Assembly: GCF_000190435.1 (NCBI RefSeq)
Contig: NC_015152.1
Location: 750,458-814,457 of the forward strand
Origin: Sphaerochaeta globosa str. Buddy
GTDB lineage: Bacteria; Spirochaetota; Spirochaetia; Sphaerochaetales; Sphaerochaetaceae
Direction: 5' to 3'
Length of the DNA stretch: 64,000 bases
The position numbers and the translations under genes are program-made. Shown in pieces: positions 1 through 64,000 of this stretch (position 1 is the first letter of the stretch; the number at the start of each line of letters is the position of its first letter). A model generated the notes under the pieces. That model searched no databases. It worked only from the letters and a program-made list of their open reading frames with translations, and was not told the origin of the DNA.

Positions 1-686
1 CCATCGGTTGAGAGATACGAACCAACCGGCCGTTCCGTATCGAGACGGCTGAAGAACCCGGTCCGTACACTCTTGTTGTTGATGCGTTGTGCATGTTCCT
101 TGCCGATCCAGCCCCGCTTGAGCCCCTGGTTTATCAGGACCACGCCGCCGAAGCTCCCAATCAGAAATCCGATGGCTGCCATGGTCAGTCCGACCGAGGA
201 AGCACCCCTGAACCCCATCTTTTCCCAGCCGATGCCAATCGAGTAGGCCTGACCGGGTCCTAATTCGAAGCCCAAGGGTAGGGTAAAGCCGAATGCTGGA
301 AACAGGTCCGGCTTGAACGTTGCGATCATGATGGCTGTCATGACCAGTCCAAAGAAACATTGCAGACCGTACTGGCCCATTACTGCGGTAACATTGGCTG
401 CCAAGGTACGTTTGGCTTTCCTATCGGTTTTTTGCTTACCGGTCACCCTGAGCAACATGGATATGAAGGAGATATTGAGCAGGTGATAGACGATCTCACC
501 CAGGAAGTCGTTTTTCAAGCCCCAGCGGGGAGCAATAAAGTTATAGAAAACCAACAGAAATATTCCGGAAATGATAGGGGCGGGTATCAGGAATCTTTGG
601 AAGAATCGAATGCGTGCTCGCAAGAGGGCTGCAAGCAACAATGAGAACGAGATGATGCCGATGTGGTAAAAAAAGTTCCAGTTCAT
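1..686 (-). CDS. Sodium:glutamate symporter (GltS)-like permease, truncated by the window edge
   Basis: The reading frame starts at the ATG at 684-686 (MNWNFFYHIGIISFS) and stays open to base 1, so the C-terminal part lies outside the window. The visible ~228 residues hold several hydrophobic segments and a GPGQAYSIG stretch that resembles the glycine-rich GGHGTA loop of the GltS family. These proteins import glutamate or related carboxylates with Na+. The start codon overlaps the stop of the upstream acyltransferase gene in an ATGA arrangement, so the two are probably co-translated. The exact substrate cannot be told from half a protein. Confidence 0.7.
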   Translation of the reverse strand, partial: MNWNFFYHIGIISFSLLLAALLRARIRFFQRFLIPAPIISGIFLLVFYNFIAPRWGLKNDFLGEIVYHLLNISFISMLLRVTGKQKTDRKAKRTLAANVTAVMGQYGLQCFFGLVMTAIMIATFKPDLFPAFGFTLPLGFELGPGQAYSIGIGWEKMGFRGASSVGLTMAAIGFLIGSFGGVVLINQGLKRGWIGKEHAQRINNKSVRTGFFSRLDTERPVGSYLSTD

Positions 687-1873
687 GCTTGGTCTCCCTC
701 GGTACTCTGTCGTTTCGTTTGATACATCTCCACATACTTGATGATGCATCCTCGTTTGAAAATTCGGATACGATAGAGCGTATTGTTGTGGTAGAGTTCC
801 ACCGTATTCTTTGCGTTGATGATCATCGACTGGATATCGGTGAAGGCAAAAAACTGGTCACGCCCCATCGGGGATTTGATTCTCATTCCCGCCTGTTCCA
901 TCTGCAGGGTAAAGGTTCTTTCCAAGGTGATGAGTTTGGTTGTATCACCGGTTTGCAGCAGCACCCCCTTGTCCGGGGGGAATACCAATGAAGAGCCCTC
1001 ATCTGAAGCAATGTACTCTCTCTCCCAGGCATGCCAGTAGGCGATGTCATCGAAGTGATGTTCTCCTACTGAGGTGTGAAGCTTGTCGTAGGGATCCAAT
1101 GAAGCAGAATAGGAGCAATGCGAACACGTAAGGGTGATACCCTTGCTGACGATTGTACTGGCCTGCTTGCATTGTGGGCAGAGGTAAAGTACCTGTTCAG
1201 CACCTTCGGCCGAATGTTTGGAAATGTACGGAAGATGATTTTTCTCTTGCCAATCACGATAGGAGAATCCAATTTTGGATAGTAAATGTGCATAGAGTTC
1301 TTGTACCGACATCTGACTGATATGATCGGGCATGATGGGAGGAAACACCCGAAGGTACACCTTGCCTTTTCGTTTCTTGTCCGCCCAGCGCGGCTTGAGG
1401 CCGTAGAATCCCTCGAGATGGAATACTACGATGGGAACCTTGAAAATGCGCACCAGCTTGGCAATAGCCTGGTCGAATCCAACAGGCTCTCCATCCCAAG
1501 TCCGAGTCCCCTCTGGAAACAGGCCAACAATGTCACCCTGTTTGAGGGCATCGCCGATTGCGCGGATGGTAAAGAGGTCGCTGCGCCCTTGCTGCTTGGA
1601 GATTGCCCCTATCCAGCGTTCGAGCATGGGCCTGAGGCCGAAAAGCTTGAAGAGGTATGCTCCGGCAACCCAACGGATATGCACTGGACTGGCTGAGCTG
1701 ACAATGAGGGAATCCATGGTGTGGGCGTGATTGCCGATCACCAAGAACGGTGGCTTGAGTGTGGAAAGCTGTTCCATACCAAACGATTCAACACGGTTGT
1801 GTTTGAGAAGATATGCACCATAGGTAGGTTGAGCAATCCGGATAAACAATGGCTTTTTCGACACTACTCTCAT
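683..1873 (-). CDS. PlsC-like acyltransferase with C-terminal zinc ribbon
   Basis: The protein has 396 residues. An H-x4-D motif (H49 to D54, in GNHAHTMDS) and a downstream LFPEGTR motif mark the 1-acylglycerol-3-phosphate acyltransferase (PlsC) fold, which moves acyl groups onto lysophospholipids at the membrane. After the acyltransferase domain come two CxxC pairs (CPQC and CSHC about 20 residues apart) that form a probable zinc ribbon, then about 130 residues of unknown type. PlsC proteins are usually near 240 residues, so the C-terminal extension is unusual. The gene overlaps the GltS-like gene by 4 bp. No strong ribosome binding site precedes the chosen ATG, so a later start is possible. 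The family is secure; the acceptor is unknown. Confidence 0.75.
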   Translation of the reverse strand: MRVVSKKPLFIRIAQPTYGAYLLKHNRVESFGMEQLSTLKPPFLVIGNHAHTMDSLIVSSASPVHIRWVAGAYLFKLFGLRPMLERWIGAISKQQGRSDLFTIRAIGDALKQGDIVGLFPEGTRTWDGEPVGFDQAIAKLVRIFKVPIVVFHLEGFYGLKPRWADKKRKGKVYLRVFPPIMPDHISQMSVQELYAHLLSKIGFSYRDWQEKNHLPYISKHSAEGAEQVLYLCPQCKQASTIVSKGITLTCSHCSYSASLDPYDKLHTSVGEHHFDDIAYWHAWEREYIASDEGSSLVFPPDKGVLLQTGDTTKLITLERTFTLQMEQAGMRIKSPMGRDQFFAFTDIQSMIINAKNTVELYHNNTLYRIRIFKRGCIIKYVEMYQTKRQSTEGDQA

Positions 1874-1970
1874 GTATGTCTAAATAATACTCGCTCCCAC
1901 CACGGTTGTCTATGAACAACTGTCTGAAAGCTGTTAAAAGTTGGTGAAACGGGCATAGCTTTGCTGACCT

Positions 1971-2011
1971 AAAGAAAACCCCCGTGGTTGGAATTCTCCA
2001 CTGCACGGGGG
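1971..2011 (-). terminator. Rho-independent terminator of the TRAP/phosphodiesterase operon
   Basis: Perfect 8-bp arms CCCCCGTG (1979-1986) and CACGGGGG (2004-2011) are followed on the minus strand by a T-rich tail (TTTTCTTT, 1978-1971). It lies just downstream of the phosphodiesterase gene. Confidence 0.8.
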
Positions 2012-2031
2012 TGATGGTTACTGAAACTCTC

Positions 2032-2754
2032 TTATTTCGATGCGATGTAGGCCGTACAGACTGCAGGATAGTTGGTGAAAATACCATCACAGCCCCAAGC
2101 CAAGCACGTCTCCAATGCATGCATGTCGTTGACCGTCCAGACATTCACTTTGATACCGTGTTCATGGCATTCATCCACTGCTTGCTTGCTCATCGTGCAA
2201 TATGCCGGATGATAACACTCCAAACCAAACTGTTTTGCACAATACCCTGCGTTGACCAAGCCGGATTCCGGAACCAACGCTCCACAAGGAATGGATGAGT
2301 CGAGAGCCTTGATCGCCATCAGGGACAAATGGTTGAATGAGGAGAACAGTACTTTCTTCTCCAAGTGGTACCGCTTGATCAGCTCCCAAGTCTTCTTTTC
2401 AATCTCAGGATAGTAGATGATACTGGTTTTCAGCTCAATGTTGGTAATGAGGTTGGTAGTGGCAACCCAGGCACAATACTCCTCAAACGATGGGATGCTG
2501 ACAAAAATATTGTTTTGGGCGTGGACACCGGCATTGCATTGTTTCAATTCTGCGAGCGTGTAGTCGCAGACCCTGCCGGTCTTGTCAGTAGTACGGTCGA
2601 GCGTTTCGTCATGAAGTATAACTACCTCACCATCCTTGCTCAATTGTACGTCAAGCTCAATACCATCGCATCCTGCTTCAAAGGCTTTCTGAAAGGCCAA
2701 CATGGTGTTTTCAGGATACAAGCCGCTATAGCCCCTGTGTGCAAATACTTTCAT
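2032..2754 (-). CDS. Glycerophosphodiester phosphodiesterase (GDPD, UgpQ/GlpQ family)
   Basis: The product has 240 residues and is cytoplasmic, with no signal peptide. It hydrolyses glycerophosphodiesters to glycerol-3-phosphate and an alcohol. The N-terminal HRG, the PENT loop, the ELDVQ segment with metal-ligand acids and the HDxxLDRTT segment are the signature of the GDPD TIM barrel, and the length matches UgpQ. Two ATGs lie 6 bp apart; the second (2752-2754) is chosen because the AGGAG at 2764-2768 is then 9 bp away rather than 3. The gene begins 12 bp after the TRAP permease gene and ends in a terminator, so it looks like the last gene of the TRAP operon. That neighbourhood is unusual for this family. 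Confidence 0.85.
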   Translation of the reverse strand: MKVFAHRGYSGLYPENTMLAFQKAFEAGCDGIELDVQLSKDGEVVILHDETLDRTTDKTGRVCDYTLAELKQCNAGVHAQNNIFVSIPSFEEYCAWVATTNLITNIELKTSIIYYPEIEKKTWELIKRYHLEKKVLFSSFNHLSLMAIKALDSSIPCGALVPESGLVNAGYCAKQFGLECYHPAYCTMSKQAVDECHEHGIKVNVWTVNDMHALETCLAWGCDGIFTNYPAVCTAYIASK

Positions 2755-2766
2755 GTTCATCGACTC

Positions 2767-4062
2767 CTAGAGTGTTCCATACAAGAGATTGGGAAGAATG
2801 AGGCTGATAGCAGGAATATAGGTTACCAGCAGTAAGGCAATCAAGAGGGCGATGATGAAAGGAATGACTTCCCTCACAAAATCCTGCAGCTTGCAACCGG
2901 TAATGCTGCAACAGGTGAACATCATTGACCCGAATGGAGGAGTAAGGCCTCCAATCATGATGTTTACGATGGTGATCAGACCGAAATGGATGGGATCGAC
3001 ACCCAAACGTACTACCACCGGCACCAATAGGGGAGCAAGGATAATCATTGCGGCTCCGCCTTCCAGGAACATGCCGAGCACCAGGAAGAGCACGTTGATG
3101 ATCATGAGCATCAAGTATTTGTTCTGGGTCAAATTCAAGAGGAGCCCGGTAAGCGCTTGGGGAATACGCTCCCAGTTGAGGTAGTATCCGAATACCGAAG
3201 CGGAGACGATGATCAACACTACACCGCTGGTTCCGAAAATGGTCTCCTTCAAGATGGGGATGATATGCTGCTTACCCAGTTCCTTATAGATGAACTTACC
3301 AACAATAATCGTATAGAAAACCGCTACGGCACCTGCTTCGGAAGGAGTGAACATACCAATTCTCAAACCCAGGATGATACCGAATGGAAAGAGAAGGGCC
3401 CAAATTGAGTCAATGCTCTGCACCAGGATTTCCTTAGCGCTTGCTTTCTTATCCCGAACTGGTACGTACCCTCGTTTCTTGCTGATGATGGCTACCGCTA
3501 CCATGAGACATGCAGTCATTAGAAAGCCGGGAAGATACCCTGCCATAAAGGTCCTTCCGACCGAGACATTGGCGATCAATGCATAAATTATGAGGTTGAT
3601 GCCCGGAGGAATAACGGGGGTAACGGCCGATGAAGCCGCCGTGATTGCAGTGGAGAAGGCCTTGTCGTACCCTCGTTTCTCCATCTCGGGAACCAACATT
3701 TTGCTCTGCATCGCTGCATCGGCGTTTGCGGAACCGGAGACGCCGCCCATGAGCATGCTCAACAGTACATTGACCTGTGCCAAACCACCGGTCATATGAC
3801 CGGTAAGGACATCGGCAAACTGCATCAGCTTCTTGCTGATTCCTGCATAGTTCATGATCGATCCCGCCATGACAAAGAAAGGAATGGCCAAAAGCGGGAA
3901 GGATTGCGTACTCGTTACAAACTTTTGCAGGATCAAATCGACAGGAGAACTTGTATCGATGATGGCAAAATAGAACAAGGAAGAGCCAAAGAGGGCATAG
4001 GCGATGGGTATGCTGGAAAAATAGAGTATAAATACCAACAGGATGGGAAGATAGGCAATCAT
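2767..4062 (-). CDS. dctM: TRAP transporter large permease (DctM family)
   Basis: This 431-residue protein is hydrophobic throughout, with about a dozen membrane segments and the PPG, AGxxxxF and GGLTPP-type loops of the DctM family. It forms the ion-coupled transport channel of a TRAP importer in the inner membrane, together with the small permease. Its start overlaps the stop of the small permease gene by 4 bp (ATGA), and the binding protein gene lies further upstream. The length is typical. TRAP systems usually carry small carboxylates, but the substrate cannot be read from this subunit. Confidence 0.9.
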   Translation of the reverse strand: MIAYLPILLVFILYFSSIPIAYALFGSSLFYFAIIDTSSPVDLILQKFVTSTQSFPLLAIPFFVMAGSIMNYAGISKKLMQFADVLTGHMTGGLAQVNVLLSMLMGGVSGSANADAAMQSKMLVPEMEKRGYDKAFSTAITAASSAVTPVIPPGINLIIYALIANVSVGRTFMAGYLPGFLMTACLMVAVAIISKKRGYVPVRDKKASAKEILVQSIDSIWALLFPFGIILGLRIGMFTPSEAGAVAVFYTIIVGKFIYKELGKQHIIPILKETIFGTSGVVLIIVSASVFGYYLNWERIPQALTGLLLNLTQNKYLMLMIINVLFLVLGMFLEGGAAMIILAPLLVPVVVRLGVDPIHFGLITIVNIMIGGLTPPFGSMMFTCCSITGCKLQDFVREVIPFIIALLIALLLVTYIPAISLILPNLLYGTL

Positions 4063-4544
4063 ACGGCACCTCCTTTGTTGCTCTTTCTGATATCCTTTAC
4101 GAGAAAGTAGATGGAATAAATGGTCATCAAACTAAAACTGACCAAGATGGAGGAGCTTATATATGCAGTGGATATTCCCAGGACGGGAGTTGGTTTCTTA
4201 TAGGAAAGCGAGAGGTAAATAACGGCAATATAGGTGATATAGCCATTGATCAACAACAGAATGGCATCAACGGCAATGGTAAGCAGCTTTTTCCAAGTCG
4301 GATTACAAAGGTTGATGAGCATATCAACACCGACGTGTGCCTTGTGTTTATACCCGGCAGCTGCACCGATGAAAACCGACCAGACAAAGCAGGCGGTTGC
4401 AACTTCTTCAGACCAATAGATGCCGGTTTTGAAAAAGTAGCGCATGACGACATTGAGAAGGACAAGACTCGTAGTAACAATGATACAAGCACTTGCGATA
4501 ATCAGTTCAAGGTTGGTCAGTACTTTCTTGAATGTCTGAGACAT
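4059..4544 (-). CDS. dctQ: TRAP transporter small permease (DctQ family)
   Basis: The protein has 161 residues and four hydrophobic segments, as expected for DctQ, and contains the W-x-E-E motif (YWSEEVATACF) common in this family. The start at 4542-4544 is chosen because GGAG sits about 10 bp upstream; the open frame continues further upstream but through the intercistronic hairpin. The gene lies between dctP and dctM and overlaps dctM by 4 bp. It acts as the membrane partner of DctM and probably helps dock the binding protein. Confidence 0.9.
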   Translation of the reverse strand: MSQTFKKVLTNLELIIASACIIVTTSLVLLNVVMRYFFKTGIYWSEEVATACFVWSVFIGAAAGYKHKAHVGVDMLINLCNPTWKKLLTIAVDAILLLINGYITYIAVIYLSLSYKKPTPVLGISTAYISSSILVSFSLMTIYSIYFLVKDIRKSNKGGAV

Positions 4545-4569
4545 GATAGCGATCTCCTTACAAGAGAAA

Positions 4570-4596
4570 ACAGGCCGAAGGAATCCTCCGGCCTGT
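4570..4596 (-). promoter_or_regulatory. Intercistronic hairpin between dctP and dctQ
   Basis: Perfect 8-bp arms ACAGGCCG (4570-4577) and CGGCCTGT (4589-4596) are followed on the minus strand by TTTTCTCTT. The hairpin starts 15 bp after the dctP stop. It probably works as an attenuator or mRNA stabiliser that keeps the binding protein more abundant than the permeases. Confidence 0.7.
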
Positions 4597-4611
4597 ATCT
4601 GATACCCAGAT

Positions 4612-5625
4612 TTATTTGGGCATTTTGGCGAGTTCGTTCTGCATAATTTGGAAAATATTGGGGGTAACACCCTTCATGTTGGCGTAGACACTTTCAACGG
4701 TTTTTGCAAAGGCGGCGGAATCGACTTCGTTGAACTTGTTTCCCTGAGCTTCCAATCTTGCCTTGGTCTTCTCATAGTTGTTGGTGATCTCACTGATCAT
4801 CTGCTTTGCGCCGGCAGAATATTCTTCCTGAATAATCTTCTGGTATTCGGCGGGAATTGCGTTGAACACATCAGCATTGATGTACACACCGCAGGTTCCC
4901 AGGAAGTGCTGGGTGAGGGCCATGTTCTTGGCAACTTCTGAGCTACCATTGGATCCATACGCATCCATGGTTCCTTCCAAGCCGTCAACGACGCCCTGCT
5001 GCACGGCAGAGAGGGTTTCGGCGAAGCCCATCGGAGTGGCAATTGCACCCATGGCGTTGATGGTGTCGATGAAGAGCTGACTTCCTGGAGTACGAATCTT
5101 CATACCTTTGAGGTCGGCGGGAGTCTTGATTACCTTGTTGGTCTTCATACTGCGGAAACCGAAGATGTAATCCAGGGCAAGGACTTTAATCCGATGTTTC
5201 TCTTCAAGCTGCTTGATCATACCCTTCACCAGATCGGTCTGAATCATATATTCGTACTCATCGTAGCTGGTGTACATCAGCGGTCCCACCAGTGCATTGA
5301 AGTCGGCAACATAGTCGCCCAGGTATGAGGGATCCTCAACGGAAATGAACTGTGCTCCACGAGCAACCTGTTCTACGCCGTCCTTGTACACAGCCAGTTG
5401 GCTCTGCGGATAGTGCTGAATCTCAATGGCACCGTTGGTGCGGTCGTAGATATTCTTGATTACGATGTCCAGTGACTTGGTCAACTGTTCATTGGGGGCA
5501 AATACATGGCTCATTTTCAATACGAGCTTGTAATCATCCCCGGTTGCGGCTTCCTTACTTCCCTGTGCCATGATCGGCATAAGTGCCAATACCAGGACCA
5601 ATGCCATGAGCAATCCTTTTTTCAT
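4612..5625 (-). CDS. dctP: TRAP transporter substrate-binding protein (DctP family)
   Basis: The protein has 337 residues. It opens with a signal peptide (MKKGLLMALVLVLALMPIMAQ) that leads into GSKEA, a pattern shared by the other binding proteins here. The mature part has the DctP fold, including the MKIRTPGSQLF segment that carries the conserved arginine contacting the substrate carboxylate, and a GVVDGLEGT segment. It captures the substrate in the periplasm and delivers it to DctQM. GGAGG precedes the ATG by about 6 bp. It is divergently transcribed from a LacI-type regulator that is the obvious candidate for its control. Confidence 0.9.
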   Translation of the reverse strand: MKKGLLMALVLVLALMPIMAQGSKEAATGDDYKLVLKMSHVFAPNEQLTKSLDIVIKNIYDRTNGAIEIQHYPQSQLAVYKDGVEQVARGAQFISVEDPSYLGDYVADFNALVGPLMYTSYDEYEYMIQTDLVKGMIKQLEEKHRIKVLALDYIFGFRSMKTNKVIKTPADLKGMKIRTPGSQLFIDTINAMGAIATPMGFAETLSAVQQGVVDGLEGTMDAYGSNGSSEVAKNMALTQHFLGTCGVYINADVFNAIPAEYQKIIQEEYSAGAKQMISEITNNYEKTKARLEAQGNKFNEVDSAAFAKTVESVYANMKGVTPNIFQIMQNELAKMPK

Positions 5626-5877
5626 TCTTTCCTCCAGATTTTGGGTAATTGTAGCGATAAATGTTCAGCAAAATTAACCTAAGCTTTCATCTACTCTACA
5701 ACAGCCTTTTTTTGCAGTGTAGGGGACGATTCCTAAAAAGTCAAAAAGAATTTTCTTCTTGTGAGAGAATTTATTTGTTCTTGATCGCGAATTTTCTAAA
5801 ATAAATTACTTTTTTTCTTGCAATTAATGTTTAACAATGCTTAATATTTAATCAGCAGAAATTCATGAGGTAGTACG
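5626..5877. promoter_or_regulatory. Divergent promoter region between dctP and the LacI-type gene
   Basis: This 252-bp AT-rich region lies between two divergent starts and must contain both promoters. A TCGCGA core near 5784 is the only CG-centred palindrome noticed. It is short, so no LacI operator is claimed. Confidence 0.45.
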
Positions 5878-6939
5878 ATGCGAAAGAAAAAGGTCACCCT
5901 GCAAGACATAGCAAACACTGTTGGCATTTCATCGGCCAGTGTATCCATGATCCTTGCCTCCAAGAGTCTGAATCGCTTTTCTGATGAGACTATCAATGCG
6001 GTGTACACAGCCAGTCGGGAGCTCGGGTATGAGTCAAAGCATTCCAAGGAAGACCGAAAGGTTGTCATTATCGTCTGCCCATCGGTGATAAACCCCTATT
6101 TTGCCACCATCATCCAGGGAATGGAGCAGGAAGCGAATGTACGGGGCCTGGGTACCATGCTCTTCACTACGTACTGGGATATTGAGAAGGAAAAGCGCAT
6201 TTGTGAATTTGCCAAGGATCCGAGCGTAGGCGGGGTGATTTTTGCCATGATCCCCCAACAACCGGAGCTTGTTCGGGAATTGAACAAAACGGTTCCGGTA
6301 GTTGCTGTAGGCGACAAGCAAAACGATATCGGACTTGATACCGTGGACGTAAACAACTTCAATGCAGGTACGTTGGTCGCAAAACATCTGCTCGCACTCG
6401 GACATCGCAAAATTGCCTATCTCTCAACCAGCCTGAACAGCGAACACAGCGCACGCGTCAGACGTTTTGACGGGCTTAAGGCTACAATCAAGCAGTTTGG
6501 ACTCCCTGCCAAACTCAATCTCTACGCTGCAGAAGTTCCTTCCCTTACCGAATTGAACACCATCGACATCGAACATCAGACCGGATATGCCTTGGCAAAG
6601 CGCTGCATGAAGGAGACTCCTGATGTTACGGCCATGGTCGCCATCAACGATATGGTGGCATATGGAGTCATCGATGCCATCAAGGATAGTGGGTATTCAA
6701 TTCCCGACGATTACAGTGTCTGTGGATTCGACAATATCTATCCTTCCTCCTTTGCCGGGGTAGCTTTGACCACCGTCGAGCACTACATCATCCAAGGGGG
6801 GAAGAGTGCCGTACGTCTTCTCTGTGAGAAAATGGAACGGCAGCAACCACGGACGCTTGAACAGGGTGCGGTAACGCGCGTGGAGTACCAAAACCGATTG
6901 ATCATCCGCAGCTCCACGGGAGAGCCCCCAGCCAAGTAA
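5878..6939 (+). CDS. LacI-family transcriptional regulator of the TRAP operon
   Basis: The protein has 353 residues. The N-terminal helix-turn-helix reads VTLQDIANTVGISSASVSMIL, followed by a hinge and a periplasmic-binding-protein-like effector domain (VIIVCPSVINPYFATI onward, ending in FDNIYPS). LacI proteins bind palindromic operators as dimers or tetramers and release or bind them with a small ligand. The gene is divergent from dctP, which makes the dctPQM-GDPD operon its likely target. An AGG-containing site (TGAGGTAGT) lies upstream of the ATG. Ligand and operator are not identified. Confidence 0.85.
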   Translation: MRKKKVTLQDIANTVGISSASVSMILASKSLNRFSDETINAVYTASRELGYESKHSKEDRKVVIIVCPSVINPYFATIIQGMEQEANVRGLGTMLFTTYWDIEKEKRICEFAKDPSVGGVIFAMIPQQPELVRELNKTVPVVAVGDKQNDIGLDTVDVNNFNAGTLVAKHLLALGHRKIAYLSTSLNSEHSARVRRFDGLKATIKQFGLPAKLNLYAAEVPSLTELNTIDIEHQTGYALAKRCMKETPDVTAMVAINDMVAYGVIDAIKDSGYSIPDDYSVCGFDNIYPSSFAGVALTTVEHYIIQGGKSAVRLLCEKMERQQPRTLEQGAVTRVEYQNRLIIRSSTGEPPAK

Positions 6940-6994
6940 GGAATCGTTTGACTTCTTTGTGTTTCAGTGGTACACAGCATGCAAGGTCGCAACT

Positions 6995-8269
6995 ATGCCG
7001 AAACAAACCTTCACCAAGAACCTTCAGTACGCAAAATTCTGCGCCTATGGATTTCTCAAGGACCTGCGGTTTTATGAACCGTTCATGCTGCTTGTCTTTT
7101 TGGATAAAGGCCTGAGTTATCTGCAGATCGGAACCCTTTACGCAACGCGCGAGGTGTTGATCAACATCACCGAGGTCCCTTCAGGAATTTTTGCCGACAG
7201 TGTAGGGAGGAGAATGACGATGGTATTCTCCTTCCTTGCTTATATTCTGGCCTTTCTCACCTTCTATGTTGCCGACCGTTTCGAGATTCTCTTGCTTGCG
7301 ATGGTTGCCTATGCATTCGGCGATGCCTTTCGTACCGGGACCCACAAGGCGATGATTTTCGACTATCTCCGATTCAACGGGTGGGAGGACCAGAAAACCT
7401 ATTACTATGGCCACACCCGTGCTTGGTCACAGCGCGGGGCTGCTCTCTCGGCAATAATTGCTGCCCTGTTGGTCCTCTATCAAGGTTCCTATGCACCGAT
7501 ATTCCTGTTTACCATCATCCCTTATGTGCTCAACTTGTTCCTTATTCTTTCCTACCCCAAGAATCTCGATGGGAAACGGCATACCAGTGACAAGCGTATA
7601 CGAGACGAGTTTATGGATGTTCTGCGCTCGCTGGTGACAACCCTGAAGAGTTTTTCCATGCTTCGCACCATCTCCAGCCAAGCCTTGTACAGCGGCTACT
7701 ACAAAGCCTTCAAGGATTACCTGCAGCCGCTCTTGCAGACACTTGCCCTGAGTCTGCCACTATTTCTTGCTTTGGAGGACCAGAAGCGTACTGCCTTGGT
7801 AATAGGTATTGTCTATTCAATACTGTATGCCACAACCGCCTTTGCTTCGAGCAAATCCGGAGCATTCGCCTCTCATTTCAACGGCCTTGCAAAGCCTCTG
7901 AACATCACGTTGCTGGTGGGACTCTCCCTTGGGTTGGTCAGCGGCCTGTTGCTGCATCTCTCCTATGTGGTTCTCGCTGTGGTGCTTTACTTGGGGATTT
8001 ACATTCTGGAGAATCTGCGCAAACCGATGGGAATAGCCTACGTAAGTGAGCGTATGGACCAGACTTCATTGGCCTCGGGACTCTCGGTGGAGTCGCAGGC
8101 AGAGTCCTTATTCGCGGCCGGTATTGCCTTGCTGCTCGGCTGGCTCAGCAGCCTTTTCGGTGTTGGTATGGGAATATTGCTGGTCTCACTGCTCTGTTTG
8201 CTATTGGGGCTTGTCTTGCAACTGCCGCTTGAGTCTGCTACAGCGTCTCAGGCTCACCGAAAGCCATAA
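6995..8269 (+). CDS. MFS transporter
   Basis: The product is 424 residues with about 12 hydrophobic segments. The sequence GIFADSVGRRMTMVFSF matches the major facilitator loop 2-3 motif (G-x-x-x-D-x-x-G-R-R). The ATG at 6995 is chosen because AAGG lies about 9 bp upstream; an in-frame ATG 12 codons earlier has no such site. It is probably an exporter or sugar transporter in the inner membrane, but no subfamily is recognised. Its 3' end overlaps the convergent P-II-like gene by 32 bp. Confidence 0.75.
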   Translation: MPKQTFTKNLQYAKFCAYGFLKDLRFYEPFMLLVFLDKGLSYLQIGTLYATREVLINITEVPSGIFADSVGRRMTMVFSFLAYILAFLTFYVADRFEILLLAMVAYAFGDAFRTGTHKAMIFDYLRFNGWEDQKTYYYGHTRAWSQRGAALSAIIAALLVLYQGSYAPIFLFTIIPYVLNLFLILSYPKNLDGKRHTSDKRIRDEFMDVLRSLVTTLKSFSMLRTISSQALYSGYYKAFKDYLQPLLQTLALSLPLFLALEDQKRTALVIGIVYSILYATTAFASSKSGAFASHFNGLAKPLNITLLVGLSLGLVSGLLLHLSYVVLAVVLYLGIYILENLRKPMGIAYVSERMDQTSLASGLSVESQAESLFAAGIALLLGWLSSLFGVGMGILLVSLLCLLLGLVLQLPLESATASQAHRKP

Positions 8270-8561
8270 AGCGTTCCACATCAACACAGAAAGCGATGCC
8301 CGCCCCAGGTTCAACAAGGGAGGGTACTTCCTTAATGGCTTCCAATACCTTACCGGTTTGGCCGGCCCCTACCAGGACAAGGAGCATTTCTTTTTCGGGA
8401 ACAAGGGAGTAGCCAAAGAATGTTACATCCTCTTCTTTTCCCGTTCCTCGTGCGGAAAGGATGGTCCCTCCTGAGGCTCCTGCCTTCCTCGCTGCCTCCA
8501 TGACTGCTTCAGCCATGCCTTTGTTGACAATGCAGGTGATGAGGGTGTGGGGTGTATGCAT
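8238..8561 (-). CDS. P-II-like nitrogen-regulatory family protein
   Basis: The product is a 107-residue cytoplasmic protein with the P-II ferredoxin-like fold signature: an N-terminal beta strand (LITCIVNKG), AVMEAARKAGASGGTILSARG, and a later EKEMLLVLV strand. P-II proteins are trimeric sensors of nucleotides and 2-oxoglutarate that control transport or enzymes. The segment between them is shorter than the uridylylated T-loop of GlnB, so this is a divergent member. AGGAGG lies 6 bp before the ATG. No ammonium transporter or other partner is adjacent. It overlaps the convergent MFS gene by 32 bp. Confidence 0.65.
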   Translation of the reverse strand: MHTPHTLITCIVNKGMAEAVMEAARKAGASGGTILSARGTGKEEDVTFFGYSLVPEKEMLLVLVGAGQTGKVLEAIKEVPSLVEPGAGIAFCVDVERFMAFGEPETL

Positions 8562-8640
8562 GTGGTACCTCCTAATCGTAGGCCGTAAGGCACTATACGT
8601 TAGTATTGCCGAAATTTGCATTCTAGGAAAGAGGGGCATG

Positions 8641-8679
8641 GAAAAGAACAACCCCCCACCTGATACGTGGGAGGTTGTT
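8641..8679 (-). terminator. Terminator of the left TTT operon
   Basis: Arms AACAACC (8647-8653) and GGTTGTT (8673-8679), extended by an inner CCCC/GGG pairing, are followed on the minus strand by CTTTTCC. The hairpin lies downstream of the HpcH-type aldolase, the last gene of the left operon. Confidence 0.7.
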
Positions 8680-8700
8680 CTATACAAAGAGATTACTACC

Positions 8701-9456
8701 TTAATCGCGTAAGGAGGTGATGGCGGCCATGCCTTTGGCCAACAGGCCGATATCCATCAGGCTCATGCGTAGGGTAAGTCCATGGGGCATCCATTTGCGG
8801 GTAAGCTCCTCGGCTGCATGGAAACCAAAGATTTTGTGATACTTCTTGGCAGCCAGTGCAACCTTGGTGATTGCTTCATCCATTTTGGGATGGTTGAATT
8901 GACCGCTGACTCCCAAGGAGTTGGAAAGGTCTGCTGGTCCGATCAAAAGGGCATCGATACCTTCGGTAGAGGCGATGGCATCGATATTGTCGATCGCCTC
9001 GGAGAGTTCAATCTGGGCTATGGTAAGCACTTCCTCGTTCGCTTTGCGCATGAAAGCCTCGGGATCCTTTGCCGCATCGTAGTACTCACTATGAGCCCCG
9101 TTTCCCCCCAGTCCGCGTTGTCCGATAGGAGCAAACTTTGCCCAATCGGCAAATTTTCTGGCATCCTCGCCGTTTCTAACCATCGGCACCATGACCCCGG
9201 TCACTCCACAATCGAGTGCCCTTGAGACATTGCCTTTGGATAATTCGGGTACCCGTACGAAGCACTCAATCCCCCGAGCGCGTGCCAAGGAGGAAGCATC
9301 AGCGATGGTTTCAAATGAGAAGGCCCCATGCTCCATATCGAACATGACAAAGTCAAGTCCGGCGTTGGCCGCCACCAGGACGATCGCCGGGTTCCGTACC
9401 ATTCTCACCATAGTGCCAACTGCTGCTTTTCCACGTTTCAAATCTTTTACTGACAT
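8701..9456 (-). CDS. HpcH/HpaI-family aldolase (left TTT operon)
   Basis: The protein has 251 residues. HpcH/HpaI enzymes are metal-dependent class II aldolases that cleave 2-keto-4-hydroxy acids to pyruvate and an aldehyde. Visible signatures are FDMEHGAFSFE, the RVP strand, the IELSEAIDNID segment with the metal-binding glutamate, and LLIGPADLSNSLG with the metal-binding aspartate. The length is typical. AAGGAT precedes the ATG. It is the last gene of an operon with a transketolase-like enzyme and a TTT transporter, so the substrate is probably derived from an imported hydroxy acid. A second paralogue is at 20984. Confidence 0.85.
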   Translation of the reverse strand: MSVKDLKRGKAAVGTMVRMVRNPAIVLVAANAGLDFVMFDMEHGAFSFETIADASSLARARGIECFVRVPELSKGNVSRALDCGVTGVMVPMVRNGEDARKFADWAKFAPIGQRGLGGNGAHSEYYDAAKDPEAFMRKANEEVLTIAQIELSEAIDNIDAIASTEGIDALLIGPADLSNSLGVSGQFNHPKMDEAITKVALAAKKYHKIFGFHAAEELTRKWMPHGLTLRMSLMDIGLLAKGMAAITSLRD

Positions 9457-9474
9457 GTGAATATCCTTATCTTA

Positions 9475-11799
9475 TTATTGGTTTGCTGATGCAAGTTGTT
9501 GTGAAAGCTTTGCAAGTCTCAGCGTTCTGTCATCGGCAAACCGTCTGATAGCTTGTAAAACCCACGTCGGGCTCATGTGGGCCTCGTCGAGGACCTCTTC
9601 AAGTGTTCCCCCTGTTCTCCATCGATCGTCATGGTCGCTAGAGAGGCAGTACTCTTCACTGATGCTGTTGAACGCCCATGCACTCATCATTCTCCTTGCT
9701 TGGGTAGTAAAGAAGGTGGAATCGGCACGGTCTGCATCGGTGAGCACCTGGTTCTTGTACGTTTCACTCTGCATTGCAAAGAGCTCGGTACTGGTCACGC
9801 AGACAATTCTTACGTTCAAGTTTTCCTGTTCAAGCGTCTCAAGCAATGAAAGTATGCTGTAGACTACACTGGTTCCTTGTACGAAGATGGTTCCGCCCTT
9901 CGGTTTTCCCTCTGCATACGGCCTGAGTACATAGGCTCCCTTGGCTGCCTCAAAGTGGGAGGGGATGCCCAGCTTTTCCCGGTCGGGAATTTCCATCTCC
10001 GGCCTGGTGACATGCAAGGCAATGAGTGGGATGCTGCTCTTGAAAGCTTCTGCCAGAAGCACTGGTACCTCGTTGTACTCCCAAGGGAACAGGTTGATGA
10101 TGTGTCCCTTCGGGAAGAGCTGGTGCACTCCGACAGAGAAAATGCCGAAGTGGGTTCGGCTGTCGTCGGCTGTCTCGGGTCCCGTATGAGCCCCAACCCA
10201 GAGGACTTTTCCCACCTTGTTGTCGGCATCCTGGCAGAACTGGCTGAAGAGCCTCATCGAGCCATATTTAAGATAGGAGAATGAGGCATAGGTGGAGACA
10301 GCGGTGTAAAAACCGTCAAACTCCTCTTTGGGCTTGTCACTGAAGTTCAGCGTGGCTACCGAGCTCATAATCCCGGCATTGGAGAACTCGGTGATTTCAG
10401 TAGGAGCCATGACACCATCTTGCGTACCCACCCGTTCATACCAGCCATACCCACTCTCTTTTTCCCAACCATTGGCGAACCCCCAGAGATTGGTCGATGC
10501 GCTCAGGTCGGCAGAGGCTGCCAGGAACAAAGGACGGTTGTACTTGGTTTTCCCAAGGTAGTTGATATAGGAACCCCAGGCGCCCATACCGGCTCTGTTT
10601 GCCAACTTCTGGCCAACTTTTCCCCACATCTGATCGGGGTAGTTCTTGCTGTCCCAGAATACAGGGTCGGTGAAGGGATTTCCTTTGCTGTTCAGTTTAT
10701 AGGTCGCAAGGCTTTGGGGAACCGCGTCCCCGAGCTCTACTAAACGGTTTGCAAGGTACATACAAAGGTTGCGGTCTGCGTGCATGACTTGCACTACAGC
10801 CTCAAGATTTGCTCGAAACTCTGCCTCATCGGCGGGACCCTTTGCATCGACGTTCACAAACTTGGCACCGTATTTGGTGGCAAACTCCTTTCGAAGGTTC
10901 CAATACGGCTCACTGTTCTTGGCATGGGGAGAACCATGGCTGGGGGCGTCGTACTTGAGATACCCTCTGCCTTTGCGGGTTTTGAACCAGAGCATCGATG
11001 GTCGTCTTTGTTGGTCACCCTCATGTACCAGATTCTTCAATTCCACGGTAAGGGAGGAAAAATCGGAACCGTTTTCGGTACCACAGACTCTCCACCCATG
11101 GGGGGCAAACCAATCCTCGGGTGTTCCCGGAAGTACATCACTGGTTTTGTGCCCGTCAATGCCATAGTCGTTCCAGTCTACGAGGAAGTGAAGATTGTCC
11201 AGTGCCATGCCCCAGGCGGTATTCAGCGTTTCATGAGTCGCCCCGGGAGTAAGGCCGCCTTCACCTTCCATGATGAAGACCTGCACATCGGTTGCACCGG
11301 CTCGCTTGAGGGCGAATGCAAGGCCTGCCGCAGCAGGGGTTCCGTGACCGGAGGGGCCGGTGTTGGCTTTCAAGAACGAGGTCTTGCCATTCGCTTCGGC
11401 ATGACCGGAAAGGCCTCCCCGATGTCTGAATCCCAGCAGGTCTTCCCAGTAGAGTGCGCGATTTTTCTCATCCTTGATGAGATATTTTTTATCACCGGTT
11501 TGTTGGTAGGCAAAGCGCAATGCTTCGTTGAGGACGGCCAAGGTCGCATAGACAAGAGGAATGGTATGACCGCAACCAAGAACAAACTTGTCCCCGAAGG
11601 GTTTGTCGCTATCCCTGATATCCCAGACCATTGCTCCACTGAGCATTAAAGAGAGTAGCATGTGGACTTTTGAGCGTGATCCTCCGGGGTGGCCGCTTTG
11701 GCGGTAGTTGAGTGGTATGTCGATGAATTGATCAACAAGATCGGCTGTCTTTTCCCAGAATGCGAGATCCGAGGTGTTGCAAGCTATCGTACGTTTCAT
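9475..11799 (-). CDS. Transketolase-like thiamine diphosphate enzyme, single chain
   Basis: The protein has 774 residues. The N-terminal half carries SGHPGGSRSK and an atypical ThDP/metal motif (MEGEGGLTPGATHETLNTA then LHFLVDWNDYGIDGH), as in transketolases. The middle and C-terminal parts (EFSNAGIMSSVATL, GTSVVYSILSLLE, VRIVCVTSTELF) correspond to the pyrimidine-binding and C-terminal domains. Such enzymes move two-carbon ketol units between sugars, or split ketoses. It is longer than classical transketolases (about 660) and the usual GDG reads GEG. AGGAGG precedes the ATG. It sits between the TTT transporter and the aldolase, so it probably handles a catabolic intermediate rather than pentose phosphates. 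Confidence 0.75.
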   Translation of the reverse strand: MKRTIACNTSDLAFWEKTADLVDQFIDIPLNYRQSGHPGGSRSKVHMLLSLMLSGAMVWDIRDSDKPFGDKFVLGCGHTIPLVYATLAVLNEALRFAYQQTGDKKYLIKDEKNRALYWEDLLGFRHRGGLSGHAEANGKTSFLKANTGPSGHGTPAAAGLAFALKRAGATDVQVFIMEGEGGLTPGATHETLNTAWGMALDNLHFLVDWNDYGIDGHKTSDVLPGTPEDWFAPHGWRVCGTENGSDFSSLTVELKNLVHEGDQQRRPSMLWFKTRKGRGYLKYDAPSHGSPHAKNSEPYWNLRKEFATKYGAKFVNVDAKGPADEAEFRANLEAVVQVMHADRNLCMYLANRLVELGDAVPQSLATYKLNSKGNPFTDPVFWDSKNYPDQMWGKVGQKLANRAGMGAWGSYINYLGKTKYNRPLFLAASADLSASTNLWGFANGWEKESGYGWYERVGTQDGVMAPTEITEFSNAGIMSSVATLNFSDKPKEEFDGFYTAVSTYASFSYLKYGSMRLFSQFCQDADNKVGKVLWVGAHTGPETADDSRTHFGIFSVGVHQLFPKGHIINLFPWEYNEVPVLLAEAFKSSIPLIALHVTRPEMEIPDREKLGIPSHFEAAKGAYVLRPYAEGKPKGGTIFVQGTSVVYSILSLLETLEQENLNVRIVCVTSTELFAMQSETYKNQVLTDADRADSTFFTTQARRMMSAWAFNSISEEYCLSSDHDDRWRTGGTLEEVLDEAHMSPTWVLQAIRRFADDRTLRLAKLSQQLASANQ

Positions 11800-11813
11800 G
11801 ATGTAGGCACCTC

Positions 11814-13298
11814 CTAGTGCTGATTGGATTTCTTTCTCCGAATAGTCTTATAGACCGAAAAAACAACAATGAGAATGGTAAGGGTGAGAATGACCCCGCT
11901 GATCGGCTCGGTGAAGAAGGGAAGGAAGCTTCCCTGGCTTCTCATCAGACCCCGGCGCAGCTCGGTCTCGATGATGGGTCCCAAAATGAAGCCCAGCAAC
12001 AGGGGTGTTGCAGGAACATCGAACTTCTTCATGGCAAATCCAAGGATACCGAAAAAGAGCATGGTCCATACATCGAACATGCGGTTGTTCAGGCCGTAGG
12101 AGCCGATGACGCACAGGGTAAGCACGATGGGAAGCAGGATATGCTTGGGTACGGCAAGAATCTTGACGAACAGACGCATACCGCCGAATTCACTGACGAG
12201 CATGAAAATGTTCGATACCAGCAGAGCAGTAAAAATGGCATACACGAGTACTCCGTTGTTCTCAAACAACAGTGGTCCGGGGGTAATGCCGTGAATCATA
12301 AAACCAGCTAACAGGATGGCCGTGGTGTTGTCCCCGGGAATGCCCAGAGTCATCAGAGGAACCAAAGCCCCACCGGTGGAGGCATTGTTGGAGGTCTCAC
12401 TGGCGACTAGTCCTTCAATGGAGCCCTTACCGAAAAGTTCGGGAGTCTTTGACTGGTTCTTTGCAATACCATAGGAGACCACACTGCAGATGGCTCCCCC
12501 TAAACCGGGAAGGATGCCGATACCGGTTCCGATTACGGCAGATCGTAAGAAGTTGACTTTCTGGGAGAGAAACTCTTTCATGGAAAAGCCGAATCCCTTG
12601 ATGGCATACTCTACTGGTTTTACTTTTTCACCAACTCCTTGCTCGGATTCCTCAAACAGCTGGGCGACTGCAAACAAGCCGATGAGAGCCGGCAGCAGGC
12701 TGATCCCACCGTTCAGCTCCTTTATACCGAAAGTGAAGCGGGGAAATGCGGTGATCGGGGCCATGCCGATAAAGGTAAACGCGAAGCCCAACAAAGCACT
12801 GAATAAGCCCTTGACCAAGGATTTGCCGGACATGGTGGAAACGAGGGTAAGGCTGAAGATTCCTATGGAAAAATATTCAAACGAGGCGAAGTTCAAAGCT
12901 ACTTCAGCTACCAATGGGGAGATGAAATAGAGAACCAACAGGCTGAATATGCCGCCGAGGAAAGAGAATACGATACCGATGCCCAAGGCTTTACCGGCCT
13001 GTCCCTGCTTGGCCATGGGGGAACCATCAAAACAGGTGCAGACAGAAGCAGGTGTGCCTGGAATGTTGAGCAGGATGGCAGAGATGAGTCCTCCGCTGGT
13101 CCCTCCGATATACAGGCCCATCAGAAGAGAGAGGCCTTCCACGGGACTCATGCTGAAGGTGATGGGGAGGAAAAGTGCCACACCCATGGTTACAGTAATA
13201 CCGGGGATTGACCCGAAGAGAATCCCCAGGACAGTTCCACCAAAGATGAGCAATAGAGTTTTTATCGTAAAAACGGCGAGAATACCTTCCAAAATCAT
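11814..13298 (-). CDS. tctA: TTT transporter large permease (TctA family), left operon
   Basis: The protein has 494 residues with about 11 to 12 membrane segments. It carries the two TctA signatures, GSIPGITVTMG near the N-terminus and GIGILPGLGGAICS in the middle, plus TLGIPGDNTTAILLAG. TctA forms the translocation path of the tripartite tricarboxylate transporter. AAGGAG lies 9 bp upstream of the ATG. The gene follows tctB after 14 bp and precedes the transketolase-like gene by 14 bp. A paralogous set is at 17838-20987. Confidence 0.9.
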   Translation of the reverse strand: MILEGILAVFTIKTLLLIFGGTVLGILFGSIPGITVTMGVALFLPITFSMSPVEGLSLLMGLYIGGTSGGLISAILLNIPGTPASVCTCFDGSPMAKQGQAGKALGIGIVFSFLGGIFSLLVLYFISPLVAEVALNFASFEYFSIGIFSLTLVSTMSGKSLVKGLFSALLGFAFTFIGMAPITAFPRFTFGIKELNGGISLLPALIGLFAVAQLFEESEQGVGEKVKPVEYAIKGFGFSMKEFLSQKVNFLRSAVIGTGIGILPGLGGAICSVVSYGIAKNQSKTPELFGKGSIEGLVASETSNNASTGGALVPLMTLGIPGDNTTAILLAGFMIHGITPGPLLFENNGVLVYAIFTALLVSNIFMLVSEFGGMRLFVKILAVPKHILLPIVLTLCVIGSYGLNNRMFDVWTMLFFGILGFAMKKFDVPATPLLLGFILGPIIETELRRGLMRSQGSFLPFFTEPISGVILTLTILIVVFSVYKTIRRKKSNQH

Positions 13299-13312
13299 GG
13301 TGAGCTACTCCT

Positions 13313-13774
13313 TTACCCGAGGATTCCCGCGGGAATCATGACGCTGAACACTTTTACAAACAACAGATAGGTAACTACCGCGCTGATGATTGAAAGTAGG
13401 GCATAGCGCAGGCAATGTTGCTTGCTCCCCCGGTTCAGAACGAGAATTTGACCAAATATATAGAGAGAGGAAGCAATGATGTATCCTGCCAAAGGAATGA
13501 GGGCAAGATAGACAATGAGAAGAGCCAGCGTCAGATATGGCGAGAGGGAGGGGCTCTTTTGGGATGTCTGTGCATGAGCGCGCACGAAGAGAATCGTGCG
13601 GTTTTGATACACGAGCAATGATCCGAGAATCATGAATCCTACGGCTGCGATGCGGGGGAAGAACTTTGCTCCGACTCCTACCGCCGCGAAGTCCCTGATA
13701 TCGTTGCTCATGATAAGGATGGCAATTCCCAAGGCAATGCTGAAGAATCCCAAACCGATTGTTTTTTTGTTCAT
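13313..13774 (-). CDS. tctB: TTT transporter small permease (TctB family), left operon
   Basis: The protein has 153 residues and four hydrophobic segments. Its order after tctC and before tctA is the usual TTT layout. An overlapping longer frame on the same strand is an out-of-frame shadow, because this frame has the TctB-like hydrophobic pattern and AAGGG upstream of its ATG. It partners TctA in the membrane. Confidence 0.85.
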   Translation of the reverse strand: MNKKTIGLGFFSIALGIAILIMSNDIRDFAAVGVGAKFFPRIAAVGFMILGSLLVYQNRTILFVRAHAQTSQKSPSLSPYLTLALLIVYLALIPLAGYIIASSLYIFGQILVLNRGSKQHCLRYALLSIISAVVTYLLFVKVFSVMIPAGILG

Positions 13775-13796
13775 ACTGAATACCCTTACTTGACAT

Positions 13797-13824
13797 GTGC
13801 AAGGCCCCTTTCAGGGCCCTGCAC
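13797..13824 (-). promoter_or_regulatory. Intercistronic hairpin between tctC and tctB (left operon)
   Basis: The arms GTGCAAGGCCC and GGGCCCTGCAC pair over about 11 bp with one G-T wobble. There is no T tract, so this is more likely an mRNA-stabilising element than a terminator. It begins 20 bp after the tctC stop. Confidence 0.6.
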
Positions 13825-13843
13825 CAGAAAAGATTCTCAATTG

Positions 13844-14851
13844 CTACTTCGTAGTTCCTCTGAAGAGGTCCTGATATTGGGCGAAGTATTCATAGACCTG
13901 CTGTGCATGCTTGGTTGCCTGCTCAGGTCCCATGTAAGTCGGAGTGACAAAGTACTTGGCAGCTTCCGCCTGATATTCGGGATTCTCAACAACGCGCTTC
14001 ATTGCGGCGCTGAACTTGTCAACTATGCTCTTGGGGGCTCCTTTGGGCATGCCGACGAAGAAGAACTTGTTGAACTCAAGGTCGAGGCCCTGTTCAGCAG
14101 TAGTGGGAACCTCGGCGAACAGGGGATTGCGCTGTTTTGAGGTCAGTCCGAGCACTACGAAGTCGCCGCTCTTGAAGTAGTCGAGGGTCAGGCCGTACTG
14201 GGTGTTGATGACCTGGGTCTTGCGTCCCTTCAGGGCAACAGTCTTTGCAGCATTGCCGCCGACGTCAACCAGATTCAAATCGATACCGGCTTCAGCTTCA
14301 AGTACGATACCTACCAGGTGGGGGTAGCCACCGGTCATCATACCGAACTCCACCTTGCCGGGATTTGCCTTGGCGTAGGTGATGAACTCGGTCAGGTTCT
14401 TGAAGGGCATGCCGGGGTGGGTTGCCAATACCGTGGTGTCGTCCAACAGGCCGATACCAACCATGTCGAAGGCTTCGATGCCGTAGTCGACAAGTCCTGC
14501 AATCTTGGGAATCATTGCTTCGCCATGGAAGAAAAGGGCAGTGTAGCCGTCGGCATCGGAGTCCAGGACGCGCTGCATACCGATCGTGCCGCCACCACCG
14601 GTGACGTTAACAACGGCAAGGCTCTGGCCAAGTTCCTTTTCGAGATACTTGGAAAAGAGGCGGGCGTTGAGGTCGGTATCCCCGCCGGCTCCAACCGGGA
14701 CGATGATCTGAATCGGTTTTGCCGGATAGTTGGCTGCCGGATCAGCTTGGGTAGCAGCACTTTCCTTGGTTCCTGCCGCAAACAAGCCAAAGCTTGCAAG
14801 TAGTGCCAGGACAGTGACGATAACAACAAAGCGTAGATGGGTCTGTTTCAT
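13844..14851 (-). CDS. tctC: TTT transporter substrate-binding protein (TctC family), left operon
   Basis: The protein has 335 residues, with a signal peptide (LASFGLFAAG) leading into TKESAAT. The mature domain has the Bug/TctC pattern: YPAKPIQIIVPVGAGGDTDLNARLF, then a ligand-loop VTGGGGTIG and a carboxylate-binding region. It collects the substrate outside the membrane for TctAB. The ATG at 14849-14851 is chosen because AAAGGAG sits 6 bp upstream; a longer frame runs into the promoter. It is the first gene after a promoter with the ATGATATATCAT operator. Confidence 0.9.
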   Translation of the reverse strand: MKQTHLRFVVIVTVLALLASFGLFAAGTKESAATQADPAANYPAKPIQIIVPVGAGGDTDLNARLFSKYLEKELGQSLAVVNVTGGGGTIGMQRVLDSDADGYTALFFHGEAMIPKIAGLVDYGIEAFDMVGIGLLDDTTVLATHPGMPFKNLTEFITYAKANPGKVEFGMMTGGYPHLVGIVLEAEAGIDLNLVDVGGNAAKTVALKGRKTQVINTQYGLTLDYFKSGDFVVLGLTSKQRNPLFAEVPTTAEQGLDLEFNKFFFVGMPKGAPKSIVDKFSAAMKRVVENPEYQAEAAKYFVTPTYMGPEQATKHAQQVYEYFAQYQDLFRGTTK

Positions 14852-14905
14852 AGATGCTCCTTTCGTGGTTTTGTGATTTCCCTTGATAGAAAACAACAGA
14901 TATAA

Positions 14906-14917
14906 ATGATATATCAT
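14906..14917. promoter_or_regulatory. Candidate GntR operator, site 1
   Basis: ATGATATATCAT is a perfect 12-bp palindrome that overlaps the -10 box of the tctC promoter. The same core TGATATATCA occurs at 16692-16701 before the isomerase gene. The GntR gene lying between the two sites is the natural binding protein. Confidence 0.65.
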
Positions 14918-14936
14918 GTATATTACCAGCTGTCAA
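14908..14936 (-). promoter_or_regulatory. Sigma-70-type promoter of the left tctC operon
   Basis: Read on the minus strand, TTGACA (14936-14931) is followed after 17 bp by TATATC (14913-14908). The operator palindrome overlaps the -10 element. The tctC start codon is 57 bp downstream. Confidence 0.6.
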
Positions 14937-15020
14937 ATACTATTTTCCTTGCTGGTACTGATTATACAATAACCAATTAGTGAAGCTTATAGTGTACTTC
15001 TTGCGATTTTTATATCTTTT

Positions 15021-15701
15021 CTAGTACTTGATCGACGAGTTCTTCAAATCTTCGATGAAGGGGTAGTAGGAGTCATAGATATGGTCGCGCATCACTTTTT
15101 CCGCCTTTTCAGGATCCTGGTCGAGGATGTTATCGATCAGGGTGACATGCCAGTAGCGCTGGATGGCAGGTCTGGCACGCCTGGATTGGACTGCATTGAA
15201 GAGCAGCCACGTGAAATTGATCTTCTGCAGCCCTGCGATGAGGGAGGAGAACCCGGTACACTCGGCCATCATGACATGGAAGCGTATATGCAATTGGGTT
15301 ATCTTCTCTGTTTCACTGCCTTCAAAGCGGAGAATGTCCAACTCCTCGGCAAGAGCGTGAAGCGCCTTTTTCTGTTCTTCGGTTGCTTTGGTGGCAAGAA
15401 TTCTTGCCACCTGGCATTCTATGGCTTCACGGAAGGCAAACATGTCCATGACTCGCTCTACGGTGGGAATGGTAACGATGGAACCCCAGTGCGCCTTGTA
15501 TTCGATCAAGCCGTCCTGTTCCAGGCGCTTCATAGCCTCAAGGATGGGAATGGGACTGACACCAAGCTCCTGTGCGAGCTGGCGGCGAACCAATCTCATA
15601 CCAGGCTCATACTCGCCCTTCATGATTTTCTTGCTGATGATCTCATACGCTTTTTCAGCAGCTGTCTGAAAAACTGCGCCATTCTGCGTTACCGATTGCA
15701 T
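15021..15701 (-). CDS. GntR/FadR-family (FCD) regulator of the left TTT locus
   Basis: The protein has 226 residues. A winged helix (AYEIISKKIMKGEYEPGMRL, then QLAQELGVSPIPILEAMKRL) is followed by an all-helical FCD effector domain with conserved acidic and histidine residues (FREAIECQVARIL, HIRFHVMMAE). Members usually bind a carboxylate and come off a short palindrome. The start at 15701 is chosen because GGAGG lies 7 bp upstream. It follows the isomerase gene by 50 bp and is flanked by two matching palindromes, so it probably represses both its own operon and tctC-tctB-tctA. Confidence 0.85.
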   Translation of the reverse strand: MQSVTQNGAVFQTAAEKAYEIISKKIMKGEYEPGMRLVRRQLAQELGVSPIPILEAMKRLEQDGLIEYKAHWGSIVTIPTVERVMDMFAFREAIECQVARILATKATEEQKKALHALAEELDILRFEGSETEKITQLHIRFHVMMAECTGFSSLIAGLQKINFTWLLFNAVQSRRARPAIQRYWHVTLIDNILDQDPEKAEKVMRDHIYDSYYPFIEDLKNSSIKY

Positions 15702-15751
15702 TCGATACCCTCCACCTTTTGATGCATAATACATGCCAAACTCTTTTTTCG

Positions 15752-16675
15752 CTAGTCTTTTATCGGTTTAACCTTGTCCCATGCAAGCAGCAGTGTCCGT
15801 TTTGCATTGGCAACCACCAGATCGGGATCCTCATTGCCAAACGGCTTCACTTCAAAACTGACCACAGGACGCTTCTCTGTGTTCAAGAACCCGATGGATA
15901 GCAAGAATTGCAAGTAAGCAGTCAATTCCTTTACGTTGTTCTCACTTCCGGGGAAGCCGAAGCGGGGATGCAAATCACCGTACCCGGGAAGGGAAGGGTC
16001 CTTGACGACACAGTTTCCCATATGGGCATGGGTGATATATTCCTTGACCGGTAACAATGATTCCTCAATTGTCTCATGAAGCAAGGGAATGTGGCTGAGG
16101 TCGACCAGAAGGCCAAATTCGGGATAGTCCTTTCGGATCTCCTTGGCATATCGCTTTGCCAAGGAAGCCGGTCCGATGAGGCTCTTCTTGTCAATATCGT
16201 AGTCGAAGACCTCCAGGGCAATTTTCATTGTGCCTTTGGATGCAGCATATGCACAGATTTCCTTGGTGGAAGCCACCAAAGCCTGATAGGCTGTCTCCAA
16301 GTTTGCTTCTTCATACTTGCCGCTCAAGAAAGCAAAGGCGCTGGCACCCAACTCATAGGCTTCATCGATGCCTTCCTTCAGGTTTGCTACTGCCTGTAAG
16401 CGCTTTTTCTCATCCAGATCGTTGATGTTCATTTTGGTGGAGAGAAGTCTGGGTTGAGCTCCATAGGCAAGGGTAAGGGCGGCAGTTTCCTTCATGAATC
16501 GAACCTGCTTTCTTGCCTCACTATCACGAATCCAAGTGACTTCAACAGCTTCAAAAAAGGGATCGGCGGCGATTTTCTTGAATGTTTCAACAATGGGACC
16601 TTCCCCACTTGCGACCGGATAGGCCATGAAATGGATGAGACCGACTTTCATATAGCTGGATAAGGATTCTTGCAT
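15752..16675 (-). CDS. Sugar phosphate isomerase/epimerase-like TIM-barrel protein
   Basis: The protein has 307 residues. The pattern of beta strands with EVTWI, ALEVFDYDIDK, LLVDLSHIPL, THAHMGNCV and VSFEVKP fits the AP-endonuclease-2/xylose-isomerase-like barrel, with metal-ligand glutamate, aspartate and histidines at the strand ends. Members isomerise or epimerise sugars and sugar acids. AGGAG lies 6 bp upstream of the ATG. It is the first gene after a strong promoter with the ATGATATATCA operator and is followed by the GntR gene. The exact reaction is unknown. Confidence 0.75.
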   Translation of the reverse strand: MQESLSSYMKVGLIHFMAYPVASGEGPIVETFKKIAADPFFEAVEVTWIRDSEARKQVRFMKETAALTLAYGAQPRLLSTKMNINDLDEKKRLQAVANLKEGIDEAYELGASAFAFLSGKYEEANLETAYQALVASTKEICAYAASKGTMKIALEVFDYDIDKKSLIGPASLAKRYAKEIRKDYPEFGLLVDLSHIPLLHETIEESLLPVKEYITHAHMGNCVVKDPSLPGYGDLHPRFGFPGSENNVKELTAYLQFLLSIGFLNTEKRPVVSFEVKPFGNEDPDLVVANAKRTLLLAWDKVKPIKD

Positions 16676-16690
16676 GGTGTACTCCTCTTA

Positions 16691-16701
16691 ATGATATATC
16701 A
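16691..16701. promoter_or_regulatory. Candidate GntR operator, site 2
   Basis: ATGATATATCA contains the perfect palindrome TGATATATCA and matches site 1 at 14906 in 11 of 12 bases. It lies a few bases downstream of the -10 box of the isomerase promoter, where bound repressor would block initiation. Confidence 0.65.
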
Positions 16702-16706
16702 GATAT

Positions 16707-16735
16707 ATTGTAGAGGTGTTATTCCCATCTGTCAA
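16707..16735 (-). promoter_or_regulatory. Sigma-70 promoter of the isomerase-GntR operon
   Basis: On the minus strand TTGACA (16735-16730) and TACAAT (16712-16707) are separated by 17 bp. After the -35 it shares the pattern TTGACAGnTGGnAATA with the tctC promoter. Confidence 0.75.
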
Positions 16736-16803
16736 TAAAAGAGTGCGGCAGGGGAGGGAAACACAGGAAATCCTTGACAGCAGACCAAAAGAGAGGGAAT
16801 CTA

Positions 16804-16818
16804 ATAATCAGTGATTAT
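16804..16818. promoter_or_regulatory. Candidate operator of the second GntR regulator, site 1
   Basis: ATAATCA-G-TGATTAT is a perfect 15-bp inverted repeat 20 bp before the start of the second GntR gene. The same core recurs at 17731-17757 before the right tctC gene. A TTGACA at 16774-16779 may be the -35 element of this autoregulated gene. Confidence 0.65.
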
Positions 16819-16838
16819 CAGCGAGAAAGGGGAATGGT

Positions 16839-17543
16839 ATGGACCAAGTGTTAGACAGCCTGTGTAGGGATGAAGAGGATAGGATGGTGCTCACTCTGGT
16901 TCGGTACATCCGTGAGAAAGGGATGAAACCGGGTGATAAGCTTCCTTCCATCCGTACCTTCGCCACCGAGCTTGGTGTTTCTCAGAGTCAGGTACGATCG
17001 GGGTGTCTGCGTGCAGCCGCAATGGGTGTGCTTAAGATAGTTCCCCGTTCCGGGTGCTATTTGGCTGATGTCACCCTTTCCGGCATCATCGGTCCCTTTA
17101 CCTTGTTGTTTGAGGCAATGTACATGAATGTGCAGCCTCCCTTGATTGACCTCTATGAGCTCAAGACCACCTTGGAGCGGGGAATTGCCAAGCGGGTTGC
17201 CGTCATTCGTACGATTGAAGATCTTGCTGAACTGAAGAGGTTGCTCGATGCCATGGAGACTGCTACCGAGCATGCTGAAATGGTGCGCCTCGATGAATTA
17301 TTCCATGAGAAATTGGCAAGCAGCACCAGAAACCCACTCTTTTTCTCCTTGATGCAGGTCATTCATTCCATGCTCCGCCAGAGCAGGCTCTCCTATAAGG
17401 ATTTTGTTTCCGAATTTCCTCAATCGAGGAAGGACCATCGTGCTTTATATGAGGCACTACGTGATCAGGATGCCCTGAAGGCCGGCGATATTGCTGAGCA
17501 ACACAGCAATAGGAGGAAGCTCCTCTTGGTGAAGAATTATTGA
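16839..17543 (+). CDS. GntR-family regulator of the right TTT locus
   Basis: The protein has 234 residues. The N-terminal wing-helix reads LVRYIREKGMKPGDKLPSIR and FATELGVSQSQVRSGCLRA, followed by an FCD-like helical domain (LYELKTTLERGIAKRV, LDELFHEKLASSTRN, DHRALYEALRDQD). It is transcribed away from the left locus and toward the right one. A palindrome lies directly upstream, and a close copy is in the promoter of the right tctC gene 190 bp downstream of its stop, so it probably represses itself and that operon. GGGG about 8 bp upstream serves as the ribosome binding site. Confidence 0.85.
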   Translation: MDQVLDSLCRDEEDRMVLTLVRYIREKGMKPGDKLPSIRTFATELGVSQSQVRSGCLRAAAMGVLKIVPRSGCYLADVTLSGIIGPFTLLFEAMYMNVQPPLIDLYELKTTLERGIAKRVAVIRTIEDLAELKRLLDAMETATEHAEMVRLDELFHEKLASSTRNPLFFSLMQVIHSMLRQSRLSYKDFVSEFPQSRKDHRALYEALRDQDALKAGDIAEQHSNRRKLLLVKNY

Positions 17544-17694
17544 TTTGACACGTAGAATCTTTACTATAAGCGATAAAAAACACATTAAATATAAAAACAC
17601 TATAGAAATTATAATCGCTCTGCATGTTTTTATAATTGCACTGTAAATATTATGGCCTGTGCTGAAATCCGTATAATTGAGTTGTAGATTTTTA

Positions 17695-17722
17695 TTGACA
17701 AGTCGAATATGCGTTGTATACT
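17695..17722 (+). promoter_or_regulatory. Sigma-70 promoter of the right TTT operon
   Basis: TTGACA (17695-17700) and TATACT (17717-17722) are 16 bp apart. The operator begins 9 bp after the -10 element. The rest of the intergenic stretch 17544-17837 holds only AT-rich sequence and the GGAGG of tctC. Confidence 0.75.
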
Positions 17723-17730
17723 GATATTAG

Positions 17731-17757
17731 AATCTGATAATCAGTGATTAGCAGATT
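17731..17757. promoter_or_regulatory. Candidate operator of the second GntR regulator, site 2
   Basis: This 27-bp dyad has nested arms: outer AATCTG/CAGATT and inner TAATCA/TGATTA around a central G. The inner 15 bp match site 1 at 16804 in 14 positions. It covers about +1 to +25 of the right operon, a repressing position. Confidence 0.7.
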
Positions 17758-17837
17758 CCACCCTTCTGATAGGGTGCAATACGCTGGTAGCTTTCCTCTT
17801 TCCGTGGGGGAGAACGAAAGTTGCTTGGAGGTTTTTT

Positions 17838-18824
17838 ATGCGTGGGAAAAGAGTACTTGTTCTTCTTGCATTGTTGGTAGTGGCGTCTGTCGCCTTGTTT
17901 GCACAGGGTGCCCCTGAGGCATATCCCAGCAAAGACATCGAATTCATTGTCAGCTCGGGTGCCGGTGGTGGTACTGATGCTATCGCTCGTAAAGTTTCTC
18001 AGCTTGCTGAAAAAGATCTTGGTGCAGCAATCTACTTCGTGAATAAGCCCGGTGCTGACGACGCAGTCGGTCCGAACCTGTTGATGGGTGCAAAGAATGA
18101 TGGCTATACCATCGGTAACCTCAACTATGGTTCGATCATCAATGCTCCGTTCACCGGCCTTATCAAAGGCTATGAACTGTCAAAGGTTCGCTTCTTCGCA
18201 CTGATCACCCAGGAGCCCGATGCCTTGATGGTTGGAAAGAACTCACCCTATAAGACCTTCGACGCTCTTATTGCTGCTGCAAAAGCCAACCCGGGCAAAA
18301 TCCGTGTTGCAGACCAGGGCATCGGAAGCCGCGTTAACTTGCTCGCTCTGAAGATCCAGGACCTCTATGGTGTGAAATTCAACATGATTTCCTACCAGGG
18401 TTCCGCTCCCCAGAGAGAAGCAATCCTCAATGGTGAGGTCGATGCTGCAATCACCAGCCTTGGTGACTTTGCTCCCATCCTCAACAGTGGTGATGCTCTT
18501 GGTGTTATTGAGTTCAGCTCTGTCCGCAATGCCGGCTATCCCACCGTTCCCACCAGCAAGGAGCTTGGTCTCTCCGACAGTCTCCTCTCCGGTTCTTTCC
18601 TGACTCTTGCTGCTCCCGCTGGAACCCCCGACGACGTGATTGCCAAGTTGGAGACCGCCTTTGAGAAGGCCGCCACCAGCAAGGAATTTGCTGACTGGTC
18701 CGCCACTGTCGGTGTTACTCCTGACTTCAAGAAGGGCGCAGAATTGAAGACCTTCCTGGATGCCAAGATTTCCGGTGAGACCAAGGCACTGCAGGCACTC
18801 AAGGATGCAGGTGTTCTGAAGTAA
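17838..18824 (+). CDS. tctC: TTT transporter substrate-binding protein (TctC family), right operon
   Basis: The product is 328 residues with a signal peptide ending near ALFAQG and a mature domain that starts YPSKDIEFIVSSGAGGGTD, the Bug/TctC pattern. It binds the substrate outside the cytoplasmic membrane for TctAB. GGAGG lies 7 bp before the ATG. It is the first gene after the promoter and operator of the second GntR regulator. It differs strongly from the left TctC, so the two operons probably take up different acids. Confidence 0.9.
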   Translation: MRGKRVLVLLALLVVASVALFAQGAPEAYPSKDIEFIVSSGAGGGTDAIARKVSQLAEKDLGAAIYFVNKPGADDAVGPNLLMGAKNDGYTIGNLNYGSIINAPFTGLIKGYELSKVRFFALITQEPDALMVGKNSPYKTFDALIAAAKANPGKIRVADQGIGSRVNLLALKIQDLYGVKFNMISYQGSAPQREAILNGEVDAAITSLGDFAPILNSGDALGVIEFSSVRNAGYPTVPTSKELGLSDSLLSGSFLTLAAPAGTPDDVIAKLETAFEKAATSKEFADWSATVGVTPDFKKGAELKTFLDAKISGETKALQALKDAGVLK

Positions 18825-18860
18825 GAGCGATTTTGCTTCTGATCTTATTGGAAATTACTA

Positions 18861-18887
18861 CTACCGCATGGCCTAGCCATGCGGTAG
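18861..18887 (+). promoter_or_regulatory. Intercistronic hairpin between tctC and tctB (right operon)
   Basis: A perfect 12-bp stem, CTACCGCATGGC and GCCATGCGGTAG, encloses a 3-base loop. It starts 37 bp after the tctC stop and has no T tract, which suggests mRNA stabilisation or partial attenuation. Confidence 0.75.
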
Positions 18888-18950
18888 GTCTTGAAAACAT
18901 TGCACAAGGATGAGCCTTGAGCCTTACTTGTGAATGGAGAAGAACATTCT

Positions 18951-19439
18951 ATGAAAACTCTTAAGCCGTATCTGCAAGCAAAGGTAACCATTCCCTTTTT
19001 CATGCAGATTGCCCTTATCATCTACGTAATCAGTGCTTTGCGGTTGGCCCCTCCCATCGTTGATGGCCTGCTTAGCGAGTCATCGTTTCCCTTCTTTATT
19101 TTCTTGATTGCAACACCGGCAGCGATAAAGCTTTTTCTTGATGGTTTGAAAGCCGTAAAGAAGGAAATTGCTGAAAACGGCTCAGTGGTTGTTGAAAAGA
19201 AAAAGAAGAGTATCAAGCCTGCTTTGATCGTTCTCATCATGGCGGTGTTTATTCTGCTGTTTGACATCCTTGGATTCACCATCCTTGCTCCTTTATATGT
19301 GTTTTTCTTCATGTTGATCTATGATGACAAGCCCCAGGATATCGTACGGAAAATTATCTATGCTCTCTTGATCGGGGTTGTTGTGTACGTAATGTATGTC
19401 ATCGGTTTCGACATCAGATTCCCTGAGCTCTGGAGGTAA
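18951..19439 (+). CDS. tctB: TTT transporter small permease (TctB family), right operon
   Basis: The product is 162 residues with four hydrophobic segments and a lysine-rich cytoplasmic loop (VVEKKKKSIK). Position between tctC and tctA and size fit TctB. The ATG at 18951 follows GGAGAAG; an in-frame ATG 7 codons earlier lies within that site and is less likely. Confidence 0.85.
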   Translation: MKTLKPYLQAKVTIPFFMQIALIIYVISALRLAPPIVDGLLSESSFPFFIFLIATPAAIKLFLDGLKAVKKEIAENGSVVVEKKKKSIKPALIVLIMAVFILLFDILGFTILAPLYVFFFMLIYDDKPQDIVRKIIYALLIGVVVYVMYVIGFDIRFPELWR

Positions 19440-19442
19440 GTC

Positions 19443-20987
19443 ATGGACCAAATACTGCAAATTTTAGCGGGTACATCCGTTGTATTCCAACCTTTGTCCC
19501 TTATGTATCTCTCTATAGGATTTTTCATCGGAATCATCTTCGGAGCGCTTCCCGGCCTGACTTCAATGCTGGCCATAGTTCTCCTGCTTCCGATGACCTA
19601 TACCATGCCGATGACCTATGCCCTGATTATGTGCATGGGTGTCTACATGTCCGGCATTTATTCAGGTAGCATAACGGCTGTTACCATCAATATCCCAGGA
19701 GCTCCTTCTGCATTGATGACCTGTTTGGAAGGCTATCCGATGATGCGCAAGGGCCTTGGCGCTAAAGCCATCGGCCATGCCACGATCGGTTCTGCCATTG
19801 GTGGATCAATCGGTGCCTTGCTGTTGATTTTCGTCTCTCCCTTGGCAGTAAGCCTTGCACTGAAAATCAGGACCCCCGGCAAGTTCTCCCTGATTCTGTT
19901 TGCTTTGGTGGTCATCGTCATTGTTGAGAAGAAACGTATGAAGGCCATTCTTACCATGGCATTCGGCATTATGCTGGCAACGGTGGGCATGGACCCGCTG
20001 AAGTCGGTGTCTCGTTTTACGTTTGGCATACCAAATCTTATTGAAGGTATTGATCTGACCACCCTCATTATTGGAGCTTTCGCAATAAGCGAGTTGTTCG
20101 ACCAAGCAATGGTCAACAATGCTGAATACAAGAAATTGACGTCAGCTGCAAACAGTGTGAAGTTCAAGCGTAAAGAGTTCTTCCCCACCTTCAAGGAAAT
20201 GAAGGAAGTGGGTTGGAAAACTTACATCAAGAGTTCGTTGATTGGGTATATGATTGGAGTACTTCCCGGTGCAGGAGCTTCCATGGCTGCCTTCGTCTCG
20301 TATGTTGAGGCAAAGCGTGTGAGTAAGCATCCTGAGCGCTTCGAGCACGGTGCAGTTGACGGTCTTGTTGCTGCCGAGACGGCAAACAATGCAATGTGCG
20401 GCGGTGCCATGGTGCCGATGCTCTCCCTGGGTATTCCCGGCGACGGAACCACAGCCATTATTCTTGGTGTCTTGATGGTCTACGGTGTCGTACCCGGACC
20501 CGATCTGTTGGTCAAGCAGATGCACGTCATGGCTCCCATGTATATGGCACTTCTGATCAGTGCAGCGGTGTTGCTGCCGCTCAGCCTGTTCCTCTTCGGT
20601 CCTTACTATCTGAAGATTGTTCGCATCAACCGCTTGGTTCTCTATAGCAGTATTGCACTCATTGCAATCCTGGGTGTCTTTGCTGCAACCTATTCTGCAT
20701 TCCAGATGGGCTTGGCTTTGGTAATCGGCGTTGTCATGTACTTCTTCAAGCGTCAGGGCTATCCGAACGTACCGTTCATTTTGGCGGTTATTCTTGGGCC
20801 TTTGGCTGAACAGTATTTGCGCACCACCATGACGATCAGCAGTGGAAATCCTCTCATTTTCATTACTCACTTTGACAGTTTGTTCTTCCTGTTGCTCACT
20901 GTGGCATTTGCAATTCTTCTTCCTCGTGCCAATAGGCGGGCAGAGGTTTTGGAGAAGAAGAGCGAAGAGCAGGTGAAACAGAAATGA
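19443..20987 (+). CDS. tctA: TTT transporter large permease (TctA family), right operon
   Basis: The protein has 514 residues and about 11 to 12 membrane segments. It shows the TctA signatures GALPGLTSMLA, GVLPGAGASMAA and SLGIPGDGTTAIILG. GGAGG lies 6 bp upstream of the ATG, and the gene begins 3 bp after tctB. Its end overlaps the aldolase start by 4 bp (ATGA), tying transport and metabolism in one operon. Confidence 0.9.
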   Translation: MDQILQILAGTSVVFQPLSLMYLSIGFFIGIIFGALPGLTSMLAIVLLLPMTYTMPMTYALIMCMGVYMSGIYSGSITAVTINIPGAPSALMTCLEGYPMMRKGLGAKAIGHATIGSAIGGSIGALLLIFVSPLAVSLALKIRTPGKFSLILFALVVIVIVEKKRMKAILTMAFGIMLATVGMDPLKSVSRFTFGIPNLIEGIDLTTLIIGAFAISELFDQAMVNNAEYKKLTSAANSVKFKRKEFFPTFKEMKEVGWKTYIKSSLIGYMIGVLPGAGASMAAFVSYVEAKRVSKHPERFEHGAVDGLVAAETANNAMCGGAMVPMLSLGIPGDGTTAIILGVLMVYGVVPGPDLLVKQMHVMAPMYMALLISAAVLLPLSLFLFGPYYLKIVRINRLVLYSSIALIAILGVFAATYSAFQMGLALVIGVVMYFFKRQGYPNVPFILAVILGPLAEQYLRTTMTISSGNPLIFITHFDSLFFLLLTVAFAILLPRANRRAEVLEKKSEEQVKQK

Positions 20988-21763
20988 TTGCCAAGAACCA
21001 TAATGCAGTAAAAGAGAAACTGCAAAACGGTGGAAATGTGTTGGCGGCCTGGGCTCAGGCTGCCAGCAACATCACCACGGAAGTGCTTGCTGATGCAGGC
21101 ATGGAAGCCATTATCATCGATATGGAACACTCCCCGGTTGAGCTACCTACCTTGGTGACGCAGTTTCAGGCGATGAATGGATACCCGGCTGTTCCTTTTG
21201 TCAGGGTTCCTTGGAATGATTTTGTTGCCATCAAGCGTGTTCTGGATGCAGGTGCGTATGGAATCATAGTACCCAATATTGAGACCGTCGAGGAAGCAAA
21301 GGCAGCCATAGCGGCAGTGCGGTATCCTTTGGATGGAATCAGGGGCGTAGCCGGAAGCACCAGGGCGGCTCACTATGGCAACAACCCGCTTTCGTACTTC
21401 ACCAAAGCAAACGATTTGGTCATGCTTTTTCTCATGATTGAATCGCCTAAGGGCATGCAGAATCTGGATGAGATTCTCAAGCTGCAAGGGTATGAGGGAA
21501 TTATGGTGGGCCCGGTGGACTTGGCAACCAACCTGGGGTATCTGGGCAATGCCCAGGCGCCTGAGGCAAAGGCGGCCCTGGAAGAAGTTGAGAGTAAAGT
21601 TCTTGCTTCAGATAAATACCTGATGGCACTCGGTTCCGACTGGGAAGCTGCCAAGGCAAAGTTTGCCAAGGGAGCGCACATTGTGACTTGCATGAGTGAT
21701 ACGCTCTCCTTGGGAGCTCTTGCCCGTGCGAATGTACAGAAGCATCAGGAGCTCTATTCATAA
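20984..21763 (+). CDS. HpcH/HpaI-family aldolase (right TTT operon)
   Basis: The protein has 259 residues. Conserved segments IIDMEHSPVEL, FVRVPWND, GIIVPNIET, FLMIESPKG (metal-ligand glutamate) and GIMVGPVDLATNLG (metal-ligand aspartate) place it in the class II pyruvate aldolases that split 2-keto-4-hydroxy acids such as 2-keto-3-deoxyglucarate. It overlaps tctA by 4 bp. The aldehyde product could be the substrate of the GarR-type reductase encoded later in the operon if it is tartronate semialdehyde. Confidence 0.85.
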   Translation: MIAKNHNAVKEKLQNGGNVLAAWAQAASNITTEVLADAGMEAIIIDMEHSPVELPTLVTQFQAMNGYPAVPFVRVPWNDFVAIKRVLDAGAYGIIVPNIETVEEAKAAIAAVRYPLDGIRGVAGSTRAAHYGNNPLSYFTKANDLVMLFLMIESPKGMQNLDEILKLQGYEGIMVGPVDLATNLGYLGNAQAPEAKAALEEVESKVLASDKYLMALGSDWEAAKAKFAKGAHIVTCMSDTLSLGALARANVQKHQELYS

Positions 21764-21774
21764 CAGGAGTGTGT

Positions 21775-22755
21775 ATGAAGACTGTTCTTATCCCCGAGGA
21801 TATCGCTGAGGTAGGAAAGGCATACCTGCGCGAACGCGGCTATGCCATACGCATGGGTAGGGGAACCGACAAAGCTTCCCTTATTGCAGACATTGCCGAT
21901 GTCGATGCCGTACTGTTTCGCAACGAAGCCTATGACCGGGATGTCCTTGACGCAGCAAAAAACGTCAAGGTCATGGCCCGCCATGGTGTCGGTGTGGACA
22001 AGGTAGACCTTGCGTATGCCCAAGAGCTGGGTATTTGGGTGACCAATGGGGCCACTTCGAATTCCAACTCGGTGGCAGAAATGACTATCGGCTTCATTAT
22101 TGCCTTGGGAAGAAATTTGCTGGAAAGCAACAAGGCTGCCCATGCTGCCGATTATGGCTTTCGCAACCGCAAGGCAGGCATGGACTTGGAAGGCAAAACC
22201 TTGGCCCTTCTGGGGTATGGGAAGATCGGCAAGCTTGTTGCCCACAAGGCCTACTATGGCTTGGGTATGAAGGTTTGCGCCTACGACCCATTGATGGATC
22301 AGTTGGACAAACCTGACTATGTTCAAAAACTGGAACACTTTGATGATGCTTTTCGTATCGGCGACTATGTCTCAGCCCACTATCCTGCAAGTGAGCAGAA
22401 CAACAAGACCATTACGATCAAGCAGTTTGGCTTGATGAAAACCTCAGCCTATTTCATGAATCTCGCCCGCGGCGAGCTCTTGGTGGAGGCTGACTTGCTT
22501 GAGGCGCTCAACTGTGGGCTGATAGCAGGAGCTGCACTGGATGTGATGGACGATGAACCACCGAAGGCTTACAATCCATTGCTTGGTTTGGAATCGTTGT
22601 TGCTCACACCGCACAATGCAGCACTTACCAGTGACGCAAAAATTCGCATGGCACTGTTTGCCGCCCAGGGAATTGATGAAGTATTGACCGGCAAGGTTCC
22701 TTCCTGGCCGGTGAACAAACCACCCGTAAGCCGAGCACACATGGAGGCTCTATGA
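21775..22755 (+). CDS. D-2-hydroxyacid dehydrogenase (phosphoglycerate dehydrogenase-like)
   Basis: The product is 326 residues. It has the NAD-binding Rossmann motif LALLGYGKIGKLV and a downstream acid in CAYDP. The catalytic triad of the family is visible: arginine in NLARGELL, glutamate in MDDEPPKAY and histidine in TPHNAALT. It interconverts a 2-hydroxy acid and a 2-keto acid with NAD(P). The ATG at 21775 is chosen because AGGAG lies 5 bp upstream; a GTG two codons earlier overlaps that site. It is embedded in the right TTT operon and overlaps the next gene by 4 bp. Confidence 0.85.
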   Translation: MKTVLIPEDIAEVGKAYLRERGYAIRMGRGTDKASLIADIADVDAVLFRNEAYDRDVLDAAKNVKVMARHGVGVDKVDLAYAQELGIWVTNGATSNSNSVAEMTIGFIIALGRNLLESNKAAHAADYGFRNRKAGMDLEGKTLALLGYGKIGKLVAHKAYYGLGMKVCAYDPLMDQLDKPDYVQKLEHFDDAFRIGDYVSAHYPASEQNNKTITIKQFGLMKTSAYFMNLARGELLVEADLLEALNCGLIAGAALDVMDDEPPKAYNPLLGLESLLLTPHNAALTSDAKIRMALFAAQGIDEVLTGKVPSWPVNKPPVSRAHMEAL

Positions 22756-23462
22756 AGTATTTGACAGAAGCACAATTGGAAGAACTCAGACAGTTTGATA
22801 CCCCGACGGTATGCAACGCCATCGAGAAATTCAAACTCAGAAGCAAAACCGAGGGATATACCTCACCTTCCATCAAGGCACTCTATTATGATAGAAAGCC
22901 GATCGTCGGGTATGCCTGCACCGCCAAGGTCAGCGCCCGCTATCCCGGGACCAAGGAGAACGAGGAGACCTTGTATGCGTACTACCAGTCGCTTCTTGAC
23001 TGTCCCTCTACACCGATTTCAGTGATTCAGGACATCGATGAAGAGCCCATCGGCTCCTTCTGGGGCGAGGTGCAGACCACCGTCCATAAGGCCCTGGGCT
23101 GTATGGGTGTGATAACCAACGGGGGGGTGCGCGACCTCGATGAAGCATATTCACTTGGTTTCACGTATCTCGCCTCCTGCACGCTGGTCTCCCATGCCTA
23201 TATTCATATGGAAGCAACCGGGACTCCGGTGCAAATCGGCGGTTTGATCGTACGTCCCGGAGATCTCATACATGCCGACAAGCATGGTGCCGTCCTGATC
23301 CCCAACGAAGTTGCCGACCAGGTAGCAGATGCCTGCCGTCAAATGCAACAAGCCGAGCTTCCTGTTCTGAATGGATGCAAGGCAACACAAGATGGAAAAC
23401 TGGATATTGCTGATTTGCGTCTTTGGAGAGCAGAGATGGCCAAAATACGCAGCAAGGAATAA
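22752..23462 (+). CDS. RraA-like protein (HMG aldolase / demethylmenaquinone methyltransferase superfamily)
   Basis: The protein has 236 residues. The G-G-x-R-D motif (TNGGVRDLDE) and GDLIHADKHGAVLIP are the signature of the RraA/4-hydroxy-4-methyl-2-oxoglutarate aldolase fold. Many relatives in catabolic operons are divalent-metal retro-aldolases or decarboxylases that act on oxo-diacids, whereas true RraA inhibits RNase E. The operon favours the catabolic role. It overlaps the dehydrogenase by 4 bp. An approximately 30-residue C-terminal tail is rich in charge. Confidence 0.75.
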   Translation: MKYLTEAQLEELRQFDTPTVCNAIEKFKLRSKTEGYTSPSIKALYYDRKPIVGYACTAKVSARYPGTKENEETLYAYYQSLLDCPSTPISVIQDIDEEPIGSFWGEVQTTVHKALGCMGVITNGGVRDLDEAYSLGFTYLASCTLVSHAYIHMEATGTPVQIGGLIVRPGDLIHADKHGAVLIPNEVADQVADACRQMQQAELPVLNGCKATQDGKLDIADLRLWRAEMAKIRSKE

Positions 23463-23485
23463 TTCGAAACACGGAGGATATACCT

Positions 23486-24370
23486 ATGAAAATTGGATTC
23501 ATCGGACTTGGCATCATGGGCAAGCCCATGGCGAAGAACCTGCTGAAGGCAGGTCATAGTATTGTTTGTTATGATGTGAATGCGGCCAACGTGGCCGACG
23601 TGGTAGCAGCCGGAGCGACAGCGGGCAGGAGTTCTGCCGACGTGGCGGCCCAGGTCCCCCTTCTGATCACGATGCTGCCCAACAGCCCGCACGTAAAGAG
23701 CGTGGTCATGGGAGAGGGCGGGGTGCTCGAGGGGGCAAGAGAGGGCCTGATCCTCATCGACATGTCCTCCATCGCCCCCCTTGCGAGCCAGGAGGTCGAG
23801 AAGGCCTGTGCACAGAAGAAGGTGCGCATGCTCGACGCCCCGGTAAGCGGCGGCGAGCCGAAGGCCATCGACGGCAGCCTTGCGATCATGGTCGGGGGGG
23901 AGAAGGGCCTCTTCGAGGAAGTGAGGGGCATCCTCTTGGTCATGGGTGCGACTGCGGTGCACTGCGGGCCGATCGGGGCGGGCAACACGACCAAGCTGGC
24001 CAACCAGATCATCGTGGCGCTGAACATAGCGGCGGTGGCGGAGGCCTTCACGCTGGTGCGCAAGGCCGGGGTGGACCCGCACCTTGTGTTCGATGCGATC
24101 AAGGGCGGGCTTGCCGGAAGCACGGTGATGAACGCCAAGGCCCCGATGATGATGGACTCGAACTTCAAGCCGGGCTTCAAGATCGACCTGCACATCAAGG
24201 ACCTTGCCAATGCATTGGACACCGGCCACGGGGTGGGATCCCCGCTCCCGCTGACCTCACTTGCGCGCGAGATGATGGAGACGCTGCACAGCGACGGGTT
24301 CGGAGGCGACGACCACAGCGCCCTTGCCCGCTACTACGCCAAGCTGTCCGGCACGAAGATCGGGGAGTGA
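23486..24370 (+). CDS. garR: 2-hydroxy-3-oxopropionate (tartronate semialdehyde) reductase
   Basis: The protein has 294 residues, close to GarR. The Rossmann motif GFIGLGIMGKPMAKNL, the substrate-binding DAPVSGGEPKA, and GAGNTTKLANQ with the catalytic lysine define the beta-hydroxyacid dehydrogenase family, most like tartronate semialdehyde reductase, which makes D-glycerate. GGAGG precedes the ATG at 23486. Base composition changes inside the gene: about the first 95 bases are near 45% G+C and the rest near 70%. This suggests the gene is a mosaic created by recombination, with the frame kept intact. Confidence 0.85.
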   Translation: MKIGFIGLGIMGKPMAKNLLKAGHSIVCYDVNAANVADVVAAGATAGRSSADVAAQVPLLITMLPNSPHVKSVVMGEGGVLEGAREGLILIDMSSIAPLASQEVEKACAQKKVRMLDAPVSGGEPKAIDGSLAIMVGGEKGLFEEVRGILLVMGATAVHCGPIGAGNTTKLANQIIVALNIAAVAEAFTLVRKAGVDPHLVFDAIKGGLAGSTVMNAKAPMMMDSNFKPGFKIDLHIKDLANALDTGHGVGSPLPLTSLAREMMETLHSDGFGGDDHSALARYYAKLSGTKIGE

Positions 24371-25275
24371 GTATGGATACCTCCTTCATCAAGGGGATCA
24401 TCCCCCCGATCGTGACACCCATCACAGAAGACGAGAGCCTGGACGAGCAGGCGCTGCGCAACCTCATCGACTTCGTCATAGAGGGCGGATGCTCCGGCGT
24501 CCTGGCCTTCGGCTCCAACGGGGAGTTCTACATGATGGAGGAGGACGAGATGGAAAGGGCCCTGTCGGTCATCATGGACCAGACGGCGGGCCGGGTGCCG
24601 GTGTACATGGGCGTGGGCAGCATCCGCACCAGCAAGTGCATCCGCCTCGCCCAAATGGGCGTGAGGCTGGGGGCGAAGGGAATCTCGATCCTGCAGCCGA
24701 TGTTCATCAAGCCGACCGAACAGGAGCTGAAGGGGCACATCAGGAGCATAGCCGCTTCGGTGGGCGATACTGCGGTGCTGCTGTACAACAACCCGGGGCG
24801 CTGCGGCTACGCGATGAGCCAGGACCTGGTACAGGAGCTTGCGCACAGCATCCCCAACCTGGTGGGCATGAAGGACTCCAGCGGGGACCTGACGCAGACC
24901 ATGGAGTTCATCCGGCGCAACGCCGACGTGGGCTTCAAGGTGATGTGCGGCAAGGACACGCTGATCTACTCGGGGCTGTGCGTGGGGGCCGTGGGTGCTG
25001 TGTGCTCGACGGCCAACTACCTGCCCGCCCTTGTCTGCTCCATCTACGACAAGTACGTGGCTGGGGACCTGAGGGGGTCGCTTGAGGCGCAGTGGCAGCT
25101 GAACCCCGTCAGGCTTGCGACCGACGCTTCCAGCTTCCCGGTGGCGACCAAGGACCTGGCGAACCTGGTGGGTATGCAGGTGGGAAGCCCGTTTTTGCCG
25201 AACCTTCCGTCCCCCGCCAAGCAGCAGGAGAACCTGAGGAAGCAACTGGTCGACGGCGGTTTCGTCTCCGGCTGA
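23581..25275. other. High-G+C block covering most of garR and all of the DapA-type gene
   Basis: Counting bases by line, 23521-23580 is about 45% G+C, 23581-23640 about 70%, 25201-25260 about 63% and 25321 onward back near 45%. The edges are sharp; the left one lies within the garR reading frame. Codons in the block end mostly in G or C, unlike the neighbours. It looks like recently acquired or converted DNA. Confidence 0.75.
24373..25275 (+). CDS. DapA-family aldolase/dehydratase (dihydrodipicolinate synthase-like)
   Basis: The product is 300 residues. It has the DapA/NanA barrel signatures FGSNGEFY near the N-terminus, the tyrosine in LLYNNPGRCG, and the Schiff-base lysine in VGMKDSSGD. 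Members cleave or dehydrate 2-keto-3-deoxy sugar acids, or condense pyruvate with aldehydes. In a catabolic operon a keto-deoxy-acid aldolase role is more likely than lysine synthesis. The ATG at 24373 is preceded by GGGGAG; a GTG two codons earlier overlaps the garR stop. The whole gene lies in the high-G+C block and ends the operon at a terminator. Confidence 0.8.
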   Translation: MDTSFIKGIIPPIVTPITEDESLDEQALRNLIDFVIEGGCSGVLAFGSNGEFYMMEEDEMERALSVIMDQTAGRVPVYMGVGSIRTSKCIRLAQMGVRLGAKGISILQPMFIKPTEQELKGHIRSIAASVGDTAVLLYNNPGRCGYAMSQDLVQELAHSIPNLVGMKDSSGDLTQTMEFIRRNADVGFKVMCGKDTLIYSGLCVGAVGAVCSTANYLPALVCSIYDKYVAGDLRGSLEAQWQLNPVRLATDASSFPVATKDLANLVGMQVGSPFLPNLPSPAKQQENLRKQLVDGGFVSG

Positions 25276-25315
25276 TACGCACTGCCACAGGCATCCCAAT
25301 TCTCTACAACCAACG

Positions 25316-25350
25316 TGAAGGCTGTCCGAAAAGGGCAGCCTTCATTGCTT
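25316..25350 (+). terminator. Terminator of the right TTT operon
   Basis: Arms TGAAGGCTG and CAGCCTTCA (25316-25344, with inner CC/GG pairing) are followed by TTGCTTTCTT. Confidence 0.75.
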
Positions 25351-25440
25351 TCTTCATACAAGAAAGAACGAAAGCTTGTTTTTTCCTTGCCGTCTCAGTA
25401 CCTTTATGTTGCTAACAAACAATTCCTTCTTGGTGAGAGA

Positions 25441-25461
25441 CTGTGTCACGTGCTGACACAG
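25441..25461. promoter_or_regulatory. Palindrome upstream of the two-gene unknown operon
   Basis: Perfect 8-bp arms CTGTGTCA and TGACACAG are separated by 5 bases, 39 bp before the start of the gene at 25501. It may be an operator or a leader hairpin. No regulator gene is adjacent. Confidence 0.5.
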
Positions 25462-25500
25462 CCCTACGGGTATGCTTAGGGTGTGCCAAAAGGAGTTGCC

Positions 25501-25761
25501 ATGAAAACATGGAGAAAAGATCAACAAGAGGTAACCAGGGACATTATCAGTCGCGTCGATATCGTTGCATTCAGTTTTTCGTTGATAGAGCCGAACAAAG
25601 GTTGCTATCTGGATCATCTGGATGGCAGGTTCGGCTATATAACCCTAAACGATGCACTTGCCTCTAGGTATCGTGTGTTCAATTACAAGACTGATGCCTT
25701 GGAAGGTTCCTATGAGACACTGGATGCCTTGTTGGAAGCGGGCTGGAAGGTAAGTACATGA
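25501..25761 (+). CDS. Small hypothetical protein
   Basis: The product is an 86-residue soluble protein with no recognised domain. AGGAG lies 5 bp before the ATG and the frame overlaps the next gene by 4 bp (ATGA), both good signs of a real gene. The second half (GYITLNDALASRYRVFNYK) is rich in aromatic residues. It probably acts with the zinc-ribbon protein encoded next. Confidence 0.65.
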   Translation: MKTWRKDQQEVTRDIISRVDIVAFSFSLIEPNKGCYLDHLDGRFGYITLNDALASRYRVFNYKTDALEGSYETLDALLEAGWKVST

Positions 25762-26108
25762 ACTATAGTGATGCCACTATCAAAGAGGCCCACCGGGCAA
25801 CCTTCGCAAACGAGAGGCGGATTCTTGCTAGTGATAGCTGCACGTGCTTCTACTGCGGTCACACTTTCAACCCACAAACAGAGAAAAAACTCTATTGGAT
25901 TGAGGAGCGTCCTCCACGGGATAAGACCCTGAGATGCCCGATGTGCGGCATCGATTGTCTGCTCGGCAGTGCCTCCGGTTTTCCGATCCACGATCCAGAA
26001 TTTCTCCTGAAATGTACAGAGGCATGGTTCAATGGTATCAGCAGGATCAGCGATGGAAAGCCGATTGAAAGAGTGTCATGGGTAGCGTTGTTACTGGAAG
26101 ACTCCTAG
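25758..26108 (+). CDS. Small hypothetical protein with zinc-ribbon cysteines
   Basis: The protein has 116 residues and is soluble. Two CxxC pairs (CFYC and CPMC), separated by about 35 residues and each followed by glycine, form a probable zinc-binding knuckle, and a further cysteine follows in GIDCLL. The C-terminal half has a GFPIHDPEFLLKC helix. It overlaps the preceding 86-residue gene by 4 bp. The family is not recognised; nucleic-acid or protein binding is possible but unproven. Confidence 0.65.
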   Translation: MNYSDATIKEAHRATFANERRILASDSCTCFYCGHTFNPQTEKKLYWIEERPPRDKTLRCPMCGIDCLLGSASGFPIHDPEFLLKCTEAWFNGISRISDGKPIERVSWVALLLEDS

Positions 26109-26390
26109 TCGGTTTTCCGTTCAAAGGAGCAGAAACAGCCCATTTTTCATCGGGAGTATACAAAACAAAAAAATTGTAATAAATAGATGGTTGTGCGGCT
26201 TGTTTGCCACTTGTTCTCTCTGTGAATGTTTGGTTTTATACGAGGAAAAAATTGCTAATTCTCTACCATTAAACAGTTGACAACTGCAAGAACCCATTTA
26301 TACTACAGGTAAAAGGTACAAGAATTTTGTTGTAAAGAGGTTAGAATTCTAGAAAAGAACAAATAACTTGTTCAAAAAAAGGAGAGTATT
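26109..26390 (+). promoter_or_regulatory. Promoter region of the arabinoside ABC operon
   Basis: TTGACA (26277-26282) and TATACT (26299-26304) are 16 bp apart. A perfect 13-bp palindrome, CAGTTG-A-CAACTG (26274-26286), covers the -35 box and is a candidate operator. GGAGAG lies before the ATG at 26391. Nothing else is seen in the stretch. Confidence 0.65.
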
Positions 26391-27680
26391 ATGAAGAGAA
26401 TCATTCTGGTAACCATTCTTTTGGTCAGTTTGGTTGGACTGGTATTCGGTGCTGGAGCAGCAGAGAGTGCAAAACCTGCGGCCGCCGGTGTATCCGATGT
26501 GAGTTTCTGGACCTTCCAGGATCTCCATCTTGCATTCTATGAAAAGATGGCGAAACTTTGGAATGAGCAGAATCCCGATCGTCAGATCAACTTCGTCGGA
26601 GAAGTACTTCCGTATGAAGACATGCACACCAAGTTGCTCGTTTCCCTTCAGGCAGGGACCGGTGCTCCTGATATCGTTGATATCGAGATTGCCAAGTATC
26701 CCAACTTCCTGAAAGGCAACATCCAGTTGGCTCCGCTCAATGATGTCATCGATCCGGTAAGGGAGAAATTTGTTACTTCCCGGCTTGATATCTACAGCAA
26801 GGATGGCAAAAACTATGGACTTCCGTTCCATGTTGGTGCAATGGTCATTTATTACAATATGGAAATCCTCAAGGCCGCTGGTGTCGATCCTTACAAAATC
26901 AAAACTTGGGACGACTATATGGTTGCCGGCAAGCAGGTCAAGGAAAAGACCGGCAAGCCCATGACTACGTTGGAAGTGACCGAGCAATGGTCTTTCTGGC
27001 CACTGATCGCTCAGCAAGGTTCTGATTTCCTGGACAAGGATGGCAATGTGATTCTTGACAACGATACCAACGTCAAGACTCTGCAGATGCTCAAGGATAT
27101 GCTGAACAGCGGTATTGCGATTGCAGCACCCGGCGGATTCCATCACGCTGAGGAGTATTACGGTTTCATGAATGACAGCGGCGCTGCTTCTCTGTGGATG
27201 CCGATGTGGTACATGAATCGTTTCACCGACTATATGCCTGACCTAAAGGGGAAAATGTTGATCCTGCCGATGCCGAAGTTCAGCACCGGAACACGGTCTG
27301 CAGGTATGGGTGGAACCGGCACGTCTGTAACGTTGCAGGCTCGTGATCTCAAGCTTGCCAAGGATTTCCTTATGTTCGCAAAGGGCTCCAAGGAAGGCAA
27401 CCTCCTGATTTGGACCGACCTTGGCTTTGATCCTCCCCGCTGGGACGTATGGGATGATCCGACCATGAACCAACCCAACAAATTTACTGATTTCTATCTC
27501 AATGAAGATATCTTCGGCATGTTGTTGGAAATCAAGGACGAGATTCTGGGCGTAAACATCAAGGAGAAGCTTCCTGCAGTCATCGATAGAGTGAAATCTT
27601 CGGTAATGATTCAGGCTCTGCAACAGCAGAACAGAACTCCTGCACAAGCTTTGAAAGAAGCTGCCGATCTTTCTCGCTAA
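26391..27680 (+). CDS. ABC transporter sugar-binding protein (arabinoside cluster)
   Basis: The protein has 429 residues. The signal peptide ends near VFGAG before AAESAKP. The mature part fits the family 1 sugar-binding proteins: SFWTFQD at the start, the LLVSLQAGTGAPDIVDIE loop, and YYNMEILKAAGVDP. It captures mono- or oligosaccharides outside the membrane. Two permease genes follow, then a GH51 arabinofuranosidase, so arabino-oligosaccharides are the likely ligand. A hairpin follows the gene. Confidence 0.85.
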   Translation: MKRIILVTILLVSLVGLVFGAGAAESAKPAAAGVSDVSFWTFQDLHLAFYEKMAKLWNEQNPDRQINFVGEVLPYEDMHTKLLVSLQAGTGAPDIVDIEIAKYPNFLKGNIQLAPLNDVIDPVREKFVTSRLDIYSKDGKNYGLPFHVGAMVIYYNMEILKAAGVDPYKIKTWDDYMVAGKQVKEKTGKPMTTLEVTEQWSFWPLIAQQGSDFLDKDGNVILDNDTNVKTLQMLKDMLNSGIAIAAPGGFHHAEEYYGFMNDSGAASLWMPMWYMNRFTDYMPDLKGKMLILPMPKFSTGTRSAGMGGTGTSVTLQARDLKLAKDFLMFAKGSKEGNLLIWTDLGFDPPRWDVWDDPTMNQPNKFTDFYLNEDIFGMLLEIKDEILGVNIKEKLPAVIDRVKSSVMIQALQQQNRTPAQALKEAADLSR

Positions 27681-27690
27681 CTAAAAATTT

Positions 27691-27720
27691 TGATACGCCG
27701 GGGCTTCCTCCGGCGTATCA
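27691..27720 (+). promoter_or_regulatory. Intercistronic hairpin after the arabinoside binding protein gene
   Basis: Perfect 11-bp arms TGATACGCCGG and CCGGCGTATCA enclose an 8-base loop, 11 bp after the stop codon and without a T tract. Confidence 0.75.
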
Positions 27721-27739
27721 TGTCGAAAGAGGGGGGATG

Positions 27740-28639
27740 ATGTTACATAAACCAAATTATAATTCAATGAGGGTGGCTCCGTATGTTTTCATACTGCCGT
27801 TTATCCTGTCCTTCCTCATTTTCTATTTGTATCCGATTCTTAGTACCTTTGTAATGAGCTTCCAGCAGGTATATCCCGGTCAGGTTGAATTCATTGGCTG
27901 GACCAACTATGGAAAGCTCAACAACCCTGAATTCAAGGTTGCTTTGCAAAACAGTGCTCGTTATACTGTATATACCATTGCACTGTTGATTCCGATTCCT
28001 CTTTTACTGGCGGTGCTTCTCAACATAGGGAATCGGAAACTCAATTCACTGTATCGGTCCATCCTCTATGTACCCAGTTTGGTCTCCATCGTAGTCGCCG
28101 GAACGATTATGCGCTTGCTCCTTGCTTCAAGCTCGAAAAGTATTGTGAATACTATCGCTGCAGTATTCGGAGCCGAACCGAGGCAGTGGCTGCTCGGCGG
28201 TCCGACGCAGGCTATGCTGCTGCTTCTCATTCTCGCCCTTTGGCGCTGGGTGGGAGTGAATATCATCTACTTCCTCTCAGGATTGCAGAACATACCTGAA
28301 GAGCTCTATGAGGCAGCAGACATCGATGGTGCATCGGGTCTACAAAAGCTCTGGCGTATTACCATTCCTCTGTTGAAGAGAACCACAATTTTTGTTACCA
28401 CCATCAGTATTTTTGGTGGGTTTGCCATGTTCGAGGAGAGTTTCATCCTCTGGGCGGGCAAGCCGTCTCCGAACAATGTTGGCTTGACCATCGTCGGACA
28501 TCTCTACAATAAAGGCTTCCAAGAGGGAGAAATGGGCATGGCCAGTGCAATCGGTATCGTCTTGCTGATCATCGTTTTCACCCTCAGCGTATCGCTGTTG
28601 AAAATCTTTAGCTTCTTTGCCGAGGAGGGTAAGCGATAA
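27740..28639 (+). CDS. Sugar ABC transporter permease, MalF-type (arabinoside cluster)
   Basis: The protein has 299 residues and six membrane segments. The cytoplasmic EAA loop reads EELYEAADIDGASGLQKLWRITIPLL, the contact site for the ATPase. Two ATGs in tandem lie after AGAGGGGGG; the second gives better spacing. Its stop and the next start overlap as TAATG. No ATPase gene is present in the operon. Confidence 0.9.
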   Translation: MLHKPNYNSMRVAPYVFILPFILSFLIFYLYPILSTFVMSFQQVYPGQVEFIGWTNYGKLNNPEFKVALQNSARYTVYTIALLIPIPLLLAVLLNIGNRKLNSLYRSILYVPSLVSIVVAGTIMRLLLASSSKSIVNTIAAVFGAEPRQWLLGGPTQAMLLLLILALWRWVGVNIIYFLSGLQNIPEELYEAADIDGASGLQKLWRITIPLLKRTTIFVTTISIFGGFAMFEESFILWAGKPSPNNVGLTIVGHLYNKGFQEGEMGMASAIGIVLLIIVFTLSVSLLKIFSFFAEEGKR

Positions 28640-29487
28640 TGAATAGAAAGCCGCATACACAAGCAAAAACCATCGCAAAGCATGTGCTCTTGATAGCACT
28701 CTGCCTCATATACCTGGTACCCCTCTATTCGTTGGCGTTGGCTTCGTTCCGCCCAGGTCGCGACTTGCTTCGCTACGGTATTACCCTGCAGACGCTCATC
28801 CCTACCGACTTGAACCTGGAGAACTTCAAGGGCCTGTTCAACATCCGTGACGGTATCTACTTCACCTGGTATGGCAACAGCCTTTTTATCATGCTTATCC
28901 AAACGATGCTAGCTCTCTTTTTTAGTTCCTTCGTGGCATACGGACTTTCGGTCTATCGGTTCAAAGGGAGAAAATTCGTAACTACCCTGGTAATTTTTCT
29001 CATGCTGGTGCCCATGCAGATTTTGATTCTCCCGTTGTACAAGCTGATGATCACCGTCAAGCTGATGGATCACTTTCTTGGTGTATTTCTACCAATGATT
29101 GTTTCACCGTTTGCAATTTTCTTCTTCAAGCAATACATCGAGGGCCTGCCCCATGACTTGATCGATGCCGGCCGTGTGGATGGTTTGAATGAGTATTCCA
29201 TTTTCTTTAGGATCATTGTTCCAATCATGCCTCCAGCCTTCTCCGCAATGGCGATTTTCATGTCCATGCAGAGCTGGAACAACTTTCTGTGGCCGTTGAT
29301 CGTCCTCAGAAGTGGGAACAAGTTCACCCTTCCCATAGGATTGAACACCCTGCTCACCCCGTATGGGAACAACTACGATTTGTTGATCATGGGATCGCTG
29401 GCAGCTACGCTGCCGATTATTGTGGTCTTCATTTTCTTCCAACGATATTTCATCGCCGGATTGACGTCAGGCGGAGTCAAAGGCTAA
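28639..29487 (+). CDS. Sugar ABC transporter permease, MalG-type (arabinoside cluster)
   Basis: The protein has 282 residues and six membrane segments. The EAA loop is LPHDLIDAGRVDGLNEYSIF, with GLTSGGVKG at the C-terminus, a hallmark of this permease class. It pairs with the preceding permease and is translationally coupled to it. GGAGGG lies just before the start codon. Confidence 0.9.
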   Translation: MNRKPHTQAKTIAKHVLLIALCLIYLVPLYSLALASFRPGRDLLRYGITLQTLIPTDLNLENFKGLFNIRDGIYFTWYGNSLFIMLIQTMLALFFSSFVAYGLSVYRFKGRKFVTTLVIFLMLVPMQILILPLYKLMITVKLMDHFLGVFLPMIVSPFAIFFFKQYIEGLPHDLIDAGRVDGLNEYSIFFRIIVPIMPPAFSAMAIFMSMQSWNNFLWPLIVLRSGNKFTLPIGLNTLLTPYGNNYDLLIMGSLAATLPIIVVFIFFQRYFIAGLTSGGVKG

Positions 29488-29514
29488 GCATACAAATCAG
29501 AGAGGAGCAGCAAC

Positions 29515-31011
29515 GTGAAGTGTACGATTCATGCCAATAAGCAATTTGTCCGTGGGACGGTCGATCCCAGGCTGTTTGGTTCGTTCGTTGAACAACTTGG
29601 TCGAGCGGTCTATGGGGGTGTCTACGAGGTGGACCATCCTGCATCGGACGAGGAAGGCTTTCGAACTGATGTCATGGACCTTGTTCGCCAGCTTGATGTA
29701 CCGGTAGTACGTTTCCCTGGAGGAAACTATGTATCCAATTTTAACTGGGAAGATTCGATAGGACCCAAGGAAAACCGTCCAACCCGGCTTGATCTTGCTT
29801 GGAAAGCCCTCGATCCGAACCAATTCGGCTTACAGGAATTCATGCACTGGGCAAAGAAAGTGGGAACCGAGCCGATGATGGTGTTCAACCTGGGCACCCG
29901 CGGTCTTGCTGAGGCCAAGGAACTGGTTGAGTATTGCAATCACCCCGGTGGTTCCTATCTGAGTGATCTCAGAAAGAGCCATGGATCGGAAGACCCTTTT
30001 GATATCAAGCTTTGGGGCTTGGGAAATGAGATGGACGGCCCTTGGCAAGTCGGTCACAAGACTGCCGAAGAGTATGGGCGCCTGGCTTCGGAAGTAGGCA
30101 AGGCCATCAAGTTGTTCGATCCCTCCCTTGAACTGGTTGCCTGCGGTAGTTCCAATTCGAATATGCCCACCTTTCCCAAGTGGGAGGAAACAGTACTCGA
30201 TCATACGTACGAGGTTGTCGATTACCTTTCCCTGCATATGTATTTCCGCAATGACGAGAAAGATATAGCCACCTTCCTGGCCTGCTCTGCAAGCATGGAT
30301 GCGTTTATTGAGACGGTTGTTCATGTGTGTGACTACGTAAAGGCCAAAAAGCGGTCGAAAAAGACTATGTATCTTTGTTTTGATGAGTGGAATGTCTGGT
30401 TCCACTCCCACGACAAGGACAAGCAGCAGACTCCGTGGATAGTCGGTCCCTCCTTGCTTGAGGATGTATACACCTTCGAGGATGCCTTGGTGGTGGGATG
30501 CCTGCTGAACAGCTTGCTCAGGCACTGCGACCGTGTCAAAATTGCCTGCATAGCTCAGTTGGTAAACACCATTGCCCCCATAATGACGGAAACCGGTGGA
30601 GATGCATGGAAGCAGACCATTTACTGGCCGCTCAATTATGCTTCCAAGTATGGCAGGGGAGAGATTTTGGAATGCCGTGTCGAAGTTGCATCCTATGAGA
30701 ACAAACAGTATGGGACCATCCCGTATGCCGATACCCTGATGGTGCACCATCCAGAAACCGGTGAGATTGATTTGTTTGTGGTGAACCGCCATCAGAGTGA
30801 AAGCCTGGCTCTGAATTTGGATCTTACAGGATTTGGACCTGATTATCACGTATTTGAACAGGTAGTATTACAGCATGCGGATTTGTATGCTGTGAATGAC
30901 AAGGATAATCCGGATGAGGTCAAACCGAGCGTTGTTGCTTTTACGGATAAAAATACCTCGGCCTTGCAAGTTGCTCCCCTTAGTTGGAATCTTCTGCGAT
31001 TTCATAGATAG
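29515..31011 (+). CDS. GH51 alpha-L-arabinofuranosidase
   Basis: The product is 498 residues with no signal peptide, so it acts in the cytoplasm on imported arabino-oligosaccharides and removes terminal alpha-L-arabinofuranose. The acid/base is E172 in GNEMDG and the nucleophile is E291 in FDEWNVW. Their spacing of 119 residues equals that of characterised GH51 enzymes (E175 and E294). VRFPGGNYVSNFNWED is also conserved. Translation starts at GTG with GAGGAG upstream. It is the fourth gene of the ABC importer operon, which fits uptake followed by intracellular hydrolysis. Confidence 0.9.
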   Translation: MKCTIHANKQFVRGTVDPRLFGSFVEQLGRAVYGGVYEVDHPASDEEGFRTDVMDLVRQLDVPVVRFPGGNYVSNFNWEDSIGPKENRPTRLDLAWKALDPNQFGLQEFMHWAKKVGTEPMMVFNLGTRGLAEAKELVEYCNHPGGSYLSDLRKSHGSEDPFDIKLWGLGNEMDGPWQVGHKTAEEYGRLASEVGKAIKLFDPSLELVACGSSNSNMPTFPKWEETVLDHTYEVVDYLSLHMYFRNDEKDIATFLACSASMDAFIETVVHVCDYVKAKKRSKKTMYLCFDEWNVWFHSHDKDKQQTPWIVGPSLLEDVYTFEDALVVGCLLNSLLRHCDRVKIACIAQLVNTIAPIMTETGGDAWKQTIYWPLNYASKYGRGEILECRVEVASYENKQYGTIPYADTLMVHHPETGEIDLFVVNRHQSESLALNLDLTGFGPDYHVFEQVVLQHADLYAVNDKDNPDEVKPSVVAFTDKNTSALQVAPLSWNLLRFHR

Positions 31012-31081
31012 GTGGGGTATGTATTTGCAACCTTGCGATGTGTTAGGATAGGGTATCGATTGAAAGAGAAGGTACGAGAGG

Positions 31082-32017
31082 ATGTTGAAAGAGATTAATC
31101 TTGATTATTCCGATAAGCAGAAATTGCTGGTCGTTGCCAAGGCTATCGCCAATGAGGCGAGAATCAACATCCTTGAACTCCTCAATGAGAAAAGTCTGAG
31201 TGTGAATGAAATTGCCGAACAATTGGAGCTGCCAACTTCAACTGCGGCTCTGAATGTCCGCATTCTTGAGAATGCCGGGCTTCTCTTTACCGAGTCCCAA
31301 CCTGGGATTCGGGGCAGTATGAAGGTAAGCAGCCGTGTTTGTGATAGGGTAGTATTCAGGCTTCTGCTCGATCAGATGCATGAGAACAAAGAGAACTCGG
31401 TGGTGTTGAGTATGCCCATCGGAAACTTTGTCAACTGTGAAATCCACCCGACGTGCGGTTTGGTCAGTGACAAGAGTGCCATAGGTATTTTTGACCAGCC
31501 CTGCAGTTTCTACTATCCTGATCGAACTGGTGCCCAACTACTTTGGTTCTATAAGGGATTTGTAGAGTATAGGTTCCCTAATACCATCGTCAACGGAGGA
31601 ATTCCCAAGCAATTCGACCTCTCCTTCGAGGCATGTTCCGAGGCCCCTTTCTATCGTAATGACTGGCCGAGTGATATTACCGTTTGGGTCAATGACATTG
31701 AAATAGGGACCTGGACGAGCCCCGGAGACTTGGGCGGTCGGAAAGGGAAGTTCAACCCCTCGTGGTGGCCTGAGTCGTTGAACCAGTATGGCCTGCTCAC
31801 CAGCTGGAGGGTCAACTCCCATGGGACGTTCCTCAACAATGAGCGGATTGCCGACTTGACCATCGATGCCTTGGGAATCAAGGAAGACTGCTTCATCAGC
31901 GTAAAGATTGGAATCAAGGAAGATGCCCGTTTTGTCGGAGGGGTAAGCCTTTTTGGTGAGCACTTCGGAGATTATCCTCAGAATATCGTCCTTAAACTCG
32001 ATTACGACATGTATTAG
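31082..32017 (+). CDS. ArsR-type winged-helix regulator with a large C-terminal domain
   Basis: The protein has 311 residues. The first 95 form an ArsR-like winged helix (AIANEARINILELLNEKSLSVNE, then EQLELPTSTAALNVRILENAGL). The remaining 210 residues are unlike metal-sensing ArsR proteins and contain repeated tryptophan-rich segments (WVNDIEIGTWTSPGDLGG, KFNPSWWPESLNQYG), perhaps a carbohydrate-sensing beta-sandwich. It lies 70 bp after the GH51 gene in the same direction and may control the arabinoside operon. Confidence 0.75.
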   Translation: MLKEINLDYSDKQKLLVVAKAIANEARINILELLNEKSLSVNEIAEQLELPTSTAALNVRILENAGLLFTESQPGIRGSMKVSSRVCDRVVFRLLLDQMHENKENSVVLSMPIGNFVNCEIHPTCGLVSDKSAIGIFDQPCSFYYPDRTGAQLLWFYKGFVEYRFPNTIVNGGIPKQFDLSFEACSEAPFYRNDWPSDITVWVNDIEIGTWTSPGDLGGRKGKFNPSWWPESLNQYGLLTSWRVNSHGTFLNNERIADLTIDALGIKEDCFISVKIGIKEDARFVGGVSLFGEHFGDYPQNIVLKLDYDMY

Positions 32018-32118
32018 AATACTATCCTGAGAAAACACAAGAAAAGCAAAAGCTGGAACATTGACCGCCTCTTGATACTGTACCAAGATGTATGAAACAG
32101 ACATTGAGGAGGTGCAGG

Positions 32119-32550
32119 ATGTGGCATTTGATGTTTTCGGAGGACCAGGCTCCAAGTCTTAATCAGATGAGCGAGTTTGTCGGCTCTGAGCGTAAGCGTT
32201 GGGATCACCTGAACGAATACTTGCAGGGTACCTACCATGTCACGCCAAGCATCGAATACAGCAGTTGCAGCGCCCAACCGGGCTGGAATGTGAAGTATCG
32301 CAAGGGCGGCAAATCACTCTGTACGCTGTATCCTCTAAAGGACTCGTTCATTGCGTTGGTGGTCGTGGGTCCTAAAAACGATGAACAAGTAGCATTTGAA
32401 ATGGAAGCCGGGTTGTTTAGCTCTTCAGTGAGTAATACTTTTGCCAAGGCTAAACCGATGTCCATGGGCCGTTGGCTCATGATCGAAGCAGTGGATGACG
32501 ATGTACTTGAGGATATCAAGCACCTCATCAGCATCCGCCTTGCTTCCTGA
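32119..32550 (+). CDS. DUF3788-family protein
   Basis: The product is a 143-residue soluble protein. The central pattern GWNVKYRKGGKSLCTLYPLKDSF and the C-terminal GRWLMIEAVDDDVLEDIKHLISIRL match DUF3788, a small alpha/beta family of unknown function. The start at 32119 is set by GGAGG six bases upstream. The next gene begins 8 bp later, so the two form an operon. Confidence 0.7.
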   Translation: MWHLMFSEDQAPSLNQMSEFVGSERKRWDHLNEYLQGTYHVTPSIEYSSCSAQPGWNVKYRKGGKSLCTLYPLKDSFIALVVVGPKNDEQVAFEMEAGLFSSSVSNTFAKAKPMSMGRWLMIEAVDDDVLEDIKHLISIRLAS

Positions 32551-32558
32551 GGCCGTCT

Positions 32559-33575
32559 ATGATCGATTGGCACACCTATGCAACCGAGCAGACTCTCACC
32601 TGGTTGTTGGAAGAGAACAATCCTTCAGTGCGGTACTTCACGCTGACAGACCTCTTGGATAAACCGCAAGATGACCCTCTCGTACAGGAAGCCAAAGCAG
32701 CAATTGCGAAAACCGGCCTTGTACCGCAAATGCTCTCTGTGATGGCTCAGCCTTCATACAGGGAGACATACTCGCGGTTTTACACCTATAAGTACAAAGG
32801 GCTTGTCTGGTCGCTGATCACCCTCGCAGAACTTGGTGCAGAGGCTGATGACCAGATTCGGGAAATGTGCGAATACCTCTTAGTGAACTCCCAGGAACCG
32901 GAAGATGGCGGATTCTCCATGAACACTGCCCAAAAAACAGGAGGGGGAAGGAAGTCGGAGGTCATCCCGTGTCTGACAGGCAACCTGGTTTGGGTTTTGA
33001 TCCATTTCGGGTTTCTAAAGGATGAGCGATTACAGAAGGCTTTGAACCATCTGGTTGAGTTTCTCGTCCTCAATGATGGAGAGCTGATCGAGAGCCAAGT
33101 CGTCCCCTATGATAGGTTTGAAATGTGTTGGGGCTCCCATACATGCTTCATGGGGGTGGTGAAGACACTCAAGGCACTGACTTGTGTCAACCGAGAACTA
33201 AGAACAGAGAAACAACAGGCAACCATTGAACGTTTAGCCGAGTTTCTGTTGATTCACCATATTTACAAGAGCAGTCATAATTTGAAGAAGAAAGCAAAGC
33301 CGGGCTGGCTTCACTTTGCTTTTCCTTTGATGTACCAGACTGATGTTTTGGAGATTCTGGACATCCTTGTACGTGAAGGGATGCATGATGAAAGGATGGA
33401 AGATGCCTTCCAACTTGTGCTGGAAAAACAGAACGATAAGGGTCGATGGCTTTTGGGAAACACCTATGCCAGCGACCGCCTCCTGATTCCGATGGGAAGC
33501 AAGGGCGAGGAGAACAAGTGGATCACCTTACGCAGCCTGAGATTAGTCAAAGGATACTCTGCCAGCCAACATTAG
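32559..33575 (+). CDS. Terpenoid-cyclase-fold-like hypothetical protein
   Basis: The protein has 338 residues and is mostly helical. Segments such as PEDGGFSMN, LTGNLVWVLIHFGFL and DKGRWLLGNTYASD, with a tryptophan-rich CWGSHTCFMGVVKTLKAL, resemble the helical-hairpin repeats of the squalene/hopene cyclase and prenyltransferase fold. No DxDD catalytic motif is visible, so it is probably not a cyclase. GAGG precedes the ATG. Function unknown. Confidence 0.6.
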   Translation: MIDWHTYATEQTLTWLLEENNPSVRYFTLTDLLDKPQDDPLVQEAKAAIAKTGLVPQMLSVMAQPSYRETYSRFYTYKYKGLVWSLITLAELGAEADDQIREMCEYLLVNSQEPEDGGFSMNTAQKTGGGRKSEVIPCLTGNLVWVLIHFGFLKDERLQKALNHLVEFLVLNDGELIESQVVPYDRFEMCWGSHTCFMGVVKTLKALTCVNRELRTEKQQATIERLAEFLLIHHIYKSSHNLKKKAKPGWLHFAFPLMYQTDVLEILDILVREGMHDERMEDAFQLVLEKQNDKGRWLLGNTYASDRLLIPMGSKGEENKWITLRSLRLVKGYSASQH

Positions 33576-33696
33576 CCTTGGTGTATGCAACCATGAAAAT
33601 TTCGTGATGTCTGTATACGAGGCCCTCCTGTCCTCTTCCAATTTGATTCAAATTCAATCAGACTCGTCTATACTTGCACAACGCTAAGGAGTGAGT

Positions 33697-34233
33697 ATGG
33701 ATTTCTTGGATAATCTGGGTATTTGGATTTACTTCATAATCTTTTTTGGGAAAATTCTGGAAGTAACGGTATCTACCATCCGTATGGTTCTCATCAATAG
33801 AGGAGAACGGGTCAAAGGGACGATGGTTGCCTTTTTCGATAGTATCCTGTGGTTGTTGATTACCGGTACGGTGTTGGAGGGCTTCCAAGAGGATCCTCTT
33901 CGGATGGTGGTTTTCGCTTTCGCATTCGCAGTGGGCAATTACATGGGGTCGTGGTTTGAGGACAAGCTGGCATTCGGCCTTAGCTCGGTTCAAGTCATCG
34001 TTCCTGAAGACCCCGAAAGCGTTGCGTTGGCAGACTCCTTGCGAAAGGACAACTTTGCCGTGACGGTAATTAAGGGAACCGGACGTAATGGAAACCGAGA
34101 CATCCTTCTGTTGCATCTTAAACGCAAACGAATCGCAGAGGCTGTGACTCTTATCAACACCATGCTTCCTGGAGCCGTTGTTGTCGTGAACGACTCCAAG
34201 ATTATCAGTGGTGGGTATATATCCAGGAAATGA
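33697..34233 (+). CDS. UPF0316 family membrane protein (DUF2179/DUF5698)
   Basis: The protein has 178 residues. Three N-terminal membrane segments (IYFIIFFGKILEVTVSTIR, DSILWLLITGTVLEG, MVVFAFAFAVGNYMGSWFED) are followed by a cytoplasmic DUF2179 domain. Members are conserved in Firmicutes and spirochaetes and resemble YebE-type proteins, but their role is unknown. AAGGAG lies 5 bp before the ATG. It is convergent with the arsenite efflux gene 6 bp away. Confidence 0.75.
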   Translation: MDFLDNLGIWIYFIIFFGKILEVTVSTIRMVLINRGERVKGTMVAFFDSILWLLITGTVLEGFQEDPLRMVVFAFAFAVGNYMGSWFEDKLAFGLSSVQVIVPEDPESVALADSLRKDNFAVTVIKGTGRNGNRDILLLHLKRKRIAEAVTLINTMLPGAVVVVNDSKIISGGYISRK

Positions 34234-34239
34234 TGAATC

Positions 34240-35289
34240 TTACTGCAATGCAGGGGTTTTAAACCATTTCTTGGTGTTGTTTGCAATGCGCACCAACGTC
34301 AACATGACCGGTACCTCTACCAACACGCCGACTACGGTGGCAATCGTAGCTCCCGACTGCAAACCAAAAACCGAGATTGCCACCGCTACTGCCAACTCAA
34401 AGAAGTTTGAAGCGCCGATCATTCCAGCCGGGGCTGCAACATCGTGGGGAAGTTTCCAAGCTTTTGCCCAGAGATAGGCGATGAAGAAAATCAGAAAAGT
34501 CTGCAGGATGAGCGGGACGGCGATCAGAAGGATGTGCAGAGGATTTCCTACAATAGTTTTGCCTTGAAATGAGAATATGATGATCAGCGTCAACAGAAGC
34601 CCGGTTATGGTGACATTGCTGAACTTTGGAATGAAGGTCTGCTCGAAGTACTGAAGGCCCCGTTTCTTGGTGATCAGGACACGGGAAAGCCAGCCGGCTC
34701 CCAGGGGGATGACAACAAAGAGTATGACTGAGAGAAAAAGTGTCATCCACGGGATGGTTATGCCGCTGATGCCCAACAGCAGGCCGACGATGGGGACAAA
34801 GGCTGCCAGGATAATCAGATCATTGGTGGCAACCTGTACCAGGGTGTAGGCTGGATTGCCTTTGGTCAGGTGACTCCATACAAAGACCATTGCCGTACAG
34901 GGAGCTGCCCCAAGCAGTACCGCCCCGGCAAGGTATTGTCGTGCGGTCTCTTGCGGCAGAATTGCCTTATACACTATAAAAAAGAAGAACAGGGCGATGA
35001 GATACATGGTAAAGGGCTTGATAAGCCAGTTGGTCACCCAGGTTATCACCAAGCCTTTGGGGTTCTGTCCGACTTCCTTGATGCTGTGAAAGTCGACCTT
35101 AAGCATCATGGGATAGATCATGAGCCAAATGAGAATAGCCACCGGGATTGAAACATTGGCATATTCAAACTTTGCAAGGAAGTGGGGAATCTGGGGGAGG
35201 TAGACTCCGATTACGATTCCGAGAACCATGCAAAGTAGTACCCAAAGGGTAAGATATCGTTCAAAAAATCCAATTCCTGATTGTTTCAT
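34240..35289 (-). CDS. acr3: ACR3-family arsenite efflux permease
   Basis: The product is 349 residues with ten membrane segments. The AAPCTAMVFVWS motif contains the conserved cysteine of ACR3, and ASNFFELAVAVAISVFG is the other family signature. It exports arsenite, using the proton gradient, and confers arsenic resistance. GAGG precedes the ATG. No arsR or arsC gene is adjacent, so its control and any arsenate reductase must be elsewhere. Confidence 0.9.
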   Translation of the reverse strand: MKQSGIGFFERYLTLWVLLCMVLGIVIGVYLPQIPHFLAKFEYANVSIPVAILIWLMIYPMMLKVDFHSIKEVGQNPKGLVITWVTNWLIKPFTMYLIALFFFFIVYKAILPQETARQYLAGAVLLGAAPCTAMVFVWSHLTKGNPAYTLVQVATNDLIILAAFVPIVGLLLGISGITIPWMTLFLSVILFVVIPLGAGWLSRVLITKKRGLQYFEQTFIPKFSNVTITGLLLTLIIIFSFQGKTIVGNPLHILLIAVPLILQTFLIFFIAYLWAKAWKLPHDVAAPAGMIGASNFFELAVAVAISVFGLQSGATIATVVGVLVEVPVMLTLVRIANNTKKWFKTPALQ

Positions 35290-35447
35290 AGGAACCTCAC
35301 AAATAGATATGTATCAATATGATTATACCCGTTGTACATGGATTATTGTCAATACCGGATTGCCCTTGGTTCATGGAGTATGTGGAAAAACAAGCTTTGG
35401 TGAGTATCTTGAGTAAAATACTAAGATATAGGTACAATTATGCTTGT

Positions 35448-35464
35448 TACCAGATATACTGGTA
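35448..35464. promoter_or_regulatory. Palindrome in front of the DUF4256 gene
   Basis: TACCAG-ATATA-CTGGTA is a perfect 6-5-6 inverted repeat ending 14 bp before the ATG at 35479. It is in a position to bind a repressor or form a leader hairpin. Its binding protein is unknown. Confidence 0.45.
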
Positions 35465-35478
35465 TAAGGAGATGGTAT

Positions 35479-36045
35479 ATGAAGCAAGCTATTCATACGT
35501 TGACCATAGAGCAACAGGCAGCACTCCTTGCAGCTCTCAAGGAGCGGTTTCTCAAGCATATGAACCGTCACGAGGGACTTTCCTGGAATCCCCTACAAGA
35601 GCGGTTGCAGCAGCAACCTCAAAAACTTTGGTCTCTTTTACAGATGGAGAACACCGCAGGAGAACCCGATGTAATCGGGTATGATAAAGCCTCGGATGCC
35701 TACCTGTTTGTCGATTGTTCTACTGAAAGCCCCCTCGGGCGTAGAAGTCTCTGCTATGACCAAGGTGCATTGGAGAATAGGAAAAAGAACCCTCCGATTG
35801 GTAGTGCCGGCGGCCTTGCCCAAGAAATGGGAATTGAACTTCTGGATGAGGAACAGTATCGCAATCTCCAACAATTCGGTGTGTTCGATGTAAAGTCCTC
35901 AAGCTGGATTCGTACCCCGGACTCGATGAGGCTTCTTAGTGGGGCTCTCTTTGGGGACAGCCGCTATGACAGGGTCTTCATCTATCACAACGGGGCAGAT
36001 TCCTACTATGCATCACGTGGGTTTAGGGGTTTGTTGAGGGTGTAG
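35479..36045 (+). CDS. DUF4256-family protein
   Basis: The product is 188 residues and soluble. The conserved block WSLLQMENTAGEPDVIGYD, with FVDCSTESPLGRRSLCYD and the C-terminal RVFIYHNGADSYYASRGFRG, matches DUF4256, a family without a known role. The ATG at 35479 is chosen because AAGGAG is 7 bp upstream. The gene is divergent from acr3. Confidence 0.75.
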   Translation: MKQAIHTLTIEQQAALLAALKERFLKHMNRHEGLSWNPLQERLQQQPQKLWSLLQMENTAGEPDVIGYDKASDAYLFVDCSTESPLGRRSLCYDQGALENRKKNPPIGSAGGLAQEMGIELLDEEQYRNLQQFGVFDVKSSSWIRTPDSMRLLSGALFGDSRYDRVFIYHNGADSYYASRGFRGLLRV

Positions 36046-36118
36046 GGAGTAGGAAAATTGTAATGCAGGCAGGGCTTTGGTGTACAATGAACTATCTGCG
36101 ACAATCGAGGTAGCCCTG

Positions 36119-36418
36119 ATGAACTCATTCTTTACCCAGGTTCGAGACCTAGTCTCACGAATTCCCTTTGCAAAGGTTGCTTCCTACGGCCAGATAGCCA
36201 GCATGCTGGGTGATCCCAGAAAAGCCCGGATCGTAGGATGGGCCATGCGTGGTTGTCCCGAAGAACTGCCTTGGCATCGTATGGTCAAAGCTGATGGCTC
36301 GCTGCCCAATGCAGGCTTTGCAGAACTGCAAAAGGCCATGCTGGAACAGGAAGGAATTATCTTTCTGGACAACGGCAACATCGACATGGAACAATACGTA
36401 TGGAAAGGAGACCTATAG
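36119..36418 (+). CDS. Alkyltransferase-like protein (MGMT family without the catalytic cysteine)
   Basis: The product is 99 residues, the size of ATL proteins. It matches the C-terminal DNA-binding domain of O6-methylguanine methyltransferases (IPFAKVASYGQIASMLG, RIVGWAMRGCP), but the active-site PCHR motif reads PWHR. A tryptophan in place of the cysteine is the defining mark of ATL proteins, which bind alkylated guanine and hand it to nucleotide excision repair instead of repairing it. GAGG lies upstream of the ATG. Confidence 0.85.
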   Translation: MNSFFTQVRDLVSRIPFAKVASYGQIASMLGDPRKARIVGWAMRGCPEELPWHRMVKADGSLPNAGFAELQKAMLEQEGIIFLDNGNIDMEQYVWKGDL

Positions 36419-36431
36419 TCTCCCTTCCGAC

Positions 36432-36465
36432 GGCGTTTCCTTAGGCAAACGCCATTTCTGTTTTC
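36432..36465. terminator. Bidirectional terminator between the ATL and symporter genes
   Basis: GGCGTTT (36432-36438) pairs with AAACGCC (36447-36453), followed on the plus strand by a T-rich ATTTCTGTTTT tail. It overlaps the last codons of the convergent symporter gene. Confidence 0.6.
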
Positions 36466-37787
36466 AAGTCCTGCTCATCGAAAGCCTTCTTATCAAATTC
36501 TCCCAGTGAGTTCGCTACAACCACTGAAGTCGTCAAATCACCGGCGACATTGGTCATGGTACGGAACATATCGACCAAAAAGTCGACACCGGCCACCAAT
36601 CCAACGGCTTCTACCGGTAGCCCTACGGTAGTGAGGGTGATGATGGTGAACGCGGTGGCTCCCATCGGGACGGCGGCACTGCCAAGGCTTGCGAATATCG
36701 AGACCACCACGATCAGGACATACTGCGAAACGGTCAGGTCGATGCCAAAAGCGTTTGCAGCAAAGATTGCTACCATGGCCGGAAAAATTCCTCCACACGC
36801 ATCCATGTTCATCACAGCGCCCAACGGTCCTACGAAATTTGCCACCCGATCGCTTACTTTGAGTCGTTTTGTCATTGTACTGATGGTCATGGTCAGGGCC
36901 CCTAAACTGGAGCGACTGGAAAAGGCAAGAAGAAGGGCGGGGCTTGAGGCTCGAAAGAATCTAAGCGGATTGATCTTTGCCGTAGAGGCTACCAAGCCGC
37001 CATACACCAAGGCCATGTGAAGCAAGCAGGCGACGATCATGGCAACGACAAAAAGTCCAAGTTGAACCAGTGCCGCAAGGCCGGTACTCGACAGCCAGTA
37101 GGAGGTAAGGCCAAGCACTCCATAGGGAGTAAGGCTCAGCACCATCGAGGTAAGTTGCATTACAATTGCCAAGAACCCTTCCAGCAGCGTTTCAATCGGC
37201 TTGATTTTATCCGGCTGTTTTGTTTTTACTGCAATGGCGGCAACTCCAAGCAATACGGAAAATACAACAAGGGGAATCATCTGCATTTCAGCAGCCGACC
37301 GTACAGGGTTGGAAGGAATGAAAGCCCTGAACTGGGCAAAGAGGTTGGTAATGGTGTTGCTATCCCGCTTCGCAAGCTCTCCTATAACCATTCCGCTTCC
37401 TACGGAGAATAGGCTTCCAACCACAAGGCCGATGATGCCGGCCAGGGTGGCGGTAAAGAGAAAGAGACCGATTGTTCTCAGTCCAAGTTTTTTCAGCTCA
37501 CCGGTATCGCTCAGCCTGAGCAAGCCTGCAATAATGCTTGTCGGGACCAAGGGGATTATCAGCATGCGCAAGAGGTCGACATATCCATTACCGACCAATG
37601 CTGTCCACCGACGGACTTCCTGGGAAACCGAGGACTCAGCAAAAAAGAAAAGGGAGAGTCCAAACAGGGTTCCAAGAAGCAATGAGACGAATACTCGTAC
37701 TGAGAACGGAGTTTTGAAACGTTTTCCCATTACCGTCAATGCGATGAGAAGAAATGTGAATACCCCCAGCCAAAGAACTATACGCAT
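36441..37787 (-). CDS. Dicarboxylate/amino acid:cation symporter (DAACS), TcyP-like
   Basis: The protein has 448 residues with eight membrane segments and two re-entrant loops. The serine-rich loop LLAFSSRSSLGALTMTIST and NMDACGGIFPAMVAIFAA are DAACS signatures. The N-terminal half (VGNGYVDLLRMLIIPLVPTSI) is closest to Na+-coupled L-cystine symporters such as TcyP. GGGGG lies 5 bp before the ATG. The cystine assignment is by resemblance and not proven. Confidence 0.8.
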   Translation of the reverse strand: MRIVLWLGVFTFLLIALTVMGKRFKTPFSVRVFVSLLLGTLFGLSLFFFAESSVSQEVRRWTALVGNGYVDLLRMLIIPLVPTSIIAGLLRLSDTGELKKLGLRTIGLFLFTATLAGIIGLVVGSLFSVGSGMVIGELAKRDSNTITNLFAQFRAFIPSNPVRSAAEMQMIPLVVFSVLLGVAAIAVKTKQPDKIKPIETLLEGFLAIVMQLTSMVLSLTPYGVLGLTSYWLSSTGLAALVQLGLFVVAMIVACLLHMALVYGGLVASTAKINPLRFFRASSPALLLAFSSRSSLGALTMTISTMTKRLKVSDRVANFVGPLGAVMNMDACGGIFPAMVAIFAANAFGIDLTVSQYVLIVVVSIFASLGSAAVPMGATAFTIITLTTVGLPVEAVGLVAGVDFLVDMFRTMTNVAGDLTTSVVVANSLGEFDKKAFDEQDLKTEMAFA

Positions 37788-38015
37788 ATATGCCCCCTTT
37801 TTTTAATACACTATAAAAACAATAGATGTACTATGATATAAGAAAGATGCTGTGTCAAGTACTGGTCCGCAGAAGGTGGAATTCTATGCATACGGCCTGA
37901 CCTTTACTAAATTTCCCTCACTTGGTATAGTCGGCTCATTCGGAGGCCTGGTGCAACGCTACGGTTGCTGCACTTGACAAGTCATCCACCAAATCCAATT
38001 CTATGGGAGCTCTCT
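37788..38015 (+). promoter_or_regulatory. Intergenic region and leader of the PTS EIIC-like gene
   Basis: This 228-bp region separates two divergent genes. GGCCT (37894-37898) can pair with AGGCC (37944-37948), and GTGCA/TGCAC (37951-37973) forms a second imperfect hairpin 40 bp before the gene. No known riboswitch class is recognised. Confidence 0.35.
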
Positions 38016-39056
38016 ATGGCAGAAGGCAACACTTCTCTCCATGGCAAGCAGGTGGGTGGTTACATCACCCGGGTTCTGAGCGGTATGGCTCAGGGCTTGT
38101 TTGCCTCTTTGATCATCGGTCTCATCATCAAGCAAATCGGACACTACAGTGGTTGGCTGCTCTTGGAGCAGATAGGCCAGGTCGCACAGTACCTCACCGG
38201 ACCCGCCATCGGAGTGGGGGTCGCTTTAGCGGTAAAAGCCCCAGTTTTGGGTGTGCTCTGCAGTGCTGTAGTAGGCGCAGTTGGAGCCGGTACCTTCGTA
38301 ATGGGGGAAGGGACTGCCTTGGTGAAGGTGGCATTGGGCGAACCCTTCGGGGCAATGCTCTCTGCATTGGCAGCCGCAGAGATTTCCAAGAAAGTTGCAG
38401 GAAAAACCAGTGTGGACATCATGGTAGTCCCCCTAGCAACGATTTTGGGAGGAGGTTTGGTCGGCCACTTCATAGCACCCCCGATTGCGGCCCTTATGAC
38501 TTCCCTTGGTTCGTTCATCAACTCCTTGACTACGCTCTACCCCCTGCCCATGGGCATTCTCGTCTCAACGGTGGTAGGTATTGTTCTCACTCTTCCGATC
38601 AGCAGCGCTGCCATATGCATCAGCCTTGGGATCGACGGGCTTGCTGCAGGAGCGGCTGTAGTCGGCTGTAGTTGTCAAATGATCGGTTTTGCAGTCAGTT
38701 CCTACAAGGAGAACAAACTAGGTGGGCTTATCAGCCAAGGACTGGGAACCAGCATGCTGCAGATTCCCAACATCTGGAACAATCCTTTGATCTGGATACC
38801 CCCAACCCTGACAGCGGCCATTCTTGGACCTGTCAGCACCATGGTATTCAAAATGGAAAACAACAGTGCAGGGGCCGGTATGGGAACCAGCGGGTTGGTA
38901 GGCCAATTCAATGCAGTTGCAATAATGGGTTTGGATGCCTGGCCGCAGATAGTGTTGATGCACTTTTTGCTGCCGGCACTTCTGTCTCTACTCTTTTCTT
39001 TCTTCATGCGCAAGAAAGGCTGGATCAAAGACGGGGACATGCTGCTGCAGAAATAG
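38016..39056 (+). CDS. PTS EIIC-like membrane protein (PTS_EIIC_2 / PfoR family)
   Basis: The product is 346 residues and strongly hydrophobic with small-residue repeats (GPAIGVGVALAVKAPVLG, LGGGLVGHFIAPPIAAL, SGLVGQFNAVAIMG). This fits the PTS_EIIC_2 group, which includes PfoR. No EIIA or EIIB domain is fused or adjacent, so phosphotransfer is uncertain and it may be a free-standing transporter or sensor. GGGAG lies 7 bp before the chosen ATG. Confidence 0.7.
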   Translation: MAEGNTSLHGKQVGGYITRVLSGMAQGLFASLIIGLIIKQIGHYSGWLLLEQIGQVAQYLTGPAIGVGVALAVKAPVLGVLCSAVVGAVGAGTFVMGEGTALVKVALGEPFGAMLSALAAAEISKKVAGKTSVDIMVVPLATILGGGLVGHFIAPPIAALMTSLGSFINSLTTLYPLPMGILVSTVVGIVLTLPISSAAICISLGIDGLAAGAAVVGCSCQMIGFAVSSYKENKLGGLISQGLGTSMLQIPNIWNNPLIWIPPTLTAAILGPVSTMVFKMENNSAGAGMGTSGLVGQFNAVAIMGLDAWPQIVLMHFLLPALLSLLFSFFMRKKGWIKDGDMLLQK

Positions 39057-39063
39057 TACATTC

Positions 39064-39867
39064 CTATTCTTCCCTCCAAGGTTCACGTTTTTGTATCATT
39101 TCGATCAGAAATCGTGCTCCTTGGTTGTCCGGAGGATTCAGCCTGAGCATCTTTCGGGCGATTTGCTCAGCTTCACCGAAGTTGTCCTTTCTCCACTCTA
39201 CGAGACACAACCCATGAAGGGCACGCAGGTAGGGGCGGTTGTTCAGTTCGGACCAGAGAAAGATACCGTCAAGATTTGGCATGAAATGCTTCTCGGCAAT
39301 ATGGATTGCTGAGCGGAGGCAGTTCTCTGCGTTCCTCAAGGACCTTGAGTATTGGAAATTCACATATCCCATATGAACGAGGGCATCAATGCACTGGGGG
39401 TAGTCCTCCCAGAGCTTGGCATGTTTATCGTATTTCTGATCAATCGTATCGCTCTCGTTTGCTTCTGTGACGGGATCACAGTCTTTTTGGTAGAAGCCAT
39501 AGCCTGTGTAGTCTTCAAAAGCATAGGACATTCTCTTGCCCCCTCTGAGGCATTCGGCGATGAAACCCTTCAATTCATTCGGCGCATACCATTCGGTTGC
39601 AGAAACCAGCTCCACTTCCATGAATTCATGGCCGTCAATATCGAGAGAGCCTAAATCGAAATGGTGTTCAAGCAAGGGACCAGAAAGATAGATGGTCTTC
39701 TTGAATTGCCACTGTTTGGTCACCTCAAAGGTAACAGTGTCGCATTCAGCAATATCGTATGCTTGTGGACTCTTTACTGAAACAATGGCTTCATTGGCCA
39801 AGTCCTTCGCCCTGAAAGCTCCTTGTCCAATTTTGAGGACCAATAAGGTTCGAGTATCCTTTTCCAT
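39064..39867 (-). CDS. Hypothetical protein with a TPR-like C-terminus
   Basis: The product is 267 residues and soluble. The C-terminal half is helical with repeat-like units (CIDALVHMGYVNFQYSR, AENCLRSAIHIAEKHF, LRALHGLCLVEWRKDNFGEA), as in tetratricopeptide proteins. The N-terminal half contains a short pRiA4b-like beta segment followed by a region rich in glutamate and aspartate. The ATG at 39867 follows AAGGAAG at good spacing; the frame stays open upstream without such a site. Function unknown. Confidence 0.65.
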   Translation of the reverse strand: MEKDTRTLLVLKIGQGAFRAKDLANEAIVSVKSPQAYDIAECDTVTFEVTKQWQFKKTIYLSGPLLEHHFDLGSLDIDGHEFMEVELVSATEWYAPNELKGFIAECLRGGKRMSYAFEDYTGYGFYQKDCDPVTEANESDTIDQKYDKHAKLWEDYPQCIDALVHMGYVNFQYSRSLRNAENCLRSAIHIAEKHFMPNLDGIFLWSELNNRPYLRALHGLCLVEWRKDNFGEAEQIARKMLRLNPPDNQGARFLIEMIQKREPWREE

Positions 39868-39988
39868 TCTCTGCTTCCTTATAAGACATGGTATACATTG
39901 CCAGTGTAATCGGAAGCATGAAAATGTAAAGAAAAGACTTTGCTGTGGTATAGTAGTTGGCAGAAATTTTCTTATAAGGACCAGATGC

Positions 39989-40681
39989 ATGCAACACATC
40001 ATCCAGCTAACCCTGCCAATGTCATCAGGATTCAGCGAAACGTTTATCCATCCCATTGTTCTGCAGGATGCTGAGAACCTCATCCTCGTCGACTGCGGCT
40101 ATGTAGGATGTCTTGGCTTGCTTGAAGCAGAACTGAAGCGGCATGGAATCACCTTCGATCAACTCACCGGCCTTGTCCTTACGCACCACGACCACGATCA
40201 CATGGGAACTGCAGCGGCTTTGAAGCGGGCAAACCCTAGGATGTTGGTCTATGCTTCATCCATGGAGGCCGTCTACATCTCTGCAAAGGAGAAACCTCAG
40301 CGATTGGTGCAAGCCGAGAAGTTGCAGGAAACACTGCCTATCGAGCAACAGGCTTTCGGTGAGATGTTCTGCTCCATGCTCCGAAGAATTGAGCCGGTAG
40401 AAGTGGATGTTCTGCTGTCCGAAGCACAACTCCTTCCTTGGTGTGGGGGCACTCAGGTACTTCTGACTGCAGGCCATACCCCCGGCCATATCTCGTTGTT
40501 CGTACCATCAGCGTGTGCTGTCATCGTCGGCGATGCTTTTGCTTTGGAAGACAATCTGCCTGTTCTGGCAAATCCTCAATTTACGCTGGACATGCAGCTT
40601 GCGGACCAGTCGATGGAAAAGCTCTTGTCGCTGAAGGCAATGACCTACTACTGCTACCATGGAGGAATCTTTCTGAGCTGA
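39989..40681 (+). CDS. Metallo-beta-lactamase-fold hydrolase
   Basis: The product is 230 residues. The metal-binding motif THHDHDHMG, the later GHTPGHISLF and the aspartate in VIVGDAF are the three classic MBL metal sites, and YCYHGG gives the last histidine. Members hydrolyse thioesters, lactones or related bonds with two zinc or iron ions. AAGGA lies about 8 bp upstream of the ATG. The substrate is unknown. It is divergent from the preceding gene and convergent with the GNAT gene. Confidence 0.85.
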   Translation: MQHIIQLTLPMSSGFSETFIHPIVLQDAENLILVDCGYVGCLGLLEAELKRHGITFDQLTGLVLTHHDHDHMGTAAALKRANPRMLVYASSMEAVYISAKEKPQRLVQAEKLQETLPIEQQAFGEMFCSMLRRIEPVEVDVLLSEAQLLPWCGGTQVLLTAGHTPGHISLFVPSACAVIVGDAFALEDNLPVLANPQFTLDMQLADQSMEKLLSLKAMTYYCYHGGIFLS

Positions 40682-40687
40682 TTGGCC

Positions 40688-41443
40688 TTATGTGCACTTC
40701 TGAAGCAACTTTTTCAAGCTGTTCTCATTGAGCAGCTGCACCGTCTGGAATCGATGATTGTAAAAGACAGCAAAGTTGTTGAATACACAGGGTAGTGCTT
40801 TGGCTTGCTGTAGGTTTTCAACCTGTATCAGGCGAAGAGGGATGCTTGCTTCTTGGCAATACTGCTGTATTTCATCGATACAGGCTGCTATATACGGGCA
40901 TTGCACACTGTAGTAGATGGTCAGTATCGAGGATTCAACGTGCATCTGCCTCACACTTTCACTGAAGCGCGGGGTGCTGCCGTCGAAGGAGAGGGCGAGT
41001 AATTCGTAGCCGCCGGCGACTTGGTCCACGACCTGAAAGCCATATTTGAGGAGAAAAGTCTTTTCGCTGAGAAATGGTTTCTTGGTTTTGGAACTGAGGA
41101 CGCAGATCCCTGCTTTGCCTCTCTGCCTTGCATCCTTTATGCAATAGTCAAGCAATGCAGATCCATGACCTTGCCCTGCATACGATCCTGAAACCCAGAA
41201 ACAGTAGATGTACAGGTACTTCTCTCCAAGGATGGGAACCCATGCAGTTTCCAGGGGAGCGTATTCAATGAATACCTTCCCCCTTGCATCCAACTTCCTG
41301 AAAACATGTCCCTCTGAAATTCGCTTTTTGAGCCATTGCTTCTTCTGCTGTACACCCCTTTGGTGCTTTACATCGGCAATGGCACAGCACAGGTGCTCCT
41401 GATCCACGGTATCAAAAAAGAGATTTTGGTAATCTGTTGCCAT
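40688..41443 (-). CDS. GNAT N-acetyltransferase with YoaP-like C-terminal domain
   Basis: The product is 251 residues. Residues from about 70 to 160 form the GNAT fold, with the acetyl-CoA loop VSGSYAGQGHGSALLDYC (Q/R-x-x-G-x-G/A type). The remaining ~85 residues (ILTIYYSVQCPYIAACIDEI onward) have a thioredoxin-like CPYIAAC motif and match the YoaP domain fused to GNAT enzymes in Firmicutes. AGGAGG precedes the ATG. The acceptor is unknown. It is divergent from the WYL regulator. Confidence 0.8.
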   Translation of the reverse strand: MATDYQNLFFDTVDQEHLCCAIADVKHQRGVQQKKQWLKKRISEGHVFRKLDARGKVFIEYAPLETAWVPILGEKYLYIYCFWVSGSYAGQGHGSALLDYCIKDARQRGKAGICVLSSKTKKPFLSEKTFLLKYGFQVVDQVAGGYELLALSFDGSTPRFSESVRQMHVESSILTIYYSVQCPYIAACIDEIQQYCQEASIPLRLIQVENLQQAKALPCVFNNFAVFYNHRFQTVQLLNENSLKKLLQKCT

Positions 41444-41497
41444 GCTTCTTCCTCCTGCAACGGTAACCTTGCATAGGGCCAGTGTATCGGATAATGT

Positions 41498-41512
41498 TGA
41501 CAAGGCTTGTCA
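41498..41512. promoter_or_regulatory. Candidate operator of the WYL regulator, site 1
   Basis: TGACA-AGGCT-TGTCA lies in the 94-bp divergent region between the GNAT and WYL genes, inside a longer TTGACAA/TTGTCAA dyad. A second TGACA-N5-TGTCA is at 42432. Confidence 0.55.
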
Positions 41513-41537
41513 AGTTTTAAGAATTATTGGAGGAAGC

Positions 41538-42434
41538 GTGCAAACATCCCGAATGTTTCAAATACTCTACTACCTTATTGCAAACCAAACGGTCACAGCA
41601 GGTCATTTGGCGGAGAAACTTGAGGTTTCGACCCGAACCATCTATCGCGACATTGAACGGCTCAGTGAAGCAGGTATACCTGTCTATTCCATTGCAGGGA
41701 GACAGGGAGGCCTAGCCTTGGTAGAAGGCTTTACGTTGGATAAGGTGTTGCTTTCCCACGATGAAAGAAGAACGATTCTTTCCTCCTTGAGAAGTCTGGA
41801 TGTTACCGGTGAACCTGGACATGAGGCTACGCTACAAAAACTCAATTCCCTTTTTGGCCCCATGGAGGAGGACTGGCTGGAAATCGACTTTTCTGGATGG
41901 GGTCCTTCTGAACTGGACAACAAGAAGTTTGAACTCATTAAGGAAGCCGTCATCAAATGCTGGGTCCTCCAAATTGCCTATTGCAACAGCAAGGGCGAAG
42001 AGGATACGCGTACCATTGAACCGTTGCAATTGCTGTATAAAGCAAAGGCGTGGTATGTAAAGGCGTACTGTCGTACCAACGAAGGTTTTCGGCTCTTCAA
42101 ACTCACCAGAATCCTCAGTGCCAAGAGTTTGGGCCGACAGTTTGAGAAGAAAAGCTATCCTGCAAGTGAGAGCAAACAATCTGTATCGTATACCGATATA
42201 ATCCTGCGTTTTACCCGATCAATGGCGTACCGGGTGTACGATGAATTTGACAGCAAGTACGTATGCAAAGAACCAGAAGGCAGTCTTTTAGTTTCTGTAA
42301 GTCTTCCCTTGGACAACTGGGTGGTTGGCTATGTTCTCTCCTTTGGTTCGGAGGTGACCGTTATCGAACCAGCTCAGTTGCGTCAGGCACTTCTTGAACA
42401 AGCTAGAAGAATCGGCGACTTGTATAAAAGCTGA
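41538..42434 (+). CDS. HTH-WYL domain transcriptional regulator (YafY family)
   Basis: The product is 298 residues. An N-terminal HTH_11 helix-turn-helix (MFQILYYLIANQTVTAGHLAEKL, then VSTRTIYRDIERL) is followed by a WYL domain whose core reads AWYVKAYCR and a WCX C-terminal extension. WYL regulators sense ligands, sometimes nucleotides, and activate or repress nearby genes. The GTG start at 41538 has GGAGG four bases upstream; an ATG five codons later is the alternative. The GyrI-like gene downstream is its likely target. Confidence 0.85.
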   Translation: MQTSRMFQILYYLIANQTVTAGHLAEKLEVSTRTIYRDIERLSEAGIPVYSIAGRQGGLALVEGFTLDKVLLSHDERRTILSSLRSLDVTGEPGHEATLQKLNSLFGPMEEDWLEIDFSGWGPSELDNKKFELIKEAVIKCWVLQIAYCNSKGEEDTRTIEPLQLLYKAKAWYVKAYCRTNEGFRLFKLTRILSAKSLGRQFEKKSYPASESKQSVSYTDIILRFTRSMAYRVYDEFDSKYVCKEPEGSLLVSVSLPLDNWVVGYVLSFGSEVTVIEPAQLRQALLEQARRIGDLYKS

Positions 42435-42446
42435 CATACCGTGTCA
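42432..42446. promoter_or_regulatory. Candidate operator of the WYL regulator, site 2
   Basis: TGACA-TACCG-TGTCA overlaps the stop codon of the regulator gene. It is followed by ACTTTTATACAG, as site 1 is followed by AGTTTTAAG, and lies 58 bp before the GyrI-like gene. Confidence 0.55.
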
Positions 42447-42503
42447 ACTTTTATACAGTAAACTTTTCCCTATGAATCAACATGAATTTCGATAGGAGGC
42501 CCT

Positions 42504-43136
42504 ATGGCTTTTGATTTCAAGAAAGAGGAGAAGGCTTTCTATCAGCCTTCACAGAAACCGGAAATTATCAGCATCCCACTGATGCAGTACCTTGCGGTAC
42601 GGGGAAAGGGTGATCCCAATCAAGAGGATGGGGAGTACCAGAGAAGTGTGGAAAACCTCTATGCAGTAGCCTATACGCTGAAAATGAGCAAGAACGGGGA
42701 CCATCATATGGATGGATACTTCGACTATGTCGTACCTCCCTTGGAGGGTCTGTGGTACCAGGAAGGGATTCGTGGTATGGATTACTCGAGAAAGGATTTG
42801 CTGCACTTTACGTCCTTGCTCCGCATTCCTACTTTCGTACAGCAGCAGGATGTCCTTTGGGCTCTTGCTGAAGTGAAGAGAAAGAAAGGCCTTGACTGCA
42901 GCTCGGTGGAATTTTTGTGTCTGGACGAGGGTTTGTGTGTACAGGTTCTTCATATCGGACCTTTCGACACAGAACCCGGGACGGTTGCAGCTATGCATGC
43001 ATATCTTGCATCCCAACACTATGCCTTGGATTTTTCCGAGTGTCGTCTCCACCATGAGATATATCTTTCCGATCCACGGAAAGTTGCACCTGAGAGCCAA
43101 AAGACTGTCATCCGCCATCCGATTGCAAAACGGTAG
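42504..43136 (+). CDS. GyrI-like small-molecule-binding protein
   Basis: The product is 210 residues and soluble. IISIPLMQYLAVRGKGDPN, YFDYVVPPLEGLWY and LCVQVLHIGPFDTEPGTVAAMHAYL match the stand-alone GyrI/SAV2568-like fold, related to the effector domain of SoxS-type activators. In many bacteria such genes sit next to a YafY-type WYL regulator, as here. AGGAGG lies 4 bp before the ATG. Members may bind cationic drugs or act as hydrolases. Confidence 0.8.
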   Translation: MAFDFKKEEKAFYQPSQKPEIISIPLMQYLAVRGKGDPNQEDGEYQRSVENLYAVAYTLKMSKNGDHHMDGYFDYVVPPLEGLWYQEGIRGMDYSRKDLLHFTSLLRIPTFVQQQDVLWALAEVKRKKGLDCSSVEFLCLDEGLCVQVLHIGPFDTEPGTVAAMHAYLASQHYALDFSECRLHHEIYLSDPRKVAPESQKTVIRHPIAKR

Positions 43137-43159
43137 ATGCTTGCTGTATAACGCTGCAT

Positions 43160-43912
43160 ATGGAAACACAAAAACTTACCATTGAGGGCATCCCTGCGTT
43201 GCTCTGGGGGAAAACCTCTGACGTACTTATTTTGGCAATACATGGGAATAAATCCAACAAAGCCGACACACCCATTCGCTTACTTGCTGAACAAGCAGGC
43301 AAGAGAGGGTATCAGGTGCTGAGTTTCGACCTTCCCCAGCATGGTGAGCGAAGCCATGAAACGATTCCCTGCAAGGTTGATCAGTGTGTTGGGGAATTGA
43401 AGATCATTCTCTCGTATGTAAAATCCCGCTGGACAACGCTGTCTTTGTTTGCAAACAGCATGGGAGCCTATTTTAGTCTGGTAGCTTTTTCTGAAGCAGT
43501 CTTTAAACAGGTACTGTTTCTCAGCCCGGTTGTGGATATGCACTACCTGATCAGCAACGTGATGTCGGCATTTCAGATTACCGAGGACCGATTACGCACT
43601 GAACAGGAAATCGAAACACCGATTGGGATGACGCTGTATTGGGACTATTACTCGTACGTAAAGGAACATCCCATAACAACATGGGCGAATCCTACTGCAA
43701 TCCTGTATGGAGAGCTGGATGAGGTGAGTGAGCGGGCAACCATCGATGCGTTCTGTTCACGCTTCTCTGCTTCCTTGGAAGTTGTACAAGCGTGTCCCCA
43801 TTATTTGCATACCCCTGAACAGCTTAGTCGTTTTACGTTTTGGTTGGAAAAACAGCTGAAGCCCCTTACAGGTACTGGGAGAACTCTACCTTTTCTGCAT
43901 TCGGCCCCTTAA
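43160..43912 (+). CDS. Alpha/beta hydrolase
   Basis: The product is 250 residues. The fold is shown by AIHGNKSNKADTP, the nucleophile elbow ANSMGAYFS (G-x-S-x-G variant with alanine first), the acid in YGELDEVS and the histidine in ACPHYLHTP. It is probably an esterase or peptidase-like enzyme of the cytoplasm. The ribosome binding site is weak. It ends inside the convergent VOC gene with a 47-bp overlap. Confidence 0.8.
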   Translation: METQKLTIEGIPALLWGKTSDVLILAIHGNKSNKADTPIRLLAEQAGKRGYQVLSFDLPQHGERSHETIPCKVDQCVGELKIILSYVKSRWTTLSLFANSMGAYFSLVAFSEAVFKQVLFLSPVVDMHYLISNVMSAFQITEDRLRTEQEIETPIGMTLYWDYYSYVKEHPITTWANPTAILYGELDEVSERATIDAFCSRFSASLEVVQACPHYLHTPEQLSRFTFWLEKQLKPLTGTGRTLPFLHSAP

Positions 43913-44255
43913 TGGTAAAGTAGCTTACTCCATTGCTGAAGAAAGGCAGTGTTTGGATGCCGTCCTCAAGTTCCTGGTACCCAAGGGCTCGGACCACGGT
44001 GTGGGTTGCTTTGATATCGCTTACGTTCAGCGCTATATGGTCGATGGCTCCACATTTTGCCGCCACCTGGTCATTCTCATACGTTTCAATGACTACATTC
44101 CCCAATGAGAGAAATGCAACCTTGTGGTGATTATGCTCATTGGTATGCATGACCGAGAATCCAAGGCTCTGATAGAACTCAATGGTTGCTTGTATGTCAT
44201 CCGTCGGGATACCGATGTGTTGGAGACCAAGAACCAAATCCTGCAATTGTGGCAT
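43866..44255 (-). CDS. VOC-family (glyoxalase-like) protein
   Basis: The product is 129 residues. LQHIGIPTDDIQATIEFYQSLGF and IDHIALNVSDIKAT are the two beta-alpha-beta-beta-beta units of the vicinal oxygen chelate fold, with metal-ligand histidines and glutamate in VIETYEN. Members act as lactoylglutathione lyases, dioxygenases or binding proteins. GGAGG lies 7 bp before the ATG. It is divergent from the LysE gene. Confidence 0.8.
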   Translation of the reverse strand: MPQLQDLVLGLQHIGIPTDDIQATIEFYQSLGFSVMHTNEHNHHKVAFLSLGNVVIETYENDQVAAKCGAIDHIALNVSDIKATHTVVRALGYQELEDGIQTLPFFSNGVSYFTIKGPNAEKVEFSQYL

Positions 44256-44413
44256 AGACTACCCTCCAAAGCGAAGTATAGTCCCCTCCTGTCACAAATG
44301 CATCCCATGATACATACGAGTACTTCCAGAATTTCTGCAAATCCCTCTGTTTTTTCTTCTTTTGCTCCCTGCATGCTTTGCAAAACATCAAGGTTTTCTC
44401 TACGCTGTGGGGC

Positions 44414-45049
44414 ATGGAACTACCTTTCTTTACCGGCATGGCAACCGGTGCCGGCCTGATCATTGCAATTGGAGCACAGAATGCCTTTGTACTTACCCAA
44501 GGAATTCGCAAGCAACATCGTTTTCTCGTTGCTCTAATCTGCTCGCTCTGTGATGCCTTGCTCATAGGCTGCGGTGTTGCAGGCATGGGAACGTTTATTG
44601 AACAATCTCCGAGACTGCTGGGCTTTGCCGCCGGTATGGGAGCCTTGTTTCTTTTCGTCTATGGCTTGAAGAGTCTCTTCTCTGCTTTCCAGACAGCACA
44701 AGGGTTGGTACAAGCCGAGGTCAAGGCCGTCAGTCGCAAGCAGGTCATTCTTACCACATTGGCGATTACCTTGTTGAATCCGCATGTATATCTGGATACG
44801 GTGGTTCTCTTAGGTGGCATAAGTGCAACCTTTGAGGGGAGTGGACGGTACCTCTTCGGCGCGGGTGCACTCACCATGTCCTTTCTCTGGTTTTTCACCT
44901 TGGCCTATGGTTCGGCTCTCCTTGCCCCCTTGTTCAAAAAAGCATTAACTTGGCGTATCCTTAACATTGCCATTTTCCTGGTGATGTGGAGCATCGCCTT
45001 TAGGCTGTTGGCTTATACCGGGATAGCACAAGTTTTTCAACGGCTATGA
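44414..45049 (+). CDS. LysE/ArgO-family amino acid exporter
   Basis: The product is 211 residues and has six membrane segments. The N-terminal GLIIAIGAQNAFVLTQGIRKQH and the central LLNPHVYLDTVVLLGGIS are LysE hallmarks, and the length fits ArgO. It exports lysine or arginine. The ribosome binding site is weak (GGGG three bases before ATG). An in-frame ATG 12 codons upstream is possible. Confidence 0.9.
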   Translation: MELPFFTGMATGAGLIIAIGAQNAFVLTQGIRKQHRFLVALICSLCDALLIGCGVAGMGTFIEQSPRLLGFAAGMGALFLFVYGLKSLFSAFQTAQGLVQAEVKAVSRKQVILTTLAITLLNPHVYLDTVVLLGGISATFEGSGRYLFGAGALTMSFLWFFTLAYGSALLAPLFKKALTWRILNIAIFLVMWSIAFRLLAYTGIAQVFQRL

Positions 45050-45139
45050 AGAAAGTGTTCAATTACATTTAAACAAAAACTCCCCGCAATACTTGTTGAT
45101 TCCGCAGGTTGACGAATTGGTTTATTCACCGTAAACTCA

Positions 45140-45152
45140 TTTAAGCGTTTAA
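45140..45152. promoter_or_regulatory. Candidate LacI operator upstream of the second LacI gene
   Basis: TTTAAGCGTTTAA has a CG core flanked by TTTAA and TTAA. Nearly the same sequence, TTTAAGCGATTAAA, lies in the binding-protein promoter at 46303. Confidence 0.6.
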
Positions 45153-45172
45153 CACAACATTGAAAGGAATGT

Positions 45173-46177
45173 ATGAAAAAAGTAACCATTGAAACTGTTG
45201 CACAAAAGGTTGGTGTTTCTGCAGCAACTGTCTCATATGCTCTTTCGGGTAAAAGGAAGATCAGTCAGGAAGTGACAGAAAGGATTCTGAAAGCTGTTGA
45301 GGAATTGGACTACAGGCCCAGCATTACGGCACGCAACCTTGCGAGTAATAAGACTTGGACGGTGGGGTTGTATGCGTCTCCTACCCAAAATATTCGAGAG
45401 GACTACTTTTTCAACAACATCCTTGCAGGAGTGCTTGATGTGTTGCATGTCAAGAAATACCAGATCCATTTGTATGCAGACTACTTACATGAAAACAACA
45501 AGAACCACCCCGATCTGAACCTGACCCAGCCTATTGATGGTGCGCTGATTATGAATCCAAGAATCAATGATGTGTATATCAACCACCTCAAGCAAAGAAA
45601 TATTCCGTATGTGGTCATCGGAACTCCTGATGAGCGTAGTGATTCTTTTTATGTTGATGCTGATGTAACGGCAGGTTATTATGCTATAGTCAATTATCTG
45701 ATAAAGAAAGGGCATAGGAAAATTATTCTTGTAAACGGTAATGTGGAGTATACCCAGAGTGAAAAGCGTCAGATTGGGTACAGTATGGCGTATCGGGATA
45801 ACGGGTTGAGTTTCTCCAAGGATTGGATCATCAATGTTCCCATGCTCGAGGAGCAAGGCTATCGTGTTTTCATGCAGACTATACAGAGAATTCCTGATTT
45901 CACTGCCGTTGTCACCTTCAACGATACCATAGCGGTGGGTGTTTTGCGAGCCTTGAAGGAGAGCAACCTCCATGTTCCTTCCAGGGTTGCGGTTGTGAGT
46001 GCAGGCAATACGATGATCACCAGAATTCATGCTCCTGCCATAACCAGTCTTGATATGGGAGCCTATGAGATAGGATCGAAGGCTGCAGAACTCCTGGTTG
46101 ATGTAATTGAAAAAAGGCGGATTCAGCCTTCCCATGAGATTATCCAAACTCGCCTTGTCGAGCGGGAGAGCAGTTGA
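45173..46177 (+). CDS. LacI-family regulator of the xyloside cluster
   Basis: The product is 334 residues. The N-terminal helix-turn-helix is VTIETVAQKVGVSAATVSYALSG, followed by the hinge SITARNLASNK and the effector domain (TVGLYASPTQNIREDYF onward). It precedes a sugar ABC importer and a GH31 alpha-xylosidase in the same direction. The shared TTTAAGCG-type sequence before its own gene and before the binding protein gene indicates autoregulation and control of the importer. AAAGG precedes the ATG. Confidence 0.85.
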   Translation: MKKVTIETVAQKVGVSAATVSYALSGKRKISQEVTERILKAVEELDYRPSITARNLASNKTWTVGLYASPTQNIREDYFFNNILAGVLDVLHVKKYQIHLYADYLHENNKNHPDLNLTQPIDGALIMNPRINDVYINHLKQRNIPYVVIGTPDERSDSFYVDADVTAGYYAIVNYLIKKGHRKIILVNGNVEYTQSEKRQIGYSMAYRDNGLSFSKDWIINVPMLEEQGYRVFMQTIQRIPDFTAVVTFNDTIAVGVLRALKESNLHVPSRVAVVSAGNTMITRIHAPAITSLDMGAYEIGSKAAELLVDVIEKRRIQPSHEIIQTRLVERESS

Positions 46178-46270
46178 TTTTCTGATTATGCTTCACTTCA
46201 TTACCTAGGAATTTGCGATGGGTGCAGACTATGCAACAGCTCCCTACTCAAGAAAGTATGAAAGTTTTTC

Positions 46271-46300
46271 TTGACAGAAAAGAAAAAGTATCAGTATAGT
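46271..46300 (+). promoter_or_regulatory. Promoter of the xyloside ABC operon
   Basis: TTGACA (46271-46276) and TATAGT (46295-46300) are 18 bp apart. The candidate LacI operator begins two bases later. The rest of 46178-46460 is AT-rich with no gene seen. Confidence 0.7.
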
Positions 46301-46302
46301 AG

Positions 46303-46316
46303 TTTAAGCGATTAAA
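46303..46316. promoter_or_regulatory. Candidate LacI operator in the xyloside promoter
   Basis: TTTAA-GCGA-TTAAA is a dyad with a CG core immediately downstream of the -10 box, so bound LacI protein would block transcription. A related TTTAGCGTTTAG follows near 46338. Confidence 0.6.
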
Positions 46317-46460
46317 TTAAAAATAAGTTAATTATATGTTTAGCGTTTAGCTGTATGTCTGGGCACAAATTTTCTAGCAGCGGCGATGAATGAACCTTGG
46401 AAGCCTTTTGGGATGTAGAAAGCATTCAACTGTAGAGTTGATTTGTAATAGGAGGAACGT

Positions 46461-47777
46461 ATGAAAATTCGTAGTAAGGTCGTATGTCTGCTTCTCTTGT
46501 TGATACCGTCCATGATGCTCTGGTCAGCCGGGACCAAGGAAGAAGCTTCAGCTAAGGCCGACGGTTCTGCCGTGATCACTATTTGGGATTTCAAATATGG
46601 TGATGTCCAAGGTGTCCAACCTGCAATGAAGAAAATCGACGATTTGATCATGCAGAAAAATCCCGGGCTTACCATCAAGCATGTCGGACAGCCGAACGAC
46701 AACTATTATCAGCTGGTCCGTGCGGCCGTCCAGGCTGGAGAGGGACCGGATATCGTCATGTTCCACGGTGGTGTCCAAGCGTATGAGTTTGATGATTATA
46801 CAATCGCCATGGATACGTATATCAAGTCATGGAGACCTGAGATTTCCGAATTCAGCTGGGCTTATTGCTCCGAGGGTGGAGACGGCTCAAAGCCGGTTCA
46901 TATGGCTCCCCTGACTACCCAAGGCTTCGGTATCTATTACAACAAGGCCCTGTTCAAGCAGGCCGGCCTCGATCCTGAAAAGGCTCCGTCCGACCTCGAC
47001 GCTTTCATGGCAGCCTGCGAGAAGCTCAAGAAAGCCGGTATTGTTCCCATGGTTGCTGGACTGCAGGGCAGCCCCTATACCATCGATTTCCTTTTCAGGT
47101 GCTTCGTTGCAAACATCTATGGCTCTGATGTGAAAGACCTGGGGACTGGAAAGCAAAACTTTGCGGGAAATGCCGCCTTCAAGCGAGCCGCCGAGATAGT
47201 ACAGGAAATGTTCAAAAAGGGTTACATCGACCCTGCCGGTACTTCAACGCCCTATTTCATGGATGCAGCCAACAATTTTGCTGCAGGAAAAGGTGCAATG
47301 TTTGTTGGACTGCTCTCGGATGTCTGCCATTGGAAAGTATTCGGTGATGCACTGGGCACCGACGGTGTCGGGTATTTCCCGACCATCAATTTCCCCCAGG
47401 CACCGTACAAGGACCAACAGGTCGGTCAGCCTGCCGGTATCGGCTACAGTGTCATGAAGTGGTCAAAGAATCCTGAAGCTGCCATGAAGGTTGTTGAGGG
47501 CTATGCACGAGGTGAGGGGAATGCCATATGGATGGGCATGACCGGTGCTCTCTCTCCGAATAAGAATGTCGATATCAAGAGCTTGGGTTATCCACTCGTT
47601 GCAAAAATTCTTGAGAAACCGTTTGTTTTGGATTTCAACACTCTCTTGCTGAACGAAGATGCCAACGGCAATTTCGACCGATATTGCGCACAAGCATTCG
47701 TCTCCAACGAGATCAGCATCGACAAGTTCATCGCATCTGCACAAGGCATGCTGGACAACGTTCGGAATGCAAAATAA
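46461..47777 (+). CDS. ABC transporter sugar-binding protein (xyloside cluster)
   Basis: The protein has 438 residues. The signal peptide ends near LWSAG before TKEEASA. TIWDFKYGDVQGVQPAMKK, the loop VQAGEGPDIVMFHGG and IYYNKALFKQAGLDPEKAP are typical of family 1 sugar-binding proteins. AGGAGG lies 5 bp before the ATG. With two permeases and an alpha-xylosidase downstream, it probably binds xylose-containing oligosaccharides such as xyloglucan fragments. Confidence 0.85.
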   Translation: MKIRSKVVCLLLLLIPSMMLWSAGTKEEASAKADGSAVITIWDFKYGDVQGVQPAMKKIDDLIMQKNPGLTIKHVGQPNDNYYQLVRAAVQAGEGPDIVMFHGGVQAYEFDDYTIAMDTYIKSWRPEISEFSWAYCSEGGDGSKPVHMAPLTTQGFGIYYNKALFKQAGLDPEKAPSDLDAFMAACEKLKKAGIVPMVAGLQGSPYTIDFLFRCFVANIYGSDVKDLGTGKQNFAGNAAFKRAAEIVQEMFKKGYIDPAGTSTPYFMDAANNFAAGKGAMFVGLLSDVCHWKVFGDALGTDGVGYFPTINFPQAPYKDQQVGQPAGIGYSVMKWSKNPEAAMKVVEGYARGEGNAIWMGMTGALSPNKNVDIKSLGYPLVAKILEKPFVLDFNTLLLNEDANGNFDRYCAQAFVSNEISIDKFIASAQGMLDNVRNAK

Positions 47778-47789
47778 CTAGGCGTACAT

Positions 47790-47828
47790 TGGGTTGTCTG
47801 CAATTGCAAAAGGCAATCGGACAACCCA
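47790..47828 (+). promoter_or_regulatory. Intercistronic hairpin after the xyloside binding protein gene
   Basis: TGGGTTGTC (47790-47798) pairs with GACAACCCA (47820-47828), with further pairing TTGC/GCAA inside. It begins 13 bp after the stop and is followed by a weak ACTTTTG. Confidence 0.7.
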
Positions 47829-47850
47829 TACTTTTGCATGGGGGCTACAC

Positions 47851-48744
47851 TTGAAAAACCATTCATCCATTGTGAAGAGCGAAGCTATGGAACCCTATCT
47901 GCTTATTGCACCGTTGCTTCTGCTCTTACTTGTATTCATACTCTATCCAGTGGTTGCCAATGTGTATCTGAGCTTTTTCAAGTGGAAAGGCATGGGTAAG
48001 GCGACATTCATCGGTTTGTCGAATTATCGAACCATGTTCAAGGATGAGACGTTCTGGATTTCCATCAAGAATACCTTGGTCTTGCTGCTCTATATTCCCT
48101 TGGGGGTCATCCTTCCCCTTCTCATTTCCGCACTCCTTCGGGAAGGGCTCAAGGGGTGGTCTCTTTTTAGGGCGATTATCTATCTCCCAAACATTCTTGG
48201 TTACGTAATTATGGGAATGATCTCCAGCATTATGTTCCGTAAGCTGGGGCCGCTGAACAATGTTCTGATACAGCTGGGTCTTGACTCATTTGCCCTCGAT
48301 TGGCTGAGCAAGCCCAAGCTGGCTCTCAACACGCTCGGCTTGGTGTACGGTGTCTGGTTGCGGTTGGGTTTCGGCTGTATCTTCTTTCTCGCTGCGATGA
48401 GCAGTATCGATGAGTCGTTGTACGATGCGGCAAAAATCGATGGTGCTCTCTGGTGGCGTACGTTTTGGAATGTCACCATTCCCTCCATCCGCTTTTCGAT
48501 TGAGTTCTGGATAGTCTTATCGTTCATAGAAATCCTGGCAAGGGCTTTCCCCTTCATTTACACGTTCTCACGGGGAGGTCCGGGCTTTGCCACCTTCACC
48601 TTGGAATATGGTATTTATAATGAAGGTTTTGTTGCTTTCAACATGGGCTATGCAAGTACCTGGGCAAGCGTTCTGTTCGTGGTTTGCGCAGTGATTGCAT
48701 GCTTTCAGGTTGCCCTCATGAGGAAGAATTCAGATGTCCAATAG
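47851..48744 (+). CDS. Sugar ABC transporter permease, MalF-type (xyloside cluster)
   Basis: The product is 297 residues and has six membrane segments. The EAA loop is DESLYDAAKIDGALWWRTFW. A TTG start at 47851 with GGGGG upstream is favoured, because the charged residues KNHSSIVKSEA before the first membrane helix match the usual N-terminus; the ATG at 47887 would begin almost inside that helix. Its 3' end overlaps the next gene by 11 bp. Confidence 0.85.
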   Translation: MKNHSSIVKSEAMEPYLLIAPLLLLLLVFILYPVVANVYLSFFKWKGMGKATFIGLSNYRTMFKDETFWISIKNTLVLLLYIPLGVILPLLISALLREGLKGWSLFRAIIYLPNILGYVIMGMISSIMFRKLGPLNNVLIQLGLDSFALDWLSKPKLALNTLGLVYGVWLRLGFGCIFFLAAMSSIDESLYDAAKIDGALWWRTFWNVTIPSIRFSIEFWIVLSFIEILARAFPFIYTFSRGGPGFATFTLEYGIYNEGFVAFNMGYASTWASVLFVVCAVIACFQVALMRKNSDVQ

Positions 48745-49567
48745 CTATGAGAGAACCGTGAAAGGAATCATGTATGGTGTCTTGGTGGTGTTTGCCTTAA
48801 TGGCTCTCTACCCCCTGTTTTTCGTGCTTATTACCAGCCTGAAAGCTCCTTTGGAGTATGTGAACAACAAGTTGCTCATGCCCCAAGACGTTACATTGGG
48901 CAACTACTTTCATGTTTGGGTAAAGGGAAACATGCTTAAGTATTTTCTCAATAGCTGCCTTTTGATTCCCTCCGCCTTGGTGTTGTATCTCTTTGTGTGC
49001 ATCACTGCCGGCTTTGCATTCGGCCGCTTGCGTTTCCGCCTCCGCTTTCCCTTGTTCCTTGCTGTTTTGTTTCTCATGATTTTTCCCCAGATGTTGCTTT
49101 CGATCCAGATTTTCCAGGTCTGCCGGAAATTGCATCTGATCAATAATTATCTAGGGTTGATACTCGTATGGGTTGCATACTTTGGCCCCTTCGGCACCTA
49201 TATCATGACAACCTATTATGCGACTGTCCCTATGGAAATTGTCGAGTCGGCAAGGCTCGACGGGACCGGGATCTACCGGATGTTGTATTACATCATGGTC
49301 CCCATCGCAAAACCGATGATTATCATTATCGTGATCATAGGCACCCAATCCATGTGGAATGAGCTCCCATTCTCTCTCTTGTTGCTGCAGACCGAGCACC
49401 TTAGGACCATTACGCAGGGGCTTGGTATGCTGCAGGGTCAATACGGGCTTGACGATACGGTATTGTGTGCTTCCATAGTGTCTGCTTCTCTGGTCCCCCT
49501 GCTTTTGTTTGTGTTTTTCCAACGGCAAATCACCATGGGTTCCTACAGTGGTGCGGTCAAGGGATGA
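48734..49567 (+). CDS. Sugar ABC transporter permease, MalG-type (xyloside cluster)
   Basis: The protein has 277 residues with six membrane segments. It has the EAA loop PMEIVESARLDGTGIYRMLY and the C-terminal MGSYSGAVKG. AGGAAG lies before the ATG. It forms the translocation pore with the preceding permease. No ATPase gene is in the cluster. Confidence 0.9.
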   Translation: MSNSYERTVKGIMYGVLVVFALMALYPLFFVLITSLKAPLEYVNNKLLMPQDVTLGNYFHVWVKGNMLKYFLNSCLLIPSALVLYLFVCITAGFAFGRLRFRLRFPLFLAVLFLMIFPQMLLSIQIFQVCRKLHLINNYLGLILVWVAYFGPFGTYIMTTYYATVPMEIVESARLDGTGIYRMLYYIMVPIAKPMIIIIVIIGTQSMWNELPFSLLLLQTEHLRTITQGLGMLQGQYGLDDTVLCASIVSASLVPLLLFVFFQRQITMGSYSGAVKG

Positions 49568-49605
49568 GTAGTTCCCTCCATTCTCAGTAAAGGCAAAGAA
49601 ACTCT

Positions 49606-51894
49606 ATGAAACAAAGAAATCGTTTTATATTTGATATGTTGGATCAGGATGCCCCTGATGCACAAAGAGAATCGATTTACCGTGCAGGACGGCCTGTATC
49701 GGTGCATGAACAAGCGCTATCTTGTGTGATCGATATTCCGTTTATCAAACAGGAGATGAAGAACCTGTTTCTTCATCCTGCCAAACCGGAAGAATTAAAG
49801 AAATCTGAAATGCTTGTACGCACGTATGGACCATCCATTGTGCGCCTGACGCTGCATGGTGGCGTCAGTGTTGCCTCTGATGCGGATAATCCTATGTTTG
49901 AATGGGATCCAACACTGAAGCAAGAGGCGCTTCATTCGACTCAGACGAATGAGGGATGGGAGTTTCTCGATTCACGGGGCAAGATCCGGATGCGCATCAA
50001 TACCAAGGATGAAAGCAGGGAAATCTGGAGCACGTTGCAGCCGGAACCTCCTCAGACCTTCGATGCCGTGGTGTATCCTGATGGTGAAACCTCAGTTCCT
50101 TTCATGGCCTACGACGATTTCTTCCCTACACAGTCAGAATCATTCAGTCTGGGGTTCGTTGAGCGGGATGGTGCTGTCAACCGATGGGTATATTCCCTGC
50201 ACGCCAAATCGAATGAGAAGTTCGTCGGAACCGGAGAGCGGTTTTCTGCAATGAACCTGGCCGGCAAAACCTATGTATTGGAAAATACCGACGGGCTTGG
50301 GGTGAATAGCCGACGGGCATACAAGAATGTGCCGTTCTATCTCTCCAGCGAAGGGTATGGTCTGTTGATCATGACCTCGGCTCATGTTCGTCTTTCCCTA
50401 TCTGATGTATCGACCCGTGCAGCCCAAGCGGTGGTTGAGGATGATGACTTGGATTTGTTCTTCATCGGAGGGAAAACGCTTGAGCGGATTGTGTACAACT
50501 ATCGAAGCATAACGGGATTCCCCCGAGATGTTCCGTTCTGGTCCTATGGGACCTGGATGAGCCGGATGAGCTATTTTTCAGCAGATGAAACCCGGCTTGT
50601 GGTTAGGAAGATGCGTGAGGGAGGCTTTCCCTGTGATGTAATCCACATCGACACCGGCTGGTTTGAGAAGGATTGGAAATGTGAGTGGGAATTCAGCAGT
50701 ACTCGATTTCCATACCCTGAAGCCTACCTGAAAGAGATGGAGGAGCAGGGTATCAAGATTAGTCTGTGGCAGCTTCCTTGCATTGCAAAGGATACCAAAC
50801 ACTATGCTACTGCTCAGAAGAATCGATATGTTGCACCAAGAAGTGAGCAAGTTGCTCTGGGTTCGAATTTTAGTGAAGTTGAATTTGACGGGAACATCGA
50901 CTTTACCAATCCTGATGCCGTCCGTTGGTACCAAAACCTGCTTGCACAACTGTTGAAGCTCGGTGTTTCGGTAATAAAGACCGACTTTGGCGAGGTGATC
51001 GAGGAACATGCTGCATACTACGGCATGCCGTACCGAACGTTGCACAACCTGTATTGCTTGCTGTATCAGAAAGCTGCTTATGAAATTAGTGAGCAGATTC
51101 AGGGACCAGGTGAGGCTATGATTTGGGCGAGGGCGGGTTGGATTGGATGTCAGCGGTATCCTTTGCATTGGAGCGGTGACTGTGCCTGTTCCTGGGATGG
51201 TATGGCGGGTTCGCTGAGGGGTGGGTTGCATCTGGGACTCTCGGGCTTTGCGTTCTGGAGTCATGATGTGCCCGGTTTCCAGGGCATTCCCAGTTTCATG
51301 AACAGCCGGCCGAGCAATGATTTGTATATCCGATGGACCCAAATGGGTGTGTTCACTTCCCACCTGAGGTATCACGGGACCACGGCAAGGGAACCGTACG
51401 AATATGCTGAGGTTGCAGACCTTGCACGAGCGTGGCTGAATCTTCGGTATGCGCTGATTCCCTATCTCGCAGCAGAGGGAAGAAAGGCGACTCAAAGCGG
51501 ATACCCTGTGGTACGTGCCTTGATTTTCCATCATCAGGACGATCCTGTGTGCTGGTCCATCGATGACCAGTTCTATTGCGGAGATGCCTTTTTGGTCGCT
51601 CCAGTAATGAACAGCTTTGGGCTTCGCGATGTCTATCTTCCTAGTGGGCAGTGGGTCGATTTCTGGACTGGGGAAGTGCTTTCCGGAGGAGTATGGCTGA
51701 AGCATGTTTCGAATTCACTGGCTTTATTGCCGGTGTTTGTAAAAAAGGATTCTGTAATTCCCATCTATCCTGAACTTGTTCAGCATACCGGCCAGATGGA
51801 GATGCAAAAAATACAGGAACTACGATTTGATGAGACGTATACAGGATTCCAGAACTCACTATTGGGCTCTCTGATTCAATTTGATGAAAAGTAA
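49606..51894 (+). CDS. GH31 alpha-xylosidase-like glycosidase
   Basis: The product is 762 residues with no signal peptide, so it acts in the cytoplasm. The nucleophile is D460 in VIKTDFGEV and the acid/base is D525 in WSGDCACSW. The 65-residue gap is very close to that in YicI (D416 and D482), and KTDFGE is the alpha-xylosidase form of the motif. It would release xylose from xyloglucan-type oligosaccharides brought in by the adjacent importer. It is the last gene of the operon and is followed by a strong terminator. Confidence 0.85.
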   Translation: MKQRNRFIFDMLDQDAPDAQRESIYRAGRPVSVHEQALSCVIDIPFIKQEMKNLFLHPAKPEELKKSEMLVRTYGPSIVRLTLHGGVSVASDADNPMFEWDPTLKQEALHSTQTNEGWEFLDSRGKIRMRINTKDESREIWSTLQPEPPQTFDAVVYPDGETSVPFMAYDDFFPTQSESFSLGFVERDGAVNRWVYSLHAKSNEKFVGTGERFSAMNLAGKTYVLENTDGLGVNSRRAYKNVPFYLSSEGYGLLIMTSAHVRLSLSDVSTRAAQAVVEDDDLDLFFIGGKTLERIVYNYRSITGFPRDVPFWSYGTWMSRMSYFSADETRLVVRKMREGGFPCDVIHIDTGWFEKDWKCEWEFSSTRFPYPEAYLKEMEEQGIKISLWQLPCIAKDTKHYATAQKNRYVAPRSEQVALGSNFSEVEFDGNIDFTNPDAVRWYQNLLAQLLKLGVSVIKTDFGEVIEEHAAYYGMPYRTLHNLYCLLYQKAAYEISEQIQGPGEAMIWARAGWIGCQRYPLHWSGDCACSWDGMAGSLRGGLHLGLSGFAFWSHDVPGFQGIPSFMNSRPSNDLYIRWTQMGVFTSHLRYHGTTAREPYEYAEVADLARAWLNLRYALIPYLAAEGRKATQSGYPVVRALIFHHQDDPVCWSIDDQFYCGDAFLVAPVMNSFGLRDVYLPSGQWVDFWTGEVLSGGVWLKHVSNSLALLPVFVKKDSVIPIYPELVQHTGQMEMQKIQELRFDETYTGFQNSLLGSLIQFDEK

Positions 51895-51915
51895 GGTACT
51901 ACAATTAATTCTTTT

Positions 51916-51965
51916 AAAAAATTCCGATATAGGTATGGTATCAAGCATATCATATCGGAATTTTT
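51916..51965 (+). terminator. Terminator of the xyloside operon
   Basis: AAAAATTCCGATAT and ATATCGGAATTTTT form a perfect 14-bp stem that ends in a run of T. The mirrored A run makes it potentially bidirectional. Confidence 0.85.
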
Positions 51966-52063
51966 GTAAGAAGCCGAACGTGATACTTCATTGTGTGCAT
52001 GCAGTATGGATTCCCTAGTGTTGTGTGATCCTGTATTGACAGCAATACCTGAATGTATGAGGA

Positions 52064-52080
52064 ACCTCTAGGTAAGAGGT
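52064..52080. promoter_or_regulatory. Inverted repeat before the membrane protein gene
   Basis: ACCTCT-AGGTA-AGAGGT is a 6-5-6 dyad, 11 bp before a TATACT sequence (52092-52097). It may be an operator. It is not placed between well-spaced -35 and -10 boxes, so a MerR-type site is not claimed. Confidence 0.35.
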
Positions 52081-52141
52081 ACGTTTCTCGCTATACTTTT
52101 TGTGGATTTGTATCTCCTCACCTTATTCTGGGGGTCCCGCC

Positions 52142-52978
52142 ATTAGTACCACAAGCAAAGAGTTTTTTACCGTTCTTCTGATTGGATTCCTAACCACAAT
52201 TGTCAGAGTCGTTGGGCAACTTCTCATTCCTTCTGGAATCCAAACGGTTTTGCAGCCGAGCATCTTTGTGACCAACGGAACTCTGCCATTGGTATTTACC
52301 CTCTATGGAACCTTTGCATTCTCTTTGATAGCTGCATTGTTCCTGCTTCTAGCCCCCTATATACCGGGGAAGAAGTTGACTCAAGGACTGAAATTTGGGA
52401 CGGCATTCACTCTCATTTGGATAGTGTATTTGCTTGAGCCGCTGCCGCATGCAGATGCTATCGATCGAATAACCTATCCGATTGCCGATGGGTTTGCCCT
52501 GCTTGTCTTAGGCTTGCTCGCTGGAGCTTTGTTGGGCAGAGATGTAAAGAAGACGAATACCACCACAATGAGCAAAAGTCTCAGTATTTCAGGTGGTGTA
52601 CTTGCTGTCTTTTTTGTGATCGGCCGTCTTATCCAGTACTACTTTTTTCAGATTTATTCTTCCTTTACAGAAAAACCGGGCCAAACCATCGCTTGGAGTG
52701 TTCTCACAGGCCTTGTCATCGCTTGTGTTCTCACGTGGTTTATGGTCACGCTTCCGAATAGGGGAAGGGTGAACAATGCTATCAAGGTAGGGTTGATACT
52801 ATTCGGTACCAATTTGGTACTGTTCAATTTCTTTATACCACTGGTATTCGATGCAGATATGCCGGATTTAATACTAAGGACTGCAGTGGATCTCATTGCT
52901 GTTGCGCTAGGCTGTCTGGCTTACAAGGGTGGGAAACAAGCTATCATTTCAGGGAAGCAAAAGGAAACTGTCGGGTAA
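52142..52978 (+). CDS. Hypothetical multi-pass membrane protein, possible ATT start
   Basis: The protein has about 278 residues with roughly eight hydrophobic segments (FFTVLLIGFLTTIVRVVGQ, LPLVFTLYGTFAFSLIAALF, and so on). No ATG, GTG or TTG lies at a sensible place. An ATT at 52142 follows GGGGGT by six bases and would give I/M-STTSKEFF, a natural N-terminus; the only other start is a TTG at 52100 with no ribosome binding site. No family is recognised. It stands alone after the GH31 operon. Confidence 0.55.
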   Translation: MSTTSKEFFTVLLIGFLTTIVRVVGQLLIPSGIQTVLQPSIFVTNGTLPLVFTLYGTFAFSLIAALFLLLAPYIPGKKLTQGLKFGTAFTLIWIVYLLEPLPHADAIDRITYPIADGFALLVLGLLAGALLGRDVKKTNTTTMSKSLSISGGVLAVFFVIGRLIQYYFFQIYSSFTEKPGQTIAWSVLTGLVIACVLTWFMVTLPNRGRVNNAIKVGLILFGTNLVLFNFFIPLVFDADMPDLILRTAVDLIAVALGCLAYKGGKQAIISGKQKETVG

Positions 52979-53024
52979 GAGTAAGCGATTGGTTCACCAA
53001 TGGAGGGTCGAGTAATCTCAATCT

Positions 53025-53492
53025 ATGCCGCAATTAGCAAAAGGTGGTAAATTTATTTTTGGGTGGTCCAGGATCACAGAAAGTCTTTCAATACAGCTGC
53101 CGTCTATGGCAGTTGATGAATATGCAATCACCTCGGAAGGTAAAGTGTATCTCTTTTCTGGAAGCAATTCGACAGGTGGTTTTTGTGTTACCAAGAAAAG
53201 TCTCCTCCTTACTTCACAGATCCGGAATATTCTTGACGACACTCCTGCCTTGTGTAAGTATCTGCTGCCCGAGGGGGAGCTGGTGAGGTTTAAAGGCAGA
53301 CAGTATTGCTGGGTAACGATATCCAAAGATGGAATTCTGCATGTATCTTCTGAACTTCTTCATGGGTTGGGGCTTTCTATCAACGATAGACTGCTTGCAA
53401 TTCGAAGCAGCAATATTGCTTTTACCATGGGAGTTACGGGGCGTTTGATTGCCATGGCAAATGCCTATGAGGGTTATATTGAGGAGTTTTAG
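53025..53492 (+). CDS. Hypothetical protein with AbrB-like segments
   Basis: The product is 155 residues and soluble. The opening PQLAKGGKFIFGWSRI and two similar blocks (SIQLPSMAVDEYAITSEGK and ILHVSSELLHGLGLSINDR), each with a strand-helix-strand look and an acidic-hydrophobic end, recall tandem SpoVT/AbrB swapped hairpins. AbrB-like domains bind DNA, but that role is inference here. The ribosome binding site is not well spaced. It lies 46 bp after the membrane protein gene and may share its transcript. Confidence 0.6.
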   Translation: MPQLAKGGKFIFGWSRITESLSIQLPSMAVDEYAITSEGKVYLFSGSNSTGGFCVTKKSLLLTSQIRNILDDTPALCKYLLPEGELVRFKGRQYCWVTISKDGILHVSSELLHGLGLSINDRLLAIRSSNIAFTMGVTGRLIAMANAYEGYIEEF

Positions 53493-53577
53493 GAATACAA
53501 CGGGATGGCAAGAGAGCAAGCTATCGATGGCAGTTCTTCCTACTATCGATAGTATTCAATTCAGAGTCCCAGTGCAC

Positions 53578-54561
53578 TTAATAAGGTCCGCGTATGTGCT
53601 GTGCTACTTCGTCTGTATAGAAGTCTTGAATCTTGGAATGAAGATCCTTGGGTAACGGAGGAAGCTTTGAGATGGATGCATTTGCCAGCACCTGAGAGGG
53701 TCGGCTTGCGCCAGGAATCACTACCGTTACCGCATCGAAATCCAGAATCCATCGCAATGCCATCTGGGCCAATGTCATTCCTTCAGGTTTCATGGTGGAC
53801 AGCTTTTGAGAAAGTTCAACTCCCTTTTCAAAGGGTACTCCGGCAAATGTTTCTCCTACATTGAAGGAGGCTCCATCACGGTTGAAGTTGCGGTGGTCAC
53901 TCTCATCGAAGGTTGTTGTTGCACGCATTTTGCCGGTGAGCAGTCCGCTGGCTAGCGGGACGCGGGCAATGATGGATACATTTTTTTCTTTGGCTTTTGC
54001 AAAGAGCTTGCTGATGGGTTTCTGCCGAAAGATGTTGAAGATTACCTGCAGTGATGCAAGCCCTTCCTGCTCGAGACAGAGCAGTCCTTCCTCAACAGTT
54101 TCCACGCTTGCACCAAAATGTTCAATTTTGCCTTGCCTCTTGAGGTCCCGAAGCGTATCGAATACCGAACCTTCAGCCATGACCTCTCGCGGAATGCAGT
54201 GCAGCTGCGTCAGATTCAGACGTTCCAGTCCCAATCGTTTCAATGAGGCTTCGGTATGTTTGATAATGTTCTTTGCTGTAAAGTTTTCCGGCCACCCGGG
54301 ATCGGAACCACGGCCCAACTTCGTTGCTACAAATACATCTTTGGCATGGGTGCGAAGGAATTCTCCGATGAATTGCTCGCTTCTTCCGTTACCGTAGACG
54401 TCGGCGGTATCGAAAAACGTAATGCCTTCTTCGGTTGCCGTAGTAAGAATTTCCCTAGCGGTTTTTTCGTCAACCGACCCCCAGGAACCTCCAATTTGCC
54501 AGGTTCCTAGTCCAACTTCCGAGACTTGTCTCCTATCCGGTCCAAATGGTCGTGTGTTCAT
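53578..54561 (-). CDS. Aldo/keto reductase
   Basis: The product is 327 residues. It has the aldo/keto reductase signatures GLGTWQIGG, FFDTADVYGNGRSEQFIG with the catalytic aspartate and tyrosine, VATKLGRG with the lysine, and TQLHC with the histidine. It reduces aldehydes or ketones with NADPH. AAGGAG precedes the chosen ATG. The length is typical. It is a single gene next to the GH127 cluster; a sugar substrate is possible but unproven. Confidence 0.85.
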   Translation of the reverse strand: MNTRPFGPDRRQVSEVGLGTWQIGGSWGSVDEKTAREILTTATEEGITFFDTADVYGNGRSEQFIGEFLRTHAKDVFVATKLGRGSDPGWPENFTAKNIIKHTEASLKRLGLERLNLTQLHCIPREVMAEGSVFDTLRDLKRQGKIEHFGASVETVEEGLLCLEQEGLASLQVIFNIFRQKPISKLFAKAKEKNVSIIARVPLASGLLTGKMRATTTFDESDHRNFNRDGASFNVGETFAGVPFEKGVELSQKLSTMKPEGMTLAQMALRWILDFDAVTVVIPGASRPSQVLANASISKLPPLPKDLHSKIQDFYTDEVAQHIRGPY

Positions 54562-54722
54562 AGCCTGTGCTCCTTGACGTTTCGTAGTATCTATAAGCCT
54601 ATACGCACGGCAACAATAATGCAAATGGAATGATCCTTAGTCTCTGTATGGTTCTCTAAGCAAATAAGGAATAGTACTGCTAACCCTAGATAAAAATGTG
54701 TAATACGGATTCTTATGCAGCC

Positions 54723-56657
54723 CTACACTATCCTGAACCAGACTCGCATTTCCTGGTCCTTTGCTCTGTTTCCCCACTGAAAGTAGGGGATTGCTTTGAC
54801 TTGTACTTGTTTCCTTTCGTTCTGCTTCATAGGTTCATAAAGATTGTCGACTCGCACTGTTTCCCTATATCCATCAAGGAGTATTGTTGTTGAAGGAAAT
54901 GATTGAATCAAGCCTTCTTCAACTTTGTTATTCCCTTTTGAATCGATGAGCAGCTCCTGTAACTGTGGCCCATTGTCAATTTCTTCCAAACAATAGACCA
55001 AGGGTCCCCGCATCAAGGCTGCTTTTCCTCCATAGCCCTGTATTCGGCTATCAGCTTGTATACACTTGACAGGCATCTCCAATCTGAAGACAACAGTATC
55101 AGAAGGGACCCACTTCCGGTCGATGGTAATGTAACCTTTTTCCAAATACCAAGCATTCCAATCAGTGCCATTTATCAAGAGAGTCCAAGCGTCGCACCAG
55201 GCAGGCTTGCGCAATGAGAGAGTAGCTTGTGTTTCTCGCTGCATCTGTAAGCCCAGCCGAATTTCTCCATTCCAAGGATAGTTGGTCTCTTGCAGAATTG
55301 TGATGTTCTGACCTCCAAGCGGTACCTCGGTCTCAGAAGAAATGTATTGGTGGATAAAAATATGCGTATCAGTAAAGCTATAGATGTATTTTCCTATAGA
55401 GCCTATCAGCCGTGCAATATTCGTAGGACAACAGGCGCAATCGAACCAGCCGGCTCGGTGTGGCAGCACATGTTCCATATCCTGCCTGAAGGTTGCTATT
55501 CTTGGGGTGATTTCCAGAGGATTTACATAGAAGTAAGCTTTTCCATCCAAGGAAATGCCGCTTAATGCACCATTGTACATCTCTTTCTCGATCATATCGG
55601 CATACCTGCTATCCACATCGATACACGACATTCTCCAGGCCCAGAAAACCAATCCAATCGATGCGCATGTTTCCGTATATCCTCGATCTGGAGGAAGGTC
55701 GTAATCTACCGTAAACCGCTCGCCATGACTTTGGGAGCCAATGCCGCCGGTGATATATACACGTTTTTGTACAAGATTATTCCAGAGAGCAGTAAGCTTT
55801 TCCCAAAGTTCCGGTTCACCGGTACGTCGATATTGGTCTGCCATGCCAGCATACAAATACATCGCACGAACAGCATGTCCGTTCACTTCAGTCATCGATC
55901 GTATGGGTTTATCTGCTAAGAAATAATCAGACTCGAACCATCGTGATTTTGGCTTTCTTGCACCATCGGCATTGATGCTTCCATTCTTGTTTCTTACTGT
56001 TCCACGTATGTTCATGAAGTAATCAGCGAGGTTCCTATATCGATTATCGTCACTGGCATCTGCCAAACGATAGAGAGCAATTTCAATTTCTGGATGTCCA
56101 TCGTACGCATGGAGCTTTCCTTCTTCCGGTCCGAATTCTTCAGCTATCAGATTTGCATACCGAATCATCACATCCATCAACACCCGTTTTCCGGTGGCCT
56201 GATAATATGCAATGGAAGCTTCAATGAGATGTCCGGCACAATAGAGCTCATGGCCCATTTCAAGGTCCGACCATCGCTGCTCGATCCCTTTGGCAGTGAA
56301 AAAGGTATTAACGTAGCCGTTGGAGTGCTGGCTCTTTTCGATCAGCCTAACCAATTCATCGATGCTTGTTTCCAATGCATGGTTTGGTTGGAACATCAAT
56401 GAGTAGGAAGCAGCCTCAATCCATTTTGCTACGTCGCTGTCCTGAAAAATCGTTCCTCCCGGGATCCCTTGCAGCTCTTTCGCAGCTATACGAAAGTTTT
56501 CTACTGCATGGCTTAAGGGAACACCCTCGGTACGATTGTTCAGAGTATCCCACTGATAGGGGATAATCACATCAGCAAGAAGCTGATTCCTATTCCTCCA
56601 GAACCCTTCAAGCAAAGTGATTTCTTTGGGGTTCATATCGTTTATAGTATGGTACAT
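54723..56657 (-). CDS. GH127 beta-L-arabinofuranosidase (DUF1680)
   Basis: The product is 644 residues and intracellular. E329 and C331 in GYTETCAS and C409-C410 in CACCPTN match the zinc-binding and catalytic Glu/Cys set of the GH127 enzyme HypBA1 (E338, C340, C417, C418). The nucleophile is a cysteine, an uncommon glycosidase mechanism. The enzyme removes beta-L-arabinofuranose from arabino-oligosaccharides of plant hydroxyproline-rich glycoproteins or arabinans. AAAGGA precedes the ATG. It follows two ABC permease genes, 6 bp after the second. Confidence 0.9.
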   Translation of the reverse strand: MYHTINDMNPKEITLLEGFWRNRNQLLADVIIPYQWDTLNNRTEGVPLSHAVENFRIAAKELQGIPGGTIFQDSDVAKWIEAASYSLMFQPNHALETSIDELVRLIEKSQHSNGYVNTFFTAKGIEQRWSDLEMGHELYCAGHLIEASIAYYQATGKRVLMDVMIRYANLIAEEFGPEEGKLHAYDGHPEIEIALYRLADASDDNRYRNLADYFMNIRGTVRNKNGSINADGARKPKSRWFESDYFLADKPIRSMTEVNGHAVRAMYLYAGMADQYRRTGEPELWEKLTALWNNLVQKRVYITGGIGSQSHGERFTVDYDLPPDRGYTETCASIGLVFWAWRMSCIDVDSRYADMIEKEMYNGALSGISLDGKAYFYVNPLEITPRIATFRQDMEHVLPHRAGWFDCACCPTNIARLIGSIGKYIYSFTDTHIFIHQYISSETEVPLGGQNITILQETNYPWNGEIRLGLQMQRETQATLSLRKPAWCDAWTLLINGTDWNAWYLEKGYITIDRKWVPSDTVVFRLEMPVKCIQADSRIQGYGGKAALMRGPLVYCLEEIDNGPQLQELLIDSKGNNKVEEGLIQSFPSTTILLDGYRETVRVDNLYEPMKQNERKQVQVKAIPYFQWGNRAKDQEMRVWFRIV

Positions 56658-56663
56658 TGTTAG

Positions 56664-57497
56664 CTATCCTTTAATTCCACCAAGAGTTAAACCTGATATA
56701 AAGTATTTTTGAGCACTAAAGAACAACACTATGAGAGGCAAAATGGTAAGGGTTGCAGCTGCCATGAGCACACCCCATGGTGTGTAATACGTAGAAATGA
56801 AAGTCCTGATTCCGATGGCAAGGGTATATTTTTCCATGTCATTGAGGAACAGAAGGGGAGTCATGAAATCATTCCAGGTAAACATGAATTGGAATATGGC
56901 GACAACAGCCATTGCCGGTTTTGCCAAAGGAAAAATGATTTTTGCAATGATCAATGGATAGTTTGCACCATCCATGAAGGCTGCTTCATCGAAATCCCTG
57001 GGGATGGTTCGCAGAAACTGGCAAAGCATGAAAATGAAGAAAGCATTTCCGAAAAAGGCTGGTACGATCAGCGGAAGGAATGTATTGATTTGGCCGAACC
57101 AATTCCATTCAAGGAAAAGAGGTATCAATTGGACATATGCAGGGAGCATAAGGGTTCCGATGCTTAAGGAGAACATAAGCTTTCTCCCTTTGAATTCTAT
57201 TCTTGTAAGGCCATATGCTATCATCAGGTTCGAAATTAAAGCTCCAACTATGTTTGCAATCACCACGATTACTGTGTTTAGGTAAAACTTGGCAAAGGGA
57301 ACCATGGTAAAAACTTCCACATAATTCTGAAACCTGAGGTTTCTTGGAAAAATAATCAATGGTAATTTGAACATGTCTTCTGTAGACATCAATGAACTAC
57401 GAAGCAACCATACTAGAGGGATAAGGCAGCTTATGGCTCCCGTGCTCAACAACAAGTAAATGATAATGGTTAGGCTGGTTTTTCTCGACCTCATCAT
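56664..57497 (-). CDS. Sugar ABC transporter permease, MalG-type (GH127 cluster)
   Basis: The product is 277 residues and has six membrane segments. The EAA loop is PRDFDEAAFMDGANYPLI and the C-terminus is SGLTLGGIKG. Its start overlaps the stop of the preceding permease as ATGA, and it is followed 6 bp later by the GH127 gene. It carries oligosaccharides across the inner membrane together with its partner. Confidence 0.9.
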   Translation of the reverse strand: MMRSRKTSLTIIIYLLLSTGAISCLIPLVWLLRSSLMSTEDMFKLPLIIFPRNLRFQNYVEVFTMVPFAKFYLNTVIVVIANIVGALISNLMIAYGLTRIEFKGRKLMFSLSIGTLMLPAYVQLIPLFLEWNWFGQINTFLPLIVPAFFGNAFFIFMLCQFLRTIPRDFDEAAFMDGANYPLIIAKIIFPLAKPAMAVVAIFQFMFTWNDFMTPLLFLNDMEKYTLAIGIRTFISTYYTPWGVLMAAATLTILPLIVLFFSAQKYFISGLTLGGIKG

Positions 57498-58396
57498 TTG
57501 TCTCCCTCATAATACGTCCACAAGGTGGATGTTTTGAAAATGAGCAGGGAGATACCCATGGTAAGGATGAACAAAACCCATGCCATGGCATTTGCTGTTC
57601 CCATTTTTCCGTATTTGAATGCATTGTTGTAGATATGGAGTACAAAGCTTAGGGAGGAATTGACAGGCCCTCCGTTAGTCATAATGTATGGCTCGACAAA
57701 AAGCTGCAGGCACTTGATCATATTGACAATCATATTGTAGAGAATGATCGGACTGAGCAGTGGGAGCATTACATAACGGAATTTATGCCAATAGGTTCCC
57801 CCGTCGATGTCTACTGCTTCCATCAAATCATTGGGAATTCCTTGCAATCCTGCAAGGAAGATGATGATAACATTGCCGATGTTCCACACATTCATGATGG
57901 TGAGACTCGGAATTACCATTTCCTTGCTGTCGATCCATTGAATTCGGTTGATGCCAAAAGAATGTAAAAAGTAGTTGATCAACCCATACTGATTATTGAA
58001 TAGCCATAGCCACATGACTGATGAAACTACAAGAGGAATCAGAGAAGGCAGATAGAAGATCGTACGGAAGACTCTTTTTCCCTTTACTTGCGAATTCAGG
58101 AGGAGGGCACCTGCCAATGCAGTAATCATCTGCAGAGGAACACTGAGAAACGTAAAGTACAGGGTGTTTCTGATGGATTTTAGAAATAACTCATCTTCTG
58201 TGAATATCGATATATAATTCTTGAAGCCGACGAATTGGGCTTTGCTCAGCATATCCCATTTTGCCAGACTCGTGAAAAAACTGAGCCCCATTGGGAAAGC
58301 CACCCAGAGGGTCAGTCCAAGACAAAGTGGTGAGATAAGTATCCAACCCCAAAAGGTTTGCCTTTTTTCGTTGAATCCTAACTTGGAATGCGCCAT
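57494..58396 (-). CDS. Sugar ABC transporter permease, MalF-type (GH127 cluster)
   Basis: The product is 300 residues and has six membrane segments. The EAA loop is PNDLMEAVDIDGGTYWHKF. The ATG at 58396 is chosen because GGAGG sits six bases upstream; the frame runs on upstream through a hairpin. It lies between the binding protein and the second permease. No ATPase gene is in the operon. Confidence 0.9.
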   Translation of the reverse strand: MAHSKLGFNEKRQTFWGWILISPLCLGLTLWVAFPMGLSFFTSLAKWDMLSKAQFVGFKNYISIFTEDELFLKSIRNTLYFTFLSVPLQMITALAGALLLNSQVKGKRVFRTIFYLPSLIPLVVSSVMWLWLFNNQYGLINYFLHSFGINRIQWIDSKEMVIPSLTIMNVWNIGNVIIIFLAGLQGIPNDLMEAVDIDGGTYWHKFRYVMLPLLSPIILYNMIVNMIKCLQLFVEPYIMTNGGPVNSSLSFVLHIYNNAFKYGKMGTANAMAWVLFILTMGISLLIFKTSTLWTYYEGDK

Positions 58397-58416
58397 CAGA
58401 AACCTCCATCTGAACA

Positions 58417-58446
58417 GGGAGCTGTTCCTTGCCAGGAGCAGCTCCC
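58417..58446 (-). promoter_or_regulatory. Intercistronic hairpin after the GH127-cluster binding protein gene
   Basis: GGGAGCTG and CAGCTCCC form a perfect 8-bp outer stem extended by TCC/GGA pairing. It starts 7 bp after the stop of the binding protein gene and lacks a T tract. Confidence 0.7.
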
Positions 58447-58452
58447 TACAAC

Positions 58453-59802
58453 TCAATAGCTACCTTGAAGCAAACCAGATTTCCTGACTTTTTCAGCAAC
58501 TTCCGTCAATGCTTCTTTTGCAGTTTTCTCACCAATCCAAATGCTTTCAACGGCAGCGTTCAGATAATCACCCCAGATTTGGTTGATGTTCCTGATCTTG
58601 ATCGGTTCATTGATCGCTACTGCCATGGAGTCAACGACAGCTTCCTTGAAACCCTGTGGATGTACATCGTTGTTAAGCCATTTGGCCAAATCTTTTTCAT
58701 CGGTATAATACGACTTCTTTGTGGGCATCCAAAGACCTGAAGTATACAGATCAAGCGTCTTGGAGGGATCCATCATCCATTTTTGCAATGCCCAAGCTTC
58801 TTCTGGATGCTTGGTTGCTTTGAACACTACATTAACACCACTGACATAGATTTGGGCGGGTTTTTTCATAATCGGAAGAGCTGCAACCCCGTAATCAAAA
58901 TCCTTCATTCCTCCCAAGTCAAGCAATGTCCATTGACCGGTGACATAGAAACCCAATTGATTGTTGGCCAGCATAGTCAACGGGGAGATGTTGGTTCCAC
59001 CGCTCATGCGGGGCATTACATGGTGTACATTCATCAAATCGGCCAAGTTCTGAAACGCTTCAATGGTCTCTGGCTTATCAATGTAGACGGTCTTGCCATC
59101 GGCCCCAATTATGTCTCCGCCATTGCTCCATACACTTGGATAGTACATTGCTGACCATAAATCATAGCTGACGCCATACCGTACGATGTCCTTGGCATTG
59201 AAGGTAGCATCGCCGGGGTGCTTTCCTTTGCTGTCGACCGTGATCTTTTTCAAAACTGAAACAAATTCGTCCCACGTCCAGGCATTCTTGTAGTCAGTTG
59301 GGGGAATTGGGATTCCAGCTTCCTCCAGGACTTTCTTGTTGTACCACATGACCTGGCACTCTGCTGCTGTATAGGCTCCATACGTATTTCCCTTGATCTT
59401 GAGCCATGTCTGAGACAAGTATGATTCTCCCATACCGTCACGAGCCATCAAATCATCCAACTTAAGGAAATAATCGTTTTCAGCGTAATTGCCAAATTCT
59501 TCCGGTCGGAAATACCCTACGTCCGGGAGCGTGTTGGAAACAGCCAATGCCTTCATTTTGGCATTGTATGTTGACCCATCCAAATCACCAGGCAGATACA
59601 TGGGTTCAACCTTGATGGTTGGATTTGCTGCTTCAAAATCAGACAATGCTTGCTTGACTGCAGCATCTTCAGCCGGGCTGCCCCAGTAGATATACTTCAA
59701 AGTAACCTGGTCAGCTGAAGTTTCCTTTTGTCCGTTTGCAAAACAAAATCCAGAACTTATGAGAACGAAAATGCAGATGAATACAAAAAACTTGCTTTTC
59801 AT
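58453..59802 (-). CDS. ABC transporter sugar-binding protein (GH127 cluster)
   Basis: The product is 449 residues. The signal peptide MKSKFFVFICIFVLISSGF ends near CFANG before QKETSAD. TLKYIYWGSPAEDAAVKQ, the aspartate loop LPDVGYFRPEEF and MWYNKKVLEEAGIPIP fit family 1 sugar-binding proteins. AGGAGG precedes the ATG at 59802. It is divergent from an AraC-type regulator 108 bp away. The downstream GH127 enzyme points to arabino-oligosaccharides. Confidence 0.85.
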   Translation of the reverse strand: MKSKFFVFICIFVLISSGFCFANGQKETSADQVTLKYIYWGSPAEDAAVKQALSDFEAANPTIKVEPMYLPGDLDGSTYNAKMKALAVSNTLPDVGYFRPEEFGNYAENDYFLKLDDLMARDGMGESYLSQTWLKIKGNTYGAYTAAECQVMWYNKKVLEEAGIPIPPTDYKNAWTWDEFVSVLKKITVDSKGKHPGDATFNAKDIVRYGVSYDLWSAMYYPSVWSNGGDIIGADGKTVYIDKPETIEAFQNLADLMNVHHVMPRMSGGTNISPLTMLANNQLGFYVTGQWTLLDLGGMKDFDYGVAALPIMKKPAQIYVSGVNVVFKATKHPEEAWALQKWMMDPSKTLDLYTSGLWMPTKKSYYTDEKDLAKWLNNDVHPQGFKEAVVDSMAVAINEPIKIRNINQIWGDYLNAAVESIWIGEKTAKEALTEVAEKVRKSGLLQGSY

Positions 59803-59910
59803 GAAAGCCTCCTTTTGGATACTAATTAATTTAAGCATTACAAATTAAATACCAACAGATATAGAATCATGTTATTATATGCAATAATCCGACCTTTTTT
59901 GGAGCGAGAT

Positions 59911-60801
59911 ATGGAGTTTGTATTCATTCCTAATCTTTCAGAACTTCAAGCTGAAAACTGTGGCATTGCTATTCTCAGTCCAGGGTGGATTCATAGAAAG
60001 CGCAACATCAGTACTTCGGTATTCATCCTGGGTCACCAGGGGAAAGTTGAAATTCAAGAAGAATCAGAAGTTTTCTGCATCAAGCCATCGTCCTTTTGTT
60101 TGCTTTCTGAAGGAAGAAACCATTGGGGAACCGAACAGATAAAAGAGAAGGCGCGCTATTATTGGATACATTTCAAGACAATAGGGATACCTCAATTCAT
60201 TTCGGAAAAAGAAGCGTTGACCATCATCAACAACAAAGAAATTGCCAAGTCAAGGTTGAGTGATGCGTTGTTGTTGCCCAGATATATGAATATGATCAAT
60301 ACCAATATGATCCGAGAGCAATTCCATGCACTTCTCTATGAACAGGAGAACAGTTCCTTCACCAAAGAGAAATATCAGGCTACCGTGAAGCTTATGCTTA
60401 TTTCTCTCAATGAGATGGTGATTGATATAATCAACAACTCACAGAAGAATGAAGACAATAAGAGTCTGGTAAACAAAATAATCCAGTTGGTATATGAGAA
60501 TCTTACAAGTCCCGATTTCTCGGTTAAAACGCTTGCTGATAGTCTGTGCTACAATCCGGACTATTTGAATAGACATTTCAAATCGTTGATGAAACGGTCC
60601 CTTATAGAATACATCATTGATAAGAGAATTGAACATTCGCTTGTCGCTTTGATCGACAGCGATAAAACAATTTCAACCATCGCTGAAGATTCCGGGTTCT
60701 CATCATACAGGGACTTTATTCATCAGTTCAAACTCAGAAAAGATATGACCCCCTCCAATTACAGAAACTATCATAGGATGATCCATATCACAAATAATTA
60801 G
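59911..60801 (+). CDS. AraC-family regulator of the GH127 cluster
   Basis: The product is 296 residues. An N-terminal cupin-like sensing domain (GHQGKVEIQEESEVFCIKPS) is followed by the double helix-turn-helix of AraC (FSVKTLADSLCYNPDYLNRHF and TISTIAEDSGFSSYRDFIHQF). It probably activates the divergent binding protein operon in response to an arabinose-containing sugar. The ATG at 59911 has GGAG upstream; the longer frame starting at 59869 lacks one. Confidence 0.85.
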   Translation: MEFVFIPNLSELQAENCGIAILSPGWIHRKRNISTSVFILGHQGKVEIQEESEVFCIKPSSFCLLSEGRNHWGTEQIKEKARYYWIHFKTIGIPQFISEKEALTIINNKEIAKSRLSDALLLPRYMNMINTNMIREQFHALLYEQENSSFTKEKYQATVKLMLISLNEMVIDIINNSQKNEDNKSLVNKIIQLVYENLTSPDFSVKTLADSLCYNPDYLNRHFKSLMKRSLIEYIIDKRIEHSLVALIDSDKTISTIAEDSGFSSYRDFIHQFKLRKDMTPSNYRNYHRMIHITNN

Positions 60802-60828
60802 TGATGGAAAATATACGTTACGGGGATG

Positions 60829-60942
60829 TCAGCCTACCGGACAGGTGTTTGCGCACATGAAGATTTTTTCCTCTCCAACACGCTTGATTTTGATCCCTTC
60901 ATAATAGCCAATAAGCCTCAGCTTGGATTCCAGTTCAGCGCG
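60829..60942 (-). pseudogene. Truncated gene fragment of unknown type
   Basis: A 37-residue open stretch reads AELESKLRLIGYYEGIKIK and ends CANTCPVG before a stop. It has no start codon and is preceded in frame by a TAA. Its lysine-rich and glycine-tyrosine pattern looks coding, so it may be the end of a lost mobile-element gene. The family is not recognised. Confidence 0.3.
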
Positions 60943-60982
60943 TTATCTAGGCAGTTCAGGAATGCTTGCTATTTTATGCCTA

Positions 60983-61036
60983 TATCGGCAAGAATATGAT
61001 AGTATTTTATAATGTATGATTGATTTCTTGCCGATA
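60983..61036. promoter_or_regulatory. fic promoter with a 12-bp inverted repeat pair
   Basis: TATCGGCAAGAA (60983-60994) and its exact reverse complement TTCTTGCCGATA (61025-61036) are 30 bp apart. The second lies between a TTGATT -35 (61020-61025) and a TATAAT -10 (61043-61048, 17 bp spacer), so a protein bound there would repress. The fic gene starts 23 bp after the -10. Confidence 0.7.
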
Positions 61037-61070
61037 GAATACTATAATAAAACTGAGGCAAGAGATTATC

Positions 61071-61961
61071 ATGAACTATCTATCGGTAGCTGACACTGCA
61101 AAGAAATGGAATATGTCAGAGCGTACTGTGCGTAATTACTGTGCAAATGGAAAGATTCCTGAAGCATTCCTTACCGGCAAAACATGGAACATCCCAAAGA
61201 ATGCCATGAAGCCGGGTAGGATTAATACTCATGCAGCCACACCACAAACGCTACTGGAGATTCTCAAGGTTGAGCACGATGCAAAAACCTCGGGTGGTAT
61301 CTACCACAAGGTGCAGATTGACCTTACCTATAACTCAAACCATATCGAAGGCAGCCGCCTTACTCACGACCAGACCCGCTATATCTTCGAAACGAACACC
61401 ATCGGTTTTCCCACAGAATCCATGAATGTAGACGACATCATAGAGACTGCCAACCATTTCAAGTGCATCGATATGATCATAGCGCGGTCAAAGTTTGCAT
61501 TATCTGAGAGTTTTATCAAGGAACTTCACCGTACGCTGAAAAGCGGCACCAGCGACTGGCGTCGCGGCTGGTTTGCAGTGGGCGACTACAAGCGTTTGCC
61601 CAATGAGGTTGGCGGCAAAGAAACCACGTTACCGGAAAAAGTACCCTCTGAGATGCGTGAGCTGCTGGCAACATATAATGCAGTCCAGGGTAAGACTCTG
61701 GATGAAATTATTGATTTTCATGTACGCTTCGAGTCCATTCATCCGTTTCAGGACGGAAACGGTCGTGTTGGTCGACTGATTATGTTCAAAGAATGCCTAA
61801 GAAACGGCATCGTGCCGTTCATCATTGATGATGCTATGAAGATGTTCTATTATCGAGGCCTTGATGAGTGGAACAGCGAAAAAGGCTATCTGAGAGACAC
61901 TTGTCTCTCTGCTCAGGATACTTTCAAGGAATACCTGGACTATTTCAGAATTGCTTACTGA
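61071..61961 (+). CDS. Fic-domain protein with N-terminal helix-turn-helix
   Basis: The product is 296 residues. Residues 1-45 form an excisionase/MerR-like helix-turn-helix (LSVADTAKKWNMSERTVRNY). The Fic core motif HPFQDGNGRVGR begins at H224, complete with the catalytic histidine and the asparagine and arginines that bind ATP. Upstream, S89-x3-E93-G94 (SNHIEG) matches the inhibitory helix motif, so the enzyme is probably self-inhibited. Fic proteins add AMP to target proteins. The DNA-binding part may act on the inverted repeats in its own promoter. It is not next to a recognisable antitoxin gene. Confidence 0.85.
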   Translation: MNYLSVADTAKKWNMSERTVRNYCANGKIPEAFLTGKTWNIPKNAMKPGRINTHAATPQTLLEILKVEHDAKTSGGIYHKVQIDLTYNSNHIEGSRLTHDQTRYIFETNTIGFPTESMNVDDIIETANHFKCIDMIIARSKFALSESFIKELHRTLKSGTSDWRRGWFAVGDYKRLPNEVGGKETTLPEKVPSEMRELLATYNAVQGKTLDEIIDFHVRFESIHPFQDGNGRVGRLIMFKECLRNGIVPFIIDDAMKMFYYRGLDEWNSEKGYLRDTCLSAQDTFKEYLDYFRIAY

Positions 61962-61993
61962 TTGTTATATCGTACTTTGCAGAGGTGAATAAT

Positions 61994-62022
61994 GGCAAAC
62001 CCTTTAGCTAAAAAGGTTTGCC
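61994..62022 (+). terminator. Hairpin downstream of fic
   Basis: GGCAAACC (61994-62001) and GGTTTGCC (62015-62022) pair perfectly, with inner CTTT/AAAG pairing. There is no T tract on either strand, so termination is only likely, not certain. Confidence 0.45.
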
Positions 62023-62026
62023 TTAC

Positions 62027-62056
62027 GTGCCCAGAAGAAGACTCGAACTTCCACGA
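62027..62056 (-). pseudogene. tRNA-Leu-like 3' end remnant
   Basis: On the minus strand a T arm (GGAAG-TTCGAGT-CTTCT) is followed by TCTGGGC and A, the acceptor 3' strand and discriminator of a tRNA-Leu, but then CGT instead of CCA. No matching 5' acceptor strand (GCCCAGA) is seen within 100 bp. It looks like a decayed tRNA end or an attachment-site remnant. Confidence 0.4.
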
Positions 62057-62065
62057 GTGTGAAAG

Positions 62066-62131
62066 AGCTAGGACTCGAATCTTTGGATGTTACCTGCTTT
62101 CAGATAGTCCTACTAGCATTACCGGATACTA
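62066..62131 (-). pseudogene. Second decayed tRNA-like sequence
   Basis: Read on the minus strand, a D-loop-like CCGGTAATGC, an anticodon-like CTGAAAG and a T-loop-like GATTCGAGTCC follow in tRNA order and spacing, but stems are broken by mismatches. It lies directly beside the tRNA-Leu-like remnant. Confidence 0.3.
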
Positions 62132-62302
62132 GTTTGTTAACATCTTTCACAGGATACTATATTCCCCTTTTTTATCCGATTCCTCACGCTGTTGGCGTCG
62201 GGCGGAAACAACATACAAGACAATAGAAAAGAACCAAAACAGAAATGGGACATGAGGACCTATACTGGTGGATGACCAAATCTGCCAAGTAAAGGAGAAC
62301 AC

Positions 62303-62390
62303 ATGTCCCAAGAGATTACATAGGATATACTATCACGTAAACAGTAGAGGCACTTGCAGAAGAATGACTTTAAGCTCATGCCCAAACGAG
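62303..62390 (+). pseudogene. Frameshifted N-terminal remnant of a Y1 (IS200/RAYT-type) transposase
   Basis: AAAGGAG sits 5 bp before an ATG (62303) whose own frame stops after six codons. The +1 frame continues RLHRIYYHVNSRGTCRRM, which resembles the YHVxxRG start of Y1-type transposases, then loses similarity. This looks like a decayed transposase start with a frameshift. The rest of the gap 61962-62524 holds no intact gene. Confidence 0.35.
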
Positions 62391-62456
62391 AATGCGGGGA
62401 AGTCGTATTTGGAACTTATACTTCTCAATTCGATGTATTCAATTTCAGTATACAAG

Positions 62457-62494
62457 TATTTAGAAGTTACTCGATTAGTAGACCTACTTCTAAA
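62457..62494 (+). repeat. 38-bp inverted repeat, left copy, flanking the AAA/DUF4143 gene
   Basis: This copy starts TATTTAGAAGTTACTCGAT and ends TACTTCTAAA. It matches the reverse complement of 63832-63869 at 31 of 38 positions without gaps. Each copy is also an internal dyad (TTTAGAAGT/ACTTCTAAA). It lies 30 bp downstream of the gene's stop codon. Confidence 0.8.
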
Positions 62495-62524
62495 CGCTTG
62501 TTTCGATACACATGACCCAGGGGG

Positions 62525-63817
62525 TCAGAGTGCATCAAGCGCGGATTCATCAAGGAGAAAATCCATCAATCCAATGGTAATCACGCCTTTCTCATTCACC
62601 CATGGTTTCATCTTTGTTTTTGATATGATGATCTTACGGAAAAAATCATCCACTTCAAGTAAAGGCCGTTGCTCCTGCTGTTGCTTATCCGGAGAGTCCA
62701 TTCTCAGGGTAGACTGGATGTAATACTTTTTCATCCCTTTATTAATGATGAAATCAATTTCCAGATTGCTCTGACGTACTTTCTGGTCATCTCCTTTTAC
62801 ATTTGCAGTTACAACACCTACATCAACAGCGAAGCCCCGGCTGATAAGGTTGTTAAAAATGATGTTTTCCATCATATGGGACTCCTCTTGCTGCCGGAAG
62901 TTCAATCGAGCATTCCTGAGTCCTAAATCCACGCAGTAGTATTTTGAAGGATATGAAAAATACCTTTTTCCCTTGACATCATACCGCTTTACACAGCTGA
63001 ATAAAAATGAATCACAAAGGTAACCAAGATAAGAGGATACTGTATTTGAGTTCACGTTCGTCTGCCTTGCCGACGACAGTGCATTTGCAAGACGATTGGC
63101 ATTAGTCAGTGATCCAATGGAAGAGCTAAGCGCATCAGTAATCTGTTCCAATACATCAGGTAATGCGATCCTATATCTTTCGATGATATCCTTGAAGTAA
63201 ATCTCAGTGAAAAGATTTTGTAAATATCCCACTTTATCTTCCGGTTCTGAGTAACGCAGAACTCCTGGAAGCCCTCCGAACAATGCGTATTGCTCGTATG
63301 CATCCTCTTTATCTCCACCTGTAAAGTCGTAAAACTCCTTGAAAGAAAGTGGCCAAATTTCAACCGTATCTCCACGGCCACGGAATGATGTCAAGACATC
63401 ATTGCTGAGCATTCTTGAATTGCTCCCGGTAACATAGATGTCTGTATTTTTCAATCTCATAAGTCCGTTGAGCATATCGTAAAGCTCTGTCGTAACAGTA
63501 TTATCCATTTCATTCCGTTTGAGTGCATACTGAACTTCATCAATGAAGACATAGTACATTTGACTGGAGTTTTCCAATTTTGCTCTGATGAAAGTATTAA
63601 GCTTGGAGACGTCACGGTACTGTGTGTAGTGGATATCGTCCAAGGCTATGCCAATAATTTGTTCTTCTTTCACTCCAGTAGAGATAAGGTAATCATGATA
63701 AAGATTGAACAAGAGAAAGCTCTTGCCACTTCTTCTCAAACCAATGATGACTTTCACCATTCCGTTTTCCCTTCTCCGTATTAGTTTTTGAAGGTAATAG
63801 TCACGCTTGATTATCAT
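62525..63817 (-). CDS. AAA ATPase with DUF4143 domain
   Basis: The protein has 430 residues. The Walker A motif is GLRRSGKSFLL and Walker B is YYVFIDEVQY, both in the N-terminal AAA_14 domain; YVTGSNSRML follows as sensor 1. The C-terminal DUF4143 part contains YCVDLGLRNARLNFR and EIDFIINKG, a restriction-endonuclease-like E-x-D-F-hydrophobic-hydrophobic core. This family is widespread, often in several copies per genome, and its function is unknown. The gene is alone between two 38-bp inverted repeats. No other gene shares its transcript. Confidence 0.85.
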   Translation of the reverse strand: MIIKRDYYLQKLIRRRENGMVKVIIGLRRSGKSFLLFNLYHDYLISTGVKEEQIIGIALDDIHYTQYRDVSKLNTFIRAKLENSSQMYYVFIDEVQYALKRNEMDNTVTTELYDMLNGLMRLKNTDIYVTGSNSRMLSNDVLTSFRGRGDTVEIWPLSFKEFYDFTGGDKEDAYEQYALFGGLPGVLRYSEPEDKVGYLQNLFTEIYFKDIIERYRIALPDVLEQITDALSSSIGSLTNANRLANALSSARQTNVNSNTVSSYLGYLCDSFLFSCVKRYDVKGKRYFSYPSKYYCVDLGLRNARLNFRQQEESHMMENIIFNNLISRGFAVDVGVVTANVKGDDQKVRQSNLEIDFIINKGMKKYYIQSTLRMDSPDKQQQEQRPLLEVDDFFRKIIISKTKMKPWVNEKGVITIGLMDFLLDESALDAL

Positions 63818-63831
63818 ATTGTACTTCCTTA

Positions 63832-63869
63832 TTTAGAAGTAGCTTGTTTTATCGAGTTACTTCTAAATA
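63832..63869 (-). repeat. 38-bp inverted repeat, right copy, flanking the AAA/DUF4143 gene
   Basis: Read on the minus strand it starts TATTTAGAAGTAACTCGAT and ends TACTTCTAAA, the inverted partner of 62457-62494. As a dyad its arms are a perfect 13 bp (63829-63841 and 63858-63870). It lies 14 bp upstream of the start codon. Beyond it, 63871-64000 holds no gene that can be supported. Confidence 0.8.
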
Positions 63870-64000
63870 AATAGTATAGGGCAATACTTGATAATGCAAG
63901 GATATTACCACGAAGTTTTTATGGGAAAGAAGGTAGTATGAAAGACGATAAGTAACGCAGGAATACAATTGTGAGTTTGGTAAAGGCATACAATTCCCTT

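Follow-up and report, generated by a model that had tools for sequence, protein, structure and literature searches.

The inverted repeats around a DUF4143 ATPase gene of Sphaerochaeta globosa are copies of a gene-specific dyad box in a family of probable single-gene modules

The two 38-bp inverted repeats that bracket an ATPase gene in the window (the whole 64,000-nucleotide stretch of Sphaerochaeta globosa str. Buddy DNA analyzed here) are copies of a gene-specific dyad of about 34 bp, here called a box, and are not transposon ends. The best explanation is a single-gene selfish or defence-like module that has private operator boxes and spreads by insertion with long target duplication, a reading to which we give a probability of roughly 0.6.

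Positions 62457-62494 and 63832-63869 form an ungapped inverted repeat in which 31 of 38 nucleotides are complementary. This is the longest repeat pair in the surrounding 2.5 kb, and the best score in 300 shuffles of both flanks was 25 (mean, 21.1; sd, 1.1). Both arms have internal dyad symmetry (63829-63844/63855-63870 and 62452-62467/62486-62501), and for this reason the pair also scores 76% as a direct repeat. A single gene of the AAA_14/DUF4143 type (62525..63817, minus strand), which encodes a protein of 430 aa, lies between the arms. The earlier note, which had described a gap-free repeat of 31 in 38 positions, with a dyad in each arm and one such gene in between, was accurate on all of these points, and the repeat stands well above its shuffles.

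The proximal box, TTATTTAGAAGTAGCTTGTTTTATCGAGTTACTTCTAAATAA (63829..63870), lies between the -10 hexamer and the start codon and likely overlaps the transcription start; in the orthologue L013 its core is changed and its arms are kept. A promoter-like element read from the sequence (63873..63899, minus strand) has TATACT at 63878-63873 and TTGCAT upstream at 63899-63894, and this region is conserved in genome G011. The downstream box (62452..62501) lies past the stop codon and is kept in G011 and, at 39 of 40 positions, in genome G001. The G011 orthologue of the ATPase gene is 89% identical, and both dyads are present there at the same positions.

The earlier note saw in the bracketed gene a possible minimal mobile unit, with AGTATA outside both ends as a possible, if weak, target duplication. 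In a true transposable unit, the repeats would be terminal inverted repeats that the encoded protein cuts. The gene is tightly bracketed, the repeats are far above chance, and the protein has ATPase and nuclease-fold domains, all of which would suit such a unit. AGTATA is present in both places, but at 63873-63878 it reads TATACT in the direction of the gene and is the -10 hexamer of the ATPase gene promoter; since the G011 orthologue has GATACA there, it is no preserved target duplication. Moreover, the repeat pair is found just once in the genome. The 36-bp repeat has only two occurrences in the whole S. globosa genome (single contig, 3.32 Mb), both at this locus, and was absent from all others of 100 sampled family genomes, a sample that apparently did not include G011. 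The repeat does not bracket other DUF4143 genes; the boxes of paralogues are unrelated to it, and mostly their two copies are both upstream and flank the promoter. Elsewhere in the family, the flanking repeats are direct and often consist of host gene ends, and the duplications at those loci range from 39 to 776 bp rather than having a short constant length. We regard a true transposable unit as very improbable.

The surroundings of the gene point the same way. A Fic-domain gene (Fic and HTH_17; 61071..61961, plus strand) is the conserved neighbor of the ATPase gene in G011 and of its remnant in G001. In G001, the Fic gene and the downstream dyad are kept, and the ATPase gene is reduced to its last five codons by a deletion that starts within the gene and ends past the upstream dyad, so that its ends do not match the repeats. 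Because the position is shared with G011 and G001 and the loss in G001 is ragged, excision at the repeats is argued against, and no clean empty site was found at this locus. The earlier note had itself named a repeat confined to this locus and conserved synteny as refutation criteria, and with the Fic-DUF4143 neighborhood common to G011 its literal claim fails by its own criteria.

The S. globosa genome has about 430 extra bases between the Fic gene and the dyad, including a partial copy of a nearby tRNA-Leu; in G011 and G001, the Fic gene adjoins the locus without this partial repeat. The copy, a partial tRNA-Leu(cag) with its 3' flank at 61995-62082 (L042:4453-4540, 6726-6866), lies between the Fic and ATPase genes and resembles a duplicated island attachment end, and the complete tRNA-Leu is just outside the window. 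This repeat (95 bp, 82%, at -547/+442) was the only candidate for a long target duplication at the locus, which has neither a distal box nor a long target duplication of its own.

Four further DUF4143 genes, with 32 to 56% identity, are encoded in the S. globosa genome, and three of the four have dyads of their own that are unrelated to the boxes described above. Congeners in the closer subfamily carry a dyad of 30 to 44 nt about 15 to 55 nt before the start codon, often with a direct copy of the box about 75 nt farther upstream. About a dozen loci have another copy past the stop codon, and in many Sphaerochaeta loci, a box stands at the outer ends of the unit. The more distant DUF4143 clades (L007 and L029-L033) had no clear boxes. 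L007 (G000:C1:659358-660554) is a fifth, distant DUF4143 copy in the S. globosa genome, with one in-frame TAG in the match.

The upstream arrangement extends well beyond this genus. A scan of genomes of bacteria and archaea supplied 80 relatives. Most were Clostridia and Bacilli, and Bacteroidota, Actinobacteria, Mycoplasma, Treponema, and Succinivibrio were also represented. We tested these relatives jointly with the Sphaerochaeta set for a direct repeat of at least 18/24 within 200 bases before the gene. Paired upstream copies were found in 56 of 98 loci from several phyla, compared with 5 in shuffles and 0 in coding controls, and were mostly spaced 72 to 78 nt apart; about 40% of the upstream regions had no clear pair at this threshold. 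Promoter-like hexamers lay between the copies in 48 of 62 cases, although the control for this count is weak, with 38 of 98 shuffled regions reaching the same score. The median positions were -119 for the distal copy, -85 for the -35 hexamer, and -45 for the proximal copy. Most loci outside Sphaerochaeta had no downstream copy of the box.

Box similarity follows protein similarity across these loci (Mantel r = 0.55; 0 of 999 permutations), with a Spearman correlation of 0.39 for the box and 0.10 for the spacer. When the protein was divided, the partial correlation with the box was 0.27 for residues 225-300 (winged helix), 0.16 for the nuclease-like part, and 0.04 for the AAA part. The co-variation could in part reflect shared ancestry, although the spacer does not co-vary in this way.

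These data bear on whether the boxes are instead RNA hairpins or the sites of another host regulator, with the gene moving only as a passenger, like any other, of genomic-island hotspots. The A-rich asymmetric linkers of some dyads resemble those of RNA internal loops, and the guaA and tRNA-Leu neighborhoods are classical island sites. Yet the distal copy is upstream of the apparent -35 hexamer and hence outside that transcript, for which reason we favor a DNA site and reject an RNA hairpin alone, and a box that varies together with the winged-helix part of the gene's own product would be unexpected for a shared host regulator. This alternative appears distinctly unlikely.

Pfam profiles PF13173 (95.4 bits; cutoff, 27) and PF13635 (55.9 bits; cutoff, 28.1) match the encoded protein, and the PADLOC profile PDLC04787, for the unvalidated candidate PDC-S01, covers residues 2-424 (E = 4e-109). 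The AlphaFold2 model has a mean pLDDT of 90. In structure comparisons of the model, residues 1-306 matched the archaeal STAND-type ATPases 2qen (Z, 18.6; 3.1 Å; 269 aligned) and 2fna (Z, 18.1; 3.4 Å; 268 aligned), followed by NLR/CED-4 chains (Z, about 14 to 16), and the protein is predicted to have a STAND-type ATPase fold with a winged helix. The shared fold with 2qen and 2fna spans only this ATPase/winged-helix part, to which the S. globosa protein adds a further domain. Its C-terminal 126 residues, modelled alone, matched 1y88 (Z, 10.3; 3.0 Å; 102 aligned), Can2 8bao (Z, 9.2), McrC 7vsr (Z, 9.1), and Bax1 6p4w (Z, 8.8), a predicted PD-(D/E)XK fold. In place of the catalytic (D/E)xK, all members printed have Q-x-[A/T]; the motif thus looks degenerate, and the domain may have a migrated lysine.

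PMC12988326 likewise describes PDC-S01 as an ATPase joined to a PD-(D/E)XK-fold domain, in agreement with the profile match. It also reports PDC-S01 as the fourth most common defence system across prokaryotes when unvalidated candidates such as this one are counted. The available excerpts of the literature naming PDC-S01 contain no mention of cognate boxes, a promoter layout, or a route of movement, and our literature search returned no experimental function for DUF4143. A DUF4143 homologue occurs in 173 Acinetobacter plasmid records, and the S. globosa protein is about 29 to 34% identical to PDC-S01 members from Acinetobacter plasmids. On Acinetobacter baumannii plasmid p1VB280820 (L290), the DUF4143 gene adjoins a BREX locus (WYL, DUF1819, DUF1788, and brxC).

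We postulate that the encoded protein itself would read a DNA site of which the 38-bp repeats are two copies; in this protein, a STAND-like ATPase, a winged-helix region, and a PD-(D/E)XK-fold domain are predicted to be coupled. In the usual layout, the promoter lies between two copies spaced by about seven helical turns, so that an oligomer occupying both would throw the promoter into a loop. The gene could thereby stay silent until the loop is released by a trigger, for example infection. Sites that diverge together with the protein would keep paralogues in one cell from cross-regulating each other. The window locus would look like a pair of terminal inverted repeats because only the proximal and downstream copies remain there.

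At three Sphaerochaeta loci, some genomes have a single box where others have a unit. Locus A lies upstream of a PEP carboxykinase gene; its arrangement is box-gene-box in G023 and G024, and G017, G018, G019, G020, G025, and G002 have one box in the same place. The inserted unit is 97.5% identical between G023 and G024, with flanks at 88% and 96%; the solo boxes have 93% pairwise identity, compared with 35 to 50% for the adjacent bases. Locus B, between guaA and a MATE gene, is filled in G017, G018, G024, and G025 and holds one box in G019, G020, G023, and G002; in outgroups, the gap is 60 to 125 bp and has no box. Precise loss in several lineages is likely at locus B because unit divergence tracks flank divergence. 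The independence of the losses at loci A and B was judged by flank identities rather than by a species tree.

At locus C, G011 has one box, G001 has two boxes around a RelB and PIN gene pair with the same flanks, and the S. globosa genome has box-DUF4143-box. In G001 (L203:9310-10225), the genes for the RelB/DinJ-type antitoxin and the PIN toxin lie between two near-identical direct DUF4143-type boxes. The guaA-MATE gap is a site of repeated insertion: pieces of the guaA 3' end recur downstream of guaA in G011 (L225), G015 (L223), and G004, and in the S. globosa genome (L229) the gap holds about 950 extra bases.

Several findings would suit box-specific recombination, in which the protein or a partner would use the boxes as attachment sites to insert and remove single-gene cassettes: three loci have one-box empty sites, locus C carries two different cargoes in the same box frame, conserved solo boxes contrast with divergent neighboring bases at locus A, and many Sphaerochaeta units have boxes at their outer ends. 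Against it, a downstream box is missing from most units outside Sphaerochaeta, and host sequence brackets several units; box loci themselves differ in duplicated length, from 39 to about 72 bp; the nuclease motif is degenerate; and ordinary recombination between direct repeats of 35 to 70 bp explains precise loss. We find it unlikely. A broader conjecture, that PDC-S01/DUF4143 genes are self-moving elements whose winged helix reads the private dyad in two roles, as a double operator and as a site of recombination for their own or toxin-antitoxin cassettes, is tentative and in our estimate rather unlikely as well. Under the single-gene module with private operator boxes that we prefer, a box also present at the far end would let recombination between direct copies remove the gene and leave one box, and the leftover box could host other small modules, as the RelB-PIN toxin-antitoxin pair may do in one case.

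Two candidate comparisons were rejected. By anatomy alone, integron gene cassettes are similar in that one-ORF cassettes are swapped at imperfect dyad sites. Unlike integrons, however, the units are single cassettes at many unrelated loci with private boxes, no integrase was seen beside DUF4143 units, and the core GTTRRRY/RYYYAAC, read directly, is absent from 62452-62501 and 63829-63870. A 2630-bp circular Prevotella nigrescens plasmid that carries the gene was considered as an excised circle, but it maps inside a larger locus and has no bounding boxes. This circle is an exact piece of the larger record (L199 and L200) and is possibly a deletion circle; the locus contains a Mpi-type serine invertase, Eco57I-type methylase genes, and the DUF4143 gene.

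The mobility that the earlier note had proposed does not hold at the window locus in its literal form, but for the family as a whole there is good support for a mobile unit of one gene. The support comes from direct rather than inverted flanking repeats, from the one-box empty sites at loci A and B, where sister species have the ATPase unit, and from the exchange of cassettes at locus C. Of 89 nonredundant DUF4143 clusters, 18 were flanked within 500 bases by direct repeats scoring at least 24/30, compared with 3 of 176 control ORFs (Fisher p = 4e-7), the controls being drawn from the same loci and perhaps themselves accessory genes. Several of these repeats are 3' ends of host genes, including serS (113 bp, 99%), lysS (776 bp, 91%), and others of 84 to 168 bp, one of them 168 bp at 98.8%. 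Nearly all tested congeners of the L168 genome have just one copy of the serS 3' end; a direct empty site for this insertion was not obtained, the relatives being too distant for the right flank to align. Five plasmid-borne homologues that were checked for repeats yielded mostly nothing, apart from one 25/30 match in L290.

With units that lie between long direct target repeats of variable length (39 to 776 bp), the DUF4143 family follows the pattern of insertion with long target duplication, which was described for restriction-modification genes (Nobusato 2000, as cited in PMC3031569 and PMC1643837). That process shares with ours a small unit between long, variable direct target repeats, with no terminal inverted repeats seen. 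Here, in contrast, the cargo is an ATPase family with its own dyads, a toxin-antitoxin pair, or a schlafen/AlbA_2-type gene. The last of these, a box-less gene with schlafen/AlbA_2 and HATPase_c_4 domains in G010 (L043:8239-9877), is flanked on both sides by a direct repeat of about 53 bp that consists of the last part of an EamA-type permease gene; in G013 (L111), the site is empty. Since the duplication length varies and a box-less schlafen/AlbA_2-type gene is found in a similar setting, the insertion route may be host-driven rather than a property of the DUF4143 protein. We propose that the modules spread as one gene with its control region, inserting with long target duplication, often at the 3' ends of host genes.

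With a private site of known sequence for each gene and a fixed double layout, binding, regulation, and the orthogonality of paralogues can be tested directly on short synthetic DNA. The statistics of the flanking repeats point to a way in which DUF4143 genes could reach new loci singly and without a transposase, and they suggest that insertion with long target duplication extends beyond restriction-modification genes.
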